DNA from: Azospirillaceae bacterium
GTDB taxonomy: Bacteria > Pseudomonadota > Alphaproteobacteria > Azospirillales > Azospirillaceae
Assembly: GCA_028283825.1 (NCBI GenBank)
Contig: JAPWJW010000001.1
Coordinates: 1,674,001-1,738,000 of the forward strand
Length of the DNA: 64,000 bases
Direction: 5' to 3'
Shown here: positions 1 through 64,000 of the stretch, in pieces
Position numbering within the stretch: the stretch's first letter is position 1
Layout: the number at the start of each line of letters is the position of its first letter
The notes under the pieces: generated by a model
The model's database searches: none
The model's input: the letters and a program-made list of their open reading frames with translations, nothing else
What the model was told of the DNA's origin: nothing
Program-made: the position numbers and the translations under genes

Positions 1-52
1 GCCGACCCGGATGGGGCGACGCGCTTCCCGAAAAGATGAAAGTGGCCCCGGC

Positions 53-616
53 TTAGAACGGGATCTCATCGTCCAGATCGTCGGCCGGCTTGCCGCCACC
101 GCCGCCGAAGCCGCCGCGCGAACCGCCGCCGGAGGAGGACGAACCGCCCCCGCCGTAGCCGCCACCGCTGCCGCCGCCCGAGGAACCGCCGCCGTAGCTG
201 GAGCCGCCACCGGCCCCGCCATAGTCGCCGCCCGACTCGTAACCGCCGCCGCCACCGCCGCCTTCGCGGCCGTCCAGCATGGTCAGTTCACCGCGGTAGG
301 GGCGCAGCACGATTTCGGTCGTGTACTTTTCCTGGCCGGACTGGTCGGTCCACTTGCGGGTTTCCAGCTGGCCTTCCAGATAGACCTTGGAGCCCTTCTT
401 CAGGAAACGCTCGGCCACGCCGATCAGCGCCTCGTTGAAGATGACGACCTGGTGCCACTGGGTGCGTTCCTGCCGCTCCCCGCTGTTGCGGTCCTTCCAG
501 GTTTCAGAGGTGGCGATGCGCAGGTTGCACACCTTGCCGCCGTTCTGCATGGACCTGATCTCCGGCTCCTTGCCGAGATTGCCGATGATGATGACCTTGT
601 TGACGCTTCCAGCCAT
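53..616 (-). CDS. ssb: Single-stranded DNA-binding protein
   Basis: Binds and protects single-stranded DNA in replication, recombination and repair, and recruits partner proteins through its C-terminal tip. The 187-residue product has an N-terminal OB fold (about residues 4-110) beginning MAGSVNKVIIIGNLGKEPE, a long Gly/Ser-rich disordered linker (about 118-175), and the acidic tip DDEIPF that defines bacterial SSB. The start at 616 gives the family-typical N-terminus. It is divergent from uvrA, a common arrangement. The glycine linker is unusually repetitive but within the range for alphaproteobacterial SSBs. Confidence 0.97.
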   Translation of the reverse strand: MAGSVNKVIIIGNLGKEPEIRSMQNGGKVCNLRIATSETWKDRNSGERQERTQWHQVVIFNEALIGVAERFLKKGSKVYLEGQLETRKWTDQSGQEKYTTEIVLRPYRGELTMLDGREGGGGGGGYESGGDYGGAGGGSSYGGGSSGGGSGGGYGGGGSSSSGGGSRGGFGGGGGKPADDLDDEIPF

Positions 617-947
617 GTCCGACCCGTCCTGAATCCGGTATGGGGTCGGGCGCCTCGCGCGCGACCCCGCAGTTGATGGGGGAGCCTACACCGCCACGCC
701 GGATATTTGCCACAGCGATGGTGGTCCCAGGCCCCGGCATACCCAAAATATCGATCCGGACCTACCCCCAGGGGGAGGCTTCAAGGCGGGGGCGACGCAC
801 CCCTGCCCCAATGCGGAAGCGCATGCATCCTGCTGTCGCCTTTTGACACAAGGCCCCCCATATTAAGGCGCTGTCCCGGCTGGCGGGGGACAGGCGGCAC
901 CTGCCCGCTCAATCCCCTTGCCGGCCCCTGCCCAGATCGGCTATTCA
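617..947. other. ssb-uvrA divergent intergenic region
   Basis: About 330 bases without a convincing gene, holding the divergent promoters of ssb and uvrA. A TTGACA hexamer lies near 844-849, but no well-spaced -10 element follows it. No second SOS box was found near ssb. Short open frames here look like chance products of high GC. Confidence 0.6.
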
Positions 948-956
948 GAACATACC

Positions 957-962
<6 letters not shown>
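948..962 (+). promoter_or_regulatory. Candidate LexA (SOS) box at the uvrA start codon
   Basis: The sequence GAAC-ATACCAT-GAAC matches the alphaproteobacterial LexA operator GTTC-N7-GTTC read on the other strand. It covers the uvrA start codon at 957-959. uvrA is a classical SOS gene, which supports the call. The position inside the start codon is unusual and suggests repression close to the transcription start or at early elongation. Confidence 0.65.
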
Positions 963-3835
<2,873 letters not shown>

Positions 3836-3839
<4 letters not shown>

Positions 3840-4550
3840 TACCGGGGATGACGCCCATCGTTCTCATCCCCGGCCTGCTGTGCACCGCCGAGATCTTCGC
3901 GCCGCAGATCGCGGCGCTGTGGCCCCATGGCCCGGTCATGGTGGCCAACACCCTGGCCGGCGAGACGATGGCGGAAATGGCGGCCGCTATCCTGGCGGCG
4001 GCCCCGCCCCGTTTCGCCCTGGCCGGCATCTCCATGGGCGGCTACGTCGCCTTCGAGATCATGCGCCAGGCGCCGGAGCGGGTGGAAAAGCTGGCGCTGA
4101 TCAGCACCCAGGCCCAGCCCGACACGCCGGAGCAGTCGGACCAGCGCCGCGGCCTGCTGGCCCTGGCCCGATCCAGCGATTTCGGCGGCCTGCTGCGCCA
4201 GGTGACGCCCAACATGCTGCATCCCGCCCGCCGCGGCGACGCGGCGCTGGAGGCGGTGATGCTGCGCATAGGCCTGGCGGTGGGCGTGGACGGCCTCGCC
4301 CGGCAGACGGCGGCCATCATCGCCCGCCCGGACTCCCGCCCCGGCCTGGCCGCCATCGCCGTGCCCACCCTTGGTGCTGGTGGGCGACAGCGACCCGCTG
4401 ATCCCGCCGGCCCGTTCCCATGAGATGGCGGCGGCCATCCCCGGCGCACGGCTGGTAGTGATACCCGACTGCGGCCATGCCTCGACGCTGGAACAGCCGG
4501 CGGCGGTCAACCGGGCGCTGGTGGAATGGATCAGGGATATCAAGTTTTAG
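3836..4550 (+). pseudogene. Alpha/beta-fold hydrolase, frameshifted
   Basis: A hydrolase of the alpha/beta fold coupled to uvrA by an ATGA overlap. The first frame starts [16 protein letters not shown], carries the nucleophile elbow GISMGG, and runs to about residue 178. Near 4370-4373 the sequence reads CCCTTGGTG where CCCTGGTG would keep the frame. After one extra base the protein continues in another frame as VLVGDSDPLIPPARS, through the catalytic His region (PDCGHAS), to the TAG at 4548-4550. Restoring one base gives a full-length hydrolase of about 237 residues. Substrate unknown. Either a sequencing error or a recent mutation. Confidence 0.8.
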
Positions 4551-5760
4551 TTGATCAAAAATCGCTCAGCAGAACCGGAAGTGAATAAAGAGGATTCCCA
4601 TTGGCACTTCACATCTCAGTAATTAGATCTTTAGAAGTTTATGGGCAATCCAGTCAGCCGGCTTCACAATTAAAATGAACGCCACCTTTTGCCTAATGTG
4701 CTTTTTTGCAATGAAATTGGCAAGCTTTGGGCCATAGCAATAATATAAATCTATAAACAATCTCCCCCATTTGCGCGACAAAAGCCACTCATCTCGGAAA
4801 AGTCGCATAAATATGACCGTAGGATCATTAGCGTCCCCCATCGTAGCAGTGATAACGAAGCAAGCATCAGCCACATTTTTTTCAATCACAGGGGGCTCAT
4901 ATTCCGGATCGATTTTCCTTAAGCTCCCCACAGAAACTTCCATTATTGAACGTAGCTTCTCTTCATATTGCGGAGTAAGAGTCCATGATTTTGCGTAATT
5001 GTTATTAAATTTATCTCTATATTTGACGCCTTCAATATTGTCTTTGCATAGATAAACTATATTCTCATGGGTCGTTTTGCTTAAGGGCATAATTGAGCTT
5101 AACTGTGACAGGCAATCCACTAGATTGGCAACTTGCTGTACGTATGCAGGCCAGGAATTATTAAGGGAAACGTACTCAAGCATATGTTTACGCGCCATTC
5201 CATATATGGCAACTATTATACGGTTTGCCTCGTCGATCGCCTCGAGAACAACACTCTCTTTTCTTTCATCATTAGCGTTAGATATGGCATGATTAAATGC
5301 AATTAACATTTCCGGCAATCTAATATTTGCGATTGTCGATTGCCAGCCTGCAGCCTTTCCTTTTCCAAACCAAGCCTCTGCATTGGTTGGATCAGATTCA
5401 AGAACTCTGTTAAAATAATCAAGCGCCTCAACCATGTTTCCAGCCGCAATAGCGGTACGAGCCAACCCCAATAATGTTGATATTGTTGCGCCAGGAGCGG
5501 CTGATTCCTTAATAAGAAATTTACAATAAGGGCACTCAAGTGAACTAATATCATTAGGGATCGGTATGAGTTTTTGACAGGACGGGCAGATTATTTCCTT
5601 AAATCTCATATTATTTATCCAATATGATTGAATTTTTAGTTTTTAGGCGCCGACCATATGACTAGTGGCGCTGGCGTAGGCGCGATCTCATAAACCGTTG
5701 CAACATACCTCCTAGAGTTGACTATTTCCACAAAATGATGCCCACACGTGGTCATGCGAG
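4551..5760. other. AT-rich patch, probably acquired DNA
   Basis: Base composition changes sharply just after the hydrolase stop at 4550 and returns to GC-rich at the nrsF end (5767). The patch holds one long minus-strand gene (4623-5609). No transposase, tRNA or clear direct repeat marks its edges, so the mechanism of entry is not visible. The AT-rich codon usage is unlike every other gene in the window. Confidence 0.75.
4623..5609 (-). CDS. Zinc-ribbon / TPR / CFI-box C-terminal protein
   Basis: Function unknown. The 328-residue protein starts with a small zinc ribbon (C8-P-S-C11 and C26-P-Y-C29). Next comes a TPR-like helical pair at about residues 45-80 (AAGNMVEALDYFNRVLESDP), a helical middle, and a C-terminus beginning CFVITATMGD at about 252. 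That segment (CFxxT, later RLFRDEWL, GRLFIDLYY, and a conserved proline near the end) resembles the CFI-box C-terminal domain found on otherwise unrelated bacterial proteins. The start at 5609 is preceded by a weak GGATAA. Its AT-rich codons indicate transfer. The domain match is from memory of the motif, not a search. Confidence 0.7.
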   Translation of the reverse strand: MRFKEIICPSCQKLIPIPNDISSLECPYCKFLIKESAAPGATISTLLGLARTAIAAGNMVEALDYFNRVLESDPTNAEAWFGKGKAAGWQSTIANIRLPEMLIAFNHAISNANDERKESVVLEAIDEANRIIVAIYGMARKHMLEYVSLNNSWPAYVQQVANLVDCLSQLSSIMPLSKTTHENIVYLCKDNIEGVKYRDKFNNNYAKSWTLTPQYEEKLRSIMEVSVGSLRKIDPEYEPPVIEKNVADACFVITATMGDANDPTVIFMRLFRDEWLLSRKWGRLFIDLYYCYGPKLANFIAKKHIRQKVAFILIVKPADWIAHKLLKI

Positions 5761-5766
5761 CATAAC

Positions 5767-6408
5767 CTACCACCGCAGCGCCACCCGCCCCGCCAGCGCC
5801 CCCACCGCCGCCACGATGGCGATGGCGGCGCCGTACCACAGCAGGACGAAGCTGCCGGCGTCGTTCTCGCACGCCAGGGCGTAGGCCATGGCGCCCAGGG
5901 CGCCGGCCAGGGCGCCGGCCAGGGCCGCAGTACGGACAGGGCGGGTTGGCGCGCCCTGGCGCAGCAGCAGGATCAGCGCCGCCAGGGCCGGCAGGGACGC
6001 TGCGATGATGATGCCCATGCAGATCGGGGCGGAGTAGCGATGCAGGCCCAGCCAGGACAGGCCGGACCGGTCGGTCGCGGCGCGGAAGGCCAGGATGGCC
6101 AGGCCCGGCAGCAGCAGGGCCACGGGCGCCCCGCCCCGCCCCGGCGCCACCGCGCGCGACACCAGCCAGGCGCCGGCCAGTGCCAGCACGCCGGTGCCCG
6201 CCAGCTTGAACAGGAAGGGCGCTTGCGTCGCGGCCACGGCGATGTCCGGCCGCACGTTTTCCAGAACCAGCACCACGGCGATGGCGCAGGCCAGGGCCAG
6301 CAGGACCACCAGGGCCAGCACCCGGGGAAAGACCTCCATGCGCAGACCGGCGCGCCCACCCGCCTGGGCGGACATCTGCTGGATCAGGGTTTCCGTCGGC
6401 TGTGTCAT
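5767..6408 (-). CDS. nrsF: NrsF/DUF1109 family anti-sigma factor
   Basis: Membrane anti-sigma factor predicted to sequester the ECF sigma factor encoded just upstream. The 213-residue protein has about six hydrophobic segments and cysteines at 41, 130 (SAPICMG) and 180 (ALACEND). The last two sit where Caulobacter NrsF has its two conserved redox/metal-sensing cysteines (family knowledge). It overlaps the sigma gene by four bases (ATGA), typical of sigma/anti-sigma pairs. The likely role is release of the sigma factor under oxidative or heavy-metal stress. Confidence 0.85.
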   Translation of the reverse strand: MTQPTETLIQQMSAQAGGRAGLRMEVFPRVLALVVLLALACAIAVVLVLENVRPDIAVAATQAPFLFKLAGTGVLALAGAWLVSRAVAPGRGGAPVALLLPGLAILAFRAATDRSGLSWLGLHRYSAPICMGIIIAASLPALAALILLLRQGAPTRPVRTAALAGALAGALGAMAYALACENDAGSFVLLWYGAAIAIVAAVGALAGRVALRW

Positions 6409-6998
6409 GACCGGTCCTTTCCGGGTCGCTTGTCCTTCGCCTCAACGCCCTCCGCCGCGTTCCACAGGAACTTCAGCGCGCGGTGGAACAGCACGCGGAC
6501 GGAGCCTTCCGTCAGGTCCAGGCGCTGGGCCGCGTCCTGGGGCGACAGGCCGTCCACGGCCAGCGCCCGCACCACGCCCTGCTGGCTGGCCGGCAATTGG
6601 CCGATGTGGCGGTTCAGGTCCAGGCCGGCGCGGTCGGCATCCTCCGCCGGGGCGGCCAGCACCTCCGCCAAATCATCGATGGTGAAATCGGCCGTGGCCC
6701 GCACCTCGCGCCGCAGCTTGCGCGCGGCATCCAGGAACTTGTAGCGGGCGATGCCGTGCAGCCAGGGCATCAGCGGCCGCTGCGGGTCCCAGGTGTGGCG
6801 CTTGGTGTGTAGGCCGATCAGGATTTCCTGCACGATGTCTTCCGTTTCCGCCGTGCCGAGGCCGAAGCGCCCCAGCCGTTTGCTGACGATGCGACGGAGA
6901 AGGGTGGTCACCTCCGCCAGGAAGCGCTGATAGGCCACGGCGTCGCCGCGCCGTTCCGCGCGCATCGCCGCCGCCCATCGTTCCTCCACCGCCTCCAT
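6405..6998 (-). CDS. ECF-family RNA polymerase sigma factor (SigF-like)
   Basis: Alternative sigma factor. Region 2 contains ETEDIVQEILIGLH and the WLHGIARYKFLDAAR helix; region 4 contains the SPQDAAQRLDLTEGSVRVLFHRA helix-turn-helix. The start at 6998 (MEAVEERWAAAM) is preferred because GAAGG lies six bases upstream and the candidate autoregulatory promoter (7007-7032) ends just before it. In-frame ATGs at 7004 and 7025 lack good ribosome-binding sites. It is translationally coupled to nrsF. Pairing with DUF1109/NrsF is known for the SigF-type ECF group. Confidence 0.9.
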   Translation of the reverse strand: MEAVEERWAAAMRAERRGDAVAYQRFLAEVTTLLRRIVSKRLGRFGLGTAETEDIVQEILIGLHTKRHTWDPQRPLMPWLHGIARYKFLDAARKLRREVRATADFTIDDLAEVLAAPAEDADRAGLDLNRHIGQLPASQQGVVRALAVDGLSPQDAAQRLDLTEGSVRVLFHRALKFLWNAAEGVEAKDKRPGKDRS

Positions 6999-7006
6999 AT
7001 CCATCC

Positions 7007-7032
7007 TTCGCCGGCGAGCGGCCATTTGTTAC
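7007..7032 (-). promoter_or_regulatory. Candidate ECF promoter for the sigma/nrsF operon
   Basis: On the minus strand the sequence reads GTAACA-N16-CGAA. The Caulobacter SigF promoter consensus, as I recall it, is GTAACC-N16-CGAA, so nine of ten positions match with exact spacing. It ends eight bases before the preferred sigma start at 6998, implying autoregulation and possibly a very short leader or leaderless mRNA. Confidence 0.5.
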
Positions 7033-7063
7033 AGGGGGTGTCGAAAAAAATTCGCCGGCGGCT

Positions 7064-7089
7064 GTTACGAAAGCCGCCGGGGCATCGAA
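7064..7089 (+). promoter_or_regulatory. Candidate ECF promoter for the divergent hydrolase
   Basis: On the plus strand the sequence reads GTTACG-N16-CGAA, the same -10 and spacing as the divergent candidate promoter, with a weaker -35 (four of six). It would place transcription start near 7096, about 45 bases before the hydrolase start at 7142. Confidence 0.35.
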
Positions 7090-7141
7090 GACAGGAATGA
7101 AGCAACCGTTTCGCCCTGTCCCCCGATCAAGGAAATCGCAG

Positions 7142-7903
7142 ATGTCCCGCATGCTGTCCATCATCGCCGCCGTCACCCTGTCTGTCAGCGCCGCCGCCCT
7201 GCCGGCGGTGGCCGCCACGCCGGCGCCCGCCAACAACGTCGTGCTGGTGCACGGCGCCTGGGCCGACGGGTCCAGCTGGAATGAGGTGATCAAGATCCTC
7301 CAGGCCAAGGGCCTGCACGTCACCGCCGTGCAGAACCCCCTGACCTCGCTGGCGGATTCCGACGCCGCCACCCGCGCCGTGCTGGCGCAGCAGGACGGCC
7401 CCACCGTGCTGGTGGCCCATTCCTGGGGCGGCACGGTGATCAGCGATGTCGGCACCGACCCCAAGGTCACGTCCCTGGTCTACGTCGCCGCCCGCGCGCC
7501 GGACGCGGATGAGGATTTCGTCGCCCTGTCGGCCAAGTTCCCCACCATGCCGGTGCGGGGCGAGGTGCAGAACCATGACGGCATGACCGTCATTTCCGAG
7601 AAGGGTTTCCTGGACTATTTCGCCAACGGCGTGGCCCCCGCCCAGGCCAAGGCGCTGTACGCGGAACAGGAACCCACCGCCGCCAGCATCTTCGCCGGTC
7701 GCACCACCGCCGCCGCCTGGCATGAGAAGCCGGTGTTCTACGCCGTGTCCAAGCAGGACCTGACCATCGCCCCCGACCTGGAACGCTTCCTGGCCAAGCG
7801 CATGAACGCCACCACCATCGAGGTCGACGGTGGCCACCTGACCCTGGTGTCGCACGCGCAGGAAATCGCCGGCCTGATCCTGAAGGCCGCCGGCCGCAGC
7901 TGA
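7142..7903 (+). CDS. Secreted alpha/beta hydrolase
   Basis: A 253-residue alpha/beta-fold hydrolase with an N-terminal signal peptide (MSRMLSIIAAVTLSVSAAA, cleaved near AVAATP). After the signal come VLVHGAWADGSSW (HG oxyanion region), AHSWGGT (nucleophile elbow) and a late GGH catalytic His. This resembles the periplasmic AB-hydrolase-6 family close to salicylate-esterase-like proteins; substrate unknown. The start at 7142 is chosen because AAGGAAA lies just upstream and translation begins with the signal peptide; the longer start at 7097 adds a charged extension. Divergent from the sigma/nrsF operon and possibly in its regulon. Confidence 0.85.
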   Translation: MSRMLSIIAAVTLSVSAAALPAVAATPAPANNVVLVHGAWADGSSWNEVIKILQAKGLHVTAVQNPLTSLADSDAATRAVLAQQDGPTVLVAHSWGGTVISDVGTDPKVTSLVYVAARAPDADEDFVALSAKFPTMPVRGEVQNHDGMTVISEKGFLDYFANGVAPAQAKALYAEQEPTAASIFAGRTTAAAWHEKPVFYAVSKQDLTIAPDLERFLAKRMNATTIEVDGGHLTLVSHAQEIAGLILKAAGRS

Positions 7904-7913
7904 GTTGCCGTGG

Positions 7914-7949
7914 GCGCGGCCGGCCTTCGCATCACAAGGCCGGCCGCGC
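7914..7949. terminator. Hairpin between convergent genes
   Basis: Perfect 14-bp inverted repeat (arms 7914-7927 and 7936-7949, GCGCGGCCGGCCTT and its complement) with an 8-base loop. It lies between the hydrolase stop (7903) and the LysR gene stop (7954). No long T tract, but the position suits a bidirectional terminator. Confidence 0.6.
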
Positions 7950-7953
7950 GCCC

Positions 7954-9168
7954 TCAGGACACCGACGACCGCACCGCGGCCTTCTGCTTCAGGCAGGCGA
8001 TCAACGCCGCCTGCGCCGTGGTCGGCAGCCAGTCGGTGCGCGTGGTCACCCCGATCAGGCGGCGGGACCCCGGCACCGGCCCACCCACCGGGGCCAGCAG
8101 GCCGGTGGCGCGCTCAATCCGGAACTGATCCTTGGACATCAGGGCCAGCCAGTCGCCATCGATGATCAGCCCGCGCGCCAGCAGGATGGAACTGCTTTCG
8201 ATCTGCACCGCCGGCTTGGCGCTATCGGCGAAGATGGCGTCCCAGCGCTGGCGCATGGGCGACCCCGTCGCCCCCACGATCCAGGGATATGTGGCCAGTG
8301 CCGCCGCCGTCGCGTCGGCGGATCCGGCCAAAGGATGGCCGGACCGGGCCACGATGAACAGATCCTCCGCGAACAGCGGTTCCTGCACGATGGCGCTGGT
8401 GGGTGCTGGGTGCCGCAGCGCGCCGACGATGAAGTCGATCTCGGCCCCGATCAAGGCGGCCAGCAGTTCCTCATACGGCCCTTCGATGATGGTGATGTCG
8501 GTCTGGGGATGGTCGCGCATGAACAGCGCCAGCGTGTCCGGCAGCAGGGCGGAGCGCGACAGCGGCAAGGCGCCGATGCGGATGCGGGCGGCCCCCACCC
8601 GCGCCGCCGTCGCCAGCTCATCCAAGCCGGCCTGAAGTTCCGATGCCATCAGGCGGATGGCGACGACCAGCCGCTCCCCCTGGGGCGTCGGCCGCATGGC
8701 CCGGCCTGCGCGTTCCAGCAGGGGCATGCCCAGCGTCGCCTCCAATTCCTTCACCGCCCGGTGGACGGAGGGCTGGGCCAGGCCCAGGGTGCGCGCGGCC
8801 AGGACATAGCCGCCCGTCCCCTCGACCGCGACCAGGGCCTGCAGATGGCCCATGGAGGTCACGCGTTCGAAAAACTGGATGGGCGGCAGCCGCATGGACC
8901 GGCGCAGGCGGCGGCCAGCGTCCCGCAGCCGCTCGATGGCGCGGGCGACGCGGGGCAGGAAAAGCGCCCCCGCCGCGGTCAGCGTGGTGCCGCTGGCCTG
9001 CCGTTCGAACAGGTGCACGCCCAGGCTTTTCTCCAGCTTCGCCAACGCCTGGGTCAGTGCGGGCTGGGATAAATTCACCGCGTCCGACGCCGCCTTCAGG
9101 CTGCCGTGCTGAGAGATGGCCAGCGTTGCGTCCAGGTGGCGCAAATTGAAGTCGAAAGGGCCGTGCAT
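7954..9168 (-). CDS. LysR-type regulator with two tandem HTH domains (gallate locus)
   Basis: Probable transcriptional activator of the divergent gallate dioxygenase gene. At 404 residues it is about 100 longer than a standard LysR protein (around 300). The excess is a second LysR-type winged HTH: HTH1 at about residues 7-64 (SLKAASDAVNLSQPALTQ) and HTH2 at about 105-162 (YVLAARTLGLAQPSVHRAVK), each followed by an FER/LER wing. The substrate-binding domain spans about 190-385. Both recognition helices look intact, so DNA binding could involve twice the usual contacts. Its place beside galA argues for gallate or a ring-cleavage product as inducer. Confidence 0.88.
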   Translation of the reverse strand: MHGPFDFNLRHLDATLAISQHGSLKAASDAVNLSQPALTQALAKLEKSLGVHLFERQASGTTLTAAGALFLPRVARAIERLRDAGRRLRRSMRLPPIQFFERVTSMGHLQALVAVEGTGGYVLAARTLGLAQPSVHRAVKELEATLGMPLLERAGRAMRPTPQGERLVVAIRLMASELQAGLDELATAARVGAARIRIGALPLSRSALLPDTLALFMRDHPQTDITIIEGPYEELLAALIGAEIDFIVGALRHPAPTSAIVQEPLFAEDLFIVARSGHPLAGSADATAAALATYPWIVGATGSPMRQRWDAIFADSAKPAVQIESSSILLARGLIIDGDWLALMSKDQFRIERATGLLAPVGGPVPGSRRLIGVTTRTDWLPTTAQAALIACLKQKAAVRSSVS

Positions 9169-9279
9169 GGGATCAGGGGCATAGGGGGAATGGGAGGGTG
9201 GACCCGGTGGTTGTCAAATCACGCATCAGCGGCTTTGGCCCTGTCTGTGGGCCGAAGCGGGCCGCCGCCCGATACGACG

Positions 9280-9308
9280 TTGGCTTAACTATAGCACCAA
9301 CTTATACC
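9280..9308 (+). promoter_or_regulatory. Candidate sigma-70 promoter of galA
   Basis: TTGGCT at 9280-9285 and TATACC at 9303-9308, separated by 17 bases; each hexamer matches consensus at four of six positions. It lies in the 311-base gap between the LysR gene and galA and would give a leader of about 165 bases. Activator dependence would explain the weak hexamers. Confidence 0.4.
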
Positions 9309-9355
9309 ATGAACATGATTCGATCTGGCGTGGCGGCGGCGACCGGCGCAGCATT

Positions 9356-9370
9356 TCCCAAAATTTGGGA
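9356..9370. promoter_or_regulatory. Palindromic operator candidate upstream of galA
   Basis: TCCCAAA-A-TTTGGGA is a perfect palindrome with 7-bp arms around one central base, in otherwise unstructured intergenic DNA about 110 bases before galA. It could be a site for the neighbouring LysR regulator or for another repressor. Its position downstream of the candidate promoter would favour repression. Confidence 0.4.
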
Positions 9371-9479
9371 GGTCGCTTTTTCATGAGTGCGATGGCCGTT
9401 ATCCGCATCCCGCGCGCCGGGGACAGCGTCATGTCCCATCCGATCCCGCCGGCCACGCCATTCAACGGCGGTAATATCC

Positions 9480-10745
9480 ATGGCTAAGATCATCGGCGGC
9501 ATCGCCACATCCCACACCCCCACCATCGGTTTCGCCCTGGACGCGCGCAAGCAGGAGGATCCGGCCTGGAAACCGATCTTCGAAGGCTACCGCCCCATCC
9601 AGCGCTGGCTGGCGGAGAAGCGGCCGGACGTGCTGCTGATGATCTACAACGATCACATCACGTCCTTCTTCTTCGACCAGTATTCCGCCTTCGCCCTGGG
9701 CGTGGACGACCGTTATCCGGTCGCGGATGAGGGCGGCGGGGTGCGCGGGGTGCCCCCCATCGGCGGCCACGCGGCCCTGTCGCGGCACATCGTCCAGTCG
9801 CTGTTCACCGATGAATTCGACATGGCGACCTTCCGGGGCAAACCCCTGGACCACGGCGTCTTCTCCCCCTTGTCCGTGCTGATGACGCCGGAGGACGGCC
9901 AGTGGCCGCTCAAGATCGTGCCGCTGCAGGTTGGCGTGCTGCAATTCCCCATCCCCACAGCCAAGCGCTGCTGGAAACTGGGCCAGGCCCTGCGCGTCGC
10001 CATCGAGAGTTATCCGGAGGATATCAAGGTGGCGCTGGTCGCCACCGGCGGCCTGTCGCACCAGGTGCATGGCGAGCGCTGCGGCTTCAACAACACCGAA
10101 TGGGATGAGCAGTTCCTGGACCTGCTGGAAAAGGATCCCGTCGCCCTGACCACCCTGACCCATGCCGACTATGCCCGCCTGGGCGGCATGGAAGGGTCGG
10201 AGGTCATCATGTGGCTGGTGATGCGCGGGGCCTTGTCCGCCAACGTCCGCCGCGTCCACCGCAGCTATTACCTGCCCTCCATGACCGCCATCGCCACGGC
10301 GATCTATGAGAATGAGGCGGCCCCCTTGCCCGACGCCGCGCTGGACGCGCATCGCGAACGCATGGGCGAACAGCTGCGCGGGGCGGAGGGGCTGGAAGGC
10401 ACCTACCCCTACACGCTGGAGCGCAGCGCCAAGGGCTTCCGCATCAACAGCTTCCTGCACCAGTTGATCGATCCGGCTTTCCGGGCGCGCTTCAAGGCGG
10501 AGCCGGAGGCCCTGTTCGCCGAACACGGCCTGTCGGAGGAGGAACGCGACCTGATCCGCCGCCTGGACTGGCGCGGGCTGATCCACTACGGCGCCATCTT
10601 CTTCCTGCTGGAAAAGCTGGGTGCCGTGGTCGGCGTGTCCAACCTGCACATCTACGCCGCCATGCGCGGCCAATCGCTGGAAGATTTCCAGAAGACCCGG
10701 AACCAGCAGGTCACCTACTCGGTGGCCGCCCAGCCGGGCAGCTGA
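9480..10745 (+). CDS. galA: Gallate dioxygenase
   Basis: Extradiol ring-cleavage enzyme that opens gallate to 4-oxalomesaconate with non-haem Fe(II). The 421-residue protein fuses a LigB-type catalytic domain (about 1-280) with a LigA-type domain (about 300-410), the layout of Pseudomonas putida GalA. Metal and catalytic residues fit: H12 in TSHTPTIG, H59 in YNDHITSFFF, the GLSHQVHGER loop and the EGSEVIMW glutamate. The ATG at 9480 gives MAKIIGGIATSHTP; the longer upstream frame is non-homologous. The downstream hydratase, aldolase and isomerase genes of the pathway are not in this window. Confidence 0.95.
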   Translation: MAKIIGGIATSHTPTIGFALDARKQEDPAWKPIFEGYRPIQRWLAEKRPDVLLMIYNDHITSFFFDQYSAFALGVDDRYPVADEGGGVRGVPPIGGHAALSRHIVQSLFTDEFDMATFRGKPLDHGVFSPLSVLMTPEDGQWPLKIVPLQVGVLQFPIPTAKRCWKLGQALRVAIESYPEDIKVALVATGGLSHQVHGERCGFNNTEWDEQFLDLLEKDPVALTTLTHADYARLGGMEGSEVIMWLVMRGALSANVRRVHRSYYLPSMTAIATAIYENEAAPLPDAALDAHRERMGEQLRGAEGLEGTYPYTLERSAKGFRINSFLHQLIDPAFRARFKAEPEALFAEHGLSEEERDLIRRLDWRGLIHYGAIFFLLEKLGAVVGVSNLHIYAAMRGQSLEDFQKTRNQQVTYSVAAQPGS

Positions 10746-10834
10746 TCATGCGCTGATTAGCAGCCAGACCGGATACGGCCGGCCACGGACCCCAAGAAGA
10801 CGGGGCCGGCCTCATAAATACAATAAAACGCGGG

Positions 10835-10854
10835 GCCGGCACACCTGTGCCGGC
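10835..10854 (+). other. GC-rich hairpin between galA and the transporter gene
   Basis: GCCGGCACA and its exact complement TGTGCCGGC flank a 2-base loop, 14 bases before the transporter start. The hairpin has no T tract. It may dampen read-through or protect the galA mRNA 3' end. Confidence 0.45.
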
Positions 10855-10867
10855 ATAGGGGAGGACT

Positions 10868-12175
10868 ATGGAAGATCCACGCGTCTTGATCGCCCGCGAG
10901 CCCATGCATTACCGGCAGGTGCTCGCCATCGCTATCGCCACCGCGCTGAACGCGCTGGATGGCTTCGACGTCCTGTCGATCAGTTTCGCCGCCCCCGGCA
11001 TCGCCAAGGATTGGGGCATCACCCGGGCGGCTTTGGGCCTGGTGCTGTCCATGGAACTGTTCGGCATGGGCGTGGGCGCCCTGCTGCTGGGCACCCTGGC
11101 CGACCGCATCGGGCGGCGGCCCACCATCCTGGGCTGCCTGGGCATCATGTCGCTGGGCATGTTCCTGGCCTCCACCGCCACCGACGTGCCCATCCTGTCG
11201 GCCTACCGGCTGTTCACCGGCCTTGGCATCGGCGGCATGCTGGCCGCCACCAACGCCATCGTGGCCGAATGTTCCAACGCCAAGCGCCGCAACCTGGCGG
11301 TCGCCATCATGACCGGCGGCTACCCCATGGGCGCCATCCTGGGCGGGTCGGCTGCATCCTGGCTGCTGGCCGTCACCGGGCGCTGGCAGTCGGTGTTCGA
11401 ATTCGGCGCCATCTGCACCCTGTGCTTCATTCCGCTGGTGCTGTGGCTGGTGCCGGAGACCATCGCCTTCCTGCTGCACAAGCGTCCGGCCAACGCCCTG
11501 GCCCGGATCAACCACACCATGGTGCGCCAGGGCCGTGAGCCGCTGGCCGCCCTGCCGCCGCTGGACGTGGTGAAGAAGGGCTTCAGCGTGGCGCAATTGC
11601 TGGCGCCCGCCATGGTCGGCGTCACCCTGCTGCTCACCCTGTCCTACTTCGGGCACATGATGACCTTCTACTTCCTGGTGAAGTGGATCCCGAAGATCGT
11701 GGTGGACATGGGCTTCGCCCCCGCCCTGGCCGGCGGCGTGCTGGTCTGGGCCAATGTCGGCGGCGCCACCGGCGCGTTCACCCTCAGCCTGCTGACCCAG
11801 CGCTTCGGCGTGCGCACCCTGGTGGTCGGCTCCATGCTGTGCGGTGCGGTCGCCGTCGCGGTGTTCGGCCAGGGCTTCACCACCCTGGGCGGCATCTCCG
11901 CCATCGCCTGCGTCGGGGGCTTCTTCACCAACGGCGCCACCGCCGGCCTTTACGCCGTCATCGCCCAATCCTTCCCCGCCAGCTTGCGCGCCGGGGGCAC
12001 CGGGTTCGTGATCGGCCTGGGCCGGGCGGGTGCGGCCCTGGGCCCCATCGTCGCCGGCCTGCTGTTCACCGCCGGCTGGGGCCTGCCCATCGTCGCCGCC
12101 ACATTGGCCTGCGGCACCGCCATCGGCGGCTTGTGCCTGGCCACGGCGCGCTACCGCGAAAGCAGCGTCGCCTGA
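10868..12175 (+). CDS. MFS aromatic acid:H+ symporter (GalT-like)
   Basis: Inner-membrane uptake transporter of the aromatic acid:H+ symporter family, predicted to import gallate. The 435-residue protein shows 12 hydrophobic segments, the family motif LDGFD in TM1 (residues about 30-34, needed for aromatic acid uptake in PcaK), and the MFS loop motif GTLADRIGRR between TM2 and TM3. The start is set by a strong GGGGAGGA just upstream. It follows galA by 122 bases on the same strand. Substrate is inferred from context; protocatechuate or 4-hydroxybenzoate are alternatives. Confidence 0.88.
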   Translation: MEDPRVLIAREPMHYRQVLAIAIATALNALDGFDVLSISFAAPGIAKDWGITRAALGLVLSMELFGMGVGALLLGTLADRIGRRPTILGCLGIMSLGMFLASTATDVPILSAYRLFTGLGIGGMLAATNAIVAECSNAKRRNLAVAIMTGGYPMGAILGGSAASWLLAVTGRWQSVFEFGAICTLCFIPLVLWLVPETIAFLLHKRPANALARINHTMVRQGREPLAALPPLDVVKKGFSVAQLLAPAMVGVTLLLTLSYFGHMMTFYFLVKWIPKIVVDMGFAPALAGGVLVWANVGGATGAFTLSLLTQRFGVRTLVVGSMLCGAVAVAVFGQGFTTLGGISAIACVGGFFTNGATAGLYAVIAQSFPASLRAGGTGFVIGLGRAGAALGPIVAGLLFTAGWGLPIVAATLACGTAIGGLCLATARYRESSVA

Positions 12176-12265
12176 GCTGAACCAGCGGCGGGGTTGGGGC
12201 CGCCGCATCAACTGACAAGAAACAGCCGCCGCCGTACATGGCGGCGGTGCGGGGAGAATCATGCT

Positions 12266-13807
12266 ATGTTGAAGACACATCCGCGTATTGCCAATCGCCG
12301 TCACACCACCTTGCTGAAGGCTTGCGTCTGCCTGCCCGCCTTGATGTGGGCGACGCTGGCCGGGGCGCAGAGCGTGGCGCCCGACACGCCGCAACAAAGC
12401 ACCGCCGGCGGTCCCCTGGCCGGCCAGAGCCCGCCGGGCGTGCGCCCGCCCAAATCGCAGAAAAAGCCGGCTGAGGCCCTGCCCGGCGGCCAGGCGGGCC
12501 CCGCCAACACACCCCAATCCATCCGCTGGACGGAGGACTGGTCCAAGCCGCCGGCCGACGACGCCTCCTTCCTGGACCAGATGCGCCACATCGCGCTGGG
12601 CACCAACCCCGACTTCTACCTGTCGCTGGGTGGGGAGGAGCGCATCTACTACACCAACTGGCACCATTCGACCCTGGGCCTGAGGGCCAACGACGACAAC
12701 GCCCCAACCCAGTCGCGGCTGCGCCTGATCGCCGACCTGCACCTGGGTCCCTATGTGCGCACCTACCTGGAGTTGGGCGACAACCGGGAGTTCGAGTGGA
12801 CGACCAAGACCCCACCCAACCGCGACCAGATGGACATCTACCAGGCCTTCGTGGACCTGACCGCCCCGCTGGGTGACGACGGCAAGATCACCGTCCGCCC
12901 CGGCCGGTTCGAAATGCCGCTGGGCAACGGCAAGCTGATGGGCGTGCGCGAGGGCCTGAACATGCGCTTCACCTACCAGGGTGTGCGCGCCACCTACATC
13001 CTGCCGGGCGAGGTGTCGGTGGACACCTTCGCGGTGCGGCCCATCAACATCCATGAAAGCAGCTTCGACGACGGGCCCAACAGCGGCACGACCTACAAGG
13101 GCATCTACGTCAGCGCGCCCAACCGCCTGTTCGGCTTCGGCACCGACGGCTATGTCTATGAGGTCGACCGCGCCGCCGGCACCCTGCGTGAAGGGGCCGG
13201 CCACGACAACCGTACCAACTACGGCGCCCGGCTGTGGCGGCGGGCCGACGGGTGGGATTTCGACCTGGAAGGCGATTACCAGGGCGGCACCTTCGCCAAC
13301 AAGGCGATCGACGCCTATGCCGTGCTGTTCGAAGGCGGCTATACCTTCGCCGACACCATCCTGGCGCCCCGCCTGGGGGCCAAGGCCAACCTGTTCAGCG
13401 GCGACGGCGACCTGAAGGACGGCACCGCCGGCACCTTCGTCGCGGCATCGCCCCGCCTGCCCCTGATCAGCGAGGCCGCGTTCTTCAACCTGTCCGACCT
13501 GATGGATTTCTATCCCTCGCTGACGGTGAAGCCGCGTGAGGACGTCACCATCATGATCGGGCCCGACTTCCTGTGGCGCCAGAGCATGGCCGACGGCGTC
13601 TACATCGGATCCTCCGGCGCCTCCATCGCGCCCTATTCCTCCGGCCGCTTCATCGGCACCGACCTGAACCTGGAAGCCTCCTGGCAGGCGACCAAGAACA
13701 TCCAGTTCCGCATCTTCGAGACCTACTTCACCGCCGACAGCGAATTCGCGGCGCATGGCGGCAAGTCCGGCAACTATTTCGGCGTCTTCACCGATCTGCG
13801 TTTCTAG
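12266..13807 (+). CDS. Outer-membrane beta-barrel channel, alginate-export-like family
   Basis: Probable outer-membrane porin for the aromatic substrate. The 513-residue protein has a signal peptide (LLKACVCLPALMWATLAGAQS), a Pro-rich linker, and a long run of alternating beta strands from about residue 115, ending in the terminal Phe of outer-membrane proteins (FGVFTDLRF). The strand pattern and length fit the alginate-export (AlgE-like) porin family rather than the OprD family used in Pseudomonas gallate loci. The ATG at 12266 follows GGGGAGAA. It lies 90 bases after the symporter on the same strand, so it is probably the last gene of the gallate unit. Confidence 0.78.
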   Translation: MLKTHPRIANRRHTTLLKACVCLPALMWATLAGAQSVAPDTPQQSTAGGPLAGQSPPGVRPPKSQKKPAEALPGGQAGPANTPQSIRWTEDWSKPPADDASFLDQMRHIALGTNPDFYLSLGGEERIYYTNWHHSTLGLRANDDNAPTQSRLRLIADLHLGPYVRTYLELGDNREFEWTTKTPPNRDQMDIYQAFVDLTAPLGDDGKITVRPGRFEMPLGNGKLMGVREGLNMRFTYQGVRATYILPGEVSVDTFAVRPINIHESSFDDGPNSGTTYKGIYVSAPNRLFGFGTDGYVYEVDRAAGTLREGAGHDNRTNYGARLWRRADGWDFDLEGDYQGGTFANKAIDAYAVLFEGGYTFADTILAPRLGAKANLFSGDGDLKDGTAGTFVAASPRLPLISEAAFFNLSDLMDFYPSLTVKPREDVTIMIGPDFLWRQSMADGVYIGSSGASIAPYSSGRFIGTDLNLEASWQATKNIQFRIFETYFTADSEFAAHGGKSGNYFGVFTDLRF

Positions 13808-13826
13808 TAAACACCAAAGGCCGGGC

Positions 13827-13852
13827 GGATGGGCGGCGCTAGCCGCCCGTCC
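13827..13852. terminator. Hairpin between convergent genes, overlapping a stop codon
   Basis: An 11-bp stem (one G-T pair) with arms 13827-13837 and 13842-13852 and loop GCTA. The stop codon of the minus-strand monooxygenase (13839-13841) lies inside it. Position suggests a shared terminator for the porin and monooxygenase genes; no T tract is present. Confidence 0.5.
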
Positions 13853-14978
13853 CCATGCCGGCATCGGCGAAGATTTCCAGAATCCCTGCGGGCGCCCGTT
13901 CATTCAGCATCAGGTCCAGGATCTGGTGCGCACCCACGGCGGCCGCCTCGCTGCGCGGAAACAACGCCGCCTCATAAAGGGCCAGTGCCGTTTCGACATC
14001 GCCCGGATGGGCGGCGATGGCCTTTCCCAGTTCGGCCCCGTCCAGCATCGCCAGGTTGGCGCCCTCACCGGCCGGCGGCGCCAGATGGGCCGCGTCCCCC
14101 AGCAGCGTCACCCCCAACGTGCGGTCCCAGCGGTGCCCGGTCGGCAGCGTGTGGATCATGCGCAAGGTCGGGCCTGCATCGCTGTCGGTGATCAGGGCGG
14201 TCAGCGCCGGGGCCCAGCCGTCGAACTCGGCCGCGACCTTGGCTTTCACGGCAACCGCGTCCCCGAAATCCAGGTTGGCGATCCAGTCGGCCGGTCGCTT
14301 CAGCGCGATGTAGGCGTGAAGAACGCCGCCCGCCTCACGATGCGTGAAGATCGCCTGCCCCGGCGCCGGCACCATCAGGCCGCCACCACCGACCGCCGCG
14401 GCCGTGGCGGGGTGCCGCCGGTCGGCATCGTGCAGATAGGTTTCAATGAACGCGGTGCCGACATAGGCGGGCTGGGCGTCGGACAACAGCGGGCGGACCT
14501 TGGACCAGGCGCCGTCCGCCCCCACCAGCAGATCGGTTGTCACCACCGATCCGTCGGTGAAGGTCAGCGCATGCCGGCCGTCGTCCAGGGCGGCCACGCC
14601 GGCCAGCTTCCTGCCCCAGCGGATCGTCCCGTCGGGCAGGGCGTCGATGAGGATGCGGCGCAAGTCGCCCCGCAGCACCTCGGGCCGGCCGCCGGTGCCG
14701 TCGTCGGGCTGGTCCAGCAGCACCCGCCCCTGCCGATCGAGGACGCGCGTCGCCTCACCACCCCGATGGATGATGGCGCGGAAGGCCTCGGTCAGGCCGG
14801 CGGCTTCCAGCGCCCACTGTCCCGTGCGCTGGTGGATGTCGAGTTGCCCGCCCTGCCCCCGGGCATCGGCCGAGGGCTCCACCTCATAAACCGTGACGGA
14901 AATGCCGTGGCGGTGGAGAACGTTGGCGAGGATGAGACCGCCGGGGCCTCCCCCGACAATCGTGACCGGTGTCGTCAT
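13839..14978 (-). CDS. Tet(X)-like FAD-dependent monooxygenase
   Basis: Flavoprotein monooxygenase of the group A aromatic hydroxylase family. The 379-residue protein has the Rossmann motif VTIVGGGPGGLILANVLHRHG (GxGxxG), the Tet(X)-like segment GGQLDIHQRTGQ, RGDLRRILIDAL, and the second FAD motif LLGDAAHLAPPAGEGAN. Overall layout and length match Tet(X) tetracycline-inactivating enzymes more than phenol hydroxylases. The start at 14978 has AAGGAAA just upstream. It is divergently paired with a TetR regulator, which suggests ligand-inducible expression. The true substrate (tetracycline, another antibiotic, or an aromatic) cannot be read from sequence. Confidence 0.82.
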   Translation of the reverse strand: MTTPVTIVGGGPGGLILANVLHRHGISVTVYEVEPSADARGQGGQLDIHQRTGQWALEAAGLTEAFRAIIHRGGEATRVLDRQGRVLLDQPDDGTGGRPEVLRGDLRRILIDALPDGTIRWGRKLAGVAALDDGRHALTFTDGSVVTTDLLVGADGAWSKVRPLLSDAQPAYVGTAFIETYLHDADRRHPATAAAVGGGGLMVPAPGQAIFTHREAGGVLHAYIALKRPADWIANLDFGDAVAVKAKVAAEFDGWAPALTALITDSDAGPTLRMIHTLPTGHRWDRTLGVTLLGDAAHLAPPAGEGANLAMLDGAELGKAIAAHPGDVETALALYEAALFPRSEAAAVGAHQILDLMLNERAPAGILEIFADAGMGTGG

Positions 14979-15018
14979 CGCTTTCCTTGTCCCTAGGATC
15001 AGGGGCCGCATCGCCCAT

Positions 15019-15035
15019 ATGGAACGCCGTTCCAT
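15019..15035. promoter_or_regulatory. TetR operator O1 candidate
   Basis: Perfect 17-bp palindrome ATGGAACG-C-CGTTCCAT in the gap between the divergent monooxygenase and TetR genes. It shares the core TGGAAC-N3-GTTCCA with a second copy 26 bp away. Confidence 0.75.
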
Positions 15036-15045
15036 GGATATTTAT

Positions 15046-15060
15046 TGGAACGTTGTTCCA
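15046..15060. promoter_or_regulatory. TetR operator O2 candidate
   Basis: Second TGGAAC-N3-GTTCCA palindrome, ending on the first base of the preferred tetR start codon. Centre-to-centre distance to O1 is 26 bp, close to two and a half helical turns. The paired arrangement fits autorepression plus control of the divergent gene. Confidence 0.75.
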
Positions 15061-15752
15061 TGACTGTCAAGATGGCATTCATGACAACCAAGACCCCACG
15101 GGCGGCGCGGCGCGGCGACGCGCTCTCAAAAGAACGTATCGTCGAGGCCGCGATCCATATCCTGGACACGGGCGGTGAAGACGCGCTGACCTTCCGCGCG
15201 CTGGCGGCCCGCCTGGCGACCGGAAGCGGGGCGATCTACTGGCATGTCGCCGACAAGGACGATCTGCTGGCGGCAACCACCAACCACGTCATCGACCGGG
15301 TCATGGCCGGCGTGGTCGACGATGCGGCACCGCGCCAGGCCATCCGCGCCATTGCGCTTGGACTGTTCGACGCCATCGACGCGCACCCGTGGGTGGGCAC
15401 CCAGCTACACCGGGCGCCGTGGCAGTCGGCCATGCTGCAGATTTTCGAAAGCATCGGCGGACGCCTCCCGGCACTGGGCGTGCCGGCGTCGGCGCAGTTC
15501 AACTGCGCCTCCGCCCTGCTGAACTATATCCTGGGCGTGGGCGCGCAAAACGCCGCGAACGCCCGCCTTGTCCCCCCCGGGACGGATCGGTCGGCCTTCC
15601 TGGCGGCCGTCACCGACCGTTGGATGCAACTCGCCCCCGGGGAATATCCGTTCGTGCGCCAGGTGGCGACGCAACTGCGCGATCATGACGACCGCGCGCA
15701 GTTCCTGGCCGGCGTCGACCTGATCCTGGCCGGCCTGGAAACCCTGCGGTAG
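15060..15752 (+). CDS. TetR-family repressor
   Basis: Predicted ligand-responsive repressor of the divergent monooxygenase gene. The 230-residue protein has an N-terminal HTH of TetR type: KERIVEAAIHILDTGGEDAL, then FRALAARLATGSGAIYWHV, and the usual helix 4 (DKDDLL). The C-terminal ligand-binding region is helical. Several starts are possible (15060, 15072, 15081); none has a strong ribosome-binding site, and 15081 (MTTKTPRAARRG) is a good alternative. The twin palindromes just upstream are its likely operators. Its 3' end is followed within five bases by intergenic repeat copy A. Confidence 0.85.
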   Translation: MTVKMAFMTTKTPRAARRGDALSKERIVEAAIHILDTGGEDALTFRALAARLATGSGAIYWHVADKDDLLAATTNHVIDRVMAGVVDDAAPRQAIRAIALGLFDAIDAHPWVGTQLHRAPWQSAMLQIFESIGGRLPALGVPASAQFNCASALLNYILGVGAQNAANARLVPPGTDRSAFLAAVTDRWMQLAPGEYPFVRQVATQLRDHDDRAQFLAGVDLILAGLETLR

Positions 15753-15756
15753 GCCG

Positions 15757-15886
15757 CCCCTCAGTCGCCGGGCGCGACCATCCGGTCGCTTGGGCTTCCT
15801 CAGTTTCCGGTCCACTTCGTTCCCCAGAAACTTCCGGCGGACGCGGTCGCGTCCTACAGCGGCAGATTCATAGTCTCGTGCCGCTG
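15757..15886 (+). repeat. Four-hairpin intergenic repeat, copy A
   Basis: Member of a four-copy family. Hairpin 1: GCGACC-ATCC-GGTCGC at 15774-15789. Hairpin 2: GTTTC at 15803-15807 with GAAAC at 15827-15831. Hairpin 3: GGACGC-GGTC-GCGTCC at 15839-15854. Hairpin 4: CAGCGGCA at 15857-15864 with TGCCGCTG at 15879-15886. It starts five bases after the tetR stop and ends three bases before the stop of the convergent small gene. Confidence 0.85.
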
Positions 15887-15889
15887 GCA

Positions 15890-16120
15890 TTACCGGCTGT
15901 GATGGCCCGGTGAGTCAGGGCGCTTCTTCTCCGCCCCATGGTGGCCGTCTTTCTTCTCCCCGGCCTCTTCCTTGGCCTTGGGCGCCTCATGGGGAATGGG
16001 CGGGAAGATGTCCGGCGTGGGGGACCGCGCCTCCTCGATGGCCTCCACCACCTCTTCCAGGATGATGTTGCCCAGGATGCTGCCTTCATCCTTGTGGGTC
16101 TTGGTGGGCTTGGTGCTCAT
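15890..16120 (-). CDS. Small charged hypothetical protein
   Basis: Function unknown. A 76-residue, highly charged protein: an N-terminal helical part (GSILGNIILEEVVEAIEEA), a Pro-rich middle (TPDIFPPIPHEAP), and a Lys/Glu/His-rich tail. No signal peptide or membrane segment. The start at 16120 is supported by GAGGAGG a few bases upstream, a stronger ribosome-binding site than most genes here, so I take it as real. It lies downstream of plsY on the same strand, separated by a GGGGCC/GGCCCC inverted repeat. It ends against repeat copy A. Confidence 0.65.
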   Translation of the reverse strand: MSTKPTKTHKDEGSILGNIILEEVVEAIEEARSPTPDIFPPIPHEAPKAKEEAGEKKDGHHGAEKKRPDSPGHHSR

Positions 16121-16192
16121 CGTCGTTCCTCCTCAGGGGCCTGTCCCTCAAATAAGGATGGCCCCTTCAAGGTTCAAACGCACTGAGGCAAA

Positions 16193-16843
16193 TCATTCAC
16201 CCGCTTCAGTCTTCTTCTTCCCCTGCCCGATCCGGGGCTCCGTTCCCGCCAGCAGGCGGCGGATGTTGGCGTGGTGGCGAATCCACACCAGGATGGCGAT
16301 GGCCAGCGCCAGGGCGCCCTCGCTGGGGCCGGCGCCGAAGCCGGCCGCCGCCGGGCAGATCGCCGGCAGCACCCACGCCACCGCCGGCGCCAGCGCCAGG
16401 GCGATCAGGGCGGACAGGGAGGAGATGCGGAACAGGAAGGCCATGGCCAGCCAGGTCAGGCAGGCGACGATGCCCACCGGCCAGCTGGTGGCCAGCAGCA
16501 CGCCCAGCGCCGTCGCCACCCCCTTGCCGCCCTTGAAGCCCAGCCACACCGGGAAGGTGTGGCCCAGCATGGCGCCGCCGCCGGCCACCAGCGGCGCCAG
16601 ATCGGACGGCACGAACGCCATGGCCAGCAGGGCCGCGATGGCGCCCTTGCCGCTGTCCAGGACCAGGGTGGCGGCGGCCAGCGGCTTGTTGCCGGTGCGC
16701 AGCACATTGGTGGCGCCGATGTTGCCGGAGCCGATCTTGCGGATGTCGCCATGGCCGCCCAGATAGGCCAGCACCAGGCCGAAGGGGATGGAGCCCAGCA
16801 GATAGCCGCCGGCCAGGACAAGACCCAGGGTGGTGCCGTCCAT
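16193..16843 (-). CDS. plsY: Glycerol-3-phosphate acyltransferase PlsY
   Basis: Integral membrane enzyme that transfers the acyl group from acyl-phosphate to glycerol-3-phosphate, the first step of phospholipid synthesis with PlsX. The 216-residue protein has several membrane segments and the family motifs GSGNIGATNVLRTG, GHTFPVWLGFKGGKGVAT and a late His-rich loop. The start at 16843 (MDGTTLGLVLAGGYLLGSIP) is chosen because the longer open frame upstream lies inside the dihydroorotase gene. It follows that gene by five bases, so the two are likely co-transcribed. Confidence 0.95.
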   Translation of the reverse strand: MDGTTLGLVLAGGYLLGSIPFGLVLAYLGGHGDIRKIGSGNIGATNVLRTGNKPLAAATLVLDSGKGAIAALLAMAFVPSDLAPLVAGGGAMLGHTFPVWLGFKGGKGVATALGVLLATSWPVGIVACLTWLAMAFLFRISSLSALIALALAPAVAWVLPAICPAAAGFGAGPSEGALALAIAILVWIRHHANIRRLLAGTEPRIGQGKKKTEAGE

Positions 16844-16848
16844 GGGGG

Positions 16849-18150
16849 TCAGGCCGCCAGCTTGAAGACGGTGCGGCCGTCCACCAGGGTGTGCAGCACG
16901 CGGCCCTGCACCGGGTGCTTGTCGAAGCAGCTGTTCTTGGACTTGCTGTGCAGCGCCTCCGCCTCCACCTTCCACGGCCGTTCGGCGTCGAAGATCACCA
17001 GGTCGGCGGCGGCACCGGTGCGCAGGCGGCCCAGATTCAGGCCCAGCACGGCGGCCGGCTTGGCCGTCACCGCGGCCAGGGCGTCCAGCAGGCTCATATG
17101 CCCCTTGTTCACCAGGTCCAGGGTCAGCGGCAGCAGGGTTTCCAGGCCGACGGAGCCGAAGGCCGCCTGGGCGAAGGGCACGCGCTTGGCGTCCTGGTTC
17201 AGCGGCAGGTGGTCGCTGGTGATGCAATCGATGGTGCCGTCGGCCAGGCCTTCCACGATGGCGGCGCGGTCGTCGTCGCTGCGCAGCGGCGGGAACAGCT
17301 TGAAGAAGGTGCGGTAGTCGCCGACGTCCCGCTCCGTCAGGGTGAAGTACGGCGGGGCGGTGTCGCAGGTGACCTTCAGGCCCTTACGCTTGGCGGCGCG
17401 GATGACCGCCACGGACTCGGCGGTGGAGATGTTGGCGGCGTGATAGCGGCCGCCCGTCGCCTCCACCAGGCGCAGGTCGCGCTCCAGCATGATCACTTCC
17501 GACAGCGCCGGGATGCCGGACAGGCCTAGGCGGGTGGCGATCTCGCCGGCGTTCATGACGCCGTTGCCGGACAGGCGCGGTTCCTCCGGGTGCTGCATGA
17601 TGGGGCGGCCCCAGATGCTGGCGTAGGACAGCGCCCGCTGCATCACCAGGGCGTCGGCCACCGCCTTGCCGCCGTCGGTGAAGCCCACGGCGCCGGCTTC
17701 CGCCAGCAGGCCCATCTCGGTCAGTTCCCGGCCAGCCAGGTCGCGGGTGATGCCGGCATAGGCGAACACCTTGACCAGCCGCACCTCGCGCGCCCGCCGC
17801 GCGATGAACTCCAGCCCCGCCACGTCGTCGATGACGGGGTCGGTGTCGGGCAGGCAGGCCAGGGCGGTGACGCCGCCGGCGGCGGCGGCCTGGCTGGCGG
17901 TCTTCAGCGTCTCATTATCCTCATGCCCCGGCTCACCCACCTGGGCGCGCAGATCCACCAGGCCAGGGGCGACGCAGGCGCCCTGCGCATCGATGACCTC
18001 GATCCCCTCCGGCACGCCGTCGCGGAACAGGCCGGGACCGTGGTCGGCGATCTTGGTCCCGTCGATCAGCAGGGAACCGCGCTGATCCAGGCGGCTGTCC
18101 GGGTCCAGCAGGCGGGCGTTCAGGATGGCGGTGCGGGTATGGGCGGGCAT
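16849..18150 (-). CDS. pyrX: Dihydroorotase-like pseudoenzyme (PyrC'/PyrX)
   Basis: Class I dihydroorotase fold, but the metal site is lost. The usual DxHxHxREPG reads DLRAQVGEPG (both His replaced by Arg and Gln). The later HxAHLST motif reads HAANIST, TPHH reads APPY, and TDHAPH reads SDHLPL. Known PyrC' proteins with such losses are structural partners of aspartate transcarbamoylase, and pyrB lies directly upstream here. The 433-residue protein is therefore more likely a PyrB assembly subunit than an enzyme. The start at 18150 (MPAHTRTAILNARLLDPD) is the first ATG. Confidence 0.88.
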   Translation of the reverse strand: MPAHTRTAILNARLLDPDSRLDQRGSLLIDGTKIADHGPGLFRDGVPEGIEVIDAQGACVAPGLVDLRAQVGEPGHEDNETLKTASQAAAAGGVTALACLPDTDPVIDDVAGLEFIARRAREVRLVKVFAYAGITRDLAGRELTEMGLLAEAGAVGFTDGGKAVADALVMQRALSYASIWGRPIMQHPEEPRLSGNGVMNAGEIATRLGLSGIPALSEVIMLERDLRLVEATGGRYHAANISTAESVAVIRAAKRKGLKVTCDTAPPYFTLTERDVGDYRTFFKLFPPLRSDDDRAAIVEGLADGTIDCITSDHLPLNQDAKRVPFAQAAFGSVGLETLLPLTLDLVNKGHMSLLDALAAVTAKPAAVLGLNLGRLRTGAAADLVIFDAERPWKVEAEALHSKSKNSCFDKHPVQGRVLHTLVDGRTVFKLAA

Positions 18151-18218
18151 GGGGGGCGCTCTCAGCAAGCGGATCGTCGGGAAGGCGGAACCGAAACGGC
18201 CAGGGGGGCAGACAAACG

Positions 18219-19157
18219 TCAGGCCGGGTCGTTGCGGCCGTGCTGGGTCAGCAGGTCCAGGCAGGCCATGCGCACGGCCACGCCGAATTCCACCTGTTGC
18301 AGGATGACGCTGCGGTGGATGTCGTCGGCCACCAGGCTGTCGATCTCCACGCCGCGGTTCATGGGGCCGGGGTGCATGATCAGGGCGTCGGGCTTGGCCG
18401 CCGCCAGCTTCTCGTAATCCAGGCCGAAGAAGCGGTTGTATTCGCGCACGGACGGCACGAACTGGCCCTGCATGCGCTCCATCTGCAAACGCAGCATCAT
18501 GACGATGTCGGCGTCCTTCAGGCCGGTGGCCATGTCGTGGTGCACCTCCACGCTCAACTCGCCGATGGCGCGGGGCAGCAGGGTGGGCGGCGCCACCACG
18601 CGCACGCGGGCACCCATGATGTTCAGCAGCATGATGTTGGAACGGGCGACGCGGCTGTGCAGGATGTCGCCGCAGATGGTGACCGTCAGGCCGTCCAGCC
18701 GGCCCTTGTTGCGGCGGATGGTCAGGGCGTCCAGCAGGGCCTGGGTCGGGTGCTCATGCGCGCCGTCGCCGCCGGAGATGACGGCGCAATTGACCTTGTC
18801 GGCCAGCAGCTTCACCGCGCCCGATTCCGGATGGCGCACCACCAGGACGTCCAGGTGCATGGCGTTCAGGGTGGTGGCGGTGTCCAGCAGGGTCTCGCCC
18901 TTCTTCACGCTGGAGCCGTCGACCGACATGTTGATGGCGTCGCCGCCCAGGCGCTTGGCCGCCAGCTCGAAGCTGGTGCGCGTGCGGGTGCTGTTCTCGA
19001 AGAACAGGTTCACCACCGTCTTGCCGCGCAGGATGTCGGTCTTCTTGTTGGGGCTGCGGTTCTGGTCGACATAGGTGTCGGCGAGATCAAGGATGGTGTT
19101 GATCTGGGCCGGGCTGAGGCCCTCGATGCCGAGCAGGTGCCGGTGCGGAAAGCGCAT
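18219..19157 (-). CDS. pyrB: Aspartate carbamoyltransferase catalytic subunit
   Basis: Catalyses carbamoyl phosphate plus aspartate to carbamoyl aspartate, the committed step of pyrimidine synthesis. The 312-residue protein has the carbamoyl-phosphate motif [20 protein letters not shown], the HPTQALLD loop and the C-terminal [11 protein letters not shown]. The start at 19157 gives [15 protein letters not shown], as in the family; open sequence further upstream is not homologous. It is followed after 68 bases by the PyrC' gene, an order typical of class A ATCases that need a dihydroorotase-like partner. Confidence 0.96.
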
Positions 19158-19645
19158 GGGATCCCCATGGGAGTCGGAACGGATATCTGAAGCGACGGTT
19201 CCGCCCCAATACCCGAGTGCTCTCGTGACGGGGGCGCCGCCGTATCGGGGCCGGACTATGGCCCCGCCGCCGCCGGCAAGCAAGATCGGCATGACTGTCG
19301 GCCGGGCAATGCTGCCCCCGCCGCCGATGCCGCCCACCAAGGTCGATGCAGCGCAAGCATGGCACCTGCATTTGGCTCAGGACCACTGGGGCAGCGCAGG
19401 GGTATTTGCTTATGGAAAACGATAAAATGTGACAAATTATTACGATGAATTTGCTGATATTTCTCAGTAATCGTCACATTGTCCCGACACCAAAGACATA
19501 ATGACCTAGCGGCATGGTTTAGTACTTTACTGATACTGGATACGACTTATGCTCGGCTGGTGGGTTCGGCCGTGGGCAGACGGCGCCCGCGGCTTGGCGC
19601 CAACGACTCAAGCGGCGTGGCGGCCGAACAGGATGAGGGGTCCCC
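19158..19645. other. pyrB-hypothetical divergent intergenic region
   Basis: A stretch of 488 bases with no supported gene. It carries the pyrB promoter region and an AT-rich segment at about 19420-19545 that contains a spaced inverted repeat (19426-19480). A leader peptide or attenuator for pyrB was looked for and not found. Confidence 0.6.
19426..19480. promoter_or_regulatory. Spaced inverted repeat AATGTGAC...GTCACATT
   Basis: Perfect 8-bp arms at 19426-19433 and 19473-19480; the similarity extends inward (ATTA / TAAT with a small offset). The interior is AT-rich. The arms resemble CRP-type half sites (TGTGA/TCACA), but the 39-base spacing is too wide for one dimer, so two separate sites or a looping operator are possible. 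Confidence 0.4.
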
Positions 19646-20764
19646 ATGCCACCCACCCACCCGAATACCGGCGCCCCGACGCACCGTCCTCCCCTGGAAC
19701 CGCCGCGCGCCGATGGCGTGTCGCTGAAGCGCGGCGTGGACGATGCCGACGCCTGGTCGGATGAGACCGACGCCCTGCACCTGCTGCCGCTCAACGTCCT
19801 GCCGCTGGCCACCAGCGGGCTGAAGCGGGCGCGGCTGGTGAAGACGGCGCGCCTGGAAACGATGGTGGAGCTGTTCCGCGACGCCCGCGCCGGCGCCGGC
19901 CTGATCCAGATCGAAGGGCTGGGCCGGGAATTCGCGGCCGACAAGGCGCAGTTGGACCAGGACATCGCCCTGCTGCTGCGCCTGGGCCGCGCCGGCTCGT
20001 TCGACGTCTATTCCCTGCGCATCGAGCTGCGCGCCCTGGGCATTCCGGTGGATGAGCACCAGCACCTGGTGCTGTCGCCGGAAAAGCAGGAGGAACTGAC
20101 CTTTTACATGCAGGGCTTCACCCGCCCGCTGCTGCGCCGCGTCTATGGCGAGCAAGCTGGCAAGGTGGAGAACATGGGCGACCTGACCGCCCTGCTGTCC
20201 AACCCGGATCGGGCGGAGACGCTGGCCAATCTGCGCCACATCGCCGGGCGCCTGGGCCTGCAACTGGCGGCCATCCCGGAATTCCTGGCGCAGTACGGCG
20301 ACATCTTCCTGTCGGTCGCCTATTTCCGCAGCTGCCGCGACGGGGCCGACCTGTTGATGACGGAGGTGCGGCGCTGGCTGCTGGACCTCAAGCGGTCCTC
20401 CCTCATCCAAGCCGACAATGCCGCCCAGCGCCTGATCACCATGGTGGGCGCCAGCCTGGACACCATCATGACCCAGCTGGACGGCTGCTTCCGCAGCTTC
20501 GACCGCATGACCAACCAGCTGTGGGACGACATGACGGCCGAGGGTTTCCAGGCCATGCGGCGGGAGATCGAGGCCCACCACACCGGCGTCGGCACCCTGT
20601 GCTGCGGCCTGGCGGTGAAGCTGGGCGGCTGGAAACGCGCCTTCCCCAACGCCGCCAAGGGCGCGCCGGGGCAAAAGCTGGACTGGCTGCGGCAGGAGAT
20701 GGTGCCGGGCCTGGCCGAGCTGGTGGAGGTGGGGATCGGCGCCAACAAGCCCTCCCGGGCTTAA
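19646..20764 (+). CDS. Conserved-looking hypothetical protein
   Basis: I do not recognise this 372-residue protein. It has no signal peptide and no clear membrane segment. Predicted character: a Pro-rich, poorly ordered N-terminus (1-40), then mostly helical sequence with regular Leu/Arg patterns (LETMVELFRDARAGAGLIQI; IALLLRLGRAGSFDVYSLRI), and a C-terminal helical region with a CC pair (GVGTLCCGLAVKLGG). Codon use matches the neighbours and GAGGGG precedes the start, so it is a real gene. Its stop codon is followed at once by repeat copy B. Confidence 0.7.
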   Translation: MPPTHPNTGAPTHRPPLEPPRADGVSLKRGVDDADAWSDETDALHLLPLNVLPLATSGLKRARLVKTARLETMVELFRDARAGAGLIQIEGLGREFAADKAQLDQDIALLLRLGRAGSFDVYSLRIELRALGIPVDEHQHLVLSPEKQEELTFYMQGFTRPLLRRVYGEQAGKVENMGDLTALLSNPDRAETLANLRHIAGRLGLQLAAIPEFLAQYGDIFLSVAYFRSCRDGADLLMTEVRRWLLDLKRSSLIQADNAAQRLITMVGASLDTIMTQLDGCFRSFDRMTNQLWDDMTAEGFQAMRREIEAHHTGVGTLCCGLAVKLGGWKRAFPNAAKGAPGQKLDWLRQEMVPGLAELVEVGIGANKPSRA

Positions 20765-20766
20765 TG

Positions 20767-20898
20767 CCCCCTCAAACGCCGGACGTCGCCGTCCGGCGAC
20801 TTGGCTGATCCTCGGTTTCCAGTCCGCTCACGTTCCCCGGAAACCTCCGGCGACCCCAGTCGGGGCCTACGGAGGCATGGTATGAATTCCATGCCTCC
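20767..20898 (+). repeat. Four-hairpin intergenic repeat, copy B
   Basis: Hairpin 1: GTCGCC-GTCC-GGCGAC at 20785-20800. Hairpin 2: GGTTTCC at 20814-20820 with GGAAACC at 20839-20845. Hairpin 3: CCCC-AGTC-GGGG at 20854-20865. Hairpin 4: GGAGGCATGG at 20871-20880 with CCATGCCTCC at 20889-20898. Stems 1, 3 and 4 differ from the other copies yet remain paired. It lies two bases after the upstream stop and ten before the stop of convergent gor. Confidence 0.87.
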
Positions 20899-20907
20899 GC
20901 CCACGCA

Positions 20908-22272
20908 TCATTCCGGATCGGGTACTTTGGTGCGCAGGGTCACGAACTCTTCCGCCGCCGTCGGGTGCAGGCCGATGGTGCTGTCGAAGATGGCCTTGGT
21001 GGCGCCGGCGTTCATGGCCACGGCCACACCCTGGATCATCTCCGGCGTGTCGTCGCCCACCAGGTGGCAGCCCACCACCCGGTCGCTGGCCCGGTCCACC
21101 ACCAGCTTCATCAGCATGCGCTGGTCACGGCCCGACAGGGTGTGCTTCATCGGCTTGAAGTTGGTGCGGTAGATGTCCACCGCCGGGTAGGCGGCGCGGG
21201 CCTGTGCCTCCGTCATGCCGCAGGTGGCGACGGGGGGGATGGAGAACACCGCCGTCGGAATGTTGTGGTAGTTCACGCCGCGCGGGCGGTTGCCGAACAG
21301 GGTGTCGGCCAGGGCGTGGCCCTCGGCGGTGGCGACGGGGGTCAGGTTCACCCGGTCGGTGACGTCGCCCAGGGCGTAGATGTTGGGCACGGTGGTGCGG
21401 TACTGCTCGTCCACCTTGATGGCGCCGCGCTCGTTCAGTTCGATGCCCACGCGCTCCAGCCCCAGGCCCTGCACGTGCGGGCGGCGGCCGGTGGCGTACA
21501 GCACGGCGTCCAGTTCCAGCACGCTGCCGTCCGACAAGGTGGCGCGCAGGCAGTCGCCGGTCTTGTCCAGCCGCTCGATGGTGCAGTTCAGGCGCAGATC
21601 AACGCCGGTCTTGGCGACCTCGGCACTCAGGAAGTCGCGCACGTCCTCATCGAAGCCGCGCAGCAGCTTGTCGCCGCGATACAGTTGGGTGACCTTGGAG
21701 CCCAGGCCGTTGAAGATGCCGGCGAACTCCGTGGCGATGTAGCCGCCGCCGACGATGGCGACGCGCTTCGGCCGCTCCGCCAGGTGAAAGACCTCGTTGG
21801 AGGTGATGGCGTAGTCGCGCACGCCCGGCTGGTCGGGCAGTTCCGGCCAGCCGCCGGTGGCGATCAGGATGCGCTCCGCCGTCACCCGCTGGCCGCCCAC
21901 GTCCACCGTGTGCTCGTCCACGATAGTGGCACGGCCTTCCAATATAGTGGCGCCGGAATTCTCCAACAAACGGCGATAAATGCCGTTCAAACGCGTGATC
22001 TCCACGTCCTTGTTGGCGATCAGGCGCTGCCATTCATGGTCCTTGGCGGCCACGTCCCAGCCATAGCCGGCGGCGTCCTGAAAGCCGGCGGCGTACTGGG
22101 CGGCGTAGACCAGGAACTTCTTGGGCACGCAGCCGACGTTGACGCAGGTACCGCCCAGGTACCGTTCCTCCGCCACCGCCACCCGGGCGCCGTGGCCCGC
22201 CGCGATTCGGCTGGCCCGCACGCCGCCGGAACCGGCACCGATGGTGAAGAGATCGTAGTCATAGGCGGCCAT
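20908..22272 (-). CDS. gor: Glutathione-disulfide reductase
   Basis: NADPH-dependent flavoenzyme that reduces oxidised glutathione in the cytoplasm. The 454-residue protein has the FAD motif [14 protein letters not shown], the redox-active [13 protein letters not shown], the NADPH-binding [17 protein letters not shown], the second FAD motif IYALGDVTD, and the C-terminal [10 protein letters not shown] with the catalytic His-Glu pair. The start at 22272 ([14 protein letters not shown]) is preceded by AGGAAC; an extra upstream in-frame start adds a non-homologous stretch. The NADPH Arg context ([10 protein letters not shown]) fits glutathione rather than lipoamide reductases. Confidence 0.95.
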
Positions 22273-22334
22273 GGCCGGGGTTCCTGTTGGTTGGGCGTGG
22301 AAATGGTGCGACAGGCTTGCCAAATGTCGGGATG

Positions 22335-23156
22335 TTACCCCTTTGGCGCAAGGGCGGTCTGGAAGCCATAATCCGCCAGCATGGCTTGCGCCGCCGGGCT
22401 CAGCAGGAACTGGGCCAGGCGGTCCGCCGCCGCCTGCCGCCCGGCGTTGTGGGAGGTGGTCATGACCGCCATGCCGTAATCGGCCCGGATGGCCAGCTTG
22501 CCCGGGATTTCAACCTTGGTGACGCTGGTGTCGGGCGTCGTGCTGCCGGAGCTGCAATAGCCGATCATGGTGTCCACGCCGTACTGGGCCAGCTTTTCCG
22601 CCGCCGTGGCGTCGGCCTTGGGCTTCGGCCCGGCACCCCCGGCCACCTGCCGCGCCTTGGCCCTCAGGACGGCGGTGGCGCCGGGCTGGACGGCGTCCGC
22701 CTTGTCGAAGAATGCATAGGCGTAGTCGCCGCCGGGATCGGCCTTGGGCGTGGAGGTGCCGATGCGCACCTTGGGGTCCAGCAGGCGAACCAGCAGGTTG
22801 TCGGCGGTCAGGCCCACCGCCGGCAGGGCCGCGACGCATAGGTTGTTGCGCGCGAACACCACCGTGGGCTCCGCCTTGCCTTCACTGGCCAGGGTCTGGG
22901 GATGGCCCATGTTGGCGGAGATGAAGACGTCGACCTTCTCGCCATTCTCGATGCGGGCCAGCATCACGCCGGCGGGGCCGGTCTCAAGGTCCACCTCCTG
23001 CCCCGTCTCCGCCTGGTAGCGTTTCAGCATGGCCTTCAACACACCGCCGGCGCTGCCCGCCGAATACACCGTCAGCGAGGGCTGAAGGTCGTTCGCCAGG
23101 GCGGGCGTCGCGGTCAGAAGGGCCAAGGCCGCCAGCATCGTTTTCTTCAGGGTCAT
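22335..23156 (-). CDS. Orphan ModA-like periplasmic binding protein
   Basis: Periplasmic solute-binding protein of the molybdate-binding type. The 273-residue protein has a signal peptide ([21 protein letters not shown]) and the ModA-like opening [44 protein letters not shown] and a C-terminal [13 protein letters not shown]. No modB/modC permease or ATPase gene is adjacent, so it may serve a distant transporter or bind a different oxyanion or small solute. The insertion around [15 protein letters not shown] is longer than in classical ModA. Confidence 0.78.
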
Positions 23157-23375
23157 CTCATTCCGCCCTCAAACCATCGTCCGCGCCGTTATAGCCCCTT
23201 GGGTCCCATGGGGCGACGCCCGATCAAGTCGCACCCGGACAATATTCGGCGGCAACGAATTTGGATGAGGAAACCGGCCGCTATGCTACCGTCGGCTGCC
23301 GCCGGCACGGGGATGCCGGCCGACACTGAAAAATAGCAATGGGGACAGGGGAATGACGGACACGGTCCGGCGGTG

Positions 23376-24473
23376 ATGAAGGGGGCCCTGGCGGCCCTGG
23401 CGCTGACGACGGCCACCATGGCCACCGGTGCGGCCTGGGCCGATATCAAGGTGGGCCTGGCCGGCCCCCTGACGGGGCCCAACGCCGTGGTGGGCGAGCA
23501 GATGCGCCGGGGCACCGAACAGGCCATCGCCGACATCAACGCCAAGGGTGGCGTGCTGGGTGAGAAGCTGGTGCTGTCCAAGGGCGACGACGCCAGCAAC
23601 CCCAGCCAGGGCGTGGCCGTCGCCAACAAGCTGGTGACCGAGGGCGTGGTGGCGGTGTTCGGCCACTACAACTCCGCCGTCTCCATCGCCGCCGCCAAGG
23701 TCTATGCCGAGGAAGGCGTCATCCAGATCTCCCCCAACTCCACCAACCCGCGCCTGACGGAGATGGGCTACACGACGACATTCCGCACCTGCGGCCGCGA
23801 CGACCAGCAGGGCCAGGTGGCGGCGGCCTACATCGCGCGTGTCTTCCCCAACGCCCGCATCGCCATCGTCCAGGACCAGACCACCTACGGCAAGGGCCTG
23901 GCCGACGCCACCCGCGACGCCCTGAACAAGCTGGGCAAGAAGGAAATACTGTATGAGGCGGTGACCGTGGGCGACCGCGACATGTCCGCCATCATCACCC
24001 GCATGAAGGACGCGCAGATCGACCTGGTGTTCTTCGGCGGCGTGCATACCGAGGGCGGGCTGCTGGTGCGCCAGATGGCGGACAAGGGCCTGAAGGCCCA
24101 GTTCGTCGGCGGCGACGGCATCATCTCCAACGAGTTCTGGGGCATCACCGGACCCAGCGGCAACGGCGTGCTGAACACCTTCGGCCCCGACTACCGCCTG
24201 CGCCCGCAGGCCGCCGACGTGGTGAAGAAGTTCCGCGACGGCGGGTACGAGCCCGAGGCCTACACGCTTTATTCCTACGCCGCCGTCCAGGCCTGGGCCC
24301 AGGCCGCGACCGAGGCCAAGACCACGTCGCCCGACAAGGTGGCGGCCGTCCTGCACAAATCCACCTTCCAGACTGTGATCGGCCCCCTGGCCTTCGATGC
24401 AAAAGGAGATCGCACCACTGCCGATTACACAGTTTACCAGTGGCGCGACGGGTCTTATACCGAGGTCAAATAG
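23376..24473 (+). CDS. LivJ-like branched-chain amino-acid binding protein 1
   Basis: Periplasmic component of a branched-chain amino-acid (HAAT-type) ABC importer. The 365-residue protein has a signal peptide (ALAALALTTATMATGAAWA), the opening DIKVGLAGPLTGPNAVVGEQ, a repeated-lobe Leu/Ile/Val-binding fold, and the stretch FRTCGRDDQQGQVAA. The start at 23376 or the GTG one codon earlier cannot be separated. No permease or ATPase genes are next to it. A close paralogue follows 39 bases downstream. Confidence 0.88.
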   Translation: MKGALAALALTTATMATGAAWADIKVGLAGPLTGPNAVVGEQMRRGTEQAIADINAKGGVLGEKLVLSKGDDASNPSQGVAVANKLVTEGVVAVFGHYNSAVSIAAAKVYAEEGVIQISPNSTNPRLTEMGYTTTFRTCGRDDQQGQVAAAYIARVFPNARIAIVQDQTTYGKGLADATRDALNKLGKKEILYEAVTVGDRDMSAIITRMKDAQIDLVFFGGVHTEGGLLVRQMADKGLKAQFVGGDGIISNEFWGITGPSGNGVLNTFGPDYRLRPQAADVVKKFRDGGYEPEAYTLYSYAAVQAWAQAATEAKTTSPDKVAAVLHKSTFQTVIGPLAFDAKGDRTTADYTVYQWRDGSYTEVK

Positions 24474-24512
24474 TGTGAATTAGACACACGTCGTTTCAGG
24501 AACCACAGTTCG

Positions 24513-25625
24513 ATGCGCGTATCATCCCTCGCCCGTGCCGCCCTTCTCACCTTGCCCTTGCTGTCGATCAGCCTGCCAGCACTGGCGGACATCAAGATCG
24601 GCGTGGGGGTGCCCTTGAGCGGGCGGCTGGCGGCGGTGGGCACGCAGCTGCGCCGGGGTGCGGACCAGGCCGTCCACGACATCAACGCCAAGGGCGGCGT
24701 CCTGGGGCAGAAGCTGGTGGTGGACGCGGTGGATGATGGCGGTGAACCCACCCAGGCCGTCGCCGCCGCCAACCGCCTGGTGACGGACAAGGTCGCCATG
24801 GTCATGGGCCACATGACCACCGGCACCACCATGCCGGCAGCCCAGGTCTATGCCGATGAAGGCATGATCGTCATCACCCCCAGTTCCACCAGCCCGGAAC
24901 TGACCGCCCAGGGCTGGGACACGCTGTTCCGCACCTGCGGCCGCGACGACCAGCAGGGCCTGGTGATCGGCACGTACCTGGCCAACCACTACAAGACCGG
25001 CAAGATCGCCGTGGTTGATGACCAGACCACCTATGGCAAGGGCCTGGCCGACGCCGTGCGCGCCACCCTGAAGGCGCGCGGCGTGCCGGTGGCGCTGAAC
25101 GGCGTACTGACGGCGGGTGAGAAGGACTTCAGCAGCATGGTCACCCGCCTGAAGTCGGCGGACGTGGACGCCGTGTTCTACGGCGGCCTGTACCCGGAGG
25201 CGGGATTGCTGGTGCGCCAGTCACGCACCGCCGGGCTGAAGGCCGCCTTCCTGGCCGGCGACACGCTGGCGAGCGATGAGTTCTGGACCACCGCCGGCAC
25301 CATGGGCGAAGGCGTCATGATGGCCTACAACGCCGACGTCCGGCAGAGCCCCGCCGCCAAGGAGGCGCTGGAAGGCTTCCGCAAGAACGGCGGCGAGCCC
25401 AATATCTTCTCCCTCTACGCCTATGCCGCCGTGCAGGTCTGGGCGGAGGCCGCCGCCAAGGCCGGCAGCACCGATCCCAGGAAGGTGGCGGCCGTCCTGC
25501 ACAGCGGCCAGGAATTCCCCACCGCCGTCGGCACCGTCTCCTACGACGCCAAGGGCGACCGCAAGCAGAACGACTACGTCATCTACAGCTGGCACGACGG
25601 CGCCTACGCGCCGCTGGCGAAGTAG
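24513..25625 (+). CDS. LivJ-like branched-chain amino-acid binding protein 2
   Basis: Paralogue of the preceding gene: 370 residues with signal peptide (LARAALLTLPLLSISLPALA), DIKIGVGVPLSGRLAAVGTQ, and the same FRTCGRDDQQG and DDQTTYGKGLADA segments. The tandem pair arose by duplication and then diverged, especially in the signal peptide and the ligand-cleft region after the GG/GGLYPEAGLLVRQ segment. It may widen substrate range for one transporter encoded elsewhere. A strong terminator follows 20 bases after the stop. Confidence 0.88.
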   Translation: MRVSSLARAALLTLPLLSISLPALADIKIGVGVPLSGRLAAVGTQLRRGADQAVHDINAKGGVLGQKLVVDAVDDGGEPTQAVAAANRLVTDKVAMVMGHMTTGTTMPAAQVYADEGMIVITPSSTSPELTAQGWDTLFRTCGRDDQQGLVIGTYLANHYKTGKIAVVDDQTTYGKGLADAVRATLKARGVPVALNGVLTAGEKDFSSMVTRLKSADVDAVFYGGLYPEAGLLVRQSRTAGLKAAFLAGDTLASDEFWTTAGTMGEGVMMAYNADVRQSPAAKEALEGFRKNGGEPNIFSLYAYAAVQVWAEAAAKAGSTDPRKVAAVLHSGQEFPTAVGTVSYDAKGDRKQNDYVIYSWHDGAYAPLAK

Positions 25626-25644
25626 TAGGGAAACACCCCCGAAG

Positions 25645-25677
25645 AAAGGCCGCTACCGGCTGGTGGCGGCCTTTTTT
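25645..25677 (+). terminator. Rho-independent terminator
   Basis: AAAGGCCGC (25645-25653) and GCGGCC (25666-25671) form a GC stem around a 12-base loop, directly followed by six T (25672-25677). It ends the tandem binding-protein transcription unit. Confidence 0.85.
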
Positions 25678-25678
25678 A

Positions 25679-25714
25679 GAGCAAGATGCGATCAGGCATG
25701 ATCGCATCTTGCTC
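25679..25714. repeat. Perfect 16-bp inverted repeat
   Basis: Arms GAGCAAGATGCGATCA (25679-25694) and its exact complement (25699-25714) flank the loop GGCA. It starts two bases after the T tract of the preceding terminator. Length and perfection exceed a normal terminator; it looks like a palindromic intergenic element. Confidence 0.75.
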
Positions 25715-25729
25715 GTAAGCTGTTCATGA

Positions 25730-25780
25730 TAGAGCGGATTTACACGATCAGGTGATTCCATCTGATCGCGTTCCGCTCTA
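25730..25780. repeat. Second palindromic element with nested arms
   Basis: Outer arms TAGAGCGGA (25730-25738) and TCCGCTCTA (25772-25780); inner arms CGATCAG (25745-25751) and CTGATCG (25762-25768). It shares the GATCAGG core with the inverted repeat 15 bases upstream. The senC stop codon (25778-25780) lies in the outer right arm, so the element supplies the end of that gene. This layout resembles dispersed palindromic elements of alphaproteobacteria. Confidence 0.65.
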
Positions 25781-26437
25781 ATTGGCCGCCACCGGCAAGC
25801 CCAACGCATGCCGCACCTTGCCTTCCGCGATAGCGGGCGGGTCGAAGGGGTTGATGGCGCTGCGCAAATGGCCGTCGGGGTCCATCAGGAAGATGGCGGC
25901 GTTGTGCTCCATGGCGTAGTCGGTGGCCGTGCTGGCGGCCGGCAGGGGCGCGCCGTCGGCCGTGACCTTGCGGTATTCCACCTTGTAGCTGGCGGTCGCG
26001 CGGGCGATCTGCGCCGGCGTGCCGGTCAGTGCCGCGATGCGCGGGTTGAAGTTGGCGATGTAGTCCTTCAGCACCGCCACCGTGTCGCGCGCCGGATCCA
26101 CGCTGATGAACAGGCCCTGCACCCGCCCTGCGTCGGGGCCCAGGTCATCCAGCACGGCGCTCATCGACGCCAGGCCGGTGGGGCAGACGTCGGGGCAGTT
26201 GGTATAGCCGAACAGCACCATCAGGGTCTTGCCGGCGTAGGTGCGGTCGGTGACTGGCTTGCCGTCCTGGTCCACCAGGTCGAAGGGGCCGCCGATGTCA
26301 GCCACGGTGGGCAACCCGGCCCTGGGAGTGGTCCCTGGTCGGCCGGCAATGCCCCAGACGCCGACCGCCACAGCTGCCAGCACCAAGACGGGGCCCGCCC
26401 AACGAAAGGCGGAGCGGCGGGCGGATGGGCGGGGCAT
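25778..26437 (-). CDS. SCO1/SenC family copper chaperone
   Basis: Membrane-anchored thioredoxin-like protein that helps assemble the CuA centre of cytochrome c oxidase. The 219-residue protein has one N-terminal membrane segment (AGPVLVLAAVAVGVWGIAG), then a SCO domain with the copper-binding YTNCPDVCPTG (CxxxC) and the distal His in YAMEHNAAIFLMD. The start at 26437 (MPRPSARRSAF) is the ATG that places the membrane segment near the N-terminus. No oxidase genes are adjacent. Confidence 0.9.
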   Translation of the reverse strand: MPRPSARRSAFRWAGPVLVLAAVAVGVWGIAGRPGTTPRAGLPTVADIGGPFDLVDQDGKPVTDRTYAGKTLMVLFGYTNCPDVCPTGLASMSAVLDDLGPDAGRVQGLFISVDPARDTVAVLKDYIANFNPRIAALTGTPAQIARATASYKVEYRKVTADGAPLPAASTATDYAMEHNAAIFLMDPDGHLRSAINPFDPPAIAEGKVRHALGLPVAAN

Positions 26438-26589
26438 GGCGGATCCCAAGGCAACCGGCAGAAGCGGCCATTTGGAACCCCGGCGCACATCGGGTCAAGG
26501 CGCCATGCGCCCCCAGGGCCTTGCCCAGCCGGCGGCCACGCGCTAACTACAGCGGAAATCAGGCCGCCCGACATTCAAGGATCACACGC

Positions 26590-27045
26590 ATGAAAGACCA
26601 CCTTCCCCCCTCCGACCTGTTGCGCGAACTGGCCGAGGAGGATGAGGAGATGGAGGCGGCCGATCCCCGCTTGGCGGATGTCATCGCCCTGTGCGCCGAC
26701 CGCGATGAAGCCAACCGGGACTGGGCCGTCTACCTGCTGGCGCAATCGGATGCCGACACCCCGGCGGTACGCGCCGCCCTGCTGGCCGCCACCAAGGACG
26801 AGGATGGCTCGGTCCGGGCCGAGGCCCTGGTCGGCCTGGCGCAGCGGGCACCGGATGAGGCCCGCCCGCTGGTCATCCGGGAACTGAACGGCGACGACGC
26901 CTACGCGCCCCTGTTCGAGGCGGCGGCGCTGTGTGGCCATCCCGACCTGGTAAAGCCGCTGAAGACCTGGGCGAAGACCGGCGACAAGGAACTGGACGCC
27001 CTGGTGAAAGAGGCGCTGACCGCCTGCATCGCCAACGACGCCTGA
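26590..27045 (+). CDS. Small HEAT-repeat-like protein
   Basis: A 151-residue acidic cytoplasmic protein made of short helical repeats. Segments such as RDEANRDWAVYLLAQSDADT, VRAALLAATKDEDGSVRAEA and DYAPLF-like helices follow the HEAT / PBS-lyase repeat pattern. Such proteins are usually protein-binding scaffolds; no partner is evident here. The start at 26590 follows AAGGATC and gives MKDHLPPSDLLRELAEEDEE. Upstream in-frame sequence lies in the SenC gene's 5' region and is rejected. Confidence 0.72.
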   Translation: MKDHLPPSDLLRELAEEDEEMEAADPRLADVIALCADRDEANRDWAVYLLAQSDADTPAVRAALLAATKDEDGSVRAEALVGLAQRAPDEARPLVIRELNGDDAYAPLFEAAALCGHPDLVKPLKTWAKTGDKELDALVKEALTACIANDA

Positions 27046-27059
27046 TGTTTTATATGCGC

Positions 27060-27087
27060 GGCATTTGAGCGTGACCGCTCAAATGCC
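27060..27087 (+). terminator. Hairpin after the HEAT gene
   Basis: Perfect 12-bp arms (27060-27071 and 27076-27087, GGCATTTGAGCG and its complement) with loop TGAC. It lies 14 bases after the stop and immediately before repeat copy C. No T tract. Confidence 0.55.
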
Positions 27088-27089
27088 GG

Positions 27090-27220
27090 CCCTCAATCGC
27101 CCGGGTGCCAGCATCCGCTGACTTGGCTGATCCTCGCGTTTCAGTCCGCTGACGCTCCCCAAAACGCTCCGGCGGCTGCAGTCGCAGCCTACAGCGGCAC
27201 GAATCAAAATTTCGTGCCGC
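27090..27220 (+). repeat. Four-hairpin intergenic repeat, copy C
   Basis: Hairpin 1: GCCAGC-ATCC-GCTGAC at 27107-27122 (one mismatch). Hairpin 2: GCGTTT at 27136-27141 with AAACGC at 27162-27167. Hairpin 3: GGCTGC-AGTC-GCAGCC at 27174-27189. Hairpin 4: GCGGCACGAA at 27194-27203 with TTCGTGCCGC at 27211-27220. Stems 2 and 3 show paired base changes against copies A and D. It ends six bases before the scpB stop. Confidence 0.87.
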
Positions 27221-27225
27221 CGATG

Positions 27226-27882
27226 TTACTCATCGACGCTGTCCTCCACCGCGCGCGGCAGGGCGGCATCGTCGCCGCGCGAGAACAGGGTGGTGACGGC
27301 GGGGCGGGCGTCCAGCAATCCTGCGGCGCGCAGGTCATCCACGCCCGGCAGGTCGCGCAACGATTCCAAACCGAAATGATCCAGGAAAGCCGGGGTGGTC
27401 AGCCAGGTCAGCGGCCGGCCCGGCGTCTCCCGCCGGCGGCCCGGCTTGATCCAGCCGGCTTCCATCAGGATGTCCAGCGTGCCCTTGCTGGTGGCGACAC
27501 CACGGATGCTTTCGATCTCCGCCCGGGTCACCGGCTGGTGATAGGCGATGATGGACAGCGTCTCCACCGCCGCGCGCGACAGACGGGACGACACCTCCGT
27601 CTCCCGCTGCAACAGGGGCGCCAGGTCGGCCGCGGTGCGGAAGGCCCAGCGGCCGGAGGCCGCCACCAGGTGCACGCCGCGCGGGCTGTAGTGCGCCTGC
27701 AATTCCGCCAGCAGGCCTCGCACGTCGGCCCCGGTCCCCAGGCGGGCCTGCAATGCCGCCTCCTCCACCGGCTCGGCCGAGGCGAACAGCACGGCCTCCA
27801 CCAGGCGCAGCTGTTCGGCGTGGCGGTCGAAGCCCTCCAGTTCCGGCTGCAGCATTTCCGGGGACAGGGTCTCGGTACTCAT
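27226..27882 (-). CDS. scpB: Segregation and condensation protein B
   Basis: Winged-helix kleisin-interacting subunit of the SMC-ScpAB condensin complex, needed for chromosome compaction and segregation. The 218-residue protein has the typical opening LRLVEAVLFASAEPVEEAAL, the core LSRAAVETLSIIAYHQPVTRAEIE and RGVATSKGTLDILMEAGWI. It overlaps scpA by four bases (ATGA). In many alphaproteobacteria tatABC follows; here the gene is followed by repeat copy C and an unrelated convergent gene. Confidence 0.95.
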   Translation of the reverse strand: MSTETLSPEMLQPELEGFDRHAEQLRLVEAVLFASAEPVEEAALQARLGTGADVRGLLAELQAHYSPRGVHLVAASGRWAFRTAADLAPLLQRETEVSSRLSRAAVETLSIIAYHQPVTRAEIESIRGVATSKGTLDILMEAGWIKPGRRRETPGRPLTWLTTPAFLDHFGLESLRDLPGVDDLRAAGLLDARPAVTTLFSRGDDAALPRAVEDSVDE

Positions 27883-28727
27883 GGCGTGTCTTCCGGGGGC
27901 TTGGCCAGCGAGGGAGTGGGCGGCGTTTCGGTGCGGCGGACGTAGAGGGGGCCGAAGGCGCTGTCCTGCCGCACCTCCAGCTGGCCGGCCTTGGCCAGTT
28001 CCAGGGTGGCGACGAAGGTCGCGGCCAGGGCGGAACGCGCCTTCAGCTTGTCCTCGCGACTGCTGCCACCACGCCAGTCGGGGGGCAGGAAGCGGTCCAG
28101 CCGCGTCCAGTCCGGCAGGCGGCCCAGCATGGCCTCCACCCGGCGGATGGCGTCCTCGATGGTGAACAAATCCACCGGCGGGAGGTGCAACGGCCCCGTC
28201 TTCTGCTGCCGGCGCTTGATGTCGCCATAGGCGCGCAGCAGGTCGTACAGCGTGACCTCCGCCACCCGGCGTTCGAACACCGGAATGTCCTCCGGCGCGC
28301 CACGCGGGAAGACGTCGCGGCCCAGGCGTGGCCGGGACATCAGGCGGGCGGCAGCGTTCTGCATGGCCTCCAGCCGTTGCAGCTGGAAGGCCAGGGCCTG
28401 GGCCAATTCCTCACCGCTGGGCTCCTCCGTCTCCGGCGTCGGCAGCAGCAGGCGCGACTTCAGGTAAGCCAGCCACGCGGCGGTCACCAGGTAATCGGCC
28501 GCCACCTCCAACCGCAGGCGGCGCGCCTCATTGATGAATTTCAGGTACTGCTCGGCCAGGGCCAGGATGGAGATGCGGGTCAGGTCGACCTTCTGGTCGC
28601 GCGCCAGGGTCAGCAGCAGGTCGATGGGGCCCTCGAACTCCCCCAGATCGACCAGCAGGGCGGGCTCGTCCTCGCCAACCTCGGCGGCCTCCCACTCCCC
28701 CTCCGCTGCCGCTTGGCCCTCGGCCAT
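27879..28727 (-). CDS. scpA: Segregation and condensation protein A (kleisin)
   Basis: Kleisin subunit that bridges the SMC heads with ScpB. The 282-residue protein has an acidic N-terminus, then the conserved FEGPIDLLLTLARDQKVDL and AADYLVTAAWLAYLKSRLLLP segments, and the C-terminal winged-helix region (about 195-260). It overlaps scpB by four bases and touches the M50 protease stop codon by one base, so nagZ, the protease gene, scpA and scpB form a tightly coupled operon. Confidence 0.95.
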   Translation of the reverse strand: MAEGQAAAEGEWEAAEVGEDEPALLVDLGEFEGPIDLLLTLARDQKVDLTRISILALAEQYLKFINEARRLRLEVAADYLVTAAWLAYLKSRLLLPTPETEEPSGEELAQALAFQLQRLEAMQNAAARLMSRPRLGRDVFPRGAPEDIPVFERRVAEVTLYDLLRAYGDIKRRQQKTGPLHLPPVDLFTIEDAIRRVEAMLGRLPDWTRLDRFLPPDWRGGSSREDKLKARSALAATFVATLELAKAGQLEVRQDSAFGPLYVRRTETPPTPSLAKPPEDTP

Positions 28728-29431
28728 CAGTTCAATCCCGTCAGCCTGGTGATGATGTCATAGAGGAAGGCCACCGGTACGCCCACCACCCAGCGCAGGG
28801 GGTTGAGAGCGCTCAATCCCATATGGTCGAAAAGGTAAGGCAACAGGAAGAAGAATGTCAGCATGATCATGATGCCCTTGTCCTCCAGCGCCGCGAAGCG
28901 CTGGCCCAGACGCGGGGGCAGCAGGCCGGTCACCACCCGCCCGCCGTCCAGCGGCGGGATGGGCAGCAGGTTGAACACGGCCAGGAACAGGTTGATCTGG
29001 ATGCCGGTCATCAGGTTCCGGCCCACCCATTCCCGCCCGTCCTGCGGCACGTATTCCACGGTGTAGAGCAGCAGGGCGCACAGGATGGCCAGCAGGATAT
29101 TGATGCCGGGGCCGGCCAGGGCCACCAGGATCATGTCGCGCCGGGGCCGGTTCAGGTTGCGGAAGTCCACCGGCACGGGCTTGGCCCAGCCGAACATGGC
29201 GCCCGTGGTCAGGAACATCATCGACGGCAGGATGATGGTGCCGAACGGGTCGATGTGCTTGGCCGGGTTGAAGGTGACACGGCCCTGGTAATAGGCGGTC
29301 TTATCGCCCAGCTTCATGGCCATCCAGCCGTGCGCCGCCTCATGCAGGGTGATGGCGATCACCATGGGCAGCGCCATGACGGACAGGTTGACGACCAGTT
29401 CCTGAAAAGTCGCGGTATCCAAAGGGGTCAA
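28727..29431 (-). CDS. Site-2-protease family membrane zinc metalloprotease (M50)
   Basis: Intramembrane zinc metalloprotease of the short M50B group. The 234-residue protein has the zinc motif ITLHEAAHGW (HExxH) in the first third and the third ligand in NLLPIPPLDGGR (the NPDG-like motif). About six hydrophobic segments, no PDZ domain. These short S2P proteins usually sit in alphaproteobacterial nagZ-scpA operons; their substrates are unknown. Overlaps nagZ by four bases and scpA by one. Confidence 0.92.
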   Translation of the reverse strand: MTPLDTATFQELVVNLSVMALPMVIAITLHEAAHGWMAMKLGDKTAYYQGRVTFNPAKHIDPFGTIILPSMMFLTTGAMFGWAKPVPVDFRNLNRPRRDMILVALAGPGINILLAILCALLLYTVEYVPQDGREWVGRNLMTGIQINLFLAVFNLLPIPPLDGGRVVTGLLPPRLGQRFAALEDKGIMIMLTFFFLLPYLFDHMGLSALNPLRWVVGVPVAFLYDIITRLTGLN

Positions 29432-30477
29432 TCCCAGTTGCCGACAAGGTCGATAAGGCGGGCGCGCCAGGCGGCGACGGTGGCCGCGTCCGGTAAGGTC
29501 GTCGCGGCGGGGCGGCGGTTCAAGGCCCGCGCCCAGCGTGCCTGGCTTTCCGGCGTCAGGTGGGGCACCACGGCCGCGACCGCCGCCATCTCCGCCACCG
29601 TGCCGTTGCAGTGCAGGGCGACATCGCAGCCGGCGGCCAGCGTGGCGGCGGCGCGTTCCGGCACAGTGCCGGACAGCGCCTCCATCTCCAGATCATCGCT
29701 GATCAGCAGGCCGTCGAAGCCGATGCGGCCACGGATGATCTCCGCGATCACCACAGGCGACACGCTGGACGGGCGGTCGGCGTCCACGGCGGTGTAGAGC
29801 ACGTGGGCCACCATGGCCAGCGGCAGGCCGGCAAGCTCCTGGAAGGGCGGGAAATCCACCGCCGCCAGGGTATCCAGGTCAGCCGTGACGCGCGGCAGTT
29901 CCTTATGGCTGTCGGCGCCCGCGCGGCCATGGCCGGGGATGTGCTTGACCACCGGCAGCACGCCGCCAGCAAGCAAGCCTTCCGCCTGCGCCCCCGCCAA
30001 CCGGGCGACGCGGGATGGGTCCAGCGCGAAGGCGCGGTCACCGATGACGTCGTGGGCGCCCGACTGCGGCACGTCGGCCACCGGGGCGCAATCCACATCA
30101 ATGCCCAGGGGCGCCAGCATCGCGGCCAGCAGGCGGCCGTGCAGCCAGGCCGCCTCCGCCGCCAATTCATCGTCCGCCACGGCACCCACGCGGCCCGCCG
30201 GCGGCAATGACGGCCAGTGCGGCGGGCGCAGGCGCGCCACCCGCCCGCCTTCCTGGTCGATCAGGATGGGGGCGTCGGGGCGGCCGACGCTGTCGCGCAG
30301 GGCGGCGGTCAGGGTCGCCACCTGTTCCGGCGTCTGGCAATTGCGCCGGAACAGGATGAAGCCCAGCGGACCGGCCTTGGCGAACAGGGCACGCTCAGCA
30401 TCCGTCAGCACCGGCCCGGTGCAGCCGAAGATGACAGCGGCCGGTGGGGTCGCGACCGGCGTTTGGAGAATGGTCAT
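29428..30477 (-). CDS. nagZ: Beta-N-acetylhexosaminidase NagZ
   Basis: Glycoside hydrolase family 3 enzyme of peptidoglycan recycling; removes N-acetylglucosamine from anhydromuropeptides in the cytoplasm. The 349-residue protein has LIDQEGGRVARL, the loop His motif KHIPGHGRAGADSHKELP (His is the unusual acid/base of GH3 NagZ), and LLISDDLEMEAL, whose Asp is the nucleophile. It follows the SPOR gene by 13 bases on the same strand. Confidence 0.95.
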   Translation of the reverse strand: MTILQTPVATPPAAVIFGCTGPVLTDAERALFAKAGPLGFILFRRNCQTPEQVATLTAALRDSVGRPDAPILIDQEGGRVARLRPPHWPSLPPAGRVGAVADDELAAEAAWLHGRLLAAMLAPLGIDVDCAPVADVPQSGAHDVIGDRAFALDPSRVARLAGAQAEGLLAGGVLPVVKHIPGHGRAGADSHKELPRVTADLDTLAAVDFPPFQELAGLPLAMVAHVLYTAVDADRPSSVSPVVIAEIIRGRIGFDGLLISDDLEMEALSGTVPERAAATLAAGCDVALHCNGTVAEMAAVAAVVPHLTPESQARWARALNRRPAATTLPDAATVAAWRARLIDLVGNWD

Positions 30478-30490
30478 GGGGCCGCCGCCG

Positions 30491-31447
30491 TCAATGCACG
30501 GGGATGCAGCCGTCCTTGGCCGCCTTCACCGCCTCGCAGATGCGCTTGGCCTGGGCCTCGTCCACGGGCCCCGCCTGCACGCGGTAATAGATGCCCTTAG
30601 CGCCCAGGTCGGCCTTCACCAACCGCAGGGACAGGCCACCCAAGGCCGCCGCGTGCTTGCGCTGGATGCGCTGCAATTCCTCCTGCGCCTGCGCCTCGGA
30701 CGGGATGGAGGCGAACTGCAGCTTCACCGAACCGGTGCCGGCCGCCACCGGGGGCGGCGGCAAGGGCTTTTCGACCGGTGCGGCGACCGCGGGCTTTTCC
30801 ACCGGCTTGGGCGCCGCGGCCACGGGCGCCGGCACGGGTTTGGGCTGCTGCGGCACCAGCTGGGTGGGCGCGCCGGCCGGTGGCTGCGCGGTGGTCGCCG
30901 GCGGCGGGGTCGGCGACGACGGTGCGGGCGGCGCCTGAACCGGGGCCGCCTTGCCAACGGTGGGCGGCAGCACGGTGGGGGCAGCCTGTGTCGATACAGG
31001 TGCCGGCGCCGTAGCCGCCGGCTGCTGCGGCTCCGGGGTCACCGGCTGGCTGACCGGCGGCGGCGAGGCCTTGGGCCGTTCCATCGGCACCTCCGGCGGC
31101 GGCAGCAGGCGTTCCACGCCCGGGTCCGTCTTGCCGTCGCCCCGCAGGCGGTCATAGATCAGGCGATCCTGGTTGGGCACTTCCATCCCGCCCGGCTGGT
31201 CCGGCTTCACCTTCGTCGGGCCCGGGTCGGCATGGATGACGGGGGCCACAGCCTCCGTCCCCGCCCGCTGGCCCTGGGTGTAGACGAAGTAGATCAGCCC
31301 GCCGAACGACCCCACGGCGGCCACGACCACGGCCAGGCTCAGCAGCCCGCGCCGGCGGGGTGCCGGCGGGCGCCGCCGGCCCTGCCAGTCGTAACCGGGA
31401 TCGTAGTCGTAGTCGGGATCGCCGTGATGGTCGTGCATGTCACTCAT
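30491..31447 (-). CDS. SPOR-domain membrane protein
   Basis: Peptidoglycan-binding protein of the septum or cell envelope. The 318-residue protein has a His/Asp/Tyr-rich cytoplasmic start (HDHHGDPDYDYDPGYD), one membrane segment at about 35-57 (LLSLAVVVAAVGSFGGLIYFV), a long Pro/Ala-rich periplasmic linker (about 100-235), and a C-terminal SPOR domain (about 240-318, VKLQFASIPSEAQAQEELQ). SPOR domains bind glycan strands stripped of stem peptides. It is placed between argS and nagZ as in many alphaproteobacteria, and argS stops three bases after its start region begins. Confidence 0.9.
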   Translation of the reverse strand: MSDMHDHHGDPDYDYDPGYDWQGRRRPPAPRRRGLLSLAVVVAAVGSFGGLIYFVYTQGQRAGTEAVAPVIHADPGPTKVKPDQPGGMEVPNQDRLIYDRLRGDGKTDPGVERLLPPPEVPMERPKASPPPVSQPVTPEPQQPAATAPAPVSTQAAPTVLPPTVGKAAPVQAPPAPSSPTPPPATTAQPPAGAPTQLVPQQPKPVPAPVAAAPKPVEKPAVAAPVEKPLPPPPVAAGTGSVKLQFASIPSEAQAQEELQRIQRKHAAALGGLSLRLVKADLGAKGIYYRVQAGPVDEAQAKRICEAVKAAKDGCIPVH

Positions 31448-31450
31448 GGA

Positions 31451-33205
31451 TCAGCGCAACTCCTCGGCCGGGACCACGCCCATGATGGCGAGGCCGGACG
31501 CGATGACCAGGGACACCGCCGTCACCAGGGCCAGGCGGGCCCGGGTGACGGCCTCGTCACCCTCGATGATGAAGCGCAGGGTGGCATCGTCCTTGCCCTG
31601 GTTCCAGAAGCCGTGGAAGGCGGCGGCCAGTTCCTGCAGATAATAGGCGATGCGGTGCGGCTCATGCGCCTCGGCCGCCGACTCAACCGTGCGCGGCCAG
31701 TTCAGCATCAGGCGGATGAGATCGACCTCGGCCGTGGACGACAGGCCATCGAAGGACACGGCCGACAGGGTCGCCGGCTTCAGGTCCCAATCGGCGTGCA
31801 GGCTGGCGGCCTGGCGCAGGACGGAGCGGCAGCGGGCGTGGGCGTACTGCACGTAGAAGACGGGGTTGTCCTTGGACTGTTCCGTCACCTTGGCGTAGTC
31901 GAATTCCAGCGTCTGGTCGTTGCGGCGGGTCAGCATGATGAAGCGGACCACGTCGCGGCCGACCGCGTCCATGACGTCGCGCAGGGTGACGAAGGTACCC
32001 GCCCGCTTGGACATCTTCACCGGCTCGCCATTCTGCAGCAGGTGGACCAGCTGGCACAGCTTCACGTCCAGCTCGGCCTTACCGTCGGAAATGGCCTTGG
32101 TTGCCGCCGCCATGCGTTTCACATAACCGCCGTGATCGGCACCCCACACGTCGATCAGCACCGGGCAGCCGCGCCGGTACTTGTCGTAGTGATAGGCGAT
32201 GTCGTTGGCGAAATAGGTCCAGGACCCGTCGGACTTCTTCAGCGGGCGGTCGACGTCATCGCCGAACTGCGTCGCCTTGAACAGGGTCTGGGGCCGCGGC
32301 TCCCAATCATCCGGCTTCTTGCCCTTGGGCGGCTCCAGCACGCCGACATAGATCAGGCCGGCATCCTCCAGGGCCTTGAAGGCATGGTCGACGGCGCCGT
32401 TGTCCACCAGCGCGCGCTCGGAACTGAACAGGTCGTGGTGGATGTTCAGGGAGGCCAGATCCTCCTTGATGCCCGTCATCATCTGGTCGATGGCGAAGGC
32501 GCGCACCGGGGCCAGCCATTCGGCCTCATCCAGATCACGCCACTTGGCGCCGTCGCGGGCGGCCAGGGCCTGGCCCACGTCCTTCAAATATTCGCCCGGG
32601 TACATGCCGGCCGGGATCTCGATGCCCGCCTCACCCAAGGCCTCGCGGTAACGCAGGTGGGTGGAGCGCGCCAGCACGTCGACCTGGGCGCCGGCATCGT
32701 TGATGTAATATTCGCGCGTGACGCTGTAGCCCGCCTTTTCCAGCAGGGCGGACAGGGCGTCACCCACCACGGCGCCGCGCGCATGGGCGGCGTGCAGCGG
32801 CCCAGTGGGGTTGGCGGAGACGTACTCCACGTTGACGTGGACGCCCTGGCCGCGCGTGCTGGCGCCGAAGGCCACGCCGGCCGTCAGGATGTCGGTCATG
32901 CGGGCGCGCCAGAAGGCCGGCGCCAGGCGCAGGTTGACAAAGCCGGGGCCGGCGACACTGACCTCGATCACATCCGGCAGGGCCCGCAGGTGCGGGACCA
33001 GCGCGTCGGCGATGGCGCGCGGCGGCTTGCCCGCCGGCTTGGCCAGCACCATGGCGGCATTGGTGGAGATATCGCCATGCGACGCCTCGCGCGGCGGCTC
33101 CACCGTCACGCGGGAGAGGTCCAGCCCGGCGGGAATGCCCCCCTCGGCCGCCAGGGCCGCCAGGGCGCCGCGAACCAGGGCTTCGAAATCCTTGTAGACG
33201 TTCAT
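31451..33205 (-). CDS. argS: Arginyl-tRNA synthetase
   Basis: Charges tRNA-Arg in the cytoplasm; class I synthetase. The 584-residue protein has the N-terminal additional domain, the HIGH-like motif [13 protein letters not shown], the KMSKRAGTF loop, and the C-terminal DALR anticodon-binding domain ([13 protein letters not shown] onward). The start at 33205 ([15 protein letters not shown]) matches the family; longer sequence upstream is non-homologous. Followed by the SPOR gene after only three bases. Confidence 0.96.
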
Positions 33206-33380
33206 GGTGATCAAACCGGCAAAATCCAAAAGAACAGCGTTCGCCGGATCATGGTGACCGGCGGCGGGGCACCATACAAGGTTCCAACCGCTTAGGTCAC
33301 GGACGGAGTTTGAGGGGTGCGTCCACCAAACCCCGCCCCCCATTTCATGTCAATCCGCAACCGATCGCCCCTGGGGCCTT

Positions 33381-33902
33381 TCACGCGAGAGGATCGGCCC
33401 CAAATCGATTGTCGCCCACCGTGCCCCGCAGGAACCAAAGCTCCACAAGCAGCCAAATCCCCCCGATAAAGGGAATCAGCGCCACCAGAAGGAACCAGGC
33501 GCTATGGTCACGGTCGTGACAGCGTTTCACCTGCACGGCGAATCCCGGCCAGAAGGTGAGCAGGCTGAAAACCGTCATCGCCAATACGGCGCCCGGACTG
33601 GCATGCGGATCAGCGCCCTGGGCAATCGCGCCGAAGTCTATGCTTGAGAAAAACCAGCCGGCGACGAAGACATAGAGGATGAATAGCGGGACCTGATATT
33701 TCAGCCAGAACTCTCGACGGGAAACCCGCCCGTTCAGGGACAATAAGAACCAAGGCCACGTGAACGGCGCCCGCTGCAACGCCAAGAGATAAATATCCCG
33801 CGCCCTATCCTCATCGGCGACAAAATCCACTTCAGCGCCGGTCCCGGGCGGCTTCTCACTTCGCCAAGCATCACGGGGTGAAGTCGTATCGCCGCCCGTC
33901 AT
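33381..33902 (-). CDS. DUF805 membrane protein
   Basis: Function unknown. The 173-residue protein carries a DUF805 domain from about residue 50: SLNGRVSRREFWLKY, membrane segments, the loop CHDRDHSAWFLL, and the closing GTVGDNRFGADPL. The roughly 50-residue charged N-terminal extension (ARDIYLLALQRAPFTW) is typical of some members. It sits between argS and dgt, a gene pair usually adjacent in this group, so it is probably a later insertion. Confidence 0.85.
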   Translation of the reverse strand: MTGGDTTSPRDAWRSEKPPGTGAEVDFVADEDRARDIYLLALQRAPFTWPWFLLSLNGRVSRREFWLKYQVPLFILYVFVAGWFFSSIDFGAIAQGADPHASPGAVLAMTVFSLLTFWPGFAVQVKRCHDRDHSAWFLLVALIPFIGGIWLLVELWFLRGTVGDNRFGADPLA

Positions 33903-34032
33903 GCCCTGTTATCGCGCCGGTAAATGTCCTGTCGTCATATCCAATGATCTTGCCCCGCATCCAATCCTCTTATGTGCCAATGTTCCAGGAATATCCCTCC
34001 TAGGTAGCACAAACGGGACACGAAGCCACGCC

Positions 34033-35370
34033 CTACCCCGCGATCAGCTGCGCCTGACGAATGGCGAAGCGGTCGGTCATGCCGGCGACGTAGTCCAGCA
34101 GGCCCTGCACCCAGCCGGCACGGTCGTAGGGCAGCTGCCGCGACTCCGGCACCGTCTCCAGCAGCGAGGCCCAGCGGCGGGGCAGCTTGGTATGCGGGCC
34201 CAGCGCCTCACGATCCAGCAGTGCCTCGCCGTAAGCGTCCAGCAGGGTGGTGATGGTGCGGGCGGCGATGATGTCGGTCTCGCAGCGCTGATGGCCACGG
34301 TAGATGCGCTCGTGGCTCACCTGCTCGATTTTGCGCAGGGCGGGCGCCCGGGCCGACAGGGTCAGCAGCGGCTTGCAGAACTCCCCGGCCATCAGGTCGG
34401 GCAGGCGCTCCAGGAAGATTTCGGCCGCGTCGCGCACCAGCCGGTCGATGGCCTGGGCACGCAGGAAGATCAGCTTGCGGTCCTCATCCTCCAGGGTCTT
34501 GTAGTCGGCGGCCCAATCCTTGGATGTGTCATCGCGGAAGAAGGCCAGCAGCAGATCCTCCGCATGCTCGAAACTCAGCATGCGCATCTTGGCCGCGTCC
34601 TCGATGTCCACGACGTGGTAGCAGGCGTCGTCCGCCGCTTCCACCAGGTAGGCCAGCGGGTGGCGGCACCAGGCACCCGGGCCCTTCTCCACCAGGCCGG
34701 CCTCGGCCGCCACCTCGGCGAACACGTCCTGTTCGCTGGCGAAGAAGCCGTACTTGCGCTTGTGCGGGCGCTTGAGGTCGCCACCCGGCACCTCCACCCC
34801 CCAGGGGTACTTGGCACCGGCGGCCAGGGTGGCGGCCGTCAGTTGCAGGCCGCCCACGCCGCGCCAGCCCTGCAATCGGGTCAGCACGCGGAACCCCTGG
34901 GCGTTCGCTTCGAACTTGCACAGTTCGGCCTGCTGCACCTCATCCAGGCCGTCGCGGATGCGCTGGCCGATGGCGCTGGTGGCGAACCAGTCGGAGATGA
35001 TGTCCTCGCCCGTATGGGCGAAGCAGGGCGTGCCGACATCGTGCGCCAGCGAGGCCGCGGCCACCACGTTGCCGATGTCGCCCGGCGTGGCGTTGATCTC
35101 ATACCCGGCGCTGGCCAGGATGGCCGGCCCCACCCACATGCCCAGCGAGCGGCCGACCCGTGCCGCCTCCATGGAATGGGTCAGGCGGGACCGGACGTAA
35201 TCCGACCCGGCGATGCCGTGCACCTGCTGCTTATCCGCCAGCCGGCGGAAGCTGGTGGTGAAGGTGATGCGGTCGATGTCGATCTCATAGGCGCTGCGGT
35301 GCGGCAACTCCGGGTCGGCCGTGGTCTTGGCCAGGCGTTTGCGCGACAACAGGCGGTTCCAGTTCATCAT
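34033..35370 (-). CDS. dgt: Deoxyguanosinetriphosphate triphosphohydrolase-like protein
   Basis: HD-domain enzyme that removes triphosphate from dNTPs. The 445-residue protein has RLADKQQVHGIAGSDYVRSR LTHS (nucleotide-binding His region), the metal-binding LAHDVGTPCFAHTGEDII (canonical HDIGNPPFGHxGE), and YLVEAADDACYHVVDIEDA with the last metal Asp. PP to PC and G to A changes in the HD loop are conservative. The start at 35370 is preceded by GAGGT at eight bases. Divergent from erpA with about 180 bases between. Confidence 0.92.
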   Translation of the reverse strand: MMNWNRLLSRKRLAKTTADPELPHRSAYEIDIDRITFTTSFRRLADKQQVHGIAGSDYVRSRLTHSMEAARVGRSLGMWVGPAILASAGYEINATPGDIGNVVAAASLAHDVGTPCFAHTGEDIISDWFATSAIGQRIRDGLDEVQQAELCKFEANAQGFRVLTRLQGWRGVGGLQLTAATLAAGAKYPWGVEVPGGDLKRPHKRKYGFFASEQDVFAEVAAEAGLVEKGPGAWCRHPLAYLVEAADDACYHVVDIEDAAKMRMLSFEHAEDLLLAFFRDDTSKDWAADYKTLEDEDRKLIFLRAQAIDRLVRDAAEIFLERLPDLMAGEFCKPLLTLSARAPALRKIEQVSHERIYRGHQRCETDIIAARTITTLLDAYGEALLDREALGPHTKLPRRWASLLETVPESRQLPYDRAGWVQGLLDYVAGMTDRFAIRQAQLIAG

Positions 35371-35422
35371 CACCGCATACCTCATGCCATGCCCGTGCGG
35401 GCACCAAACGGTTCATGGTCCT

Positions 35423-35453
35423 TTGACGGAACCATTGGGAGCGCCTACATAAT
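35423..35453 (+). promoter_or_regulatory. Candidate erpA promoter
   Basis: TTGACG (35423-35428) and CATAAT (35448-35453) with a 19-base spacer, about 95 bases before erpA. Both hexamers match sigma-70 consensus at five of six positions; the spacer is longer than ideal. Confidence 0.4.
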
Positions 35454-35547
35454 ATGGGCGTTACAGAGGAACGTGGCCCCTGTCCAGTCGCCTTTTCAAG
35501 CGTACGGGGCAGCGGGGCCGCCATCCCGCAACCGGAAAGACCTGTCG

Positions 35548-35922
35548 ATGACCGACATCGCCGTGACCGAACTCGCCCCCGTCGGAGCCCCGCCCCGGGC
35601 CATGAGCCTCAGCGCCAGCGCCGCCAAGCGTGTGCGCAAGCTGGCGGAGATGGAGGGCGGGCCCCAATACATGATGCGCCTATCGGTGTCGGGCGGCGGC
35701 TGCTCCGGTTTCCAGTACGGCTTCAGCTTCGATGCCGCCACCACGGATGAGGACCACGTGTTCGAGCGCGATGGCGCCCGGCTGGTGGTGGACGACACCT
35801 CGCTGGACCTGCTGGCCGGCGCCGAGGTCGATTTCGTCGAGGAACTGGCCGGGTCGTACTTCAAGGTCAACAACCCCAATGCCGGTTCCTCCTGCGGCTG
35901 CGGGCAGAGTTTTTCCCTTTAA
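35548..35922 (+). CDS. erpA: A-type iron-sulfur cluster carrier (ErpA-like)
   Basis: Carries and delivers Fe-S clusters to target enzymes. The 124-residue protein has the three conserved cysteines C52 (GGGCSGFQYGF), C116 and C118 (SSCGCGQSF). The N-terminus MTDIAVTELAPVGAPP precedes the core at about residue 20. Separation of ErpA, IscA and SufA by sequence alone is uncertain; the dgt-argS neighbourhood favours ErpA. Repeat copy D follows five bases after the stop. Confidence 0.92.
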   Translation: MTDIAVTELAPVGAPPRAMSLSASAAKRVRKLAEMEGGPQYMMRLSVSGGGCSGFQYGFSFDAATTDEDHVFERDGARLVVDDTSLDLLAGAEVDFVEELAGSYFKVNNPNAGSSCGCGQSFSL

Positions 35923-35927
35923 GTTTT

Positions 35928-36047
35928 CCCTCAGACGCCGGGCGCCCGCATCCGCGGGCTAGGCTTCCTCAGTTTCCAGTCCGCTACGCTCCCCGGAAAC
36001 TTCCGCCGGACGCAGTCGCGTCCTACAGCGGCATCGGTATGCCGCTG
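35928..36047 (+). repeat. Four-hairpin intergenic repeat, copy D
   Basis: Hairpin 1: GCCCGC-ATCC-GCGGGC at 35944-35959. Hairpin 2: AGTTTCC at 35971-35977 with GGAAACT at 35995-36001. Hairpin 3: GGACGC-AGTC-GCGTCC at 36008-36023. Hairpin 4: CAGCGGCAT at 36026-36034 with ATGCCGCTG at 36039-36047. All four stems are perfect, making this the best-formed copy. It is the only copy followed by a gene on the same strand (xthA). Confidence 0.9.
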
Positions 36048-36121
36048 ATTACGGAGACTTCTCGCCTTGGCCCGGGCGAGGCTCTAAGGTGCGGACAAAT
36101 CCGCCTTAAGAGAGCTTCCCC

Positions 36122-36895
36122 ATGCGCATCGCCACCTGGAACGTGAACTCGGTCAAAGCCCGCCTGGCCAACGTGACCGGGTGGCTGGACAGCGCCAAGC
36201 CGGACGTCGTGCTGTTCCAGGAGATCAAGTGCGAGACGGCGGCCTTCCCGCTGCAGGCCTTCCAGGATATGGGCTATCACTGCGCCGTGGTGGGGCAGAA
36301 GGCCTATAACGGCGTCGCCCTGCTGTCGCGTGAGGAACCCCGGGACGTCATCACCCGCCTGCCCGGCGAGGATGAGGACGAACAGTCCCGCTATGTCGAG
36401 GCGACCGTGGCCGGCGTGCGCATCGCCAGCCTGTACCTGCCCAACGGCAACCCGGTGGGCACGGAGAAATATCCCTATAAGCTGCGCTGGATGGACCGGC
36501 TGAAGGCCCATGCCGCCGACCTGCTGGCGCAGCAGGTGCCGTTCGTGCTGGGCGGCGACTACAACGTCATCCCCGAGGCGCGCGATGTCTACGACCCCGC
36601 CGCCTGGATGACCGACGCCCTGTTCCGCCCCGAGACCCGCGCCAAGTTCCGCGAGATCACCCATTTGGGCCTGACGGAGGCCTTCCGCGCCGTCCACCCC
36701 GATGCCGAGCGCGCCTACAGCTTCTGGGACTATCAGGCCGGCGCCTGGCCCCGCGACATGGGCCTGCGCATCGACCACTTCCTGCTGTCCCCGCAAGCGG
36801 CCGACCGCCTGGCCGGTTGCAGCATCGACAAGGGGCCGCGCGGCCAGGAAAAGGCGTCGGACCACACGCCGGTGATCCTGGAACTGGCGGACTGA
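36122..36895 (+). CDS. xthA: Exodeoxyribonuclease III
   Basis: Endonuclease/exonuclease/phosphatase-fold AP endonuclease and 3'-5' exonuclease of base-excision repair. The 257-residue protein has RIATWNVNSVKARL, VVLFQEIKCE (metal Glu), LGGDYNVIPEARDVYD (catalytic Asp/Asn) and the C-terminal SDHTPVILEL catalytic His. The start at 36122 follows GAGAGCTT and gives the conserved MRIATWN. It lies 199 bases after erpA with repeat copy D between. Confidence 0.96.
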   Translation: MRIATWNVNSVKARLANVTGWLDSAKPDVVLFQEIKCETAAFPLQAFQDMGYHCAVVGQKAYNGVALLSREEPRDVITRLPGEDEDEQSRYVEATVAGVRIASLYLPNGNPVGTEKYPYKLRWMDRLKAHAADLLAQQVPFVLGGDYNVIPEARDVYDPAAWMTDALFRPETRAKFREITHLGLTEAFRAVHPDAERAYSFWDYQAGAWPRDMGLRIDHFLLSPQAADRLAGCSIDKGPRGQEKASDHTPVILELAD

Positions 36896-36909
36896 CGGGC
36901 GCCGCCCCG

Positions 36910-37167
36910 TCAATCCTGAGGGCGTTCGTCCCCTGCCCCAGGCGCCTGCCCACCGTCGCGGGTCAGCAGCCGCCGGAACGCGTCGCCATCCCCTTTGCCA
37001 CGCCGCTCATCAAAAAACGCCGCAGTCCGTAAGGCCGCCAACTTTTCCGCGACGGCGGTCGCGACGAACTGATTGAGGCTCGTGCCGTCTTCAGCGGCGA
37101 GACGTTCCGCCTCGGCCTTGATGGAAACGGGCAGCCGCAACGGATAGGTCGATGTCTTGGTGCTCAT
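36910..37167 (-). CDS. RHH/HicB-like antitoxin
   Basis: Short 85-residue protein with a ribbon-helix-helix DNA-binding core: a beta strand (YPLRLPVSIKAEA), helix A (ERLAAEDGTSLNQFVATA) and helix B (VAEKLAALRTAAFF), then a disordered tail. Such proteins repress their own operon and neutralise a partner toxin. It overlaps the PIN gene by four bases and lies downstream of it, the reverse of the usual antitoxin-first order. Confidence 0.85.
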   Translation of the reverse strand: MSTKTSTYPLRLPVSIKAEAERLAAEDGTSLNQFVATAVAEKLAALRTAAFFDERRGKGDGDAFRRLLTRDGGQAPGAGDERPQD

Positions 37168-37589
37168 GATCGCATCCTTGTCAGCAGTTCCCCGGGAAGC
37201 AACACGGGAATACCGAAACGGTCCATACCTGGAAGGAAATGGCGCCGATTGAACGTCACCAAAGCATCGGCGCGCCCATTGACCGCAGCCTCCAATACCA
37301 GTTCATCCCCTGGATCCCGCAATTGCGGGCGCCATAAGAACCAAGTCTCAACCGGCTCCGCCAGATCAACGAGACGATTGAAGAAGACGCTGAGGTCCTC
37401 TTCCGTCAATCCGGCGGCCAATCGGTGTTCCGGTCGCCGGCACACCGCCTCATACTCAATGAACAAGGGAACGGTGACCAGAACGCCAAGACGCCCCTGG
37501 TCCACCGCCAACATCAGCGCGGCGGAACCCCCGAGAGGGCTTCTCAATGAAGCGACCACCACGTCGGTATCGAGCACCACTCTCATCAT
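37164..37589 (-). CDS. PIN-domain toxin (COG1569-like)
   Basis: Predicted RNase toxin of a type II toxin-antitoxin pair. The 141-residue PIN domain shows the acidic cluster: D7/8 in RVVLDTDVVVASL, Glu in FIEYEAVC, Asp in LRDPGDELVLEAA and the distal Asp/Arg FNRRHFLPG. The start is one of two consecutive ATGs (37589 or 37586); a TTG before them is unlikely. The gene precedes its antitoxin gene. Confidence 0.85.
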   Translation of the reverse strand: MMRVVLDTDVVVASLRSPLGGSAALMLAVDQGRLGVLVTVPLFIEYEAVCRRPEHRLAAGLTEEDLSVFFNRLVDLAEPVETWFLWRPQLRDPGDELVLEAAVNGRADALVTFNRRHFLPGMDRFGIPVLLPGELLTRMRS

Positions 37590-37662
37590 CAAACAAATAT
37601 AACATCACCTGCGATGTCATCATAGCCAATCCATTATCCCCAAACTTATTGCTGCGACGCCC

Positions 37663-38820
37663 CTACCCCTCCCGCTTGCCCGTCAGCAGTTCCACGGGAC
37701 CGCTGAGCGGGTACAGCAGTTGGCGGAAGAAACCACCGGGGATGGGCTTCACCGTGCCGTAGTGCTGGGGCCAGCGGTCCTTGGGCTGGTGATAGGTGCG
37801 GAACACCAGGTCCCACAGGGGCGTGTGGGCGCAGTAGTTGCGGTCCAGCGCCTCTTCATCAGAGGCATGGTGCCAATGGTGGAACTGCGGCGTCACGATG
37901 ACGTAGCGCAGCCAGCCCAGATCCATGGCGATGTTGGAATGGATCAGCACGCCCTGCACCGACACGAAGATGATGTAGGCGAATACCGTGTCCTGCGGGA
38001 AACCCAGCAGGAAGATCGGCAGCAGGATCAGCGAGCGGGTGAACAGCACCTCCAGCACATGCAGGCGCGAGCCGGACAGCCAGTCCATGTGCTGGGGCGA
38101 ATGGTGGACGGCGTGCAGGCGCCACAGCCACGGCACCTCATGATAGGCGCGATGGCTGGCGTATTCGACGGCATCGGCCGCCAGGATGACCAGCAGGAAA
38201 CGCACCACACCCGGCAGCGCCTCCACCTGGGCCTGCAGCCAGCCGTTGATGGCCCAGCCGAAGACATCGTGGGCGAAGTGGTTGGAGATCAGCAGGAAGG
38301 CGCCGATCAGCAGGTGGTTGACGGCGAAATAGCCCAAATCCAGCTGCCAGCCGTCGCGCAGGACGGGCTGGTCCGGCGCCACGCGGGGCAGGATGCGTTC
38401 CAGCAGGATGAAGGTGCAGCCGGTGAAGAACAGGTCCAGGACGAACCAGTCCAGCCCCACCCAGGTGCGCGCCTGGTCGAAATCCTCATACGGCACATAG
38501 GGCCCGCCCAGCAGCATGGCCAGCAGCACGCCGCACAGGCCCAGGGCGCCCTGCCGGCGGCGGCGGTCCAGCACCACGGCCGCCAGGCCGAACGTGGCGC
38601 CCACCCCCATGGCCAGGGCCAGGACAAGGCGCAGCAAGTCCATGTTGTAGTGGGGACGCAGGTCCGGCGTGGTCAGCCAGGCCGGATAACGCAGGCACAG
38701 CACGGACGCGATGCTGAGCAGGCCAATGGCCAGGGAAATGGTGCCGGACGACCGGCCTTGCAACAGCCGGGCCCAGGCCGAAGGCCTTGTCGCCGTCTCC
38801 GGCATTTCGCTCAGGGTCAT
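37663..38820 (-). CDS. Fatty acid hydroxylase / sterol desaturase family protein
   Basis: Membrane di-iron hydroxylase. The 385-residue protein has several membrane segments and the three His boxes: HRAYHE (HxxxH), HAVHHS (HxxHH) and HHWHHA (HxxHH). It probably hydroxylates or desaturates a lipid such as a fatty acyl chain or hopanoid; the exact substrate is unknown. The start at 38820 is chosen because GGAGGGGG lies just upstream. Confidence 0.88.
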   Translation of the reverse strand: MTLSEMPETATRPSAWARLLQGRSSGTISLAIGLLSIASVLCLRYPAWLTTPDLRPHYNMDLLRLVLALAMGVGATFGLAAVVLDRRRRQGALGLCGVLLAMLLGGPYVPYEDFDQARTWVGLDWFVLDLFFTGCTFILLERILPRVAPDQPVLRDGWQLDLGYFAVNHLLIGAFLLISNHFAHDVFGWAINGWLQAQVEALPGVVRFLLVILAADAVEYASHRAYHEVPWLWRLHAVHHSPQHMDWLSGSRLHVLEVLFTRSLILLPIFLLGFPQDTVFAYIIFVSVQGVLIHSNIAMDLGWLRYVIVTPQFHHWHHASDEEALDRNYCAHTPLWDLVFRTYHQPKDRWPQHYGTVKPIPGGFFRQLLYPLSGPVELLTGKREG

Positions 38821-38897
38821 GCCCCCTCCGTCACGGCCGAACATCCGTGACGCAAATCAATCAGGATTCTTGGGAGAAATGCAATGATTTGGGCGGG

Positions 38898-38940
38898 GAA
38901 CGACGCCCGGGTGAGCGGCCTCAGTGAAAGGGCGTCGTTC
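38898..38940 (-). terminator. Inverted repeat after the lipoprotein gene
   Basis: Perfect 11-bp arms GAACGACGCCC (38898-38908) and GGGCGTCGTTC (38930-38940) with a 21-base loop. It overlaps the stop codon of the lipoprotein gene (38939-38941) and lies before the hydroxylase gene on the same strand. No T tract. Confidence 0.5.
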
Positions 38941-39211
38941 AGAAGCTGTGGATGCGGGCGACCGCCAGGCTGTCACTGGCCACCATCTCACGGCCAGCCA
39001 GGCAGGCGTTCAGATGGTCAGCGCGCAAGGTGCCCTGATCGCTACCGGGATAAAGGTCGAAAGCCGACTGGCTGCAGCTGGAAAAGGCCGGGTTCTCATC
39101 GGCGACCTGGACATAGTCATGGTCCGGCACGCCCGTGCACGCGGCGATGGGCAGCAACACGCCCATGGTGGGCAGGAAGCGTTTCACCCAGTGATTGATC
39201 TTATGGCTCAT
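38939..39211 (-). CDS. Small putative lipoprotein
   Basis: A 90-residue product with an N-terminal membrane segment and lipobox (FLPTMGVLLPIAAC, Cys at about residue 25) followed by a short periplasmic part with two further cysteines (FSSCSQSAF and LNACLAGRE). Function unknown. Start at 39211 gives MSHKINHWVKRFLP; the ribosome-binding site is weak. The lipobox and the paired cysteines support it as a real gene. Confidence 0.55.
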   Translation of the reverse strand: MSHKINHWVKRFLPTMGVLLPIAACTGVPDHDYVQVADENPAFSSCSQSAFDLYPGSDQGTLRADHLNACLAGREMVASDSLAVARIHSF

Positions 39212-39407
39212 GATCTTGGCCCCCGATATTCAGCGTCGTCCCGTAGCGGAAGGTAACGAAACGCGGGGGTTGTACGGAGTGACGGTCGTCATAAAGCCGG
39301 ATTTCGCCGGGCATGCGTGCCAACCGCGCCACGCATGAGCCGATTGTGATCAAGGACACTGCGGCGGCCGGGGCAACCGCCGGTGGCACCCCTTAAGGTG
39401 GCGCCGG

Positions 39408-40250
39408 TCACGCGTCCTTTTGCGCCCGCCAGGCGTGGGTCAGGCGGACGAAGCCCGCCACATCCACCTCTTCCGCCCGCCAGGTGGGATCGATGCCCGC
39501 CGCCGCCAGCAGCGGTTCCGGCTGCGGCACCAGGCCCTTCAGACCGGCGCGCAGCATCTTGCGGCGCTGGTTGAAGGATGCGGCCACCACCCGTTCCATA
39601 TCGGCGAAGGCGGGCGCATCGGCGGGCATGACGCGCGGGGTGATGTGCACCACCGACGACACCACCTTGGGCGGGGGTGAGAACGCCTGCGGCGGGATAT
39701 CGAACACCAGCTTGGCATCGGCCACCCACTGGCTCATCACCGCCAGGCGGCCGTAATCCTTGGTGCGCGGCTTGGCGACGATGCGTTCCACCACCTCTTT
39801 CTGGAACATCAGCGTCAGGCTGCGGAACTCCTGGATCTGCTTCAGCCAGCCGATCAGCATGGGCGTGCCCACGTTGTAGGGCAGGTTGGCGACAATGGCG
39901 CGCGGCGCCGGGGCCAGCGTGGTCATGTCCACGGCCAGGGCGTCGGCCTCCACGATGGACAGCCGCCCGGCGGCGGCCTCGACCACATCGGCCAGGGCGG
40001 CGACGAAACGGCTGTCGCGCTCCACCGCCACCACCGCCTTGGCATCGCTTTCCACCAGCGCGCGGGTCAGGCCGCCCGGGCCGGGGCCGACCTCGACCAC
40101 CGTCACCCCGCTGAGGTCACCCGCAACGGCGGCGACGCGCGCCGTCAGGTTCAGGTCCAGCAGGAAGTGCTGGCCCAGCGCCTTGCGGGCACCCAGGTCG
40201 AAACGGGCGATGACGTCGCGCAACGGCGGCAGATGGGAAAGATCGGTCAT
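39408..40250 (-). CDS. rsmA: 16S rRNA dimethyladenosine transferase
   Basis: Dimethylates A1518 and A1519 of 16S rRNA late in small-subunit assembly. The 280-residue protein has the SAM-binding motif VVEVGPGPGGLTRAL, the catalytic ANLPYNVGTP, and the C-terminal domain RRKMLRAGLKGL. It follows pdxA by 25 bases on the same strand, the usual order surA-pdxA-rsmA. Confidence 0.96.
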   Translation of the reverse strand: MTDLSHLPPLRDVIARFDLGARKALGQHFLLDLNLTARVAAVAGDLSGVTVVEVGPGPGGLTRALVESDAKAVVAVERDSRFVAALADVVEAAAGRLSIVEADALAVDMTTLAPAPRAIVANLPYNVGTPMLIGWLKQIQEFRSLTLMFQKEVVERIVAKPRTKDYGRLAVMSQWVADAKLVFDIPPQAFSPPPKVVSSVVHITPRVMPADAPAFADMERVVAASFNQRRKMLRAGLKGLVPQPEPLLAAAGIDPTWRAEEVDVAGFVRLTHAWRAQKDA

Positions 40251-40275
40251 GGGGAATCGCTAAAGGAGAACAGGG

Positions 40276-41308
40276 TCAGGCAGAGGCGGCACGTTGCCGA
40301 GCCAAGCGCTCGGCCGAGAGGATGGCCGCCACCAGGCTGGACGGGCTGGCCTTGCCCGTGCCGGCCAGCGACAGGGCGGTGCCGTGGTCGGGCGAGGTCC
40401 GGATGAAGGGCAGGCCCAGCGTGATGTTGACGCCGGTGTCGAAATCCAGGGTCTTCAGCGGAATCAGGCCCTGGTCATGGTATTGGCAGATAACGGCGTC
40501 GTAGGTCGCCCGGGCGCCGGCATGGAACAGGGTATCGGCCGGCAACGGACCCGACACCGCCATGCCCTCCTCCCGCAGCGTCGCCACGGCGGGGGCGATG
40601 ATCTCGATCTCCTCCAGCCCCATGGCGCCGCCCTCGCCCGCGTGCGGGTTCAGGGCGGCCACGGCCAGCCGGGGCTGGGCGATGCCGAAGTCGCGGCGCA
40701 AGGCCTGGTAGGTCACCCGCGCGGTGTGCAGCAGGGCCTCACGCGTCAGCTTCGCCGCCACGTCCTTCAGCGCCACATGGATGGTGACCAGCGCCACCCG
40801 CAGCCCCCCGCCCTCCAGCAGCATGATGGGCTCATCCGTCAGCCCCGCCAGATGGGCCAGATATTCGGTGTGGCCGCGGATGGCGGAAGCCGGCGGCGTA
40901 GAGGCTGCTTTTCTGGATGGGGTTGGTGACGACCGCCGCCGCTTGCCCCCCCCGCACCAGGGCCACGGCCCGGTCGATGCTGGCGATGACGGCGGCACCA
41001 TTGGCCGGATCCGGCCGGCCGGCCACCACCGGGGCGGCCAGATCCTGGCGCAGCACCGGCAAGGCGTGATCGAACACCCCGGCGGCCTCCGCCGGCTCCG
41101 CTATTTCAACCACGGGAACGGACAGGCCTATGGCGGCGGCCAGCGCGGCCAACCGCTCGGGACTATCGATCAGGAAGAAAGGGGCCAGCCCCCGCTCATG
41201 CCGCAGGCGCCAGGCCATCAACGCGATCTCCCCGCCGATTCCCGCCGGTTCCCCCATGGTCAGGGCCAAGGGAGGGAGCGGGCACTGGGGCGACGACGGG
41301 GCGGTCAT
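40276..41308 (-). pseudogene. pdxA: 4-hydroxythreonine-4-phosphate dehydrogenase, frameshifted
   Basis: Enzyme of pyridoxal phosphate synthesis; oxidises 4-phosphohydroxy-threonine. The first frame starts MTAPSSPQCPLPPLALTMGE at 41308 and runs to GGQAAAVVTNPIQKSSLYAAGFRHP. The second begins GHTEYLAHLAGL and contains NPHAGEGGAMG, CQYHDQGLIPLKTL and the metal-binding TSPDHGTALSLAGTG. The plus strand at 40871-40880 reads TGGCCGCGGA where TGGCCCGGA keeps the frame, so one extra G (about 40876) breaks it. With one base removed a full-length PdxA of about 343 residues results. Sequencing error or recent mutation. Confidence 0.9.
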
Positions 41309-41340
41309 GGCGCAAACAGGGGGCTGGCCGCCCCCTGTCC

Positions 41341-42690
41341 TCAACTGCGGATGTCGATGGTGGCGGACCGACGCAGGTCGCGCAGCTGACGGCGCTGCAG
41401 CATGTCCATGCGTTCGCCACCGATCATGTTGGCGATCTGGTCGCGGCCGGGCGCGCTGCCCTCCGGAACCTTGCGGTCACAGACCATCAGCAGCATCAGG
41501 CCGGCCTGGGTTTCCAGCGGATCGGTGGCCTGGCCAACACCCAGGCGGCCGATCAGCTTGGCCACGTCGCCGGGGATGTCGCCCAGGCGGGTCATGCCCT
41601 GCGCACGCGTGGCGGCACCCGGCAGGTTGGCCTTGGCGGCGGCGGCCAGCGCCTCACAGCTATGGGCGCTGTCGCCGATCTTCTTGATTTGCTGGCCAAG
41701 GGCCTGGGGGTCGCTGCCGGGGGGAACGGGGACCACCACCTGCCCCACCGCCACCTGGATGTCATTGGGATCGCCGGCCGTCACCACGCGTTCATCGCGC
41801 ACCAGGAAGATGTAGTAGCCACCGGCGCCACGCAGCGCCACCGACACCTGGCCCGTGGGCAGGCGCTGCAACGCATGATCCAGCGCCGGCTCCAACTGGC
41901 CTTGCTGCACCCAGCCCATGTCGCCGCCAGCGGCGGCCGTGGCGCTCTGCGAGAACTGCTGGGCCACGGCGGCGAAGTTGGCGCCATGGGTGATTTCGCC
42001 CACCAGCTTGTCAGCCAGCTGGTGTGACTCCTGGTCCGCCTTGGGGTTGTCGACGGCGATGAAGATTTCCGTCAGCAGGTATTCCGGCTTGCCCGCATTG
42101 GCGATGATGCGCTGGGTGCGGCTGTCGATCTCCTCATCGCTCACCTGGATGGTGGGGCGGATGCGGCGCTGCACCACCTTGCTCCACGCGATGGAGGCGC
42201 GCATCTGCTCCTTCAGGGAGGAAACGGGAACGCCGCTGCGCTCCAGCGTGGCGGCGAACTCTTCCGGCGTGGACGCCTTGTTCTGCTTGGCCAGGCGGCC
42301 GAACTCGCGGTCCACTTCCTCATCCGTCACGACTAGGTTGTTCTTCTGCGCTTCCTGCAGTTCCAGCTTCTCATCAATCAGCAGGCGCAGCACCTGGGGC
42401 TTCAGCTTCTGGCTGACGTCGGGCGTGTCCGGCAGGCCGGTGTTGATGATGGCCAGGCGCATGCGGCCGCTGAGGTCGGTCTGGGAGATGGCCTCGTCAT
42501 TCACGACGGCCACGATCCGCTCCTCCGGCTCGGCCACCGACGACACCCGGGGCCCCGGCAGCGTGGCGCCGCCGCCGGCGGCCACCGTCCGGGGGCCGGC
42601 CAACTGCGCCCACGCGGGCGCCGCCAGGCAGGTGGTCAAGGTCAGGCCAAAAGCAAACGCGGCAGCGGAACGGCGGGAGAACTGGATCAT
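41341..42690 (-). CDS. surA: Periplasmic chaperone/prolyl isomerase SurA
   Basis: Escorts outer-membrane proteins through the periplasm. The 449-residue protein has a signal peptide (FAFGLTLTTCLAAPAWAQ), a SurA N-terminal domain (EERIVAVVNDEAISQTDLSGRM), one clear parvulin-type domain at about 200-310 (ADQESHQLADKLVGEITHGANF; DMGWVQQGQLEPALDHA), and a less conserved C-terminal region (about 310-440). It lies 32 bases upstream of pdxA on the same strand. LptD, which often sits just upstream, is absent here. Confidence 0.93.
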   Translation of the reverse strand: MIQFSRRSAAAFAFGLTLTTCLAAPAWAQLAGPRTVAAGGGATLPGPRVSSVAEPEERIVAVVNDEAISQTDLSGRMRLAIINTGLPDTPDVSQKLKPQVLRLLIDEKLELQEAQKNNLVVTDEEVDREFGRLAKQNKASTPEEFAATLERSGVPVSSLKEQMRASIAWSKVVQRRIRPTIQVSDEEIDSRTQRIIANAGKPEYLLTEIFIAVDNPKADQESHQLADKLVGEITHGANFAAVAQQFSQSATAAAGGDMGWVQQGQLEPALDHALQRLPTGQVSVALRGAGGYYIFLVRDERVVTAGDPNDIQVAVGQVVVPVPPGSDPQALGQQIKKIGDSAHSCEALAAAAKANLPGAATRAQGMTRLGDIPGDVAKLIGRLGVGQATDPLETQAGLMLLMVCDRKVPEGSAPGRDQIANMIGGERMDMLQRRQLRDLRRSATIDIRS

Positions 42691-42794
42691 CTGACCTTAC
42701 CGAGAAAGCGAGGAACGAACGTTATAGTGCCAAGGGAATGCGAAGGCAAACGGGGCGCCGGGCCGGGATGGCAAATCCGGATCGGGCCGGCCGC

Positions 42795-43904
42795 TCAGCC
42801 GTCCTCCAGATGCAGCAGGGCCGCGGCCCCCAGCATGAGACAGATGCCGGCCGGTGCCCAGGCCGCCAGGAACACGGGCAAAACACCGCTACGCCCTAGC
42901 GCCAGGATGATGTTCTGGCTGACGAACAGCACCAGCGCGGTCACCAGGCCGGTGCCCAGCATCTGCAAGGTGCCGCCCCGCCGCGCATGGCGCAGCGAGA
43001 AGGTTCCGGCCAGGAAGACCATGGCGCAGAAGAACGCCGGCACCGCCAGCAACGACTCGTAGTACATGCGGTGGCGCACGGACGACAGGCCCGTCTGCTC
43101 CAGCGTCTGGATGAAGCCCGGCAGTTCCCAGAACGACAGGGTGTCCGGCTGGGCGAAACTTTCCTGGATGCGCGCCTCGGTCAGGTCGGTGGGCAGCGCC
43201 GTCACGTCCACATGCTGGGTCGGCCGGCCCGGGCGGTTCAGCCAGGCGTTGCGCAGCACCCATTGGCCCTTCTGCAACTCGGCCGTCTCGGAATCCAGCC
43301 GGCCGATGGGGACATGGTCGTTGTCGGCGCCGAACAGCAGGATGGTGACCGTGCGCAGGTTCACGGGCTTGCCCGGTCCCACCGATTCCGCATGGATCAG
43401 GTAGTTGCCGTTCTCCCCCTCCTGCACCTGGCGCAGCCACACGCCGGACCGCGCCACGTCCAGCGAACTCTGCTGGCCGCGCAAGTAACGGCTTTCCAGC
43501 TGCTCATACCGGGTCAGCATGGTGGCGAAGACGGGGCTGAGCAGGGTGATGTTGAGGACCCCGGCCAGCAGCGCCGTCAGCAGCACCGGCGTCATGAACT
43601 GCCAGACGGAGATGCCGGCGGCGCGCACCACCACCAGCTCGGCGCTGCGGGTCATGCGGAAGAAGGTGTACATGGCGCCGAACAGCACGCCGAAGGGGAA
43701 GATCTGCTGCCCGATCTCCGGCAGCTTCAGCACGGCCATGCCCAGCACGATCTGGAAGGTGGCGTCGGTCTTGGCCGCGGCACGGCGCAACAGCTCCACC
43801 GTGTCCAGCAGCCAGACGAGCGCCAGCATGCCGCCCAGGATGACGATGAACCAGAAGACGAACTGGCGGGTGATGTAGACGGAAAGCGTCGGGGAAATGC
43901 GCAT
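42795..43904 (-). CDS. lptG: LPS export ABC permease LptG
   Basis: Inner-membrane permease of the Lpt transenvelope bridge that extracts LPS with LptF, LptB and LptC. The 369-residue protein has six membrane segments, three on each side of a periplasmic jelly-roll domain (about 125-260). Typical N-terminus: MRISPTLSVYITRQFVFWF. It starts four bases after lptF ends. Confidence 0.93.
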   Translation of the reverse strand: MRISPTLSVYITRQFVFWFIVILGGMLALVWLLDTVELLRRAAAKTDATFQIVLGMAVLKLPEIGQQIFPFGVLFGAMYTFFRMTRSAELVVVRAAGISVWQFMTPVLLTALLAGVLNITLLSPVFATMLTRYEQLESRYLRGQQSSLDVARSGVWLRQVQEGENGNYLIHAESVGPGKPVNLRTVTILLFGADNDHVPIGRLDSETAELQKGQWVLRNAWLNRPGRPTQHVDVTALPTDLTEARIQESFAQPDTLSFWELPGFIQTLEQTGLSSVRHRMYYESLLAVPAFFCAMVFLAGTFSLRHARRGGTLQMLGTGLVTALVLFVSQNIILALGRSGVLPVFLAAWAPAGICLMLGAAALLHLEDG

Positions 43905-43908
43905 GGGA

Positions 43909-45057
43909 TCAGGCCGTCTTTCCACCCAGCGTCCCGGAGGGCGGGGACGCCGCCCGCTTGGGCCCGCTCCGCCTCAGCCGCCGCCAGTTCTGCAGATACC
44001 AATAGCCGCCGAACACCGGCACGATACCCACCAGGTAGAGCACCACGTTGAACGCCTGGGTCTTCACCGCCAGGTTGGAAATGCCCAGCATCATGGCCTG
44101 CAGCAGCATGCCGAAAATCACGGCCAGGGCGATGCGGCGCGCCTGCCCCCGGCGGGAGAATTCACCCGACATCAGGGCGGTCAGCCCCAGCATGGCGAAG
44201 GCCGGGGCCAGCAACGGCGTCGCGAAACGCTGGTGCAGTTCCTGGTTCAGGCGGGGGCGCAGCATCGTGTCCATCGGGATCCCGGTGTCGAACAGCAGGT
44301 CGCTCAGCGGCCGCTCACGCGGGTCCGGCCAGCGCGGCGGCTCCCCGGCGTTCAGCACCTTCAGGTCCACGGTATAGCGCTGGAATTCCAGGTTGGAGGC
44401 ATGGCCCGTGTCGCGGTCGTATTCCTGGCGCACGCCGTCATAGACGATGACGCGGGGCCCGGCCTCCGCCGTCACCAGGATGCCGTGGTCCGCGATGATC
44501 ATGATGGGGTGCTGCGGCTTGCTGGCGTCATAGATGATCAGGCCGCTCAACATCCCCTCGGCACCACGCTGGCGGACGTAGACGGTCTTGCCCTCGCCCA
44601 CGTCGTTGAACATGCCTTCACGCAGCAGCACGGAAGAATAGTCGGTGCGAATTTCCTCGCGCAGGCGCACGAACTCGCGTTGCGCCGCGGGCGCCAGGAA
44701 CAGGTTCAGCAGCAGGCACAGCACCAGCACCACGGCCGACATCTGCAAGGCCGGGCGGGCCAGGGTCAGCGGCCCCATGCCGGCCGCGCGCATCACCACC
44801 AGTTCGCTGTCCAGCGTCAGGCGGTTATAGGTGAACAGCGTGGCGATCAGCACGCCCCAGGGCATGACCAGCGCCAGGAAGGTGGGCAGGGTGGAGAACG
44901 CCAGGCGCAGGAACATGGTGATCGGGGCGCCGCCCTCGACCACAAGCTGGATCAGGCGCAGGGATTGCGTCATCCAGATGGTCGAAGACAACCCGGCGGT
45001 GACGAAGACCATCGCCACGACGAGGTTGCGCGACAAATACCGACCGATCAGGTTCAT
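43909..45057 (-). CDS. lptF: LPS export ABC permease LptF
   Basis: Partner of LptG in LPS extraction. The 382-residue protein has the same layout: three membrane segments, a periplasmic domain (about 125-265), then three more segments and a basic C-terminus. N-terminus MNLIGRYLSRNLVVAMVFVT is typical; the ATG at 45057 is preferred over one four codons earlier. First gene of the lptFG-surA-pdxA-rsmA operon. Confidence 0.93.
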   Translation of the reverse strand: MNLIGRYLSRNLVVAMVFVTAGLSSTIWMTQSLRLIQLVVEGGAPITMFLRLAFSTLPTFLALVMPWGVLIATLFTYNRLTLDSELVVMRAAGMGPLTLARPALQMSAVVLVLCLLLNLFLAPAAQREFVRLREEIRTDYSSVLLREGMFNDVGEGKTVYVRQRGAEGMLSGLIIYDASKPQHPIMIIADHGILVTAEAGPRVIVYDGVRQEYDRDTGHASNLEFQRYTVDLKVLNAGEPPRWPDPRERPLSDLLFDTGIPMDTMLRPRLNQELHQRFATPLLAPAFAMLGLTALMSGEFSRRGQARRIALAVIFGMLLQAMMLGISNLAVKTQAFNVVLYLVGIVPVFGGYWYLQNWRRLRRSGPKRAASPPSGTLGGKTA

Positions 45058-45451
45058 CGTACTCCACAACGCATAAAAACGGGCCCGCCCGGCGGCACCC
45101 CGCCGGTGGTTCCCTCACCACACCTCAAACGCCAAGACCGTTCCCATATGGGGGCCCGCCGGCCCGGCCAGTATAGGCCCCCGCATTTTGGCGAAACCGG
45201 GGCATACGAGGACCGACGCGCGCCTTGACAGAGGATGGCACGGTGTTCTTATCGACTCCTGTTGCCAGAAACAACCGCCGGGGCGCCGCAGGGCCGGATT
45301 TCGCCCCTGGATTTCAGGCGGCCCTGGACTTTGAGTAACGGCGTACAACATTGAGAAATCCTGTATAGCTGGGTAAACGCCATAAGGCGCAGTCATTCGC
45401 GGCGGGGACGATCCTCCGGCCCGTCGCCAGGGACCACCAAGAGAGGCCAAG
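45058..45451. other. lptF-pepA divergent intergenic region
   Basis: 394 bases with no supported gene, holding both divergent promoters. A perfect TTGACA lies at 45225-45230 on the plus strand, but the hexamer at the right spacing (CTTATC, 45248-45253) is poor. No operator palindrome was found. Confidence 0.55.
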
Positions 45452-46945
45452 ATGAAGATCGCTTACGCCCAATCCGCCCTGCCCGCCGCCGGCACGCTGG
45501 CCATCACGGTGACGCAGGGGCGCGGGCTGGGCCACCTGGGCACCGAACTGGACCAGAAGGCCGGCGGCGCGCTGGTGCGCGCCATGGAGGCCGGGCGCTA
45601 TACCGGCAAGGCGGATGAGACGCTGACCCTGCTGGCCCCGGTCGGCACCGACTACACCCGCATTCTGCTGGTCGGCATCGGCACGCCGGAGAAGGCGACG
45701 GACCTGACCGCCCAGTCGCTGGGCGGCACCGTGGCCGTCAGCCTGGCCAAGGCCGGCGACTCCGACGTCACCCTGGTGCTGGACGGCCATGACGGCGTGG
45801 CCCTGCCGGCCGCGACCTTCGCCGCCAACGTCGGCTTCGGCGCCCGCCTGCGCAGCTACCGCTTCGACAAGTACCGGACCAAGGAGCCCAAGGACCAGAA
45901 GCCGACGCTGAAGAAGCTGACGCTGGCGACGGCGGAGCATGCCGGCGCCAAGAAGGCCTATGGCAAGCTGGAGAAGATCGCCGACGGCGTGTTCCTGACC
46001 CGCGACGTGGTGTCGGAACCGCCGAACGTCATCTACCCGGAAACCTTGGCGGAGCGCTGCCAGGCCCTGGCCGACCTGGGTGTCGAGATCGAGGTGCTGG
46101 ACGAGAAGAAGATGGCCAAGCTGGGCATGGGCGCCCTGCTGGGCGTGGGCCAGGGCTCGTCCCGTCCGCCCCGGCTGGTGATCATGCGCTGGAACGGCGG
46201 CGGTAAGGCCGACGCCCCCGTGGCCTTCGTCGGCAAGGGTGTCACCTTCGACACCGGCGGCATCTCCATCAAGCCGGCTGGCGGCATGGAAGACATGAAG
46301 TGGGACATGGCGGGCTCCGGCGCCGTCATCGGCCTGATGGCCGCCTTGGCCGGCCGCAAGGCCAAGGCCAACGTGGTCGGCGTGGTGGCCCTGGTTGAGA
46401 ACATGCCCGACGGCAACGCCCAGCGCCCGGGCGACGTCGTCACCAGCATGTCCGGCCAGACGATCGAGGTGCTGAACACCGACGCCGAAGGCCGCCTGAT
46501 CCTGGCCGACGCGCTGTGGTACACCCAGGCCACCTTCAAGCCCAAGTTCATGGTGGACCTGGCGACCCTGACCGGCGCCATCATCGTGTCGCTGGGCAAT
46601 GAGCATGCCGGCCTGTTCTCCAACAACGACGAACTGTCGCAGCGCCTGACCGACGCCGGCCTGAAGACGGGTGAGACCCTGTGGCGCATGCCGCTGGGCG
46701 CCGCCTACGACAAGGACATCGACTGCGACGTCGCCGACATGAAGAACATCGGCAGCCCCGGCAAGGCCGGCAGCATCATCGGTGCGGTGTTCCTGCAGCG
46801 CTTCGTCAACGACGTGCCGTGGGCCCACCTGGACATCGCCGGCACTGCCTGGACCAAGAAGGACGGCGCCACCGTGCCCAAGGGTGCGTCAGGCTACGGC
46901 GTGCGCCTGCTGGACCGGCTGGTGGCGGATTATTACGAAGGCTGA
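45452..46945 (+). CDS. pepA: Leucyl aminopeptidase
   Basis: Cytoplasmic M17 metallo-aminopeptidase, also a DNA-binding regulator in some bacteria. The 497-residue protein has a variable N-terminal macro-like domain (1-165) and the C-terminal catalytic domain with GKGVTFDTGGISIKPAGGM, the NTDAEGRLILADAL signature and DLATLTGA. Two zinc ligands and the bicarbonate Arg (AEGR) are visible. The start at 45452 is preceded by AGAGGCC. It is divergent from lptF as in many proteobacteria and precedes holC. Confidence 0.96.
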   Translation: MKIAYAQSALPAAGTLAITVTQGRGLGHLGTELDQKAGGALVRAMEAGRYTGKADETLTLLAPVGTDYTRILLVGIGTPEKATDLTAQSLGGTVAVSLAKAGDSDVTLVLDGHDGVALPAATFAANVGFGARLRSYRFDKYRTKEPKDQKPTLKKLTLATAEHAGAKKAYGKLEKIADGVFLTRDVVSEPPNVIYPETLAERCQALADLGVEIEVLDEKKMAKLGMGALLGVGQGSSRPPRLVIMRWNGGGKADAPVAFVGKGVTFDTGGISIKPAGGMEDMKWDMAGSGAVIGLMAALAGRKAKANVVGVVALVENMPDGNAQRPGDVVTSMSGQTIEVLNTDAEGRLILADALWYTQATFKPKFMVDLATLTGAIIVSLGNEHAGLFSNNDELSQRLTDAGLKTGETLWRMPLGAAYDKDIDCDVADMKNIGSPGKAGSIIGAVFLQRFVNDVPWAHLDIAGTAWTKKDGATVPKGASGYGVRLLDRLVADYYEG

Positions 46946-46973
46946 CAACGCCCCATGTTGTCAGGGTAAGATC

Positions 46974-47004
46974 GGGGGCGGTCCGGCAGCGGGCCGCCCC
47001 TTTT
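46974..47004 (+). terminator. Terminator-like hairpin after pepA
   Basis: GGGGCGG (46975-46981) pairs with CCGCCCC (46994-47000) and is followed by TTTT (47001-47004). It stands between pepA and holC, which may weaken read-through into holC. Confidence 0.6.
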
Positions 47005-47021
47005 CATTCGCGGCCGGGACA

Positions 47022-47471
47022 ATGATGACCGAGGTCAACTTCTACCACCTGCAACGGCGCAGCCTGGAACAGACCCTGCCCGACCTGCTGGAGCGGTCTT
47101 TGGCACGCGGCTGGCGGGCCGTCGTGCTGTCCACGGCGGAGGAGCGGACGGAGCAGTTGGCCCAGCACCTGTGGACCTGGCGGCCGGACAGCTTCCTGCC
47201 GCACGGCACGGCCAAGGACGGGCACGCCGCCGACCAGCCGGTCTGGCTGACGACGACGGATGAGCGGCCCAATGAGGCCCAGGTGCTGTTCCTGACCGAC
47301 GGCGCCACCAGCGCGCGCATGGCCGAATACACCCGCGTCTGCGACATCTTCGACGGCGCCGATCCCGACGCCGTCACCGCCGCCCGCCTGCGCTGGAAGG
47401 CCGCCAAGGATTTGGGCCTGGACCTCACCTATTGGCAGCAGACGGAGAAGGGCTGGGAAAAGAAAGCCTGA
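47022..47471 (+). CDS. holC: DNA polymerase III chi subunit
   Basis: Chi links the clamp loader to SSB at the replication fork. The 149-residue protein has the chi opening MTEVNFYHLQRRSLEQTLPDLLERSLARGWR and the conserved DGATSARMAEYTRVCDIFDGAD. Start at 47022 or the next ATG at 47025. pepA-holC is a common order. Its SSB partner is encoded at 53-616 in this window. Confidence 0.93.
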   Translation: MMTEVNFYHLQRRSLEQTLPDLLERSLARGWRAVVLSTAEERTEQLAQHLWTWRPDSFLPHGTAKDGHAADQPVWLTTTDERPNEAQVLFLTDGATSARMAEYTRVCDIFDGADPDAVTAARLRWKAAKDLGLDLTYWQQTEKGWEKKA

Positions 47472-47596
47472 AAGCCTTTTCTTTTCAGCACTGACAGCCT
47501 TTCGACCACCTGGCGGCCACGCCTGGACGCCGGCCTGTCGGCAGAACAGACTTATGGTTGAGCCTGCCCCATCGGCATCTTTCCGGACGGGGACCC

Positions 47597-48712
47597 ATGA
47601 TGGCTTTGCTTACATCGATCGCGCGCCTGCTGTTGCCCCTGTCCCTCTCCGTCCCGCTGGCCGCCATGGCGGCGGAGCCGGCGGCCAGCACGCCCAAGCC
47701 CGAGGCCATCACGGTCGATGCCGACGGCACCATCCATGTCGACGGCCTGGCCGTGCCACTGTCGGATTTCCTGAGCCCCGAAGCCAAGGCGGTACAGGCG
47801 GCACGCCTGGTGCGCCCGCCCGTACCGGTGCTGCGCGAAGATGGCGTCCCGGCCGCCCGCGCCGGCACCGACACCTTCCAGAAAGCCGTCACGGCCAAAT
47901 GGCTGGCCGTCTATCCCGCGCGCATCGAAACGGTGACGATGAATGGCGTGCGCACCGACGTGGTGACGCCGGCCAGCGGCGTGGCGCCCGAGAACCAGCA
48001 CCGGGTGCTGATCAACCTGCATGGCGGCGGCTTCTTCGCCGGTGCCGTTTCCGGCGGCCTGGCGGAATCGGTGCCGGTGGCTGGCCGCGGCCGCATCAAG
48101 GTGGTGACCGTCGATTACCGCCTGGCGCCGGAGAACCGCTTCCCCGCCGCGTCGGAGGATGTGGAGCAGGTCTACCGCGCCCTGCTGAAGCAGTACAAAC
48201 CGGCGGAGATCGGCATCTACGGCTGTTCGGCCGGCGGCACGCTGGTGGCGCAGTCGGTGGCGTGGCTGCAAAGCCGCAAGCTACCCATGCCGGGCGCCGT
48301 CGGCATCTTCTGTTCCGGTGCCATGCCGGGCTTCTGGTACGGCGGCGATTCCTTCGCCACCACCCAGATGATGAACGCCCGCCTCCAGGCGACCGACGAC
48401 GACATGAAAAACGGCGCCGGCAGCCTGTACCTGGCCGGCCGCGACCAGAACGACCCGCTGATCAGCCCGGCCCTGTTCCCCGAGGTGCTGGCCAAGTTCC
48501 CGCCCACCCTGCTGGTCACCAGCACCCGCGACAGCGCCATGAGCAACGCGCTGATCACCAACACCCGCCTGCTGGCGGCCGGCGTGGAAACCCAGCTGTT
48601 CGTGCAGGAAGGCCTGGGCCATGGCGAGTTCACCTACGTCGTCGGCAGCGATGAGGCCAAACAGGCCTACGACGTCATCTGGCGATTCTTTAACAAGCAC
48701 CTGGCGCGATAA
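47597..48712 (+). CDS. Secreted HSL-family esterase/lipase
   Basis: Alpha/beta hydrolase of the hormone-sensitive lipase group. The 371-residue protein has a signal peptide (LLTSIARLLLPLSLSVPLAAMA), the oxyanion motif NLHGGGFFAG (HGGG), the nucleophile elbow GIYGCSAGGTL (GxSxG) and a late GLGHGEF with the catalytic His. The start at 47597 has a neighbouring ATG at 47600. Substrate unknown; HSL members cut short-chain acyl or aromatic esters. It precedes a secreted glycosidase gene on the same strand. Confidence 0.87.
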   Translation: MMALLTSIARLLLPLSLSVPLAAMAAEPAASTPKPEAITVDADGTIHVDGLAVPLSDFLSPEAKAVQAARLVRPPVPVLREDGVPAARAGTDTFQKAVTAKWLAVYPARIETVTMNGVRTDVVTPASGVAPENQHRVLINLHGGGFFAGAVSGGLAESVPVAGRGRIKVVTVDYRLAPENRFPAASEDVEQVYRALLKQYKPAEIGIYGCSAGGTLVAQSVAWLQSRKLPMPGAVGIFCSGAMPGFWYGGDSFATTQMMNARLQATDDDMKNGAGSLYLAGRDQNDPLISPALFPEVLAKFPPTLLVTSTRDSAMSNALITNTRLLAAGVETQLFVQEGLGHGEFTYVVGSDEAKQAYDVIWRFFNKHLAR

Positions 48713-48850
48713 GGCGGAACGCGCAACCAGCCGGAAACCCACCAATACGCCGTTGTTGCCGGCCGGTTATTTTTGGTAACGGCCGGCGGAGCGGCCATTG
48801 CCTTGGCACCGGCTTTCCCTACCATCGTCCGAACAGACGGGGGATGGGCG

Positions 48851-50125
48851 ATGGGACTGACGCGGCGCGTAGCGGGTTTGGTTTGCGGGCTGGCCATCGT
48901 TCTCAGCCCGGTGGCGCACGCCGCCTTACCCGCCATCACGGTGGCGACCGACGCCGACAACCACGCGCGGTTCGTCACGGCGGATGGTCGCCCTTTCATC
49001 CCGCAGGGCGTCAACTGGGTGGTGGTCTCACCGGGCACACCCGCCACCCAGCAGAACATCAGCTTCAACCCGGACTATTACCCGGCCCATCGCACGGCCA
49101 TCCATCAAAGCCTTCGGGCAATCGCCCGCGACGGGTTCAATTTCGTCCGTATCCGGCTGGACGCCGTCGGCATCGCGGGCCCCGCCGGAACGTTCGGCCT
49201 GAACCCCACCTACATGGCCAATGTCATCGACTTCATCCGTGCCGCCGCGGCCGAGGGCCTGTATGTGGAGCCGACCGGGCAATGGCTGCCCGCCAATTAC
49301 TACATGCTGGTACCCCGCGACGGCTTCCCGGAACCGGACCGACAGAACACCGCCGGCATCAATGAGATGCTGTTGAGCCGGGGGGAAAGCCACGCCTACG
49401 GCCGTTATATCGCCGACGTGCTGGCGGCCATCAAGGCGGCCGACCCGCACCTGCTGTCCGCCGTCTTCTGCGTCGATCTGTGGAACGAACTGGGCTTTGA
49501 GTCCAAGGACCTGCCCTTCTCCCGCGAGACCGGCCGCTATACGGCGGAGGATGGCAGCGTCATCGACCTGTCCGACGCCACCAGCCGCCAACGCCTGGCG
49601 GACGCGGCCACCACGCGGTGGATCGACGGCGTAATCGCGGAGGCCAAGCAGGCGGCACCCGGCATGCTGTTCACCGCCAGTGTCTTCAGCCCCCTGGACG
49701 TCTTCCGCCCCGGCTATGTCGGCGTGTTCCAGCACGACGCGAAATGGGGCGACCCGCGCCAGCCCCTGCGGCTGTCGGCCATCCAGGACTCAAAGGCCGA
49801 CTTCCTGGAAATCCACCTCTATCCCCACACGGCGGGGGCCACCCTGGACGACCAACTGGCCTCGCTGGAATATTCCCCCACCCGCGACAGCAAACCGGTG
49901 CTGCTAGCGGAAACCGGCGCGTTCAAGGGCGAGATCAAAGACATCGGCCAGGTCGATGCCACCCTGCGGGGCGTGCTGCGCCAGTCCTGCGCCCTGCATT
50001 TCGCCGGCTGGGCCTATTGGACCTGGGACACGGACGGGCAGACGGATCTGTGGAACCTGAAGGAAAACGGCGGCTACCTGGAAAAGCGGCTGTCGCCGAA
50101 GTTTTTCGACTGGTGCAAGGCGTGA
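48851..50125 (+). CDS. Secreted glycoside hydrolase, GH5-like TIM barrel
   Basis: The 424-residue protein has a signal peptide (RRVAGLVCGLAIVLSPVAHAA), then a barrel-like domain: GRPFIPQGVNWVVVSPG, LRAIARDGFNFVRIRLD, the acid/base glutamate in CVDLWNELGFE, EIHLYPHTAG, and the nucleophile glutamate in LLAETGAF. WNE plus a late ETG is the clan-A (GH5-type) pattern. The polysaccharide substrate cannot be told. The start at 48851 places the signal peptide at the N-terminus. Confidence 0.8.
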   Translation: MGLTRRVAGLVCGLAIVLSPVAHAALPAITVATDADNHARFVTADGRPFIPQGVNWVVVSPGTPATQQNISFNPDYYPAHRTAIHQSLRAIARDGFNFVRIRLDAVGIAGPAGTFGLNPTYMANVIDFIRAAAAEGLYVEPTGQWLPANYYMLVPRDGFPEPDRQNTAGINEMLLSRGESHAYGRYIADVLAAIKAADPHLLSAVFCVDLWNELGFESKDLPFSRETGRYTAEDGSVIDLSDATSRQRLADAATTRWIDGVIAEAKQAAPGMLFTASVFSPLDVFRPGYVGVFQHDAKWGDPRQPLRLSAIQDSKADFLEIHLYPHTAGATLDDQLASLEYSPTRDSKPVLLAETGAFKGEIKDIGQVDATLRGVLRQSCALHFAGWAYWTWDTDGQTDLWNLKENGGYLEKRLSPKFFDWCKA

Positions 50126-50132
50126 CAGGGCA

Positions 50133-50507
50133 TCAAGGATCGCCGGCAATGGCCCCATAACTTAGGATTTTTCCGTCGCGGGTCAGCAGCGCCAGATTAT
50201 CGACGCGCGACTGCGCGATCAGCATTCGGTCAAACGGGTCGCGATGAATGGCGGGCAAGGCCAGCACTGCTTGGCAGTGGGCTGGCGTAACCAGCAACAG
50301 GTCTATGCCGTGAGGAAGCGTGAACAGACGGGCATCGTCGTCAATGCGCCCCAGCCCCATCAGCAAAGCGATTTCCCATAGGCTAACCGCGCTTACATAG
50401 CGGATGACCGCCTGATCGATATGCGCGCGCTCATCCTGTGTTAGGCGCGCCGAATCCGTTCGCAGCCATAGGTAAATGTGGGTATCGAGCAAGACGGCCT
50501 TGCTCAT
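50133..50507 (-). CDS. vapC: VapC-like PIN toxin
   Basis: Type II toxin, predicted RNase. The 124-residue PIN domain has the first acidic residue in VLLDTHIYLWL (D8), Glu in VSLWEIALL, and DPFDRMLIAQSRVDNLALLTRD with the last acidic residues. It overlaps the upstream antitoxin gene by four bases (ATGA). Distinct subfamily from the PIN toxin at 37164. Confidence 0.9.
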   Translation of the reverse strand: MSKAVLLDTHIYLWLRTDSARLTQDERAHIDQAVIRYVSAVSLWEIALLMGLGRIDDDARLFTLPHGIDLLLVTPAHCQAVLALPAIHRDPFDRMLIAQSRVDNLALLTRDGKILSYGAIAGDP

Positions 50508-50776
50508 AAATCGTCATGTCCCGGCATGAAGTCGGCGATCATGTCTTCCGGTAGCGCCAAATCCTCATCAATGCGCAAGCCCGCCAAGTCGTCATAGGTG
50601 ACCGGTTGACTGGCCAAGCCTGTCAATCGCGCCACCGGCCGGCCGTTGCGGGTCACGATGATTTCTTCACCCGCCTCCGTCCGGGCCACCAGGGACGCGA
50701 ACTCCGCCTTGGCCTGTGCGATCGATACGGCCGTACCCATGGCGTCCATCCTAAAATGACCATCCATGGTCATCAT
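50504..50776 (-). CDS. Phd/YefM-family antitoxin
   Basis: The 90-residue antitoxin has the Phd fold: SIAQAKAEFASLVARTEAGEEIIVTRNGRPVARL, followed by an acidic disordered tail (LPEDMIADFMPGHDDL) that would bind the toxin. The start at 50776 is set by a perfect AAGGAGG eight bases upstream. Antitoxin-first order, four-base overlap with vapC: a complete module. Confidence 0.9.
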   Translation of the reverse strand: MMTMDGHFRMDAMGTAVSIAQAKAEFASLVARTEAGEEIIVTRNGRPVARLTGLASQPVTYDDLAGLRIDEDLALPEDMIADFMPGHDDL

Positions 50777-50883
50777 CTGCCCATCCTCCTTAGTCGTCAA
50801 CCAGCGCCCTTCCCCTGTGCATATGCAGCATGGACGGGCGCCCGCCCCCTGGAACCGGCGGCGCGCATCCTTATCTAAGGCCG

Positions 50884-51615
50884 ATGAACAGCCTATCCAT
50901 CGCGCGCATCCTGGTGGTCGAGGACGACCCGGCCATGCGCACCCTGATCGTGCGCGTGTTGCGGGAGAACGGGTTCGAGCCGTTGGGCGTGCGCGATGGG
51001 CGGGAGATGGCCCAGGCCCTAGGCCAGGGAGCCTTCGACCTGGTCCTGCTGGACGTCATGCTGCCGGGCCAGAGCGGCCTGGACATCTGCCGCGACCTGC
51101 GGCGCGACAGCCACGTCCCCATCATCATGGTCAGCGCCCATGGCGAGGAGATCGATTTGGTCCTGGGGCTGGAGATGGGGGCCGACGATTATGTGCCCAA
51201 GCCCTTCAGCGCCAAGGAACTGCTGGCCCGCATCCGCGCCCTGCTGCGCCGCGCGGCGCACCCCCGCAACGGCGATGCCGGCGGCACCATCGGCACCACC
51301 CCGCAGGACGCGATGGAATTCGCCGGCTGGCGCCTGGATCGCCGCCGCCGTGAACTGACCGACCCCGAAGGTGTCGCGGTCGAGCTGTCGGGGGCGGAGC
51401 ATGACCTGCTGGTCAGCTTCCTGGAGAACCGCCAGCGGGTCATCGGCCGCGACCGCTTGCTGGAACTGTCCCGCGTGCGCCTGGGCGACGTGTCGGACCG
51501 TAGCGTCGATGTGCTGGTCAGCCGTTTGCGCCGCAAGCTGAACGATGACAACCGGCTGATCCGCACGATACGCGGCGTGGGCTATATCTTCACCGCCGAC
51601 GTGACGGTGTTATGA
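50884..51615 (+). CDS. OmpR-family response regulator
   Basis: Two-component regulator with receiver domain (1-120, phospho-acceptor D57 in LVLLDVMLPG, Lys in YVPKPFS) and winged-helix DNA-binding domain (about 145-240, SVDVLVSRLRRKLNDDNRLIRTIRGVGYIF). The start at 50884 gives MNSLSIARILVVEDD. It overlaps the kinase gene by four bases. Position upstream of the carbonic anhydrase/SulP genes suggests it may control them. Confidence 0.93.
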   Translation: MNSLSIARILVVEDDPAMRTLIVRVLRENGFEPLGVRDGREMAQALGQGAFDLVLLDVMLPGQSGLDICRDLRRDSHVPIIMVSAHGEEIDLVLGLEMGADDYVPKPFSAKELLARIRALLRRAAHPRNGDAGGTIGTTPQDAMEFAGWRLDRRRRELTDPEGVAVELSGAEHDLLVSFLENRQRVIGRDRLLELSRVRLGDVSDRSVDVLVSRLRRKLNDDNRLIRTIRGVGYIFTADVTVL

Positions 51616-52985
51616 GGCGCCTGCGCCATTGGCTGGGCCGCTTGTGGCCGCGCAGCCTGATCGGCCGGCTGGCCGTGGTGCTGTTCGGCGCCGTGCTGCT
51701 GGCCGTCATCGGCAACGCCGTCGTTCTGGGCCAGGCGGAACAGACCTACGGCGATGAGAGCCAGGCCTGGCACATCGCCGAACAGGTGGAAACGGCCGGC
51801 CACGTGCTGGTGGCCATCGATCCCGCCCGCCGCGCCACCGTGGCGAGTTCGCTGTCCACCGGTTATCTCGCCTTCACCTGGAACACCGTCCCCAATGCCC
51901 GCGTGGTCCAGGGCGACACCCCGGACGGACGGCGCCTGCGGCGGGAGATGATCACCCACCAACCGGCGCTGGCCGACCTGGACCTGCGCCTGCGCGCGAC
52001 CAGCCAGCCGCCGGTGAAGGCCTTCGATGGCGACCTGCGGCTGGTGGACGGCAGCATCCTGTCCTTCCACCTCACCAACCTGCAATCGCCGGTGCCGGTG
52101 ATCTATGCCCAGCTGGGGTCCATCGCCCTGCTGTCCATCGGCGTGCTGCTGATGGCCCTGCTGCTGGTCCAGACCCTGGCGGCACCATTGAAAACGCTGG
52201 TGAAGGCGGCGGACGCCATCGGCAACGGCCCGCCCGTGCTGATCCCGCCGCGCGGACCACAGGAAATCCGCCACGTGGCCCAGGCCTTCAACGCCATGCA
52301 GCAGCGCATCGACCGCCTGATCAGCAGCCGGACGCAGGCGCTGGCCGCCGTATCGCACGATCTGCGCACCCCCATCGGCCGCCTGCGCCTGCGCGCCGGT
52401 TTCCTGCCGAACGCGGAGGAACGCACCGCCTTCGACGCCGACCTCAATGAGATGGAGGCCATGGTCAAGGACCTGCTGGACTATCTGGGCGGTGACGAAG
52501 ACCCGGAGAAGCCGCGGCGCAGCGACCTGCCGGCCCTGCTGAACACCCTGGTGGACAACGCCACCGACGCCGGCCACGTCGCCAGCTACGACGGGCCCGA
52601 GCGGCTGGCCCTGACCTTCCGGCCGCTGGGCATGCGCCGCGCCCTGTCCAACATCATCAACAACGCCCTGGCCTATGGCGGCACCGCCCGGGTGGAGGTG
52701 CGCGACACCGGCGTCTCCGCCCTCATCTCCATCAGCGACGACGGGCCCGGCATCCCCGACGGCGCGTTCGAGATGGTGTTCGAGCCCTTCCACCGCATGG
52801 AGGAATCCCGCAACCGCGCCACCGGCGGCACCGGCCTGGGCCTGACCATCGCCCGCCAGGCGGTGCGGCGCGACGGCGGCACCATCGCCCTGCGCAACCG
52901 GCCGGAGGGCGGGCTGACGGTGACCATTACGATACCGAAACAGGATGCGGCCCCGCAAAAAAGCGCCAGACACACTTTGTCATAA
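51612..52985 (+). CDS. Membrane sensor histidine kinase
   Basis: Partner of the OmpR-type regulator. The 457-residue protein has two membrane segments (about 20-40 and 168-190) around a periplasmic sensor (about 45-165), a HAMP linker, the phosphoacceptor H249 in AAVSHDLRTPIGRLR, and an ATPase domain with N-box NIINNALAYGG, DDGPGIP and GGTGLGLTIA. Stimulus unknown. Confidence 0.93.
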   Translation: MRRLRHWLGRLWPRSLIGRLAVVLFGAVLLAVIGNAVVLGQAEQTYGDESQAWHIAEQVETAGHVLVAIDPARRATVASSLSTGYLAFTWNTVPNARVVQGDTPDGRRLRREMITHQPALADLDLRLRATSQPPVKAFDGDLRLVDGSILSFHLTNLQSPVPVIYAQLGSIALLSIGVLLMALLLVQTLAAPLKTLVKAADAIGNGPPVLIPPRGPQEIRHVAQAFNAMQQRIDRLISSRTQALAAVSHDLRTPIGRLRLRAGFLPNAEERTAFDADLNEMEAMVKDLLDYLGGDEDPEKPRRSDLPALLNTLVDNATDAGHVASYDGPERLALTFRPLGMRRALSNIINNALAYGGTARVEVRDTGVSALISISDDGPGIPDGAFEMVFEPFHRMEESRNRATGGTGLGLTIARQAVRRDGGTIALRNRPEGGLTVTITIPKQDAAPQKSARHTLS

Positions 52986-53072
52986 ACGAAACGCATCCGG
53001 GAAAAACTGGGGCCTTACGTTTCTTGGTGACCCCGAGAGGGGACCATCAACGAACGCGAGGGTCTTCCCATC

Positions 53073-53813
53073 ATGGACAGCATCATCGACGGCGTTTCGC
53101 ACTTCCGATCCGTTGTCTTCCCGGAGCAGCGGTCCCTCTACAAGAAGCTGGCCCACCACGGACAGCGGCCCAAGGCCCTGGTGATCTCCTGCGCCGACAG
53201 CCGTGTCGTGCCCGAGATCATCACCCAGAGCGCGCCGGGCGAGATGTTCGTCTGCCGCAACGCCGGCAACATCGTGCCGCCCTTCAGCCAGGCCAACGGC
53301 GGCGTCTCTTCCGCCATCGAGTACGCGGTGGTGGGCCTGGGCGTGATGGACATCGTGGTCTGCGGCCATTCCGACTGCGGCGCCATGAAGGCCCTGCTGC
53401 ACCCCGCACCGCTGAAGGACATGCCCAACGTCGCCGCCTGGTTGCGCCACGCCGAATCCGCCCACCGCGTCCTGCATGAGGCCTACGACCATGCGGCACT
53501 GACGGACCAGGAGGCGACACGCCTGCTGTCCATGGAGAACGTGGTGGCGCAGTTGAACCACCTGCGCAGCCACCCCTCCGTCGCCGCCCGGCTGGCCGCC
53601 GGCCAACTGAACCTGCACGGCTGGTTCTTCGACCTGGAAAACGGCCACATCCTGGCGCTGGACGGCGACACCGGCAAGTTCCAGCCGGTGGGCGACAGCA
53701 ACCAGACCCTGCAGGTGGCCGTGCGCGGCCTGCGCCGAGCGGTGACCGACACGCCCTGCTGCAAGCATCACCCCGCCGCGAAACCGGCGCTGGAACCGGC
53801 GGCGGCCGAGTGA
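53073..53813 (+). CDS. Beta-class carbonic anhydrase
   Basis: Interconverts CO2 and bicarbonate in the cytoplasm. The 246-residue protein has zinc ligands C40, H99 and C102 and the D42/R44 dyad (SCADSRVVPE; VVCGHSDCGAMK). No signal peptide. The C-terminal extension (TDTPCCKHHPAAKP) is unusual and Cys/His-rich. It precedes a SulP transporter gene by ten bases, a known pairing for bicarbonate uptake. Confidence 0.95.
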   Translation: MDSIIDGVSHFRSVVFPEQRSLYKKLAHHGQRPKALVISCADSRVVPEIITQSAPGEMFVCRNAGNIVPPFSQANGGVSSAIEYAVVGLGVMDIVVCGHSDCGAMKALLHPAPLKDMPNVAAWLRHAESAHRVLHEAYDHAALTDQEATRLLSMENVVAQLNHLRSHPSVAARLAAGQLNLHGWFFDLENGHILALDGDTGKFQPVGDSNQTLQVAVRGLRRAVTDTPCCKHHPAAKPALEPAAAE

Positions 53814-53823
53814 GGACGGGACG

Positions 53824-55359
53824 ATGACGCGGCGGCTCTTGCCCGCCACGCTGGGGCGTGACCTTCCCGCCTCCATCGTGGTTTTCCTGGTGGCGATGCC
53901 CCTGTGCATGGGCATCGCCATCGCCTCCGGCGCCCCGCCTGAAAAGGGGCTGATCACCGGCATCATCGGCGGCCTGGTCGTGGGCCTGCTGGCGGGATCG
54001 CCCTTGCAGGTCAGCGGTCCCGCCGCGGGTCTGGCGGTGATCGTCTTCGAACTGATCCGCGACGCCGGCATCGGTGCCCTGGGCCCCGTGCTGATCCTGG
54101 CCGGCCTGATCCAGGTGGCGGCTGGCTTGCTGAAACTGGGGCAGTGGTTCCGCGCCATCTCCCCCGCCGTGGTGCACGGCATGCTGGCCGGCATCGGCGT
54201 GCTGATCGTGGCGGGGCAGTTGCACGTCATGCTGGACGCCAAGCCCCAGGCGGGCGGCCTGGCCAACATCGTGGCCGCCCCCGCCGCCTATTTCGGCCTG
54301 TTCCCGTTCAGCGGGGATGCCGCCGAGGCGGCGCTGGGCATCGGCCTGCTGACCATCGCCACCATGCTGGTGTGGGAATGGGCGCGTCCCCAGCGCCTGC
54401 GGCTGGTGCCGGGCGCCCTGGTGGGCGTGGCCGTGGCCACCCTGGCGGCCACCATGCTGCACCTGCCGGTCACCCGCGTGGCCGTGCCGGAAAGCCTGTG
54501 GGCCACCATCCAGGCGCCCAGCCTGAATGAGGCCCTGTCGGTGATGGCGCAGCCCCAGCTGCTGGTCATGGCGCTGGCCATCGCCTTCATCGCCAGTGCC
54601 GAAACCCTGCTGTCGGCGGCGGCGGTGGACCGCATGCATGACGGCGTGCGCACCAACTACAACCGGGAACTGACGGCCCAGGGCGTGGGCAACCTGCTGT
54701 GCGGCCTGGCCGGCGCCCTGCCCATGACCGGTGTCATCGTGCGCAGTTCCGCCAATGTCCAGGCCGGCGCCACCACCCGCCTGTCCACCATCCTGCACGG
54801 CGTGTGGATCCTGGGCGCCGTCGCCCTGCTGCCCTGGCTGCTGCGTGCCATCCCCATGTCGGCGCTGGCCGGCGTGCTGGTGGTCACGGGATATCGCCTG
54901 GTCAGCGTCGCCCATGCCCGCCACCTGTTCGAACGCTACGGCGCCCTGCCGGCCGCCATCTGGGCCGTCACCCTGGTCACCGTCGTCGCGACCGATCTCT
55001 TGACCGGCGTGCTGGTGGGCCTGGGCCTCAGCCTGCTGGAACTGCTGCCCTGGGCGCGCCGCCTGCGCCTGCTGGTGGTGACCCGCGAGAAGGCGCCCGG
55101 CGAATGGGAGGTGGTGCTGGCGGGTTCCGCCAGCCTGGTGCAACTGCCCCGCCTGGCCCAGGCGCTGGAGGGCGTGCCGCCCGCCGCCCGCGTCACCCTG
55201 CGCCTGCGCTCCCTCTGGTTCGTGGACCACACCTGCGCCGAACTGATCAGTGGCTGGATGGACCGCCGCCGCAGCCAGGGGGAGCACGTGACCATCGACG
55301 ACGGCGCGGTCGAGCGCCATCAGGCCCTGGCCGCCAAACTACAGGTCAGCCACGGCTGA
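53824..55359 (+). CDS. SulP-family anion transporter with STAS-like tail
   Basis: Inner-membrane transporter, probably of bicarbonate given the adjacent carbonic anhydrase (family also includes sulfate carriers). The 511-residue protein has the SulP N-terminus DLPASIVVFLVAMPLCMGIAIASGAPPEKGLITGIIGG, multiple membrane segments up to about 410, and a C-terminal STAS-like domain (about 425-505, WEVVLAGSASLVQLPRL, LRSLWFVDHTCAELI). Coupled to the carbonic anhydrase gene by a ten-base gap. Confidence 0.92.
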   Translation: MTRRLLPATLGRDLPASIVVFLVAMPLCMGIAIASGAPPEKGLITGIIGGLVVGLLAGSPLQVSGPAAGLAVIVFELIRDAGIGALGPVLILAGLIQVAAGLLKLGQWFRAISPAVVHGMLAGIGVLIVAGQLHVMLDAKPQAGGLANIVAAPAAYFGLFPFSGDAAEAALGIGLLTIATMLVWEWARPQRLRLVPGALVGVAVATLAATMLHLPVTRVAVPESLWATIQAPSLNEALSVMAQPQLLVMALAIAFIASAETLLSAAAVDRMHDGVRTNYNRELTAQGVGNLLCGLAGALPMTGVIVRSSANVQAGATTRLSTILHGVWILGAVALLPWLLRAIPMSALAGVLVVTGYRLVSVAHARHLFERYGALPAAIWAVTLVTVVATDLLTGVLVGLGLSLLELLPWARRLRLLVVTREKAPGEWEVVLAGSASLVQLPRLAQALEGVPPAARVTLRLRSLWFVDHTCAELISGWMDRRRSQGEHVTIDDGAVERHQALAAKLQVSHG

Positions 55360-55392
55360 ACCGCCCATCCCTTTCATCACAAGGAGAGAGAA

Positions 55393-55746
55393 ATGCGATC
55401 CATCGTTCGGAAAACCCTGGCCGTCACCACCCTGGCGGCGGTCCTTGCCATCCCCGGCCTGGCCCTGGCCGCCGGCACCAACACCATCCCGGCCGTCACG
55501 GTGACGGCGGCGCAGACCGACGCCGCCCGCCGCGTCTGCCGCGACACCCTGGGCCTGGCCCCCGCCAACACCGAATTTGCGGCATGCGTCGACAGCCTGA
55601 AGAACCAGGCCACCGCCGCCCAGCAACCGGTGCCCGAGGCCCGCGCCTGCGCCGAGATGGGCCATACCCCCGACGGCACCGACCATCGCCACTGCGTCGC
55701 CCGCCTGACCGCCGCCGTCAGCCACGCGCAGACGACGGTGAACTGA
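55393..55746 (+). CDS. Small secreted protein with two Cys-pair repeats
   Basis: A 117-residue product with a signal peptide (TLAVTTLAAVLAIPGLALA). The mature part has two related units: CRDTLGLAPANTEFAACVDSL and CAEMGHTPDGTDHRHCVARL, each with a Cys pair 15-16 residues apart and a closing CV-x-x-L. This C...CVxxL motif recurs in small alphaproteobacterial exported proteins; function unknown. GAGAGAGA precedes the start. A strong terminator follows, so it is probably the last gene of the carbonic anhydrase unit. Confidence 0.75.
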   Translation: MRSIVRKTLAVTTLAAVLAIPGLALAAGTNTIPAVTVTAAQTDAARRVCRDTLGLAPANTEFAACVDSLKNQATAAQQPVPEARACAEMGHTPDGTDHRHCVARLTAAVSHAQTTVN

Positions 55747-55840
55747 GCCCCGTCCGTCATCCTGTTTGCCAATCGGGCGGCGGCTTGACTGCCCGGGTGG
55801 TCTCCCATCCATCCGGTCCCCAAACCCACCGTCCGCCCGT

Positions 55841-55875
55841 GCCCATTCCCCGTCCCCCGGGGAATGGGCTTTTTT
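55841..55875 (+). terminator. Rho-independent terminator
   Basis: GCCCATTCCCC (55841-55851) pairs with GGGGAATGGGC (55859-55869), followed by six T (55870-55875). It ends the two-component / carbonic anhydrase / SulP region. Confidence 0.85.
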
Positions 55876-55996
55876 CGTACCCGCGGCAGTCCCATGGTTG
55901 GGGTTCCACCCCATCGCCCGGCGTGATACATCGTGGCACGATAAGATTGATTCAATTTACATCTTATCCAACACTAAACCCACCTGTGCCGCCCCC

Positions 55997-57049
55997 ATGC
56001 ATCCCTATCTTCGCTCCTTCCGTCCCACCCAGCCAGCCCTGCCCATGGCCGCCCGCCTGCGCATCTTCGCCGGCGCCCTGCTGGGTATCCTGCTGACCAC
56101 GCTGGTCAGCCGCTGGTGGCTGGGCACCGCGTCCGGCCTGCCCTATCTGGTGGCGCCCATCGGCGCGTCCAGCGTGCTGGTGTTCGCGGCCCCGGCCACG
56201 CCGCTGGCCCAGCCCTGGGCGGTGTTCGGCGGCAATGTGGTCTCAGGTCTGGCCGGCGTGCTATGCGCCCGGCTGATCCCCGATCCCATGCTGGCCGGCG
56301 CTTGCGCCGTCGCCCTGGCCGTCCTGGCGATGTCGTGCCTGCGCTGCCTGCATCCGCCGGGCGGGGCGGTGGCCCTGACGGCCGTGCTGGGCGGGCCGGC
56401 CATCCAGGCGGCGGGCTTCGGCTTCGTGGCGGCACCGGTGGCGGTGAACACCGCCCTGCTGGTGATCATGGGCCTGGCCTTCAACAACCTGACCCGCCAT
56501 CGCTATCCCCACGTGGCACCGGCACAGCCGCAAGCCGCCGCCAAGGGCCCCGGCTATACGGCGGAGGATTTGGACCTGGTGCTGGCCCAGTACGGCGAAC
56601 AGTTGGACGTGGCGCGCGACGATCTGGACGCCGTCTTCCGCCAGGTGGAGGCCCGCGCCTACCAGCGCCGCCATGGCGACATCCGCTGCGGCGCCATCCA
56701 GGCCAAGGTGCCGGTGGCGGTGGGACCGGAGGACACGGTAGCCACCGTGCGCGGCCTGCTGGCCGACTATCACCTGCGCAGCGTGCCGGTGACGGATGAA
56801 ACGGGGCGCCTGCTGGGCGTGGTGCCGGCACAGGCCGCGACAGTCCCCGGCCGCCAGGGCGTACGCCGCCTGATCCAGCCCGCCGTCACCGCCCTGGCCG
56901 CCACACCGGTGGTGAACATCCTGCCGGCCATGACCAGCGGGGCGTTCGAGGCCATGGTGGTGGACAAGGATGGCCGCCTGACCGGCCTGATCACCAGCGC
57001 CGATCTGCTGGCGGCGCTTTATGGCAATGAGCCGGTCCTGGCCGGCTAG
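55997..57049 (+). CDS. HPP-family membrane protein with CBS pair
   Basis: The 350-residue protein has an N-terminal HPP domain (four membrane segments, with LVAPIGASSVLVFA and the name motif LHPPGGAVALTAVLGG) and a C-terminal CBS pair (about 225-345, AIQAKVPVAVGPEDTV; ITSADLLAALYG). HPP proteins are linked to nitrite or anion transport, and CBS domains bind adenosine nucleotides, so a regulated anion channel is possible. It stands behind its own AT-rich upstream region. The start at 55997 follows no strong ribosome-binding site. Confidence 0.85.
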   Translation: MHPYLRSFRPTQPALPMAARLRIFAGALLGILLTTLVSRWWLGTASGLPYLVAPIGASSVLVFAAPATPLAQPWAVFGGNVVSGLAGVLCARLIPDPMLAGACAVALAVLAMSCLRCLHPPGGAVALTAVLGGPAIQAAGFGFVAAPVAVNTALLVIMGLAFNNLTRHRYPHVAPAQPQAAAKGPGYTAEDLDLVLAQYGEQLDVARDDLDAVFRQVEARAYQRRHGDIRCGAIQAKVPVAVGPEDTVATVRGLLADYHLRSVPVTDETGRLLGVVPAQAATVPGRQGVRRLIQPAVTALAATPVVNILPAMTSGAFEAMVVDKDGRLTGLITSADLLAALYGNEPVLAG

Positions 57050-57050
57050 C

Positions 57051-58082
57051 TCAGCGCTGCGCTTTTTCCCGCAGGTCACGCCATTTATCAACGTTGCGGT
57101 TATGCTCCGCCAGCGTGGACGCGAAGGCGTGGCCGCCGCTGCCGTCGGCGACGAAATAGAGGTCGTCGCTGTTCAACGGATTGGCGGCGGCACGCAGGGC
57201 GGCACGGCCCGGGTTGGCGATGGGGCCGGGCGGCAGGCCGGTCACGGCATAGGTGTTGTAGGGCGACTCCACCGCCAGATCGGCATGCGTCAGGGTACGG
57301 TCCAGCGGGCCCGTGCCCTTGGCCAGGATGTAGATGACCGTAGGGTCGGATTGCAGGCGCATGCCCAGCCGCAGGCGGTTGTAGAAGACGGCGGCGATGT
57401 GCGGCCGCTCGGCCGGCACGCCCGTCTCCTTCTCCACCAGGGAGGCCAGGGTCACCATCTCCTCCGGCGACTTCAGCGCCACGCCGGCGGCACGGGCGGC
57501 CCAGGCCTCATCCACCGCCTTGCGCATGGCGGCCTGCATCCGCTCCACCATCTGCGCCCGGGGATAGTTCAGGCCGAAGAAATAGGTCTCGGGCAGCAGG
57601 CTGCCCTCCGCCGGCTTCTCGGTGACGGGGCCGAACAAGGCGGGCTCCGCCTCGATCAGGGCCACCACCTGGGCGGCGGTCAGCCCCTCCGGAATGGTCA
57701 GGCGATGCACCACGGTCTTGCCGCTGCGCAGGAGGGCGATGGTGTCCCGCAGCGATATGCGGGCGGGAAAGGCGTATTCCCCCGGCTTCAGCGCCTGGGT
57801 GCTGCCGCTCAGGCGGGCGGCCGCCACCAGGTCCATGTCGCCGCGCACCACGCCGGCATCGGCCAGGGTGCGGGCCATGGCCTGCAGGCCGCCGCGGGAG
57901 CCGACGATGACGGTGCTATCCTGCGCCAGGGGGCCGGGATCGACGTAGCGGTGATAGCCCATCCAGGCCAGCGCCGCGGACACCAGAATCACCAAGGCCG
58001 CCGCCTGGAACAGACGGCGGCCCCAGGAACTGCCCCCTTTGCGGGGACCGGCCGGTGCCGGTCCCTGAGCCTTGGCGGTCAC
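57051..58082 (-). CDS. mltG: Endolytic murein transglycosylase MltG
   Basis: Membrane-bound lytic transglycosylase that cuts nascent glycan strands and sets their length. The 343-residue protein has one N-terminal membrane segment, a LysM-like region and the catalytic VEKETGVPAERPHIAAVFYNRL (Glu nucleophile/acid) with QSDPTVIY. It overlaps fabF by four bases; the acpP-fabF-mltG order is common. Confidence 0.95.
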   Translation of the reverse strand: MTAKAQGPAPAGPRKGGSSWGRRLFQAAALVILVSAALAWMGYHRYVDPGPLAQDSTVIVGSRGGLQAMARTLADAGVVRGDMDLVAAARLSGSTQALKPGEYAFPARISLRDTIALLRSGKTVVHRLTIPEGLTAAQVVALIEAEPALFGPVTEKPAEGSLLPETYFFGLNYPRAQMVERMQAAMRKAVDEAWAARAAGVALKSPEEMVTLASLVEKETGVPAERPHIAAVFYNRLRLGMRLQSDPTVIYILAKGTGPLDRTLTHADLAVESPYNTYAVTGLPPGPIANPGRAALRAAANPLNSDDLYFVADGSGGHAFASTLAEHNRNVDKWRDLREKAQR

Positions 58083-59350
58083 GAGCCGGTGTATTCCTTG
58101 AAGACCAGCGAGGCGTTGGTGCCGCCGAACCCGAAGGAGTTCGACAGGGCCGCACGCACCCGGCGCTTCTTGGAGACCTTCGCCACCAGGTCAACGCCAG
58201 CGCATTCGTCGGACGGGTTGTCCAGGTTCAGCGTGGGCGGCACGGCCTGGTCGCGGATGGCCAGGATGGAGAAGATGGCCTCGATGGCGCCCGCCGCCCC
58301 CAGCAAATGGCCGGTGGCCGACTTGGTGGAGGACATGGAGGCGGTGTTCAGGGCCTCACCGAACAGGCGCTTCACGGCACCCAGTTCGATCAGGTCGCCC
58401 AGCGGGGTGGAAGTGCCGTGGGCGTTGACATAGTCGATGTCGGCCGGGGTCATGCCAGCGCGCTTCAGCGCCATGGCCATGGAGCGATAACCACCGTTGC
58501 CATCATCCGCCGGGGCGGTGATGTGGTGGGCGTCGCCCGACAGGCCGTAGCCCACGACCTCGGCATAAATCTTGGCGCCGCGGGCCTTCGCGTGCTCCAG
58601 CTCTTCCAGGACGACGACGCCGGCGCCCTCGCCCATGACAAAGCCGTCGCGGTCCTTGTCATAGGGGCGCGAGGCCTTGTCCGGCGTCTCGTTGAAGCCG
58701 GTGGACAGCGCGCGGGCGGCGGCGAAGCCGGCCACGCCCAGGCGGTTGATCGCGGCTTCGGCACCACCGGCGACCATCACGTCGGCGTCTTCCCACATGA
58801 TCAGCCGGGCGGCGTCGCCGATGGCGTGCGCGCCAGTGGAGCAGGCGGTGACGGCCGAATGGTTCGGGCCCTTGAAGCCGTGGTTGATCGAGACATGGCC
58901 CGACACCAGGTTGATCAGGGCGGAGGGGATGAAGAACGGGGAGACGCGGCGCGGCCCCTTTTCCTTCAGCAGAATGGACGTCTCATAGATCGCGGACAGG
59001 CCACCGATGCCGGAGCCGATCATGACGCCGGTGCGTTCACGCTCTTCCTCGGTCTGGGGCTCCCAGCCGCTGTCCTTCACCGCCTGGGCCGCCGCGGCGA
59101 TGCCGTAGAGGATGAAGTCGTCCATCTTCTTCTGGTCTTTGGGCGGCACGAATTCATCGGCATTGAAGGTGCCGTTGGTGCCGTCGCCCCGCGGAACCAT
59201 GCCGCCGATCTTGGCGGGCAGGTCCGACACGTCGAAGGTGTCGATGGCGCGAATGCCCGACTGGCCGTCGAGCAGGTGTTTCCACGTGTGCTCAACGCCC
59301 GTGCCGAGAGGGGTGACCATCCCGAGTCCGGTGATGACGACGCGACGCAT
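58079..59350 (-). CDS. fabF: Beta-ketoacyl-ACP synthase II
   Basis: Condensing enzyme of fatty acid elongation. The 423-residue thiolase-fold protein has the Cys-His-His triad: TACSTGAHAIGDA, NAHGTSTPLGD and KSATGHLLGAAG. Start at 59350 gives MRRVVITGLGMVTPLGTG; the open frame further upstream is non-homologous. It lies 150 bases after acpP, with an inverted repeat between. Confidence 0.97.
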   Translation of the reverse strand: MRRVVITGLGMVTPLGTGVEHTWKHLLDGQSGIRAIDTFDVSDLPAKIGGMVPRGDGTNGTFNADEFVPPKDQKKMDDFILYGIAAAAQAVKDSGWEPQTEEERERTGVMIGSGIGGLSAIYETSILLKEKGPRRVSPFFIPSALINLVSGHVSINHGFKGPNHSAVTACSTGAHAIGDAARLIMWEDADVMVAGGAEAAINRLGVAGFAAARALSTGFNETPDKASRPYDKDRDGFVMGEGAGVVVLEELEHAKARGAKIYAEVVGYGLSGDAHHITAPADDGNGGYRSMAMALKRAGMTPADIDYVNAHGTSTPLGDLIELGAVKRLFGEALNTASMSSTKSATGHLLGAAGAIEAIFSILAIRDQAVPPTLNLDNPSDECAGVDLVAKVSKKRRVRAALSNSFGFGGTNASLVFKEYTGS

Positions 59351-59439
59351 GGGTAGACCTGTACCTAGTTCCAGAAAAAGATAGTCCAGCAAAGACCGTC
59401 CCGGGTCGCCCATTCCCCGCCGTTTGCGGCGGCTGGGTC

Positions 59440-59479
59440 TCGGGTGGCGCTTCCAGCCCTATGGCGGTGCGCCACCCGA
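59440..59479 (-). other. Inverted repeat between acpP and fabF
   Basis: Perfect 11-bp arms TCGGGTGGCGC (59440-59450) and GCGCCACCCGA (59469-59479) with an 18-base loop. No T tract follows on the minus strand. It could act as a partial attenuator or an RNA-stability element that keeps acpP mRNA more abundant than fabF. Confidence 0.55.
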
Positions 59480-59500
59480 TTTCCCGGGAAAGAAGGGGGA

Positions 59501-59737
59501 TTAGCCCTGCTTGCTGGAAATGAAGTCGATGGCGTCCTTCACGGTCAGGATCTTCTCCGCCGCGTCGTCCGGGATCTCGATCCCGAACTCTTCCTCGAAG
59601 GCCATGACGAGTTCGACGGTGTCGAGGCTGTCGGCACCCAGATCATCGATGAAGCTGGCGGTGTCCGTGACCTTGCCCTCTTCCACACCCAGGTGCTCGA
59701 CGACGATCTTCTTCACCCGTTCGGCGATGTCGCTCAT
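59501..59737 (-). CDS. acpP: Acyl carrier protein
   Basis: Carries acyl chains on a phosphopantetheine arm in fatty acid synthesis. The 78-residue acidic protein has the attachment Ser37 in [18 protein letters not shown] precedes the start. Placed between fabG and fabF as in most proteobacteria. Confidence 0.98.
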
Positions 59738-59929
59738 TTCCTATACCTTCCCGAATTTCACAGTTGGGGTTGCTTGACAAACTTGGTTGATTGGCGTGGC
59801 ACGTCCGGCACGGACGAAACTGAGCGCCCATCCTTTGGAAAAGTGCCGTCAGATACCACAGGTGGGCGCGTCTTGCCTAGCACCCGCCGTACTTGGGACC
59901 GACCTGGTCAAAGGCCAAGCCCCAAGGCC

Positions 59930-60667
59930 TCAAATCATGGCCATGCCGCCGTTGACGTGCAGCGTCTGGCCGGTGACGTAGCCGGCCTCGGTCGAGGCCA
60001 GGTAGAGCACGGCGGACGCGATCTCGTCCGGCGTGCCCAGGCGACCGGCCGGCACGCCGGCGGTCAGCTTTTCCTTCTGCGCGTCGGGCAGCACGTCGGT
60101 CATCGCGGTGGCGATGAAACCGGGCGCCACGCAGTTGGCGGTGATGTTGCGCGAGGCGACCTCGGCCGCCAGGGCCTTGGTCATGCCGATCATGCCGGCC
60201 TTGCTGGCGGCATAGTTGACTTGGCCCGGGTTGCCGGTGACGCCGACGATGGAGGTGATGCCGATGATGCGGCCCCAGCGGCGCTTCATCATGCCCTTCA
60301 CCACGGCGCGGGACAGGCGGAAGGACGCGGTCAGGTTCACGTCGATGACCGACGCCCAGTCCTCATCCTTCATGCGCAGGATCAGGCCGTCGCGGGTCAG
60401 GCCGGCATTGTTCACCAGGATGTCCACCTGGCCCAGCTTGGTCTCCGCGTCCTTGGCCAGGGCCTCCACGGCCGCCGGATCGGACAGGTTGGCGGGCACG
60501 ACGACGGCGCGGTCGCCCAACTCGGCCGCCAGGGCCTCCAGCGCCTCGACCTTGGTGCCCGACAGGGCGACGGTGGCGCCGGCCTGGTGCAGCGTGCGGG
60601 CGATGGCGGCACCGATGCCGCCGGAGGCGCCGGTGACGAGGGCGGTCTTGCCGGTCAAATCGAACAT
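59930..60667 (-). CDS. fabG: 3-oxoacyl-ACP reductase
   Basis: NADPH-dependent reductase of fatty acid elongation. The 245-residue short-chain dehydrogenase has VTGASGGIGAAIA, NNAGLTRDGLI, the Ser-Tyr-Lys triad (GITSIVGVTG; NYAASKAGM) and the C-terminal TGQTLHVNGGMAMI. It follows fabD by 25 bases. Confidence 0.97.
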   Translation of the reverse strand: MFDLTGKTALVTGASGGIGAAIARTLHQAGATVALSGTKVEALEALAAELGDRAVVVPANLSDPAAVEALAKDAETKLGQVDILVNNAGLTRDGLILRMKDEDWASVIDVNLTASFRLSRAVVKGMMKRRWGRIIGITSIVGVTGNPGQVNYAASKAGMIGMTKALAAEVASRNITANCVAPGFIATAMTDVLPDAQKEKLTAGVPAGRLGTPDEIASAVLYLASTEAGYVTGQTLHVNGGMAMI

Positions 60668-60692
60668 GGGATGTCCCCTATCGTCCTAAAGT

Positions 60693-61632
60693 TCAGGCCT
60701 TGAGGAAAGCTTCGATGTCGGCGGGCAGGCCCAGCGACACGGCGGTCATTTCCTTGTCGATACGCTTGGCCATGCCGGCCAGCACCTTGCCGGCGCCCAG
60801 TTCCACCAACTGTTCCACGCCCTGTTCCTTCATGAACAGCACGCTTTCGCGCCAACGCACGGAACCGGTGACCTGTTACCACCAGCAGGCGGCGGATTTC
60901 GGCGGGGTCGGTGACGGTGCTGGCGATGACGTTGGCGACCAGCGGCACGCGCGGCGCCTTGATCGCGGTATCGGCAAGCGCGTCGGCCATGGCATCGGCC
61001 GCCGGCTGCATCAGCGGGCAATGGAAGGGGGCGGACACCGGCAGCAGCACGGCGCGCTTGAAACCCCGCTCCGCCGCGATGGCGATGGCGCGTTCCACGG
61101 CGGCCTTGTGGCCGCTGATCACCACCTGGCCCGGCGCGTTGTCGTTGGCGGCGGTGCAGACCTCACCCTGGGCGGCGTCCTGCGCGATGCTGCGCGCGGC
61201 GTCGAAATCGGCGCCGATGATGGCGGCCATGGCGCCGACACCCACCGGCACGGCGCGCTGCATGCTCTGCCCCCGCAGCTTCAGCAGGCGGGCGGTATCG
61301 GCCAGGGTCAGGGCCCCGGCGGCGCACAGCGCGGAATATTCACCCAGGGAATGGCCGGCGACGAACTTGGCGGCCTTGGCCAGGTCCAGCCCGCCGTCCT
61401 TCTCCAGCACGCGGGCGACGGCCACGGACACGGCCATCAGGGCCGGCTGCGCGTTCTCCGTCAGGGTCAGCTCATCCAGCGGGCCCTCGAACACCAGGGC
61501 GGACAGCTTCTGCTTCAGCGCCTCATCCACCTCGCCGAAGACATCGCGGGCGGTGGTGAAGGCGTCGGCCAAGTCACGGCCCATACCCACGGCCTGGCTG
61601 CCCTGGCCGGGAAAGACGAAAGCGCGCGTCAT
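60693..61632 (-). pseudogene. fabD: Malonyl-CoA:ACP transacylase, frameshifted
   Basis: Loads malonate onto ACP; normally an essential gene. The first frame begins MTRAFVFPGQGSQAVGMG at 61632, has the catalytic GHSLGEYSAL and runs to ...EIRRLLV. There the plus strand reads ACCTGTTACCACCAGC (60871-60886) where ACCTGTTCCACCAGC is expected, so one extra A (about 60878) shifts the frame. The second frame continues EQVTGSVRWRESVLFMKE and ends at the TGA at 60693-60695. With the base removed the protein is a normal FabD of about 312 residues. Because the gene is normally essential, sequencing error is likely. Confidence 0.88.
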
Positions 61633-61740
61633 TTGCAAATACCCTGGGAAACTAAAGTCCGGTTCGGTGCGCCTTCGCCAAGCACGGCCCATGACGATGA
61701 GCCCCGCCATGGCCGGAAGCCGGCACCGCAAGTCGCGCCA

Positions 61741-61768
61741 TGCATACCGTCTGCAATCAATCTGTCAA
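61741..61768 (-). promoter_or_regulatory. Candidate fabD promoter
   Basis: On the minus strand, a perfect TTGACA (61768 to 61763) followed after 16 bases by TATGCA (61746 to 61741). It lies about 110 bases before the fabD start and would drive fabD-fabG. Confidence 0.4.
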
Positions 61769-61837
61769 TCGTCATCACAAGGGGGGATGGGAAGTTGACG
61801 TGGGCTGCGCCTGGGTTTTCGGCCCCACGCTACCCCG

Positions 61838-62818
61838 TCAGGCCGCCGTCCAGGGGATGAAAGGCCGCCCACGCCCCTCCGGCGCCTCCTCCGCCAGGAA
61901 GGCGGCAAGCACGTCCGCATCCACCCCGGCCTCCACCGCGATGCGGCGCGCCAGGGTGGCCGACGCCGTCCGCAGGCGCCCCGGCGGCCGGTCCAGCCAA
62001 TACCCCGTGGGGTTCAGCACCGTGCGCGGGTCGACCGGCACCACCCGGCCGCCGCGCAACTTGCCCTGCACCAGCGGCGGCCGCGCCAGGGCGATGCCCA
62101 GCCCGCAGGCGCAGGCGTCCAGCACCAGGTTGTAATCCTCGAACCGCCGATCCTGCGGCCGGGGGCGATAGTCCAACCCATGGGCACCGAACCACGCCCG
62201 CCAGCCGGTGGCGTCGGAGTCGTGGATCAAGGGAAAGGCCAGCAACCGCTCCGGATCCCCCGCCCCGATCCCATCCGCTAGGCCGGGGGCGGCGATGGGG
62301 TAGCACCATTCCTCGAACAACTTCAGCGACACCCGGCCCGGCATGGCGCCCCAGCCGCAGCGGATGGCCAGGTCCATGCCCTCATCCGCCAGATCCAGGG
62401 CGCGATGATCCACCGACAGCAAGATTCGGAGTGCGCCCCCCGGATCGGAGTCCTTACCCTCCAGCACGGTCAGGCGGGGCATCAGCCACAGCCCGCAGAT
62501 GGACGGCAGGGATGTCAGGCGCACCACCGCCCCGCCCCGCGGCTCCGTCCAGCGGTTGGAGGTGCCGGCGATCAGGGCGAAGGCCTCGCTGGTGCGCTGG
62601 AACAGGCGCTGGCCGTCGGGCGTCATGGCGACACCGCGCGCCTGGCGGTGGAACAGGCGCAGGCCCAGCCACTGTTCCAGCTTGGCGATCTGCCTGCTGA
62701 CGGCGCCATGGGTGACGTTCAGGCCCTCCGCCGCCGCGGAGAAGCTGCCGGTGCGGGCCGCCGCCTCGAAGGCGCGCAGCGCGTCCAGCGGCGGCAAGGG
62801 GGCTGAGCTGTGATCCAT
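61838..62818 (-). CDS. LysR-type regulator (GcvA-like)
   Basis: A 326-residue regulator with an N-terminal HTH (LDALRAFEAAARTGSFSAAAEGLNVTHGAVSRQIAKLE) and a substrate-binding domain typical of the GcvA/AmpR subgroup (DLAIRCGWG; the closing ACGLGIALARPPLV). Start at 62818 gives MDHSSAPLPPLDALRAF. Divergent from an EamA transporter gene with about 110 bases between, so it probably regulates that exporter. Confidence 0.9.
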   Translation of the reverse strand: MDHSSAPLPPLDALRAFEAAARTGSFSAAAEGLNVTHGAVSRQIAKLEQWLGLRLFHRQARGVAMTPDGQRLFQRTSEAFALIAGTSNRWTEPRGGAVVRLTSLPSICGLWLMPRLTVLEGKDSDPGGALRILLSVDHRALDLADEGMDLAIRCGWGAMPGRVSLKLFEEWCYPIAAPGLADGIGAGDPERLLAFPLIHDSDATGWRAWFGAHGLDYRPRPQDRRFEDYNLVLDACACGLGIALARPPLVQGKLRGGRVVPVDPRTVLNPTGYWLDRPPGRLRTASATLARRIAVEAGVDADVLAAFLAEEAPEGRGRPFIPWTAA

Positions 62819-62927
62819 GCTCACAGTTGGCTGCCGATTTGTTCGATTGTCAATCATCAGTCAACCGGGCCTAGTGGGGGCCGGCGGTTGTTCCCGTCAA
62901 CAGTTCCGGCTCGAAAGGTTTCCGCCC

Positions 62928-63863
62928 ATGTCCCCCACGCCCGTCGCCGCCACCTGTGAATCCCCGGCCGCCGTGCCGGCCTCCGGCACCCCGCGCCTGG
63001 ACGGCGCGACGCTCGCCACGGTGGTCATCACCATCATCATCTGGGCGTCGGCCTTTCCCGCCATCCGTGCCGGCCTGACCGCCTTCGGGCCGCTGGAACT
63101 GGGGGCGGCGCGCTTCGGCATCGCGGCGGTGCCGGCGGCCCTGTACCTGGCCATCACCCGCCCGGCCCTGCCCCGCGTGGCGGAGCTTTGGCGCTTCGCC
63201 ACCGGCGGCCTGCTGTTCGTGGCCCTCTATACCGGCCTGCTGAACATGGGGGAGAAGACGGTGTCGTCGGGGGCCGCCGCCTTCATCATCAACATCAACC
63301 CCATCATCACCGCCGTGCTGGCCTCATCCCTGTTGGGGGAGCGATTCGGCCGCTGGGGCTGGATCGGCACCGCCGTGTCGTTCAGCGGCATCGGCCTGAT
63401 CGCCCTGAATGAGGCGGTGGGCACCGGCCACGGCCTGCAACTGGGCTGGGGCGCCCTGCTGGTGCTGGGGGCGGCCCTCTGCAACTCCGTCACCACCGTG
63501 GTGCAAAAGCCCCTGTTCGCCCGCCACAAGGCCCTGACCGTGTCGGCCACCAACATGGTGGTGGGGGCGCTGGCCCTGTCGCCCTGGCTGCCCGGCGCCT
63601 ATGCCCAGGCGCAAAGCGCCGCCGCGCCGGGCCTGGTGGTGGCCTTATACCTGGGCGTGATGCCCAGCCTGGTCGCCTACGCCACCTGGTCCATCGTGCT
63701 GTCGCGCCTGCCCGCCGCCCGCGCCAGCAACTTCCTCTACTGCGCCCCGCCGCTGGCTACGCTGATGGGCTTCCTCTGGCTGGGCGAGGTGCCGACGGTG
63801 ATGGGTGTGGTCGGCGGCCTGATGGCGCTGGGCGGCGTGATCCTGGTGAACCTGAAACGGTGA
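62928..63863 (+). CDS. EamA/DMT-family exporter
   Basis: Inner-membrane drug/metabolite transporter family protein with ten predicted membrane segments in two EamA repeats (about 25-165 and 170-305). The 311-residue protein has ITIIIWASAFPAIRAGL and the second-half NSVTTVVQKPLFARHK. Substrate unknown; such proteins often export amino acids or toxic metabolites. Start at 62928 (MSPTPVAATCESP). Confidence 0.88.
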   Translation: MSPTPVAATCESPAAVPASGTPRLDGATLATVVITIIIWASAFPAIRAGLTAFGPLELGAARFGIAAVPAALYLAITRPALPRVAELWRFATGGLLFVALYTGLLNMGEKTVSSGAAAFIININPIITAVLASSLLGERFGRWGWIGTAVSFSGIGLIALNEAVGTGHGLQLGWGALLVLGAALCNSVTTVVQKPLFARHKALTVSATNMVVGALALSPWLPGAYAQAQSAAAPGLVVALYLGVMPSLVAYATWSIVLSRLPAARASNFLYCAPPLATLMGFLWLGEVPTVMGVVGGLMALGGVILVNLKR

Positions 63864-63868
63864 CGCCG

Positions 63869-64000
63869 TCAGCTGAGGAAGTACGCCAGTTCCTTGCCCC
63901 TGGTCCCCGCCAGATAGGCGTCCTGCCAGGTGTCCTTGGTGGACAGGAAACCGCCCTGGGGTGTCACCGGTGCGGCCTGGCCCTTGAGCAGGGCGTCGCG
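63869..64000 (-). CDS. C-terminal fragment of an unidentified protein, cut by the window end
   Basis: The last 43 codons of a minus-strand gene ending with TGA at 63869-63871. Visible protein: RDALLKGQAAPVTPQGGF, LSTKDTWQDAYLAGTRGKEL, AYFLS. I do not recognise the family. It converges with the EamA gene with five bases between. Confidence 0.55.
   Translation of the reverse strand, partial: RDALLKGQAAPVTPQGGFLSTKDTWQDAYLAGTRGKELAYFLS

Follow-up and report, generated by a model that had tools for sequence, protein, structure and literature searches.

The four hairpin-rich repeats found in the window, the whole 64-kb stretch of DNA that was analysed, probably belong to a large family of mobile but non-autonomous repeats that behave like REP/BIME elements and act as DNA hairpins. 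A covariance model (R1, 35 pairs), made from a profile of related copies and searched with cmsearch, recovered exactly four copies in the window (A, 15758-15890; B, 20769-20903; C, 27090-27226; D, 35928-36051) and no fifth. These are the four sites that an earlier note on this DNA had listed, except that the CCCTCA start of copy A lies at 15758 and not at 15757. Read on the plus strand, a unit consists of three to five hairpins over about 107-190 bp, in the order optional hairpin 0 (hp0), CCCTCA, hp1, GGCT..CCTC, hp2, TCCGGCG, hp3, CCTAC, hp4. The order from CCCTCA to hp4, which the earlier note had read from the sequence, is present in all four window copies, and its hp1 loop ATCC (GTCC in copy B) and hp3 loop AGTC (GGTC in copy A) are correct for them. 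It had missed three features: an outer helix of 3 bp in hp1, whose GCC/GGC covaries with GGC/GCC; a small inner helix in hp2, where GC/GC covaries with AC/GT; and hp0, which lies upstream of CCCTCA (27060-27087 in copy C). Across the family the inner stem of hp1 is 6 bp long and G-C rich with an ATCC loop, hp2 has 7 bp around TTT/AAA, hp3 has a 6-bp stem with an NGTC loop, hp4 reaches up to 11 bp, and hp0 is exemplified by GGCATTTGAGC...GCTCAAATGCC.

Copy D (35928-36047, plus strand; cmsearch 35928-36051, 132.9 bits) begins 5 bp past the stop codon (35920-35922) of an erpA-like, iron-sulphur-biosynthesis gene and ends before an exonuclease-III-like (xth-like) gene that starts at 36122; by Pfam, these neighbours are PF01521 and PF03372 respectively. 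Its CCCTCA 5' tag (35928-35933), of which CCTCA is invariant in alignment A1, is followed by hp1 (35937-35964; outer GCC/GGC, inner GCCCGC-ATCC-GCGGGC), hp2 (35971-36001; AGTTTCC/GGAAACT) and hp3 (36008-36023; GGACGC-AGTC-GCGTCC), which are defined by sequence and covariation, and then by hp4 (36026-36047; CAGCGGCAT/ATGCCGCTG), which is defined by sequence and by double changes with no significant single pair. The other three copies, also on the plus strand, lie in convergent gaps. Copies A (15758-15890) and B (20769-20903) fill theirs, between stop codons at 15752 and 15890 and at 20764 and 20908, and copy C extends over 27060-27226, with hp0 (27060-27070 paired to 27077-27087) ahead of hp1 to hp4 (27090-27226). 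Elsewhere in the window, at 23376-25625, two adjacent genes that share about 70% DNA identity over 300 nt look like tandem duplicates.

In a detailed sample of 1.258 Mb of the 7.16-Mb genome, from the same replicon (G000:C1 1-800000 and 1400001-1858000), the covariance model found 76 copies at E<1e-3, which extrapolates to about 430 copies per genome. Scaling by an exact hp1 pattern, which matches 159 times in the genome when both strands are counted (the reversed control pattern never does) and 18 times in the sample, leads to about 670. Two subtypes were observed: a TCCTCA form, often lacking hp4 and at times arranged in tandem (period about 104 bp), and one that carries another hp2. One three-element tandem array with this period lies at L056 17977-18315 (G000:C1:518107-518315), and in a similar two-copy tandem at G000:C1:1760212-1760324 a GTTTTTCTGT leader forms part of the repeat unit. 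The family is carried by all seven genomes of the host genus. Named genomes bearing the full-length form are Nitrospirillum, and by inference from such sequence matches the host genus, with its seven repeat-carrying genomes, would be Nitrospirillum as well.

Pairing in the hairpins persists while the stem sequences change. In an alignment of the 76 copies, 95.9% of the pair cells are paired (75.5% in shuffles) and 433 cells are changed on both sides (110 in shuffles). The covariation score is 0.427, compared with 0.115 after shuffling and at most 0.084 in controls with slid partners. More than 30 distinct hp1 stem/loop combinations occur among these copies, nearly all of them perfectly paired. 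Fitting the alignment to the structure makes these values somewhat favourable; a plain MAFFT alignment gives the same covarying pairs. Covariation above phylogenetic expectation was assessed with a tree-aware null in which the substitutions of each column are re-thrown on the inferred tree, using our own R-scape-style implementation and not R-scape. Eleven of the 35 proposed pairs were significant (E<0.05), each scoring above every null pair, and none of the 7,591 other pairs, with no significant column-pair covariation across different hairpins. All eleven lie in hp1, hp2 and hp3. For hp4, double changes at 11 of 11 model pairs are suggestive only, as no single pair is significant. The proposal that fixed loops with covarying stems indicate a selected structure is thus borne out, in the sense that the hairpins are selected or actively maintained.

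The gap between the erpA-like and xth-like genes (site D) shows how these stems evolve. Each of the seven species of the genus has an element there, with position and sense orientation unchanged. Between species, identity is 81% at third codon positions of the xth-like gene, 86% in the unpaired core of the element and 95% in the hp3 stem. The stems of hp1 and hp2 average 60% identity and fall to 33% in pairs of species whose unpaired core is 86-90% identical. Stems at this site differ more than third codon positions do, yet remain paired, and loops and spacers are kept. When copies of one genome are compared, the stem of one hairpin is almost independent of the stems of the others, with at most a weak association of stem types. 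Given this turnover and the unlinked stems, slow point-by-point compensation is hardly enough, and the stems are probably rewritten fast, by replacement, by recombination or exchange between copies, by template switching, or through a hot spot that takes repeated insertions. The same observations, together with stem changes that are almost all from Watson-Crick to Watson-Crick pairs with few wobble intermediates, speak for a purely mutational origin of the covariation, through arm-to-arm template switching (quasipalindrome correction) or copy exchange and with no selection on structure. Such a process alone leaves both the spread of copies and the conservation of loops, tag and spacers across genera unexplained, and we consider it rather improbable. 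Occupancy of site D in seven of seven species is as compatible with a conserved function as with an insertion that is old or lies at a hot spot.

Copies are placed far from randomly. Gaps between convergent genes hold 36 of the 71 intergenic copies, tandem gaps 32 and divergent gaps 3, where 7.6, 43.3 and 20.0 are expected from the non-element intergenic length with genes called by a home-made caller (chi-square p ~2e-27). Element ends are often a few bases from stop codons, and copies without hp0 have a T-rich 5' flank. In order to compare filled and empty gaps, comparable sites were defined as own sites whose flanking genes also neighbour each other in sister species G006 or G002 (n=9); copies A and C were left out of this scoring, as the site of A is rearranged and the left gene of C has diverged. 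Eight of the nine sites are element-free in the sister species examined, and the ninth is that of copy D. At five convergent sites the gap measures 128-219 bp when filled and -4 to 42 bp when empty, and one of the five empty gaps retains a degenerate hp1 relic. The gap of copy B is a case in point, as it is 32-33 bp long and element-free in both G006 and G002. Because the sister species are without the element at eight of the nine sites, the copies are insertions. No target-site duplication is readable at the empty sites, where flank identity is about 85%. Adjacent copies in the 1.258-Mb sample are co-oriented more often than by chance (44 of 65, p=0.002). A long run of plus-strand copies spans 1.606-1.847 Mb. 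A replication-strand bias was considered and dropped, since orientation has no association with local GC skew.

The earlier note had left open whether the structure forms in RNA or as cruciform DNA. This is now partly settled: hairpins at the DNA level are favoured, and an RNA function at gene 3' ends is less likely. In the stems, with the hp2 tip excluded, G-T mismatches (34) are not commoner than A-C mismatches (45), which implies no general strand preference, and in tandem gaps 14 copies are sense and 18 antisense to transcription. These two balances and the status of the copies as insertions together favour DNA-level hairpins. The competing reading is that the stems stay paired through a role in RNA, as 3'-end exonuclease barriers on read-through transcripts or by stopping transcription that arrives from convergent genes. 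The strong bias to convergent gaps and to positions just past stop codons agrees with it, as do the retention of site D in sense orientation in all seven species and the fact that each strand, plus or minus, has a better fold than its shuffled versions (z ~ -3 to -6). The tip of hp2 points the same way. On the plus strand it has 11 C-A and one T-G combinations, and the neighbouring pair is retained as A-C in 54 copies and is G-C in eight; on the minus strand these pairs are wobble or Watson-Crick, a hint that the minus strand is the folding one there. The plus-strand excess of A-C over G-T at the hp2 tip might reflect a strand-specific molecule made of the minus strand. Against an RNA role stand, besides the unbiased orientation and the parity of G-T and A-C mismatches, the absence of most copies from sister species and the sequence beyond hp4, where T content in the next 8 nt is 28% with no T-run; nor was any terminator-like site found inside copies A-C. 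As the T-rich flank precedes hp1 and no T-run follows the last hairpin, an intrinsic terminator was rejected. On balance we regard the RNA role as unlikely and retain the reading of mobile DNA hairpins.

No mobilising enzyme was found. Eight head-to-head hp1 pairs, 0.5-4.5 kb apart, were considered as the ends of an autonomous parent element; in the one whose open reading frames were inspected, by eye (L336 9239-10402), none looked like a transposase. We propose that a putative recombinase or transposase acting in trans would recognise extruded or single-stranded hairpins by tag, loops and the geometry of the stems, and would insert them at T-rich sites behind genes. If only well-paired copies stay mobile, pairing would be maintained. 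Copies landing in promoter regions would presumably be purged by selection, and after insertion the stems might be rewritten fast by replacement, by exchange between copies or by template switching inside the palindromes.

Simpler forms of the repeat appear, from matches to the hp1 pattern (CCTCA tag, ATCC loop), to be spread patchily through the Alphaproteobacteria. Of the 385 alphaproteobacterial genomes sampled, 15 contain the pattern, and of 277 genera 12; the reversed control is found in none. Named carriers include Roseomonas, Magnetospirillum, Telmatospirillum, Novispirillum and Sphingomonads, the last with hp1 units in head-to-head pairs. Niveispirillum units read CCCTCA, hp1 with loop ATCC, GGCTTACGC, hp2 (often with an ATGG loop), hp3 and hp4, and hp3 keeps the NGTC loop here too. 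Among 117 distinct units from outside Nitrospirillum, 43 have an NGTC/NTTC hairpin within 80 nt after hp1, as compared with 7 in control DNA. A phage origin was set aside, with no match in 50,697 phage records. The hp1 pattern was also seen in 25 stretches of IMG/VR contigs. One contig classed as viral, IMGVR_UViG_2708742415_000004 (47.9 kb), holds 14 hp1 matches, many in tandem (L332, L347, L349); it may be a Niveispirillum-like chromosomal stretch rather than phage. We raise, tentatively and with some doubt, the broader idea of a class-wide alphaproteobacterial mobile DNA made of a row of different hairpins, with its identity in loops and spacers (ATCC, NGTC) and its stems rewritten in place, and moved by a kind of enzyme not yet tied to REPs.

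With hundreds of copies, seven sequenced sister species and both filled and empty sites, the family is a dense, well-covarying test case for how REP-like repeats without a RAYT are moved. Fixed loops combined with fast stem replacement at one orthologous site allow a direct test of whether selection, transposition or template switching keeps the stems paired. It also carries a warning: in the intergenic DNA of bacteria, covariation, even when strong, does not always signal a functional RNA.

The earlier note had called the family unrecognised. This holds in that neither Rfam nor the literature searched yielded a description of these repeats, but their behaviour is close to the known REP/BIME class. 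None of 4,227 Rfam models matches over the elements at its gathering threshold, nor at E<=1, and a literature search outside subscription papers found nothing on such repeats in Nitrospirillum, Niveispirillum or Sphingomonads. A sub-threshold SAM_alpha riboswitch match was seen separately at L046 15460-15534 (25.6 bits, gathering threshold 36). The bacterial MITEs (ERIC, NEMIS/Correia, RUP and enterobacterial RU) are likewise intergenic, folded and non-coding, at 70-300 bp. The present hairpins, however, stand in series and do not form one long palindrome, and clear terminal inverted repeats are absent from the CCCTCA-to-hp4 form; by eye, weakly matching ends (ATACNNGCGGCA) are seen in the hp0 form only.

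Similarity to GTAG REPs, REPINs and BIMEs (PMC2817692, PMC3116915, PMC3733652) is found in high copy number, extragenic location, multi-hairpin mosaics and mobility. On the minus strand, GTAG lies directly 5' of the hp3 hairpin GACGC-GACY-GCGTC, as it does beside GTAG REP stems, and the placement of copies is as described for GTAG and CGTC REPs (PMC3733652). The family could on these grounds consist of GTAG REPs moved by a RAYT since lost or too divergent to detect. Yet in 73 of 76 copies the G of GTAG takes part in a base pair, in contrast to the REP tag, which is described as unpaired, and different hairpins follow in fixed order instead of two inverted copies of one REP. Moreover, Y1_Tnp (PF01797) is absent from all seven genus genomes and from the five g12 (Niveispirillum-like) genomes searched, all of them repeat-bearing. 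The RAYT model NF047646 has no match in the seven genus genomes, its one match, a clear REP-associated tyrosine transposase (5e-52; L401, G034:C4:3257-3691), being in a g12 genome, G034, with few copies of the repeat. A RAYT/Y1 transposase was accordingly rejected as mobiliser, as none was found in the genus, and we think the GTAG REP reading quite improbable.

The CGTC REPs (Di Nocera, De Gregorio and Rocco 2013; PMC3733652) offer the other comparison. They are mostly alphaproteobacterial, have no known dedicated transposase, and are single palindromes of 20-40 bp with a CGTC/TGTC/CCTC tag, 8-9 bp stems starting A-T, A-T, a CCA tail, loops of 4-5 nt, alternative complementary residues in the stems and head-to-head dimers; their sites, no more than about 20 bp from the 3' end of a gene, are in gaps of the convergent or unidirectional type. 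Our repeats share the alphaproteobacterial hosts, CCTC in the tag, 4-nt loops, alternative complementary stem residues, the lack of an associated RAYT and the placement at gene 3' ends in convergent and unidirectional gaps, and their Sphingomonad relatives share the head-to-head dimers. They differ in being composites of 3-5 hairpins over ~107-190 bp and not single 20-40 bp palindromes, in the 6-bp stems of hp1 and hp3, and in lacking the A-T start and the CCA tail; the CGTC-REP pattern has no match in the 1.258-Mb sample. They bear on a question left by the 2013 survey, namely what moves REP-like repeats without a RAYT. Since the short single palindrome, A-T start and CCA tail of CGTC REPs and the RAYT of GTAG REPs were looked for and not found, we file them as a variant of the REP/BIME kind that is a member of neither family. 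The best reading is that of an uncatalogued composite REP/BIME-like repeat, REP-like in behaviour and outside the CGTC and GTAG families.
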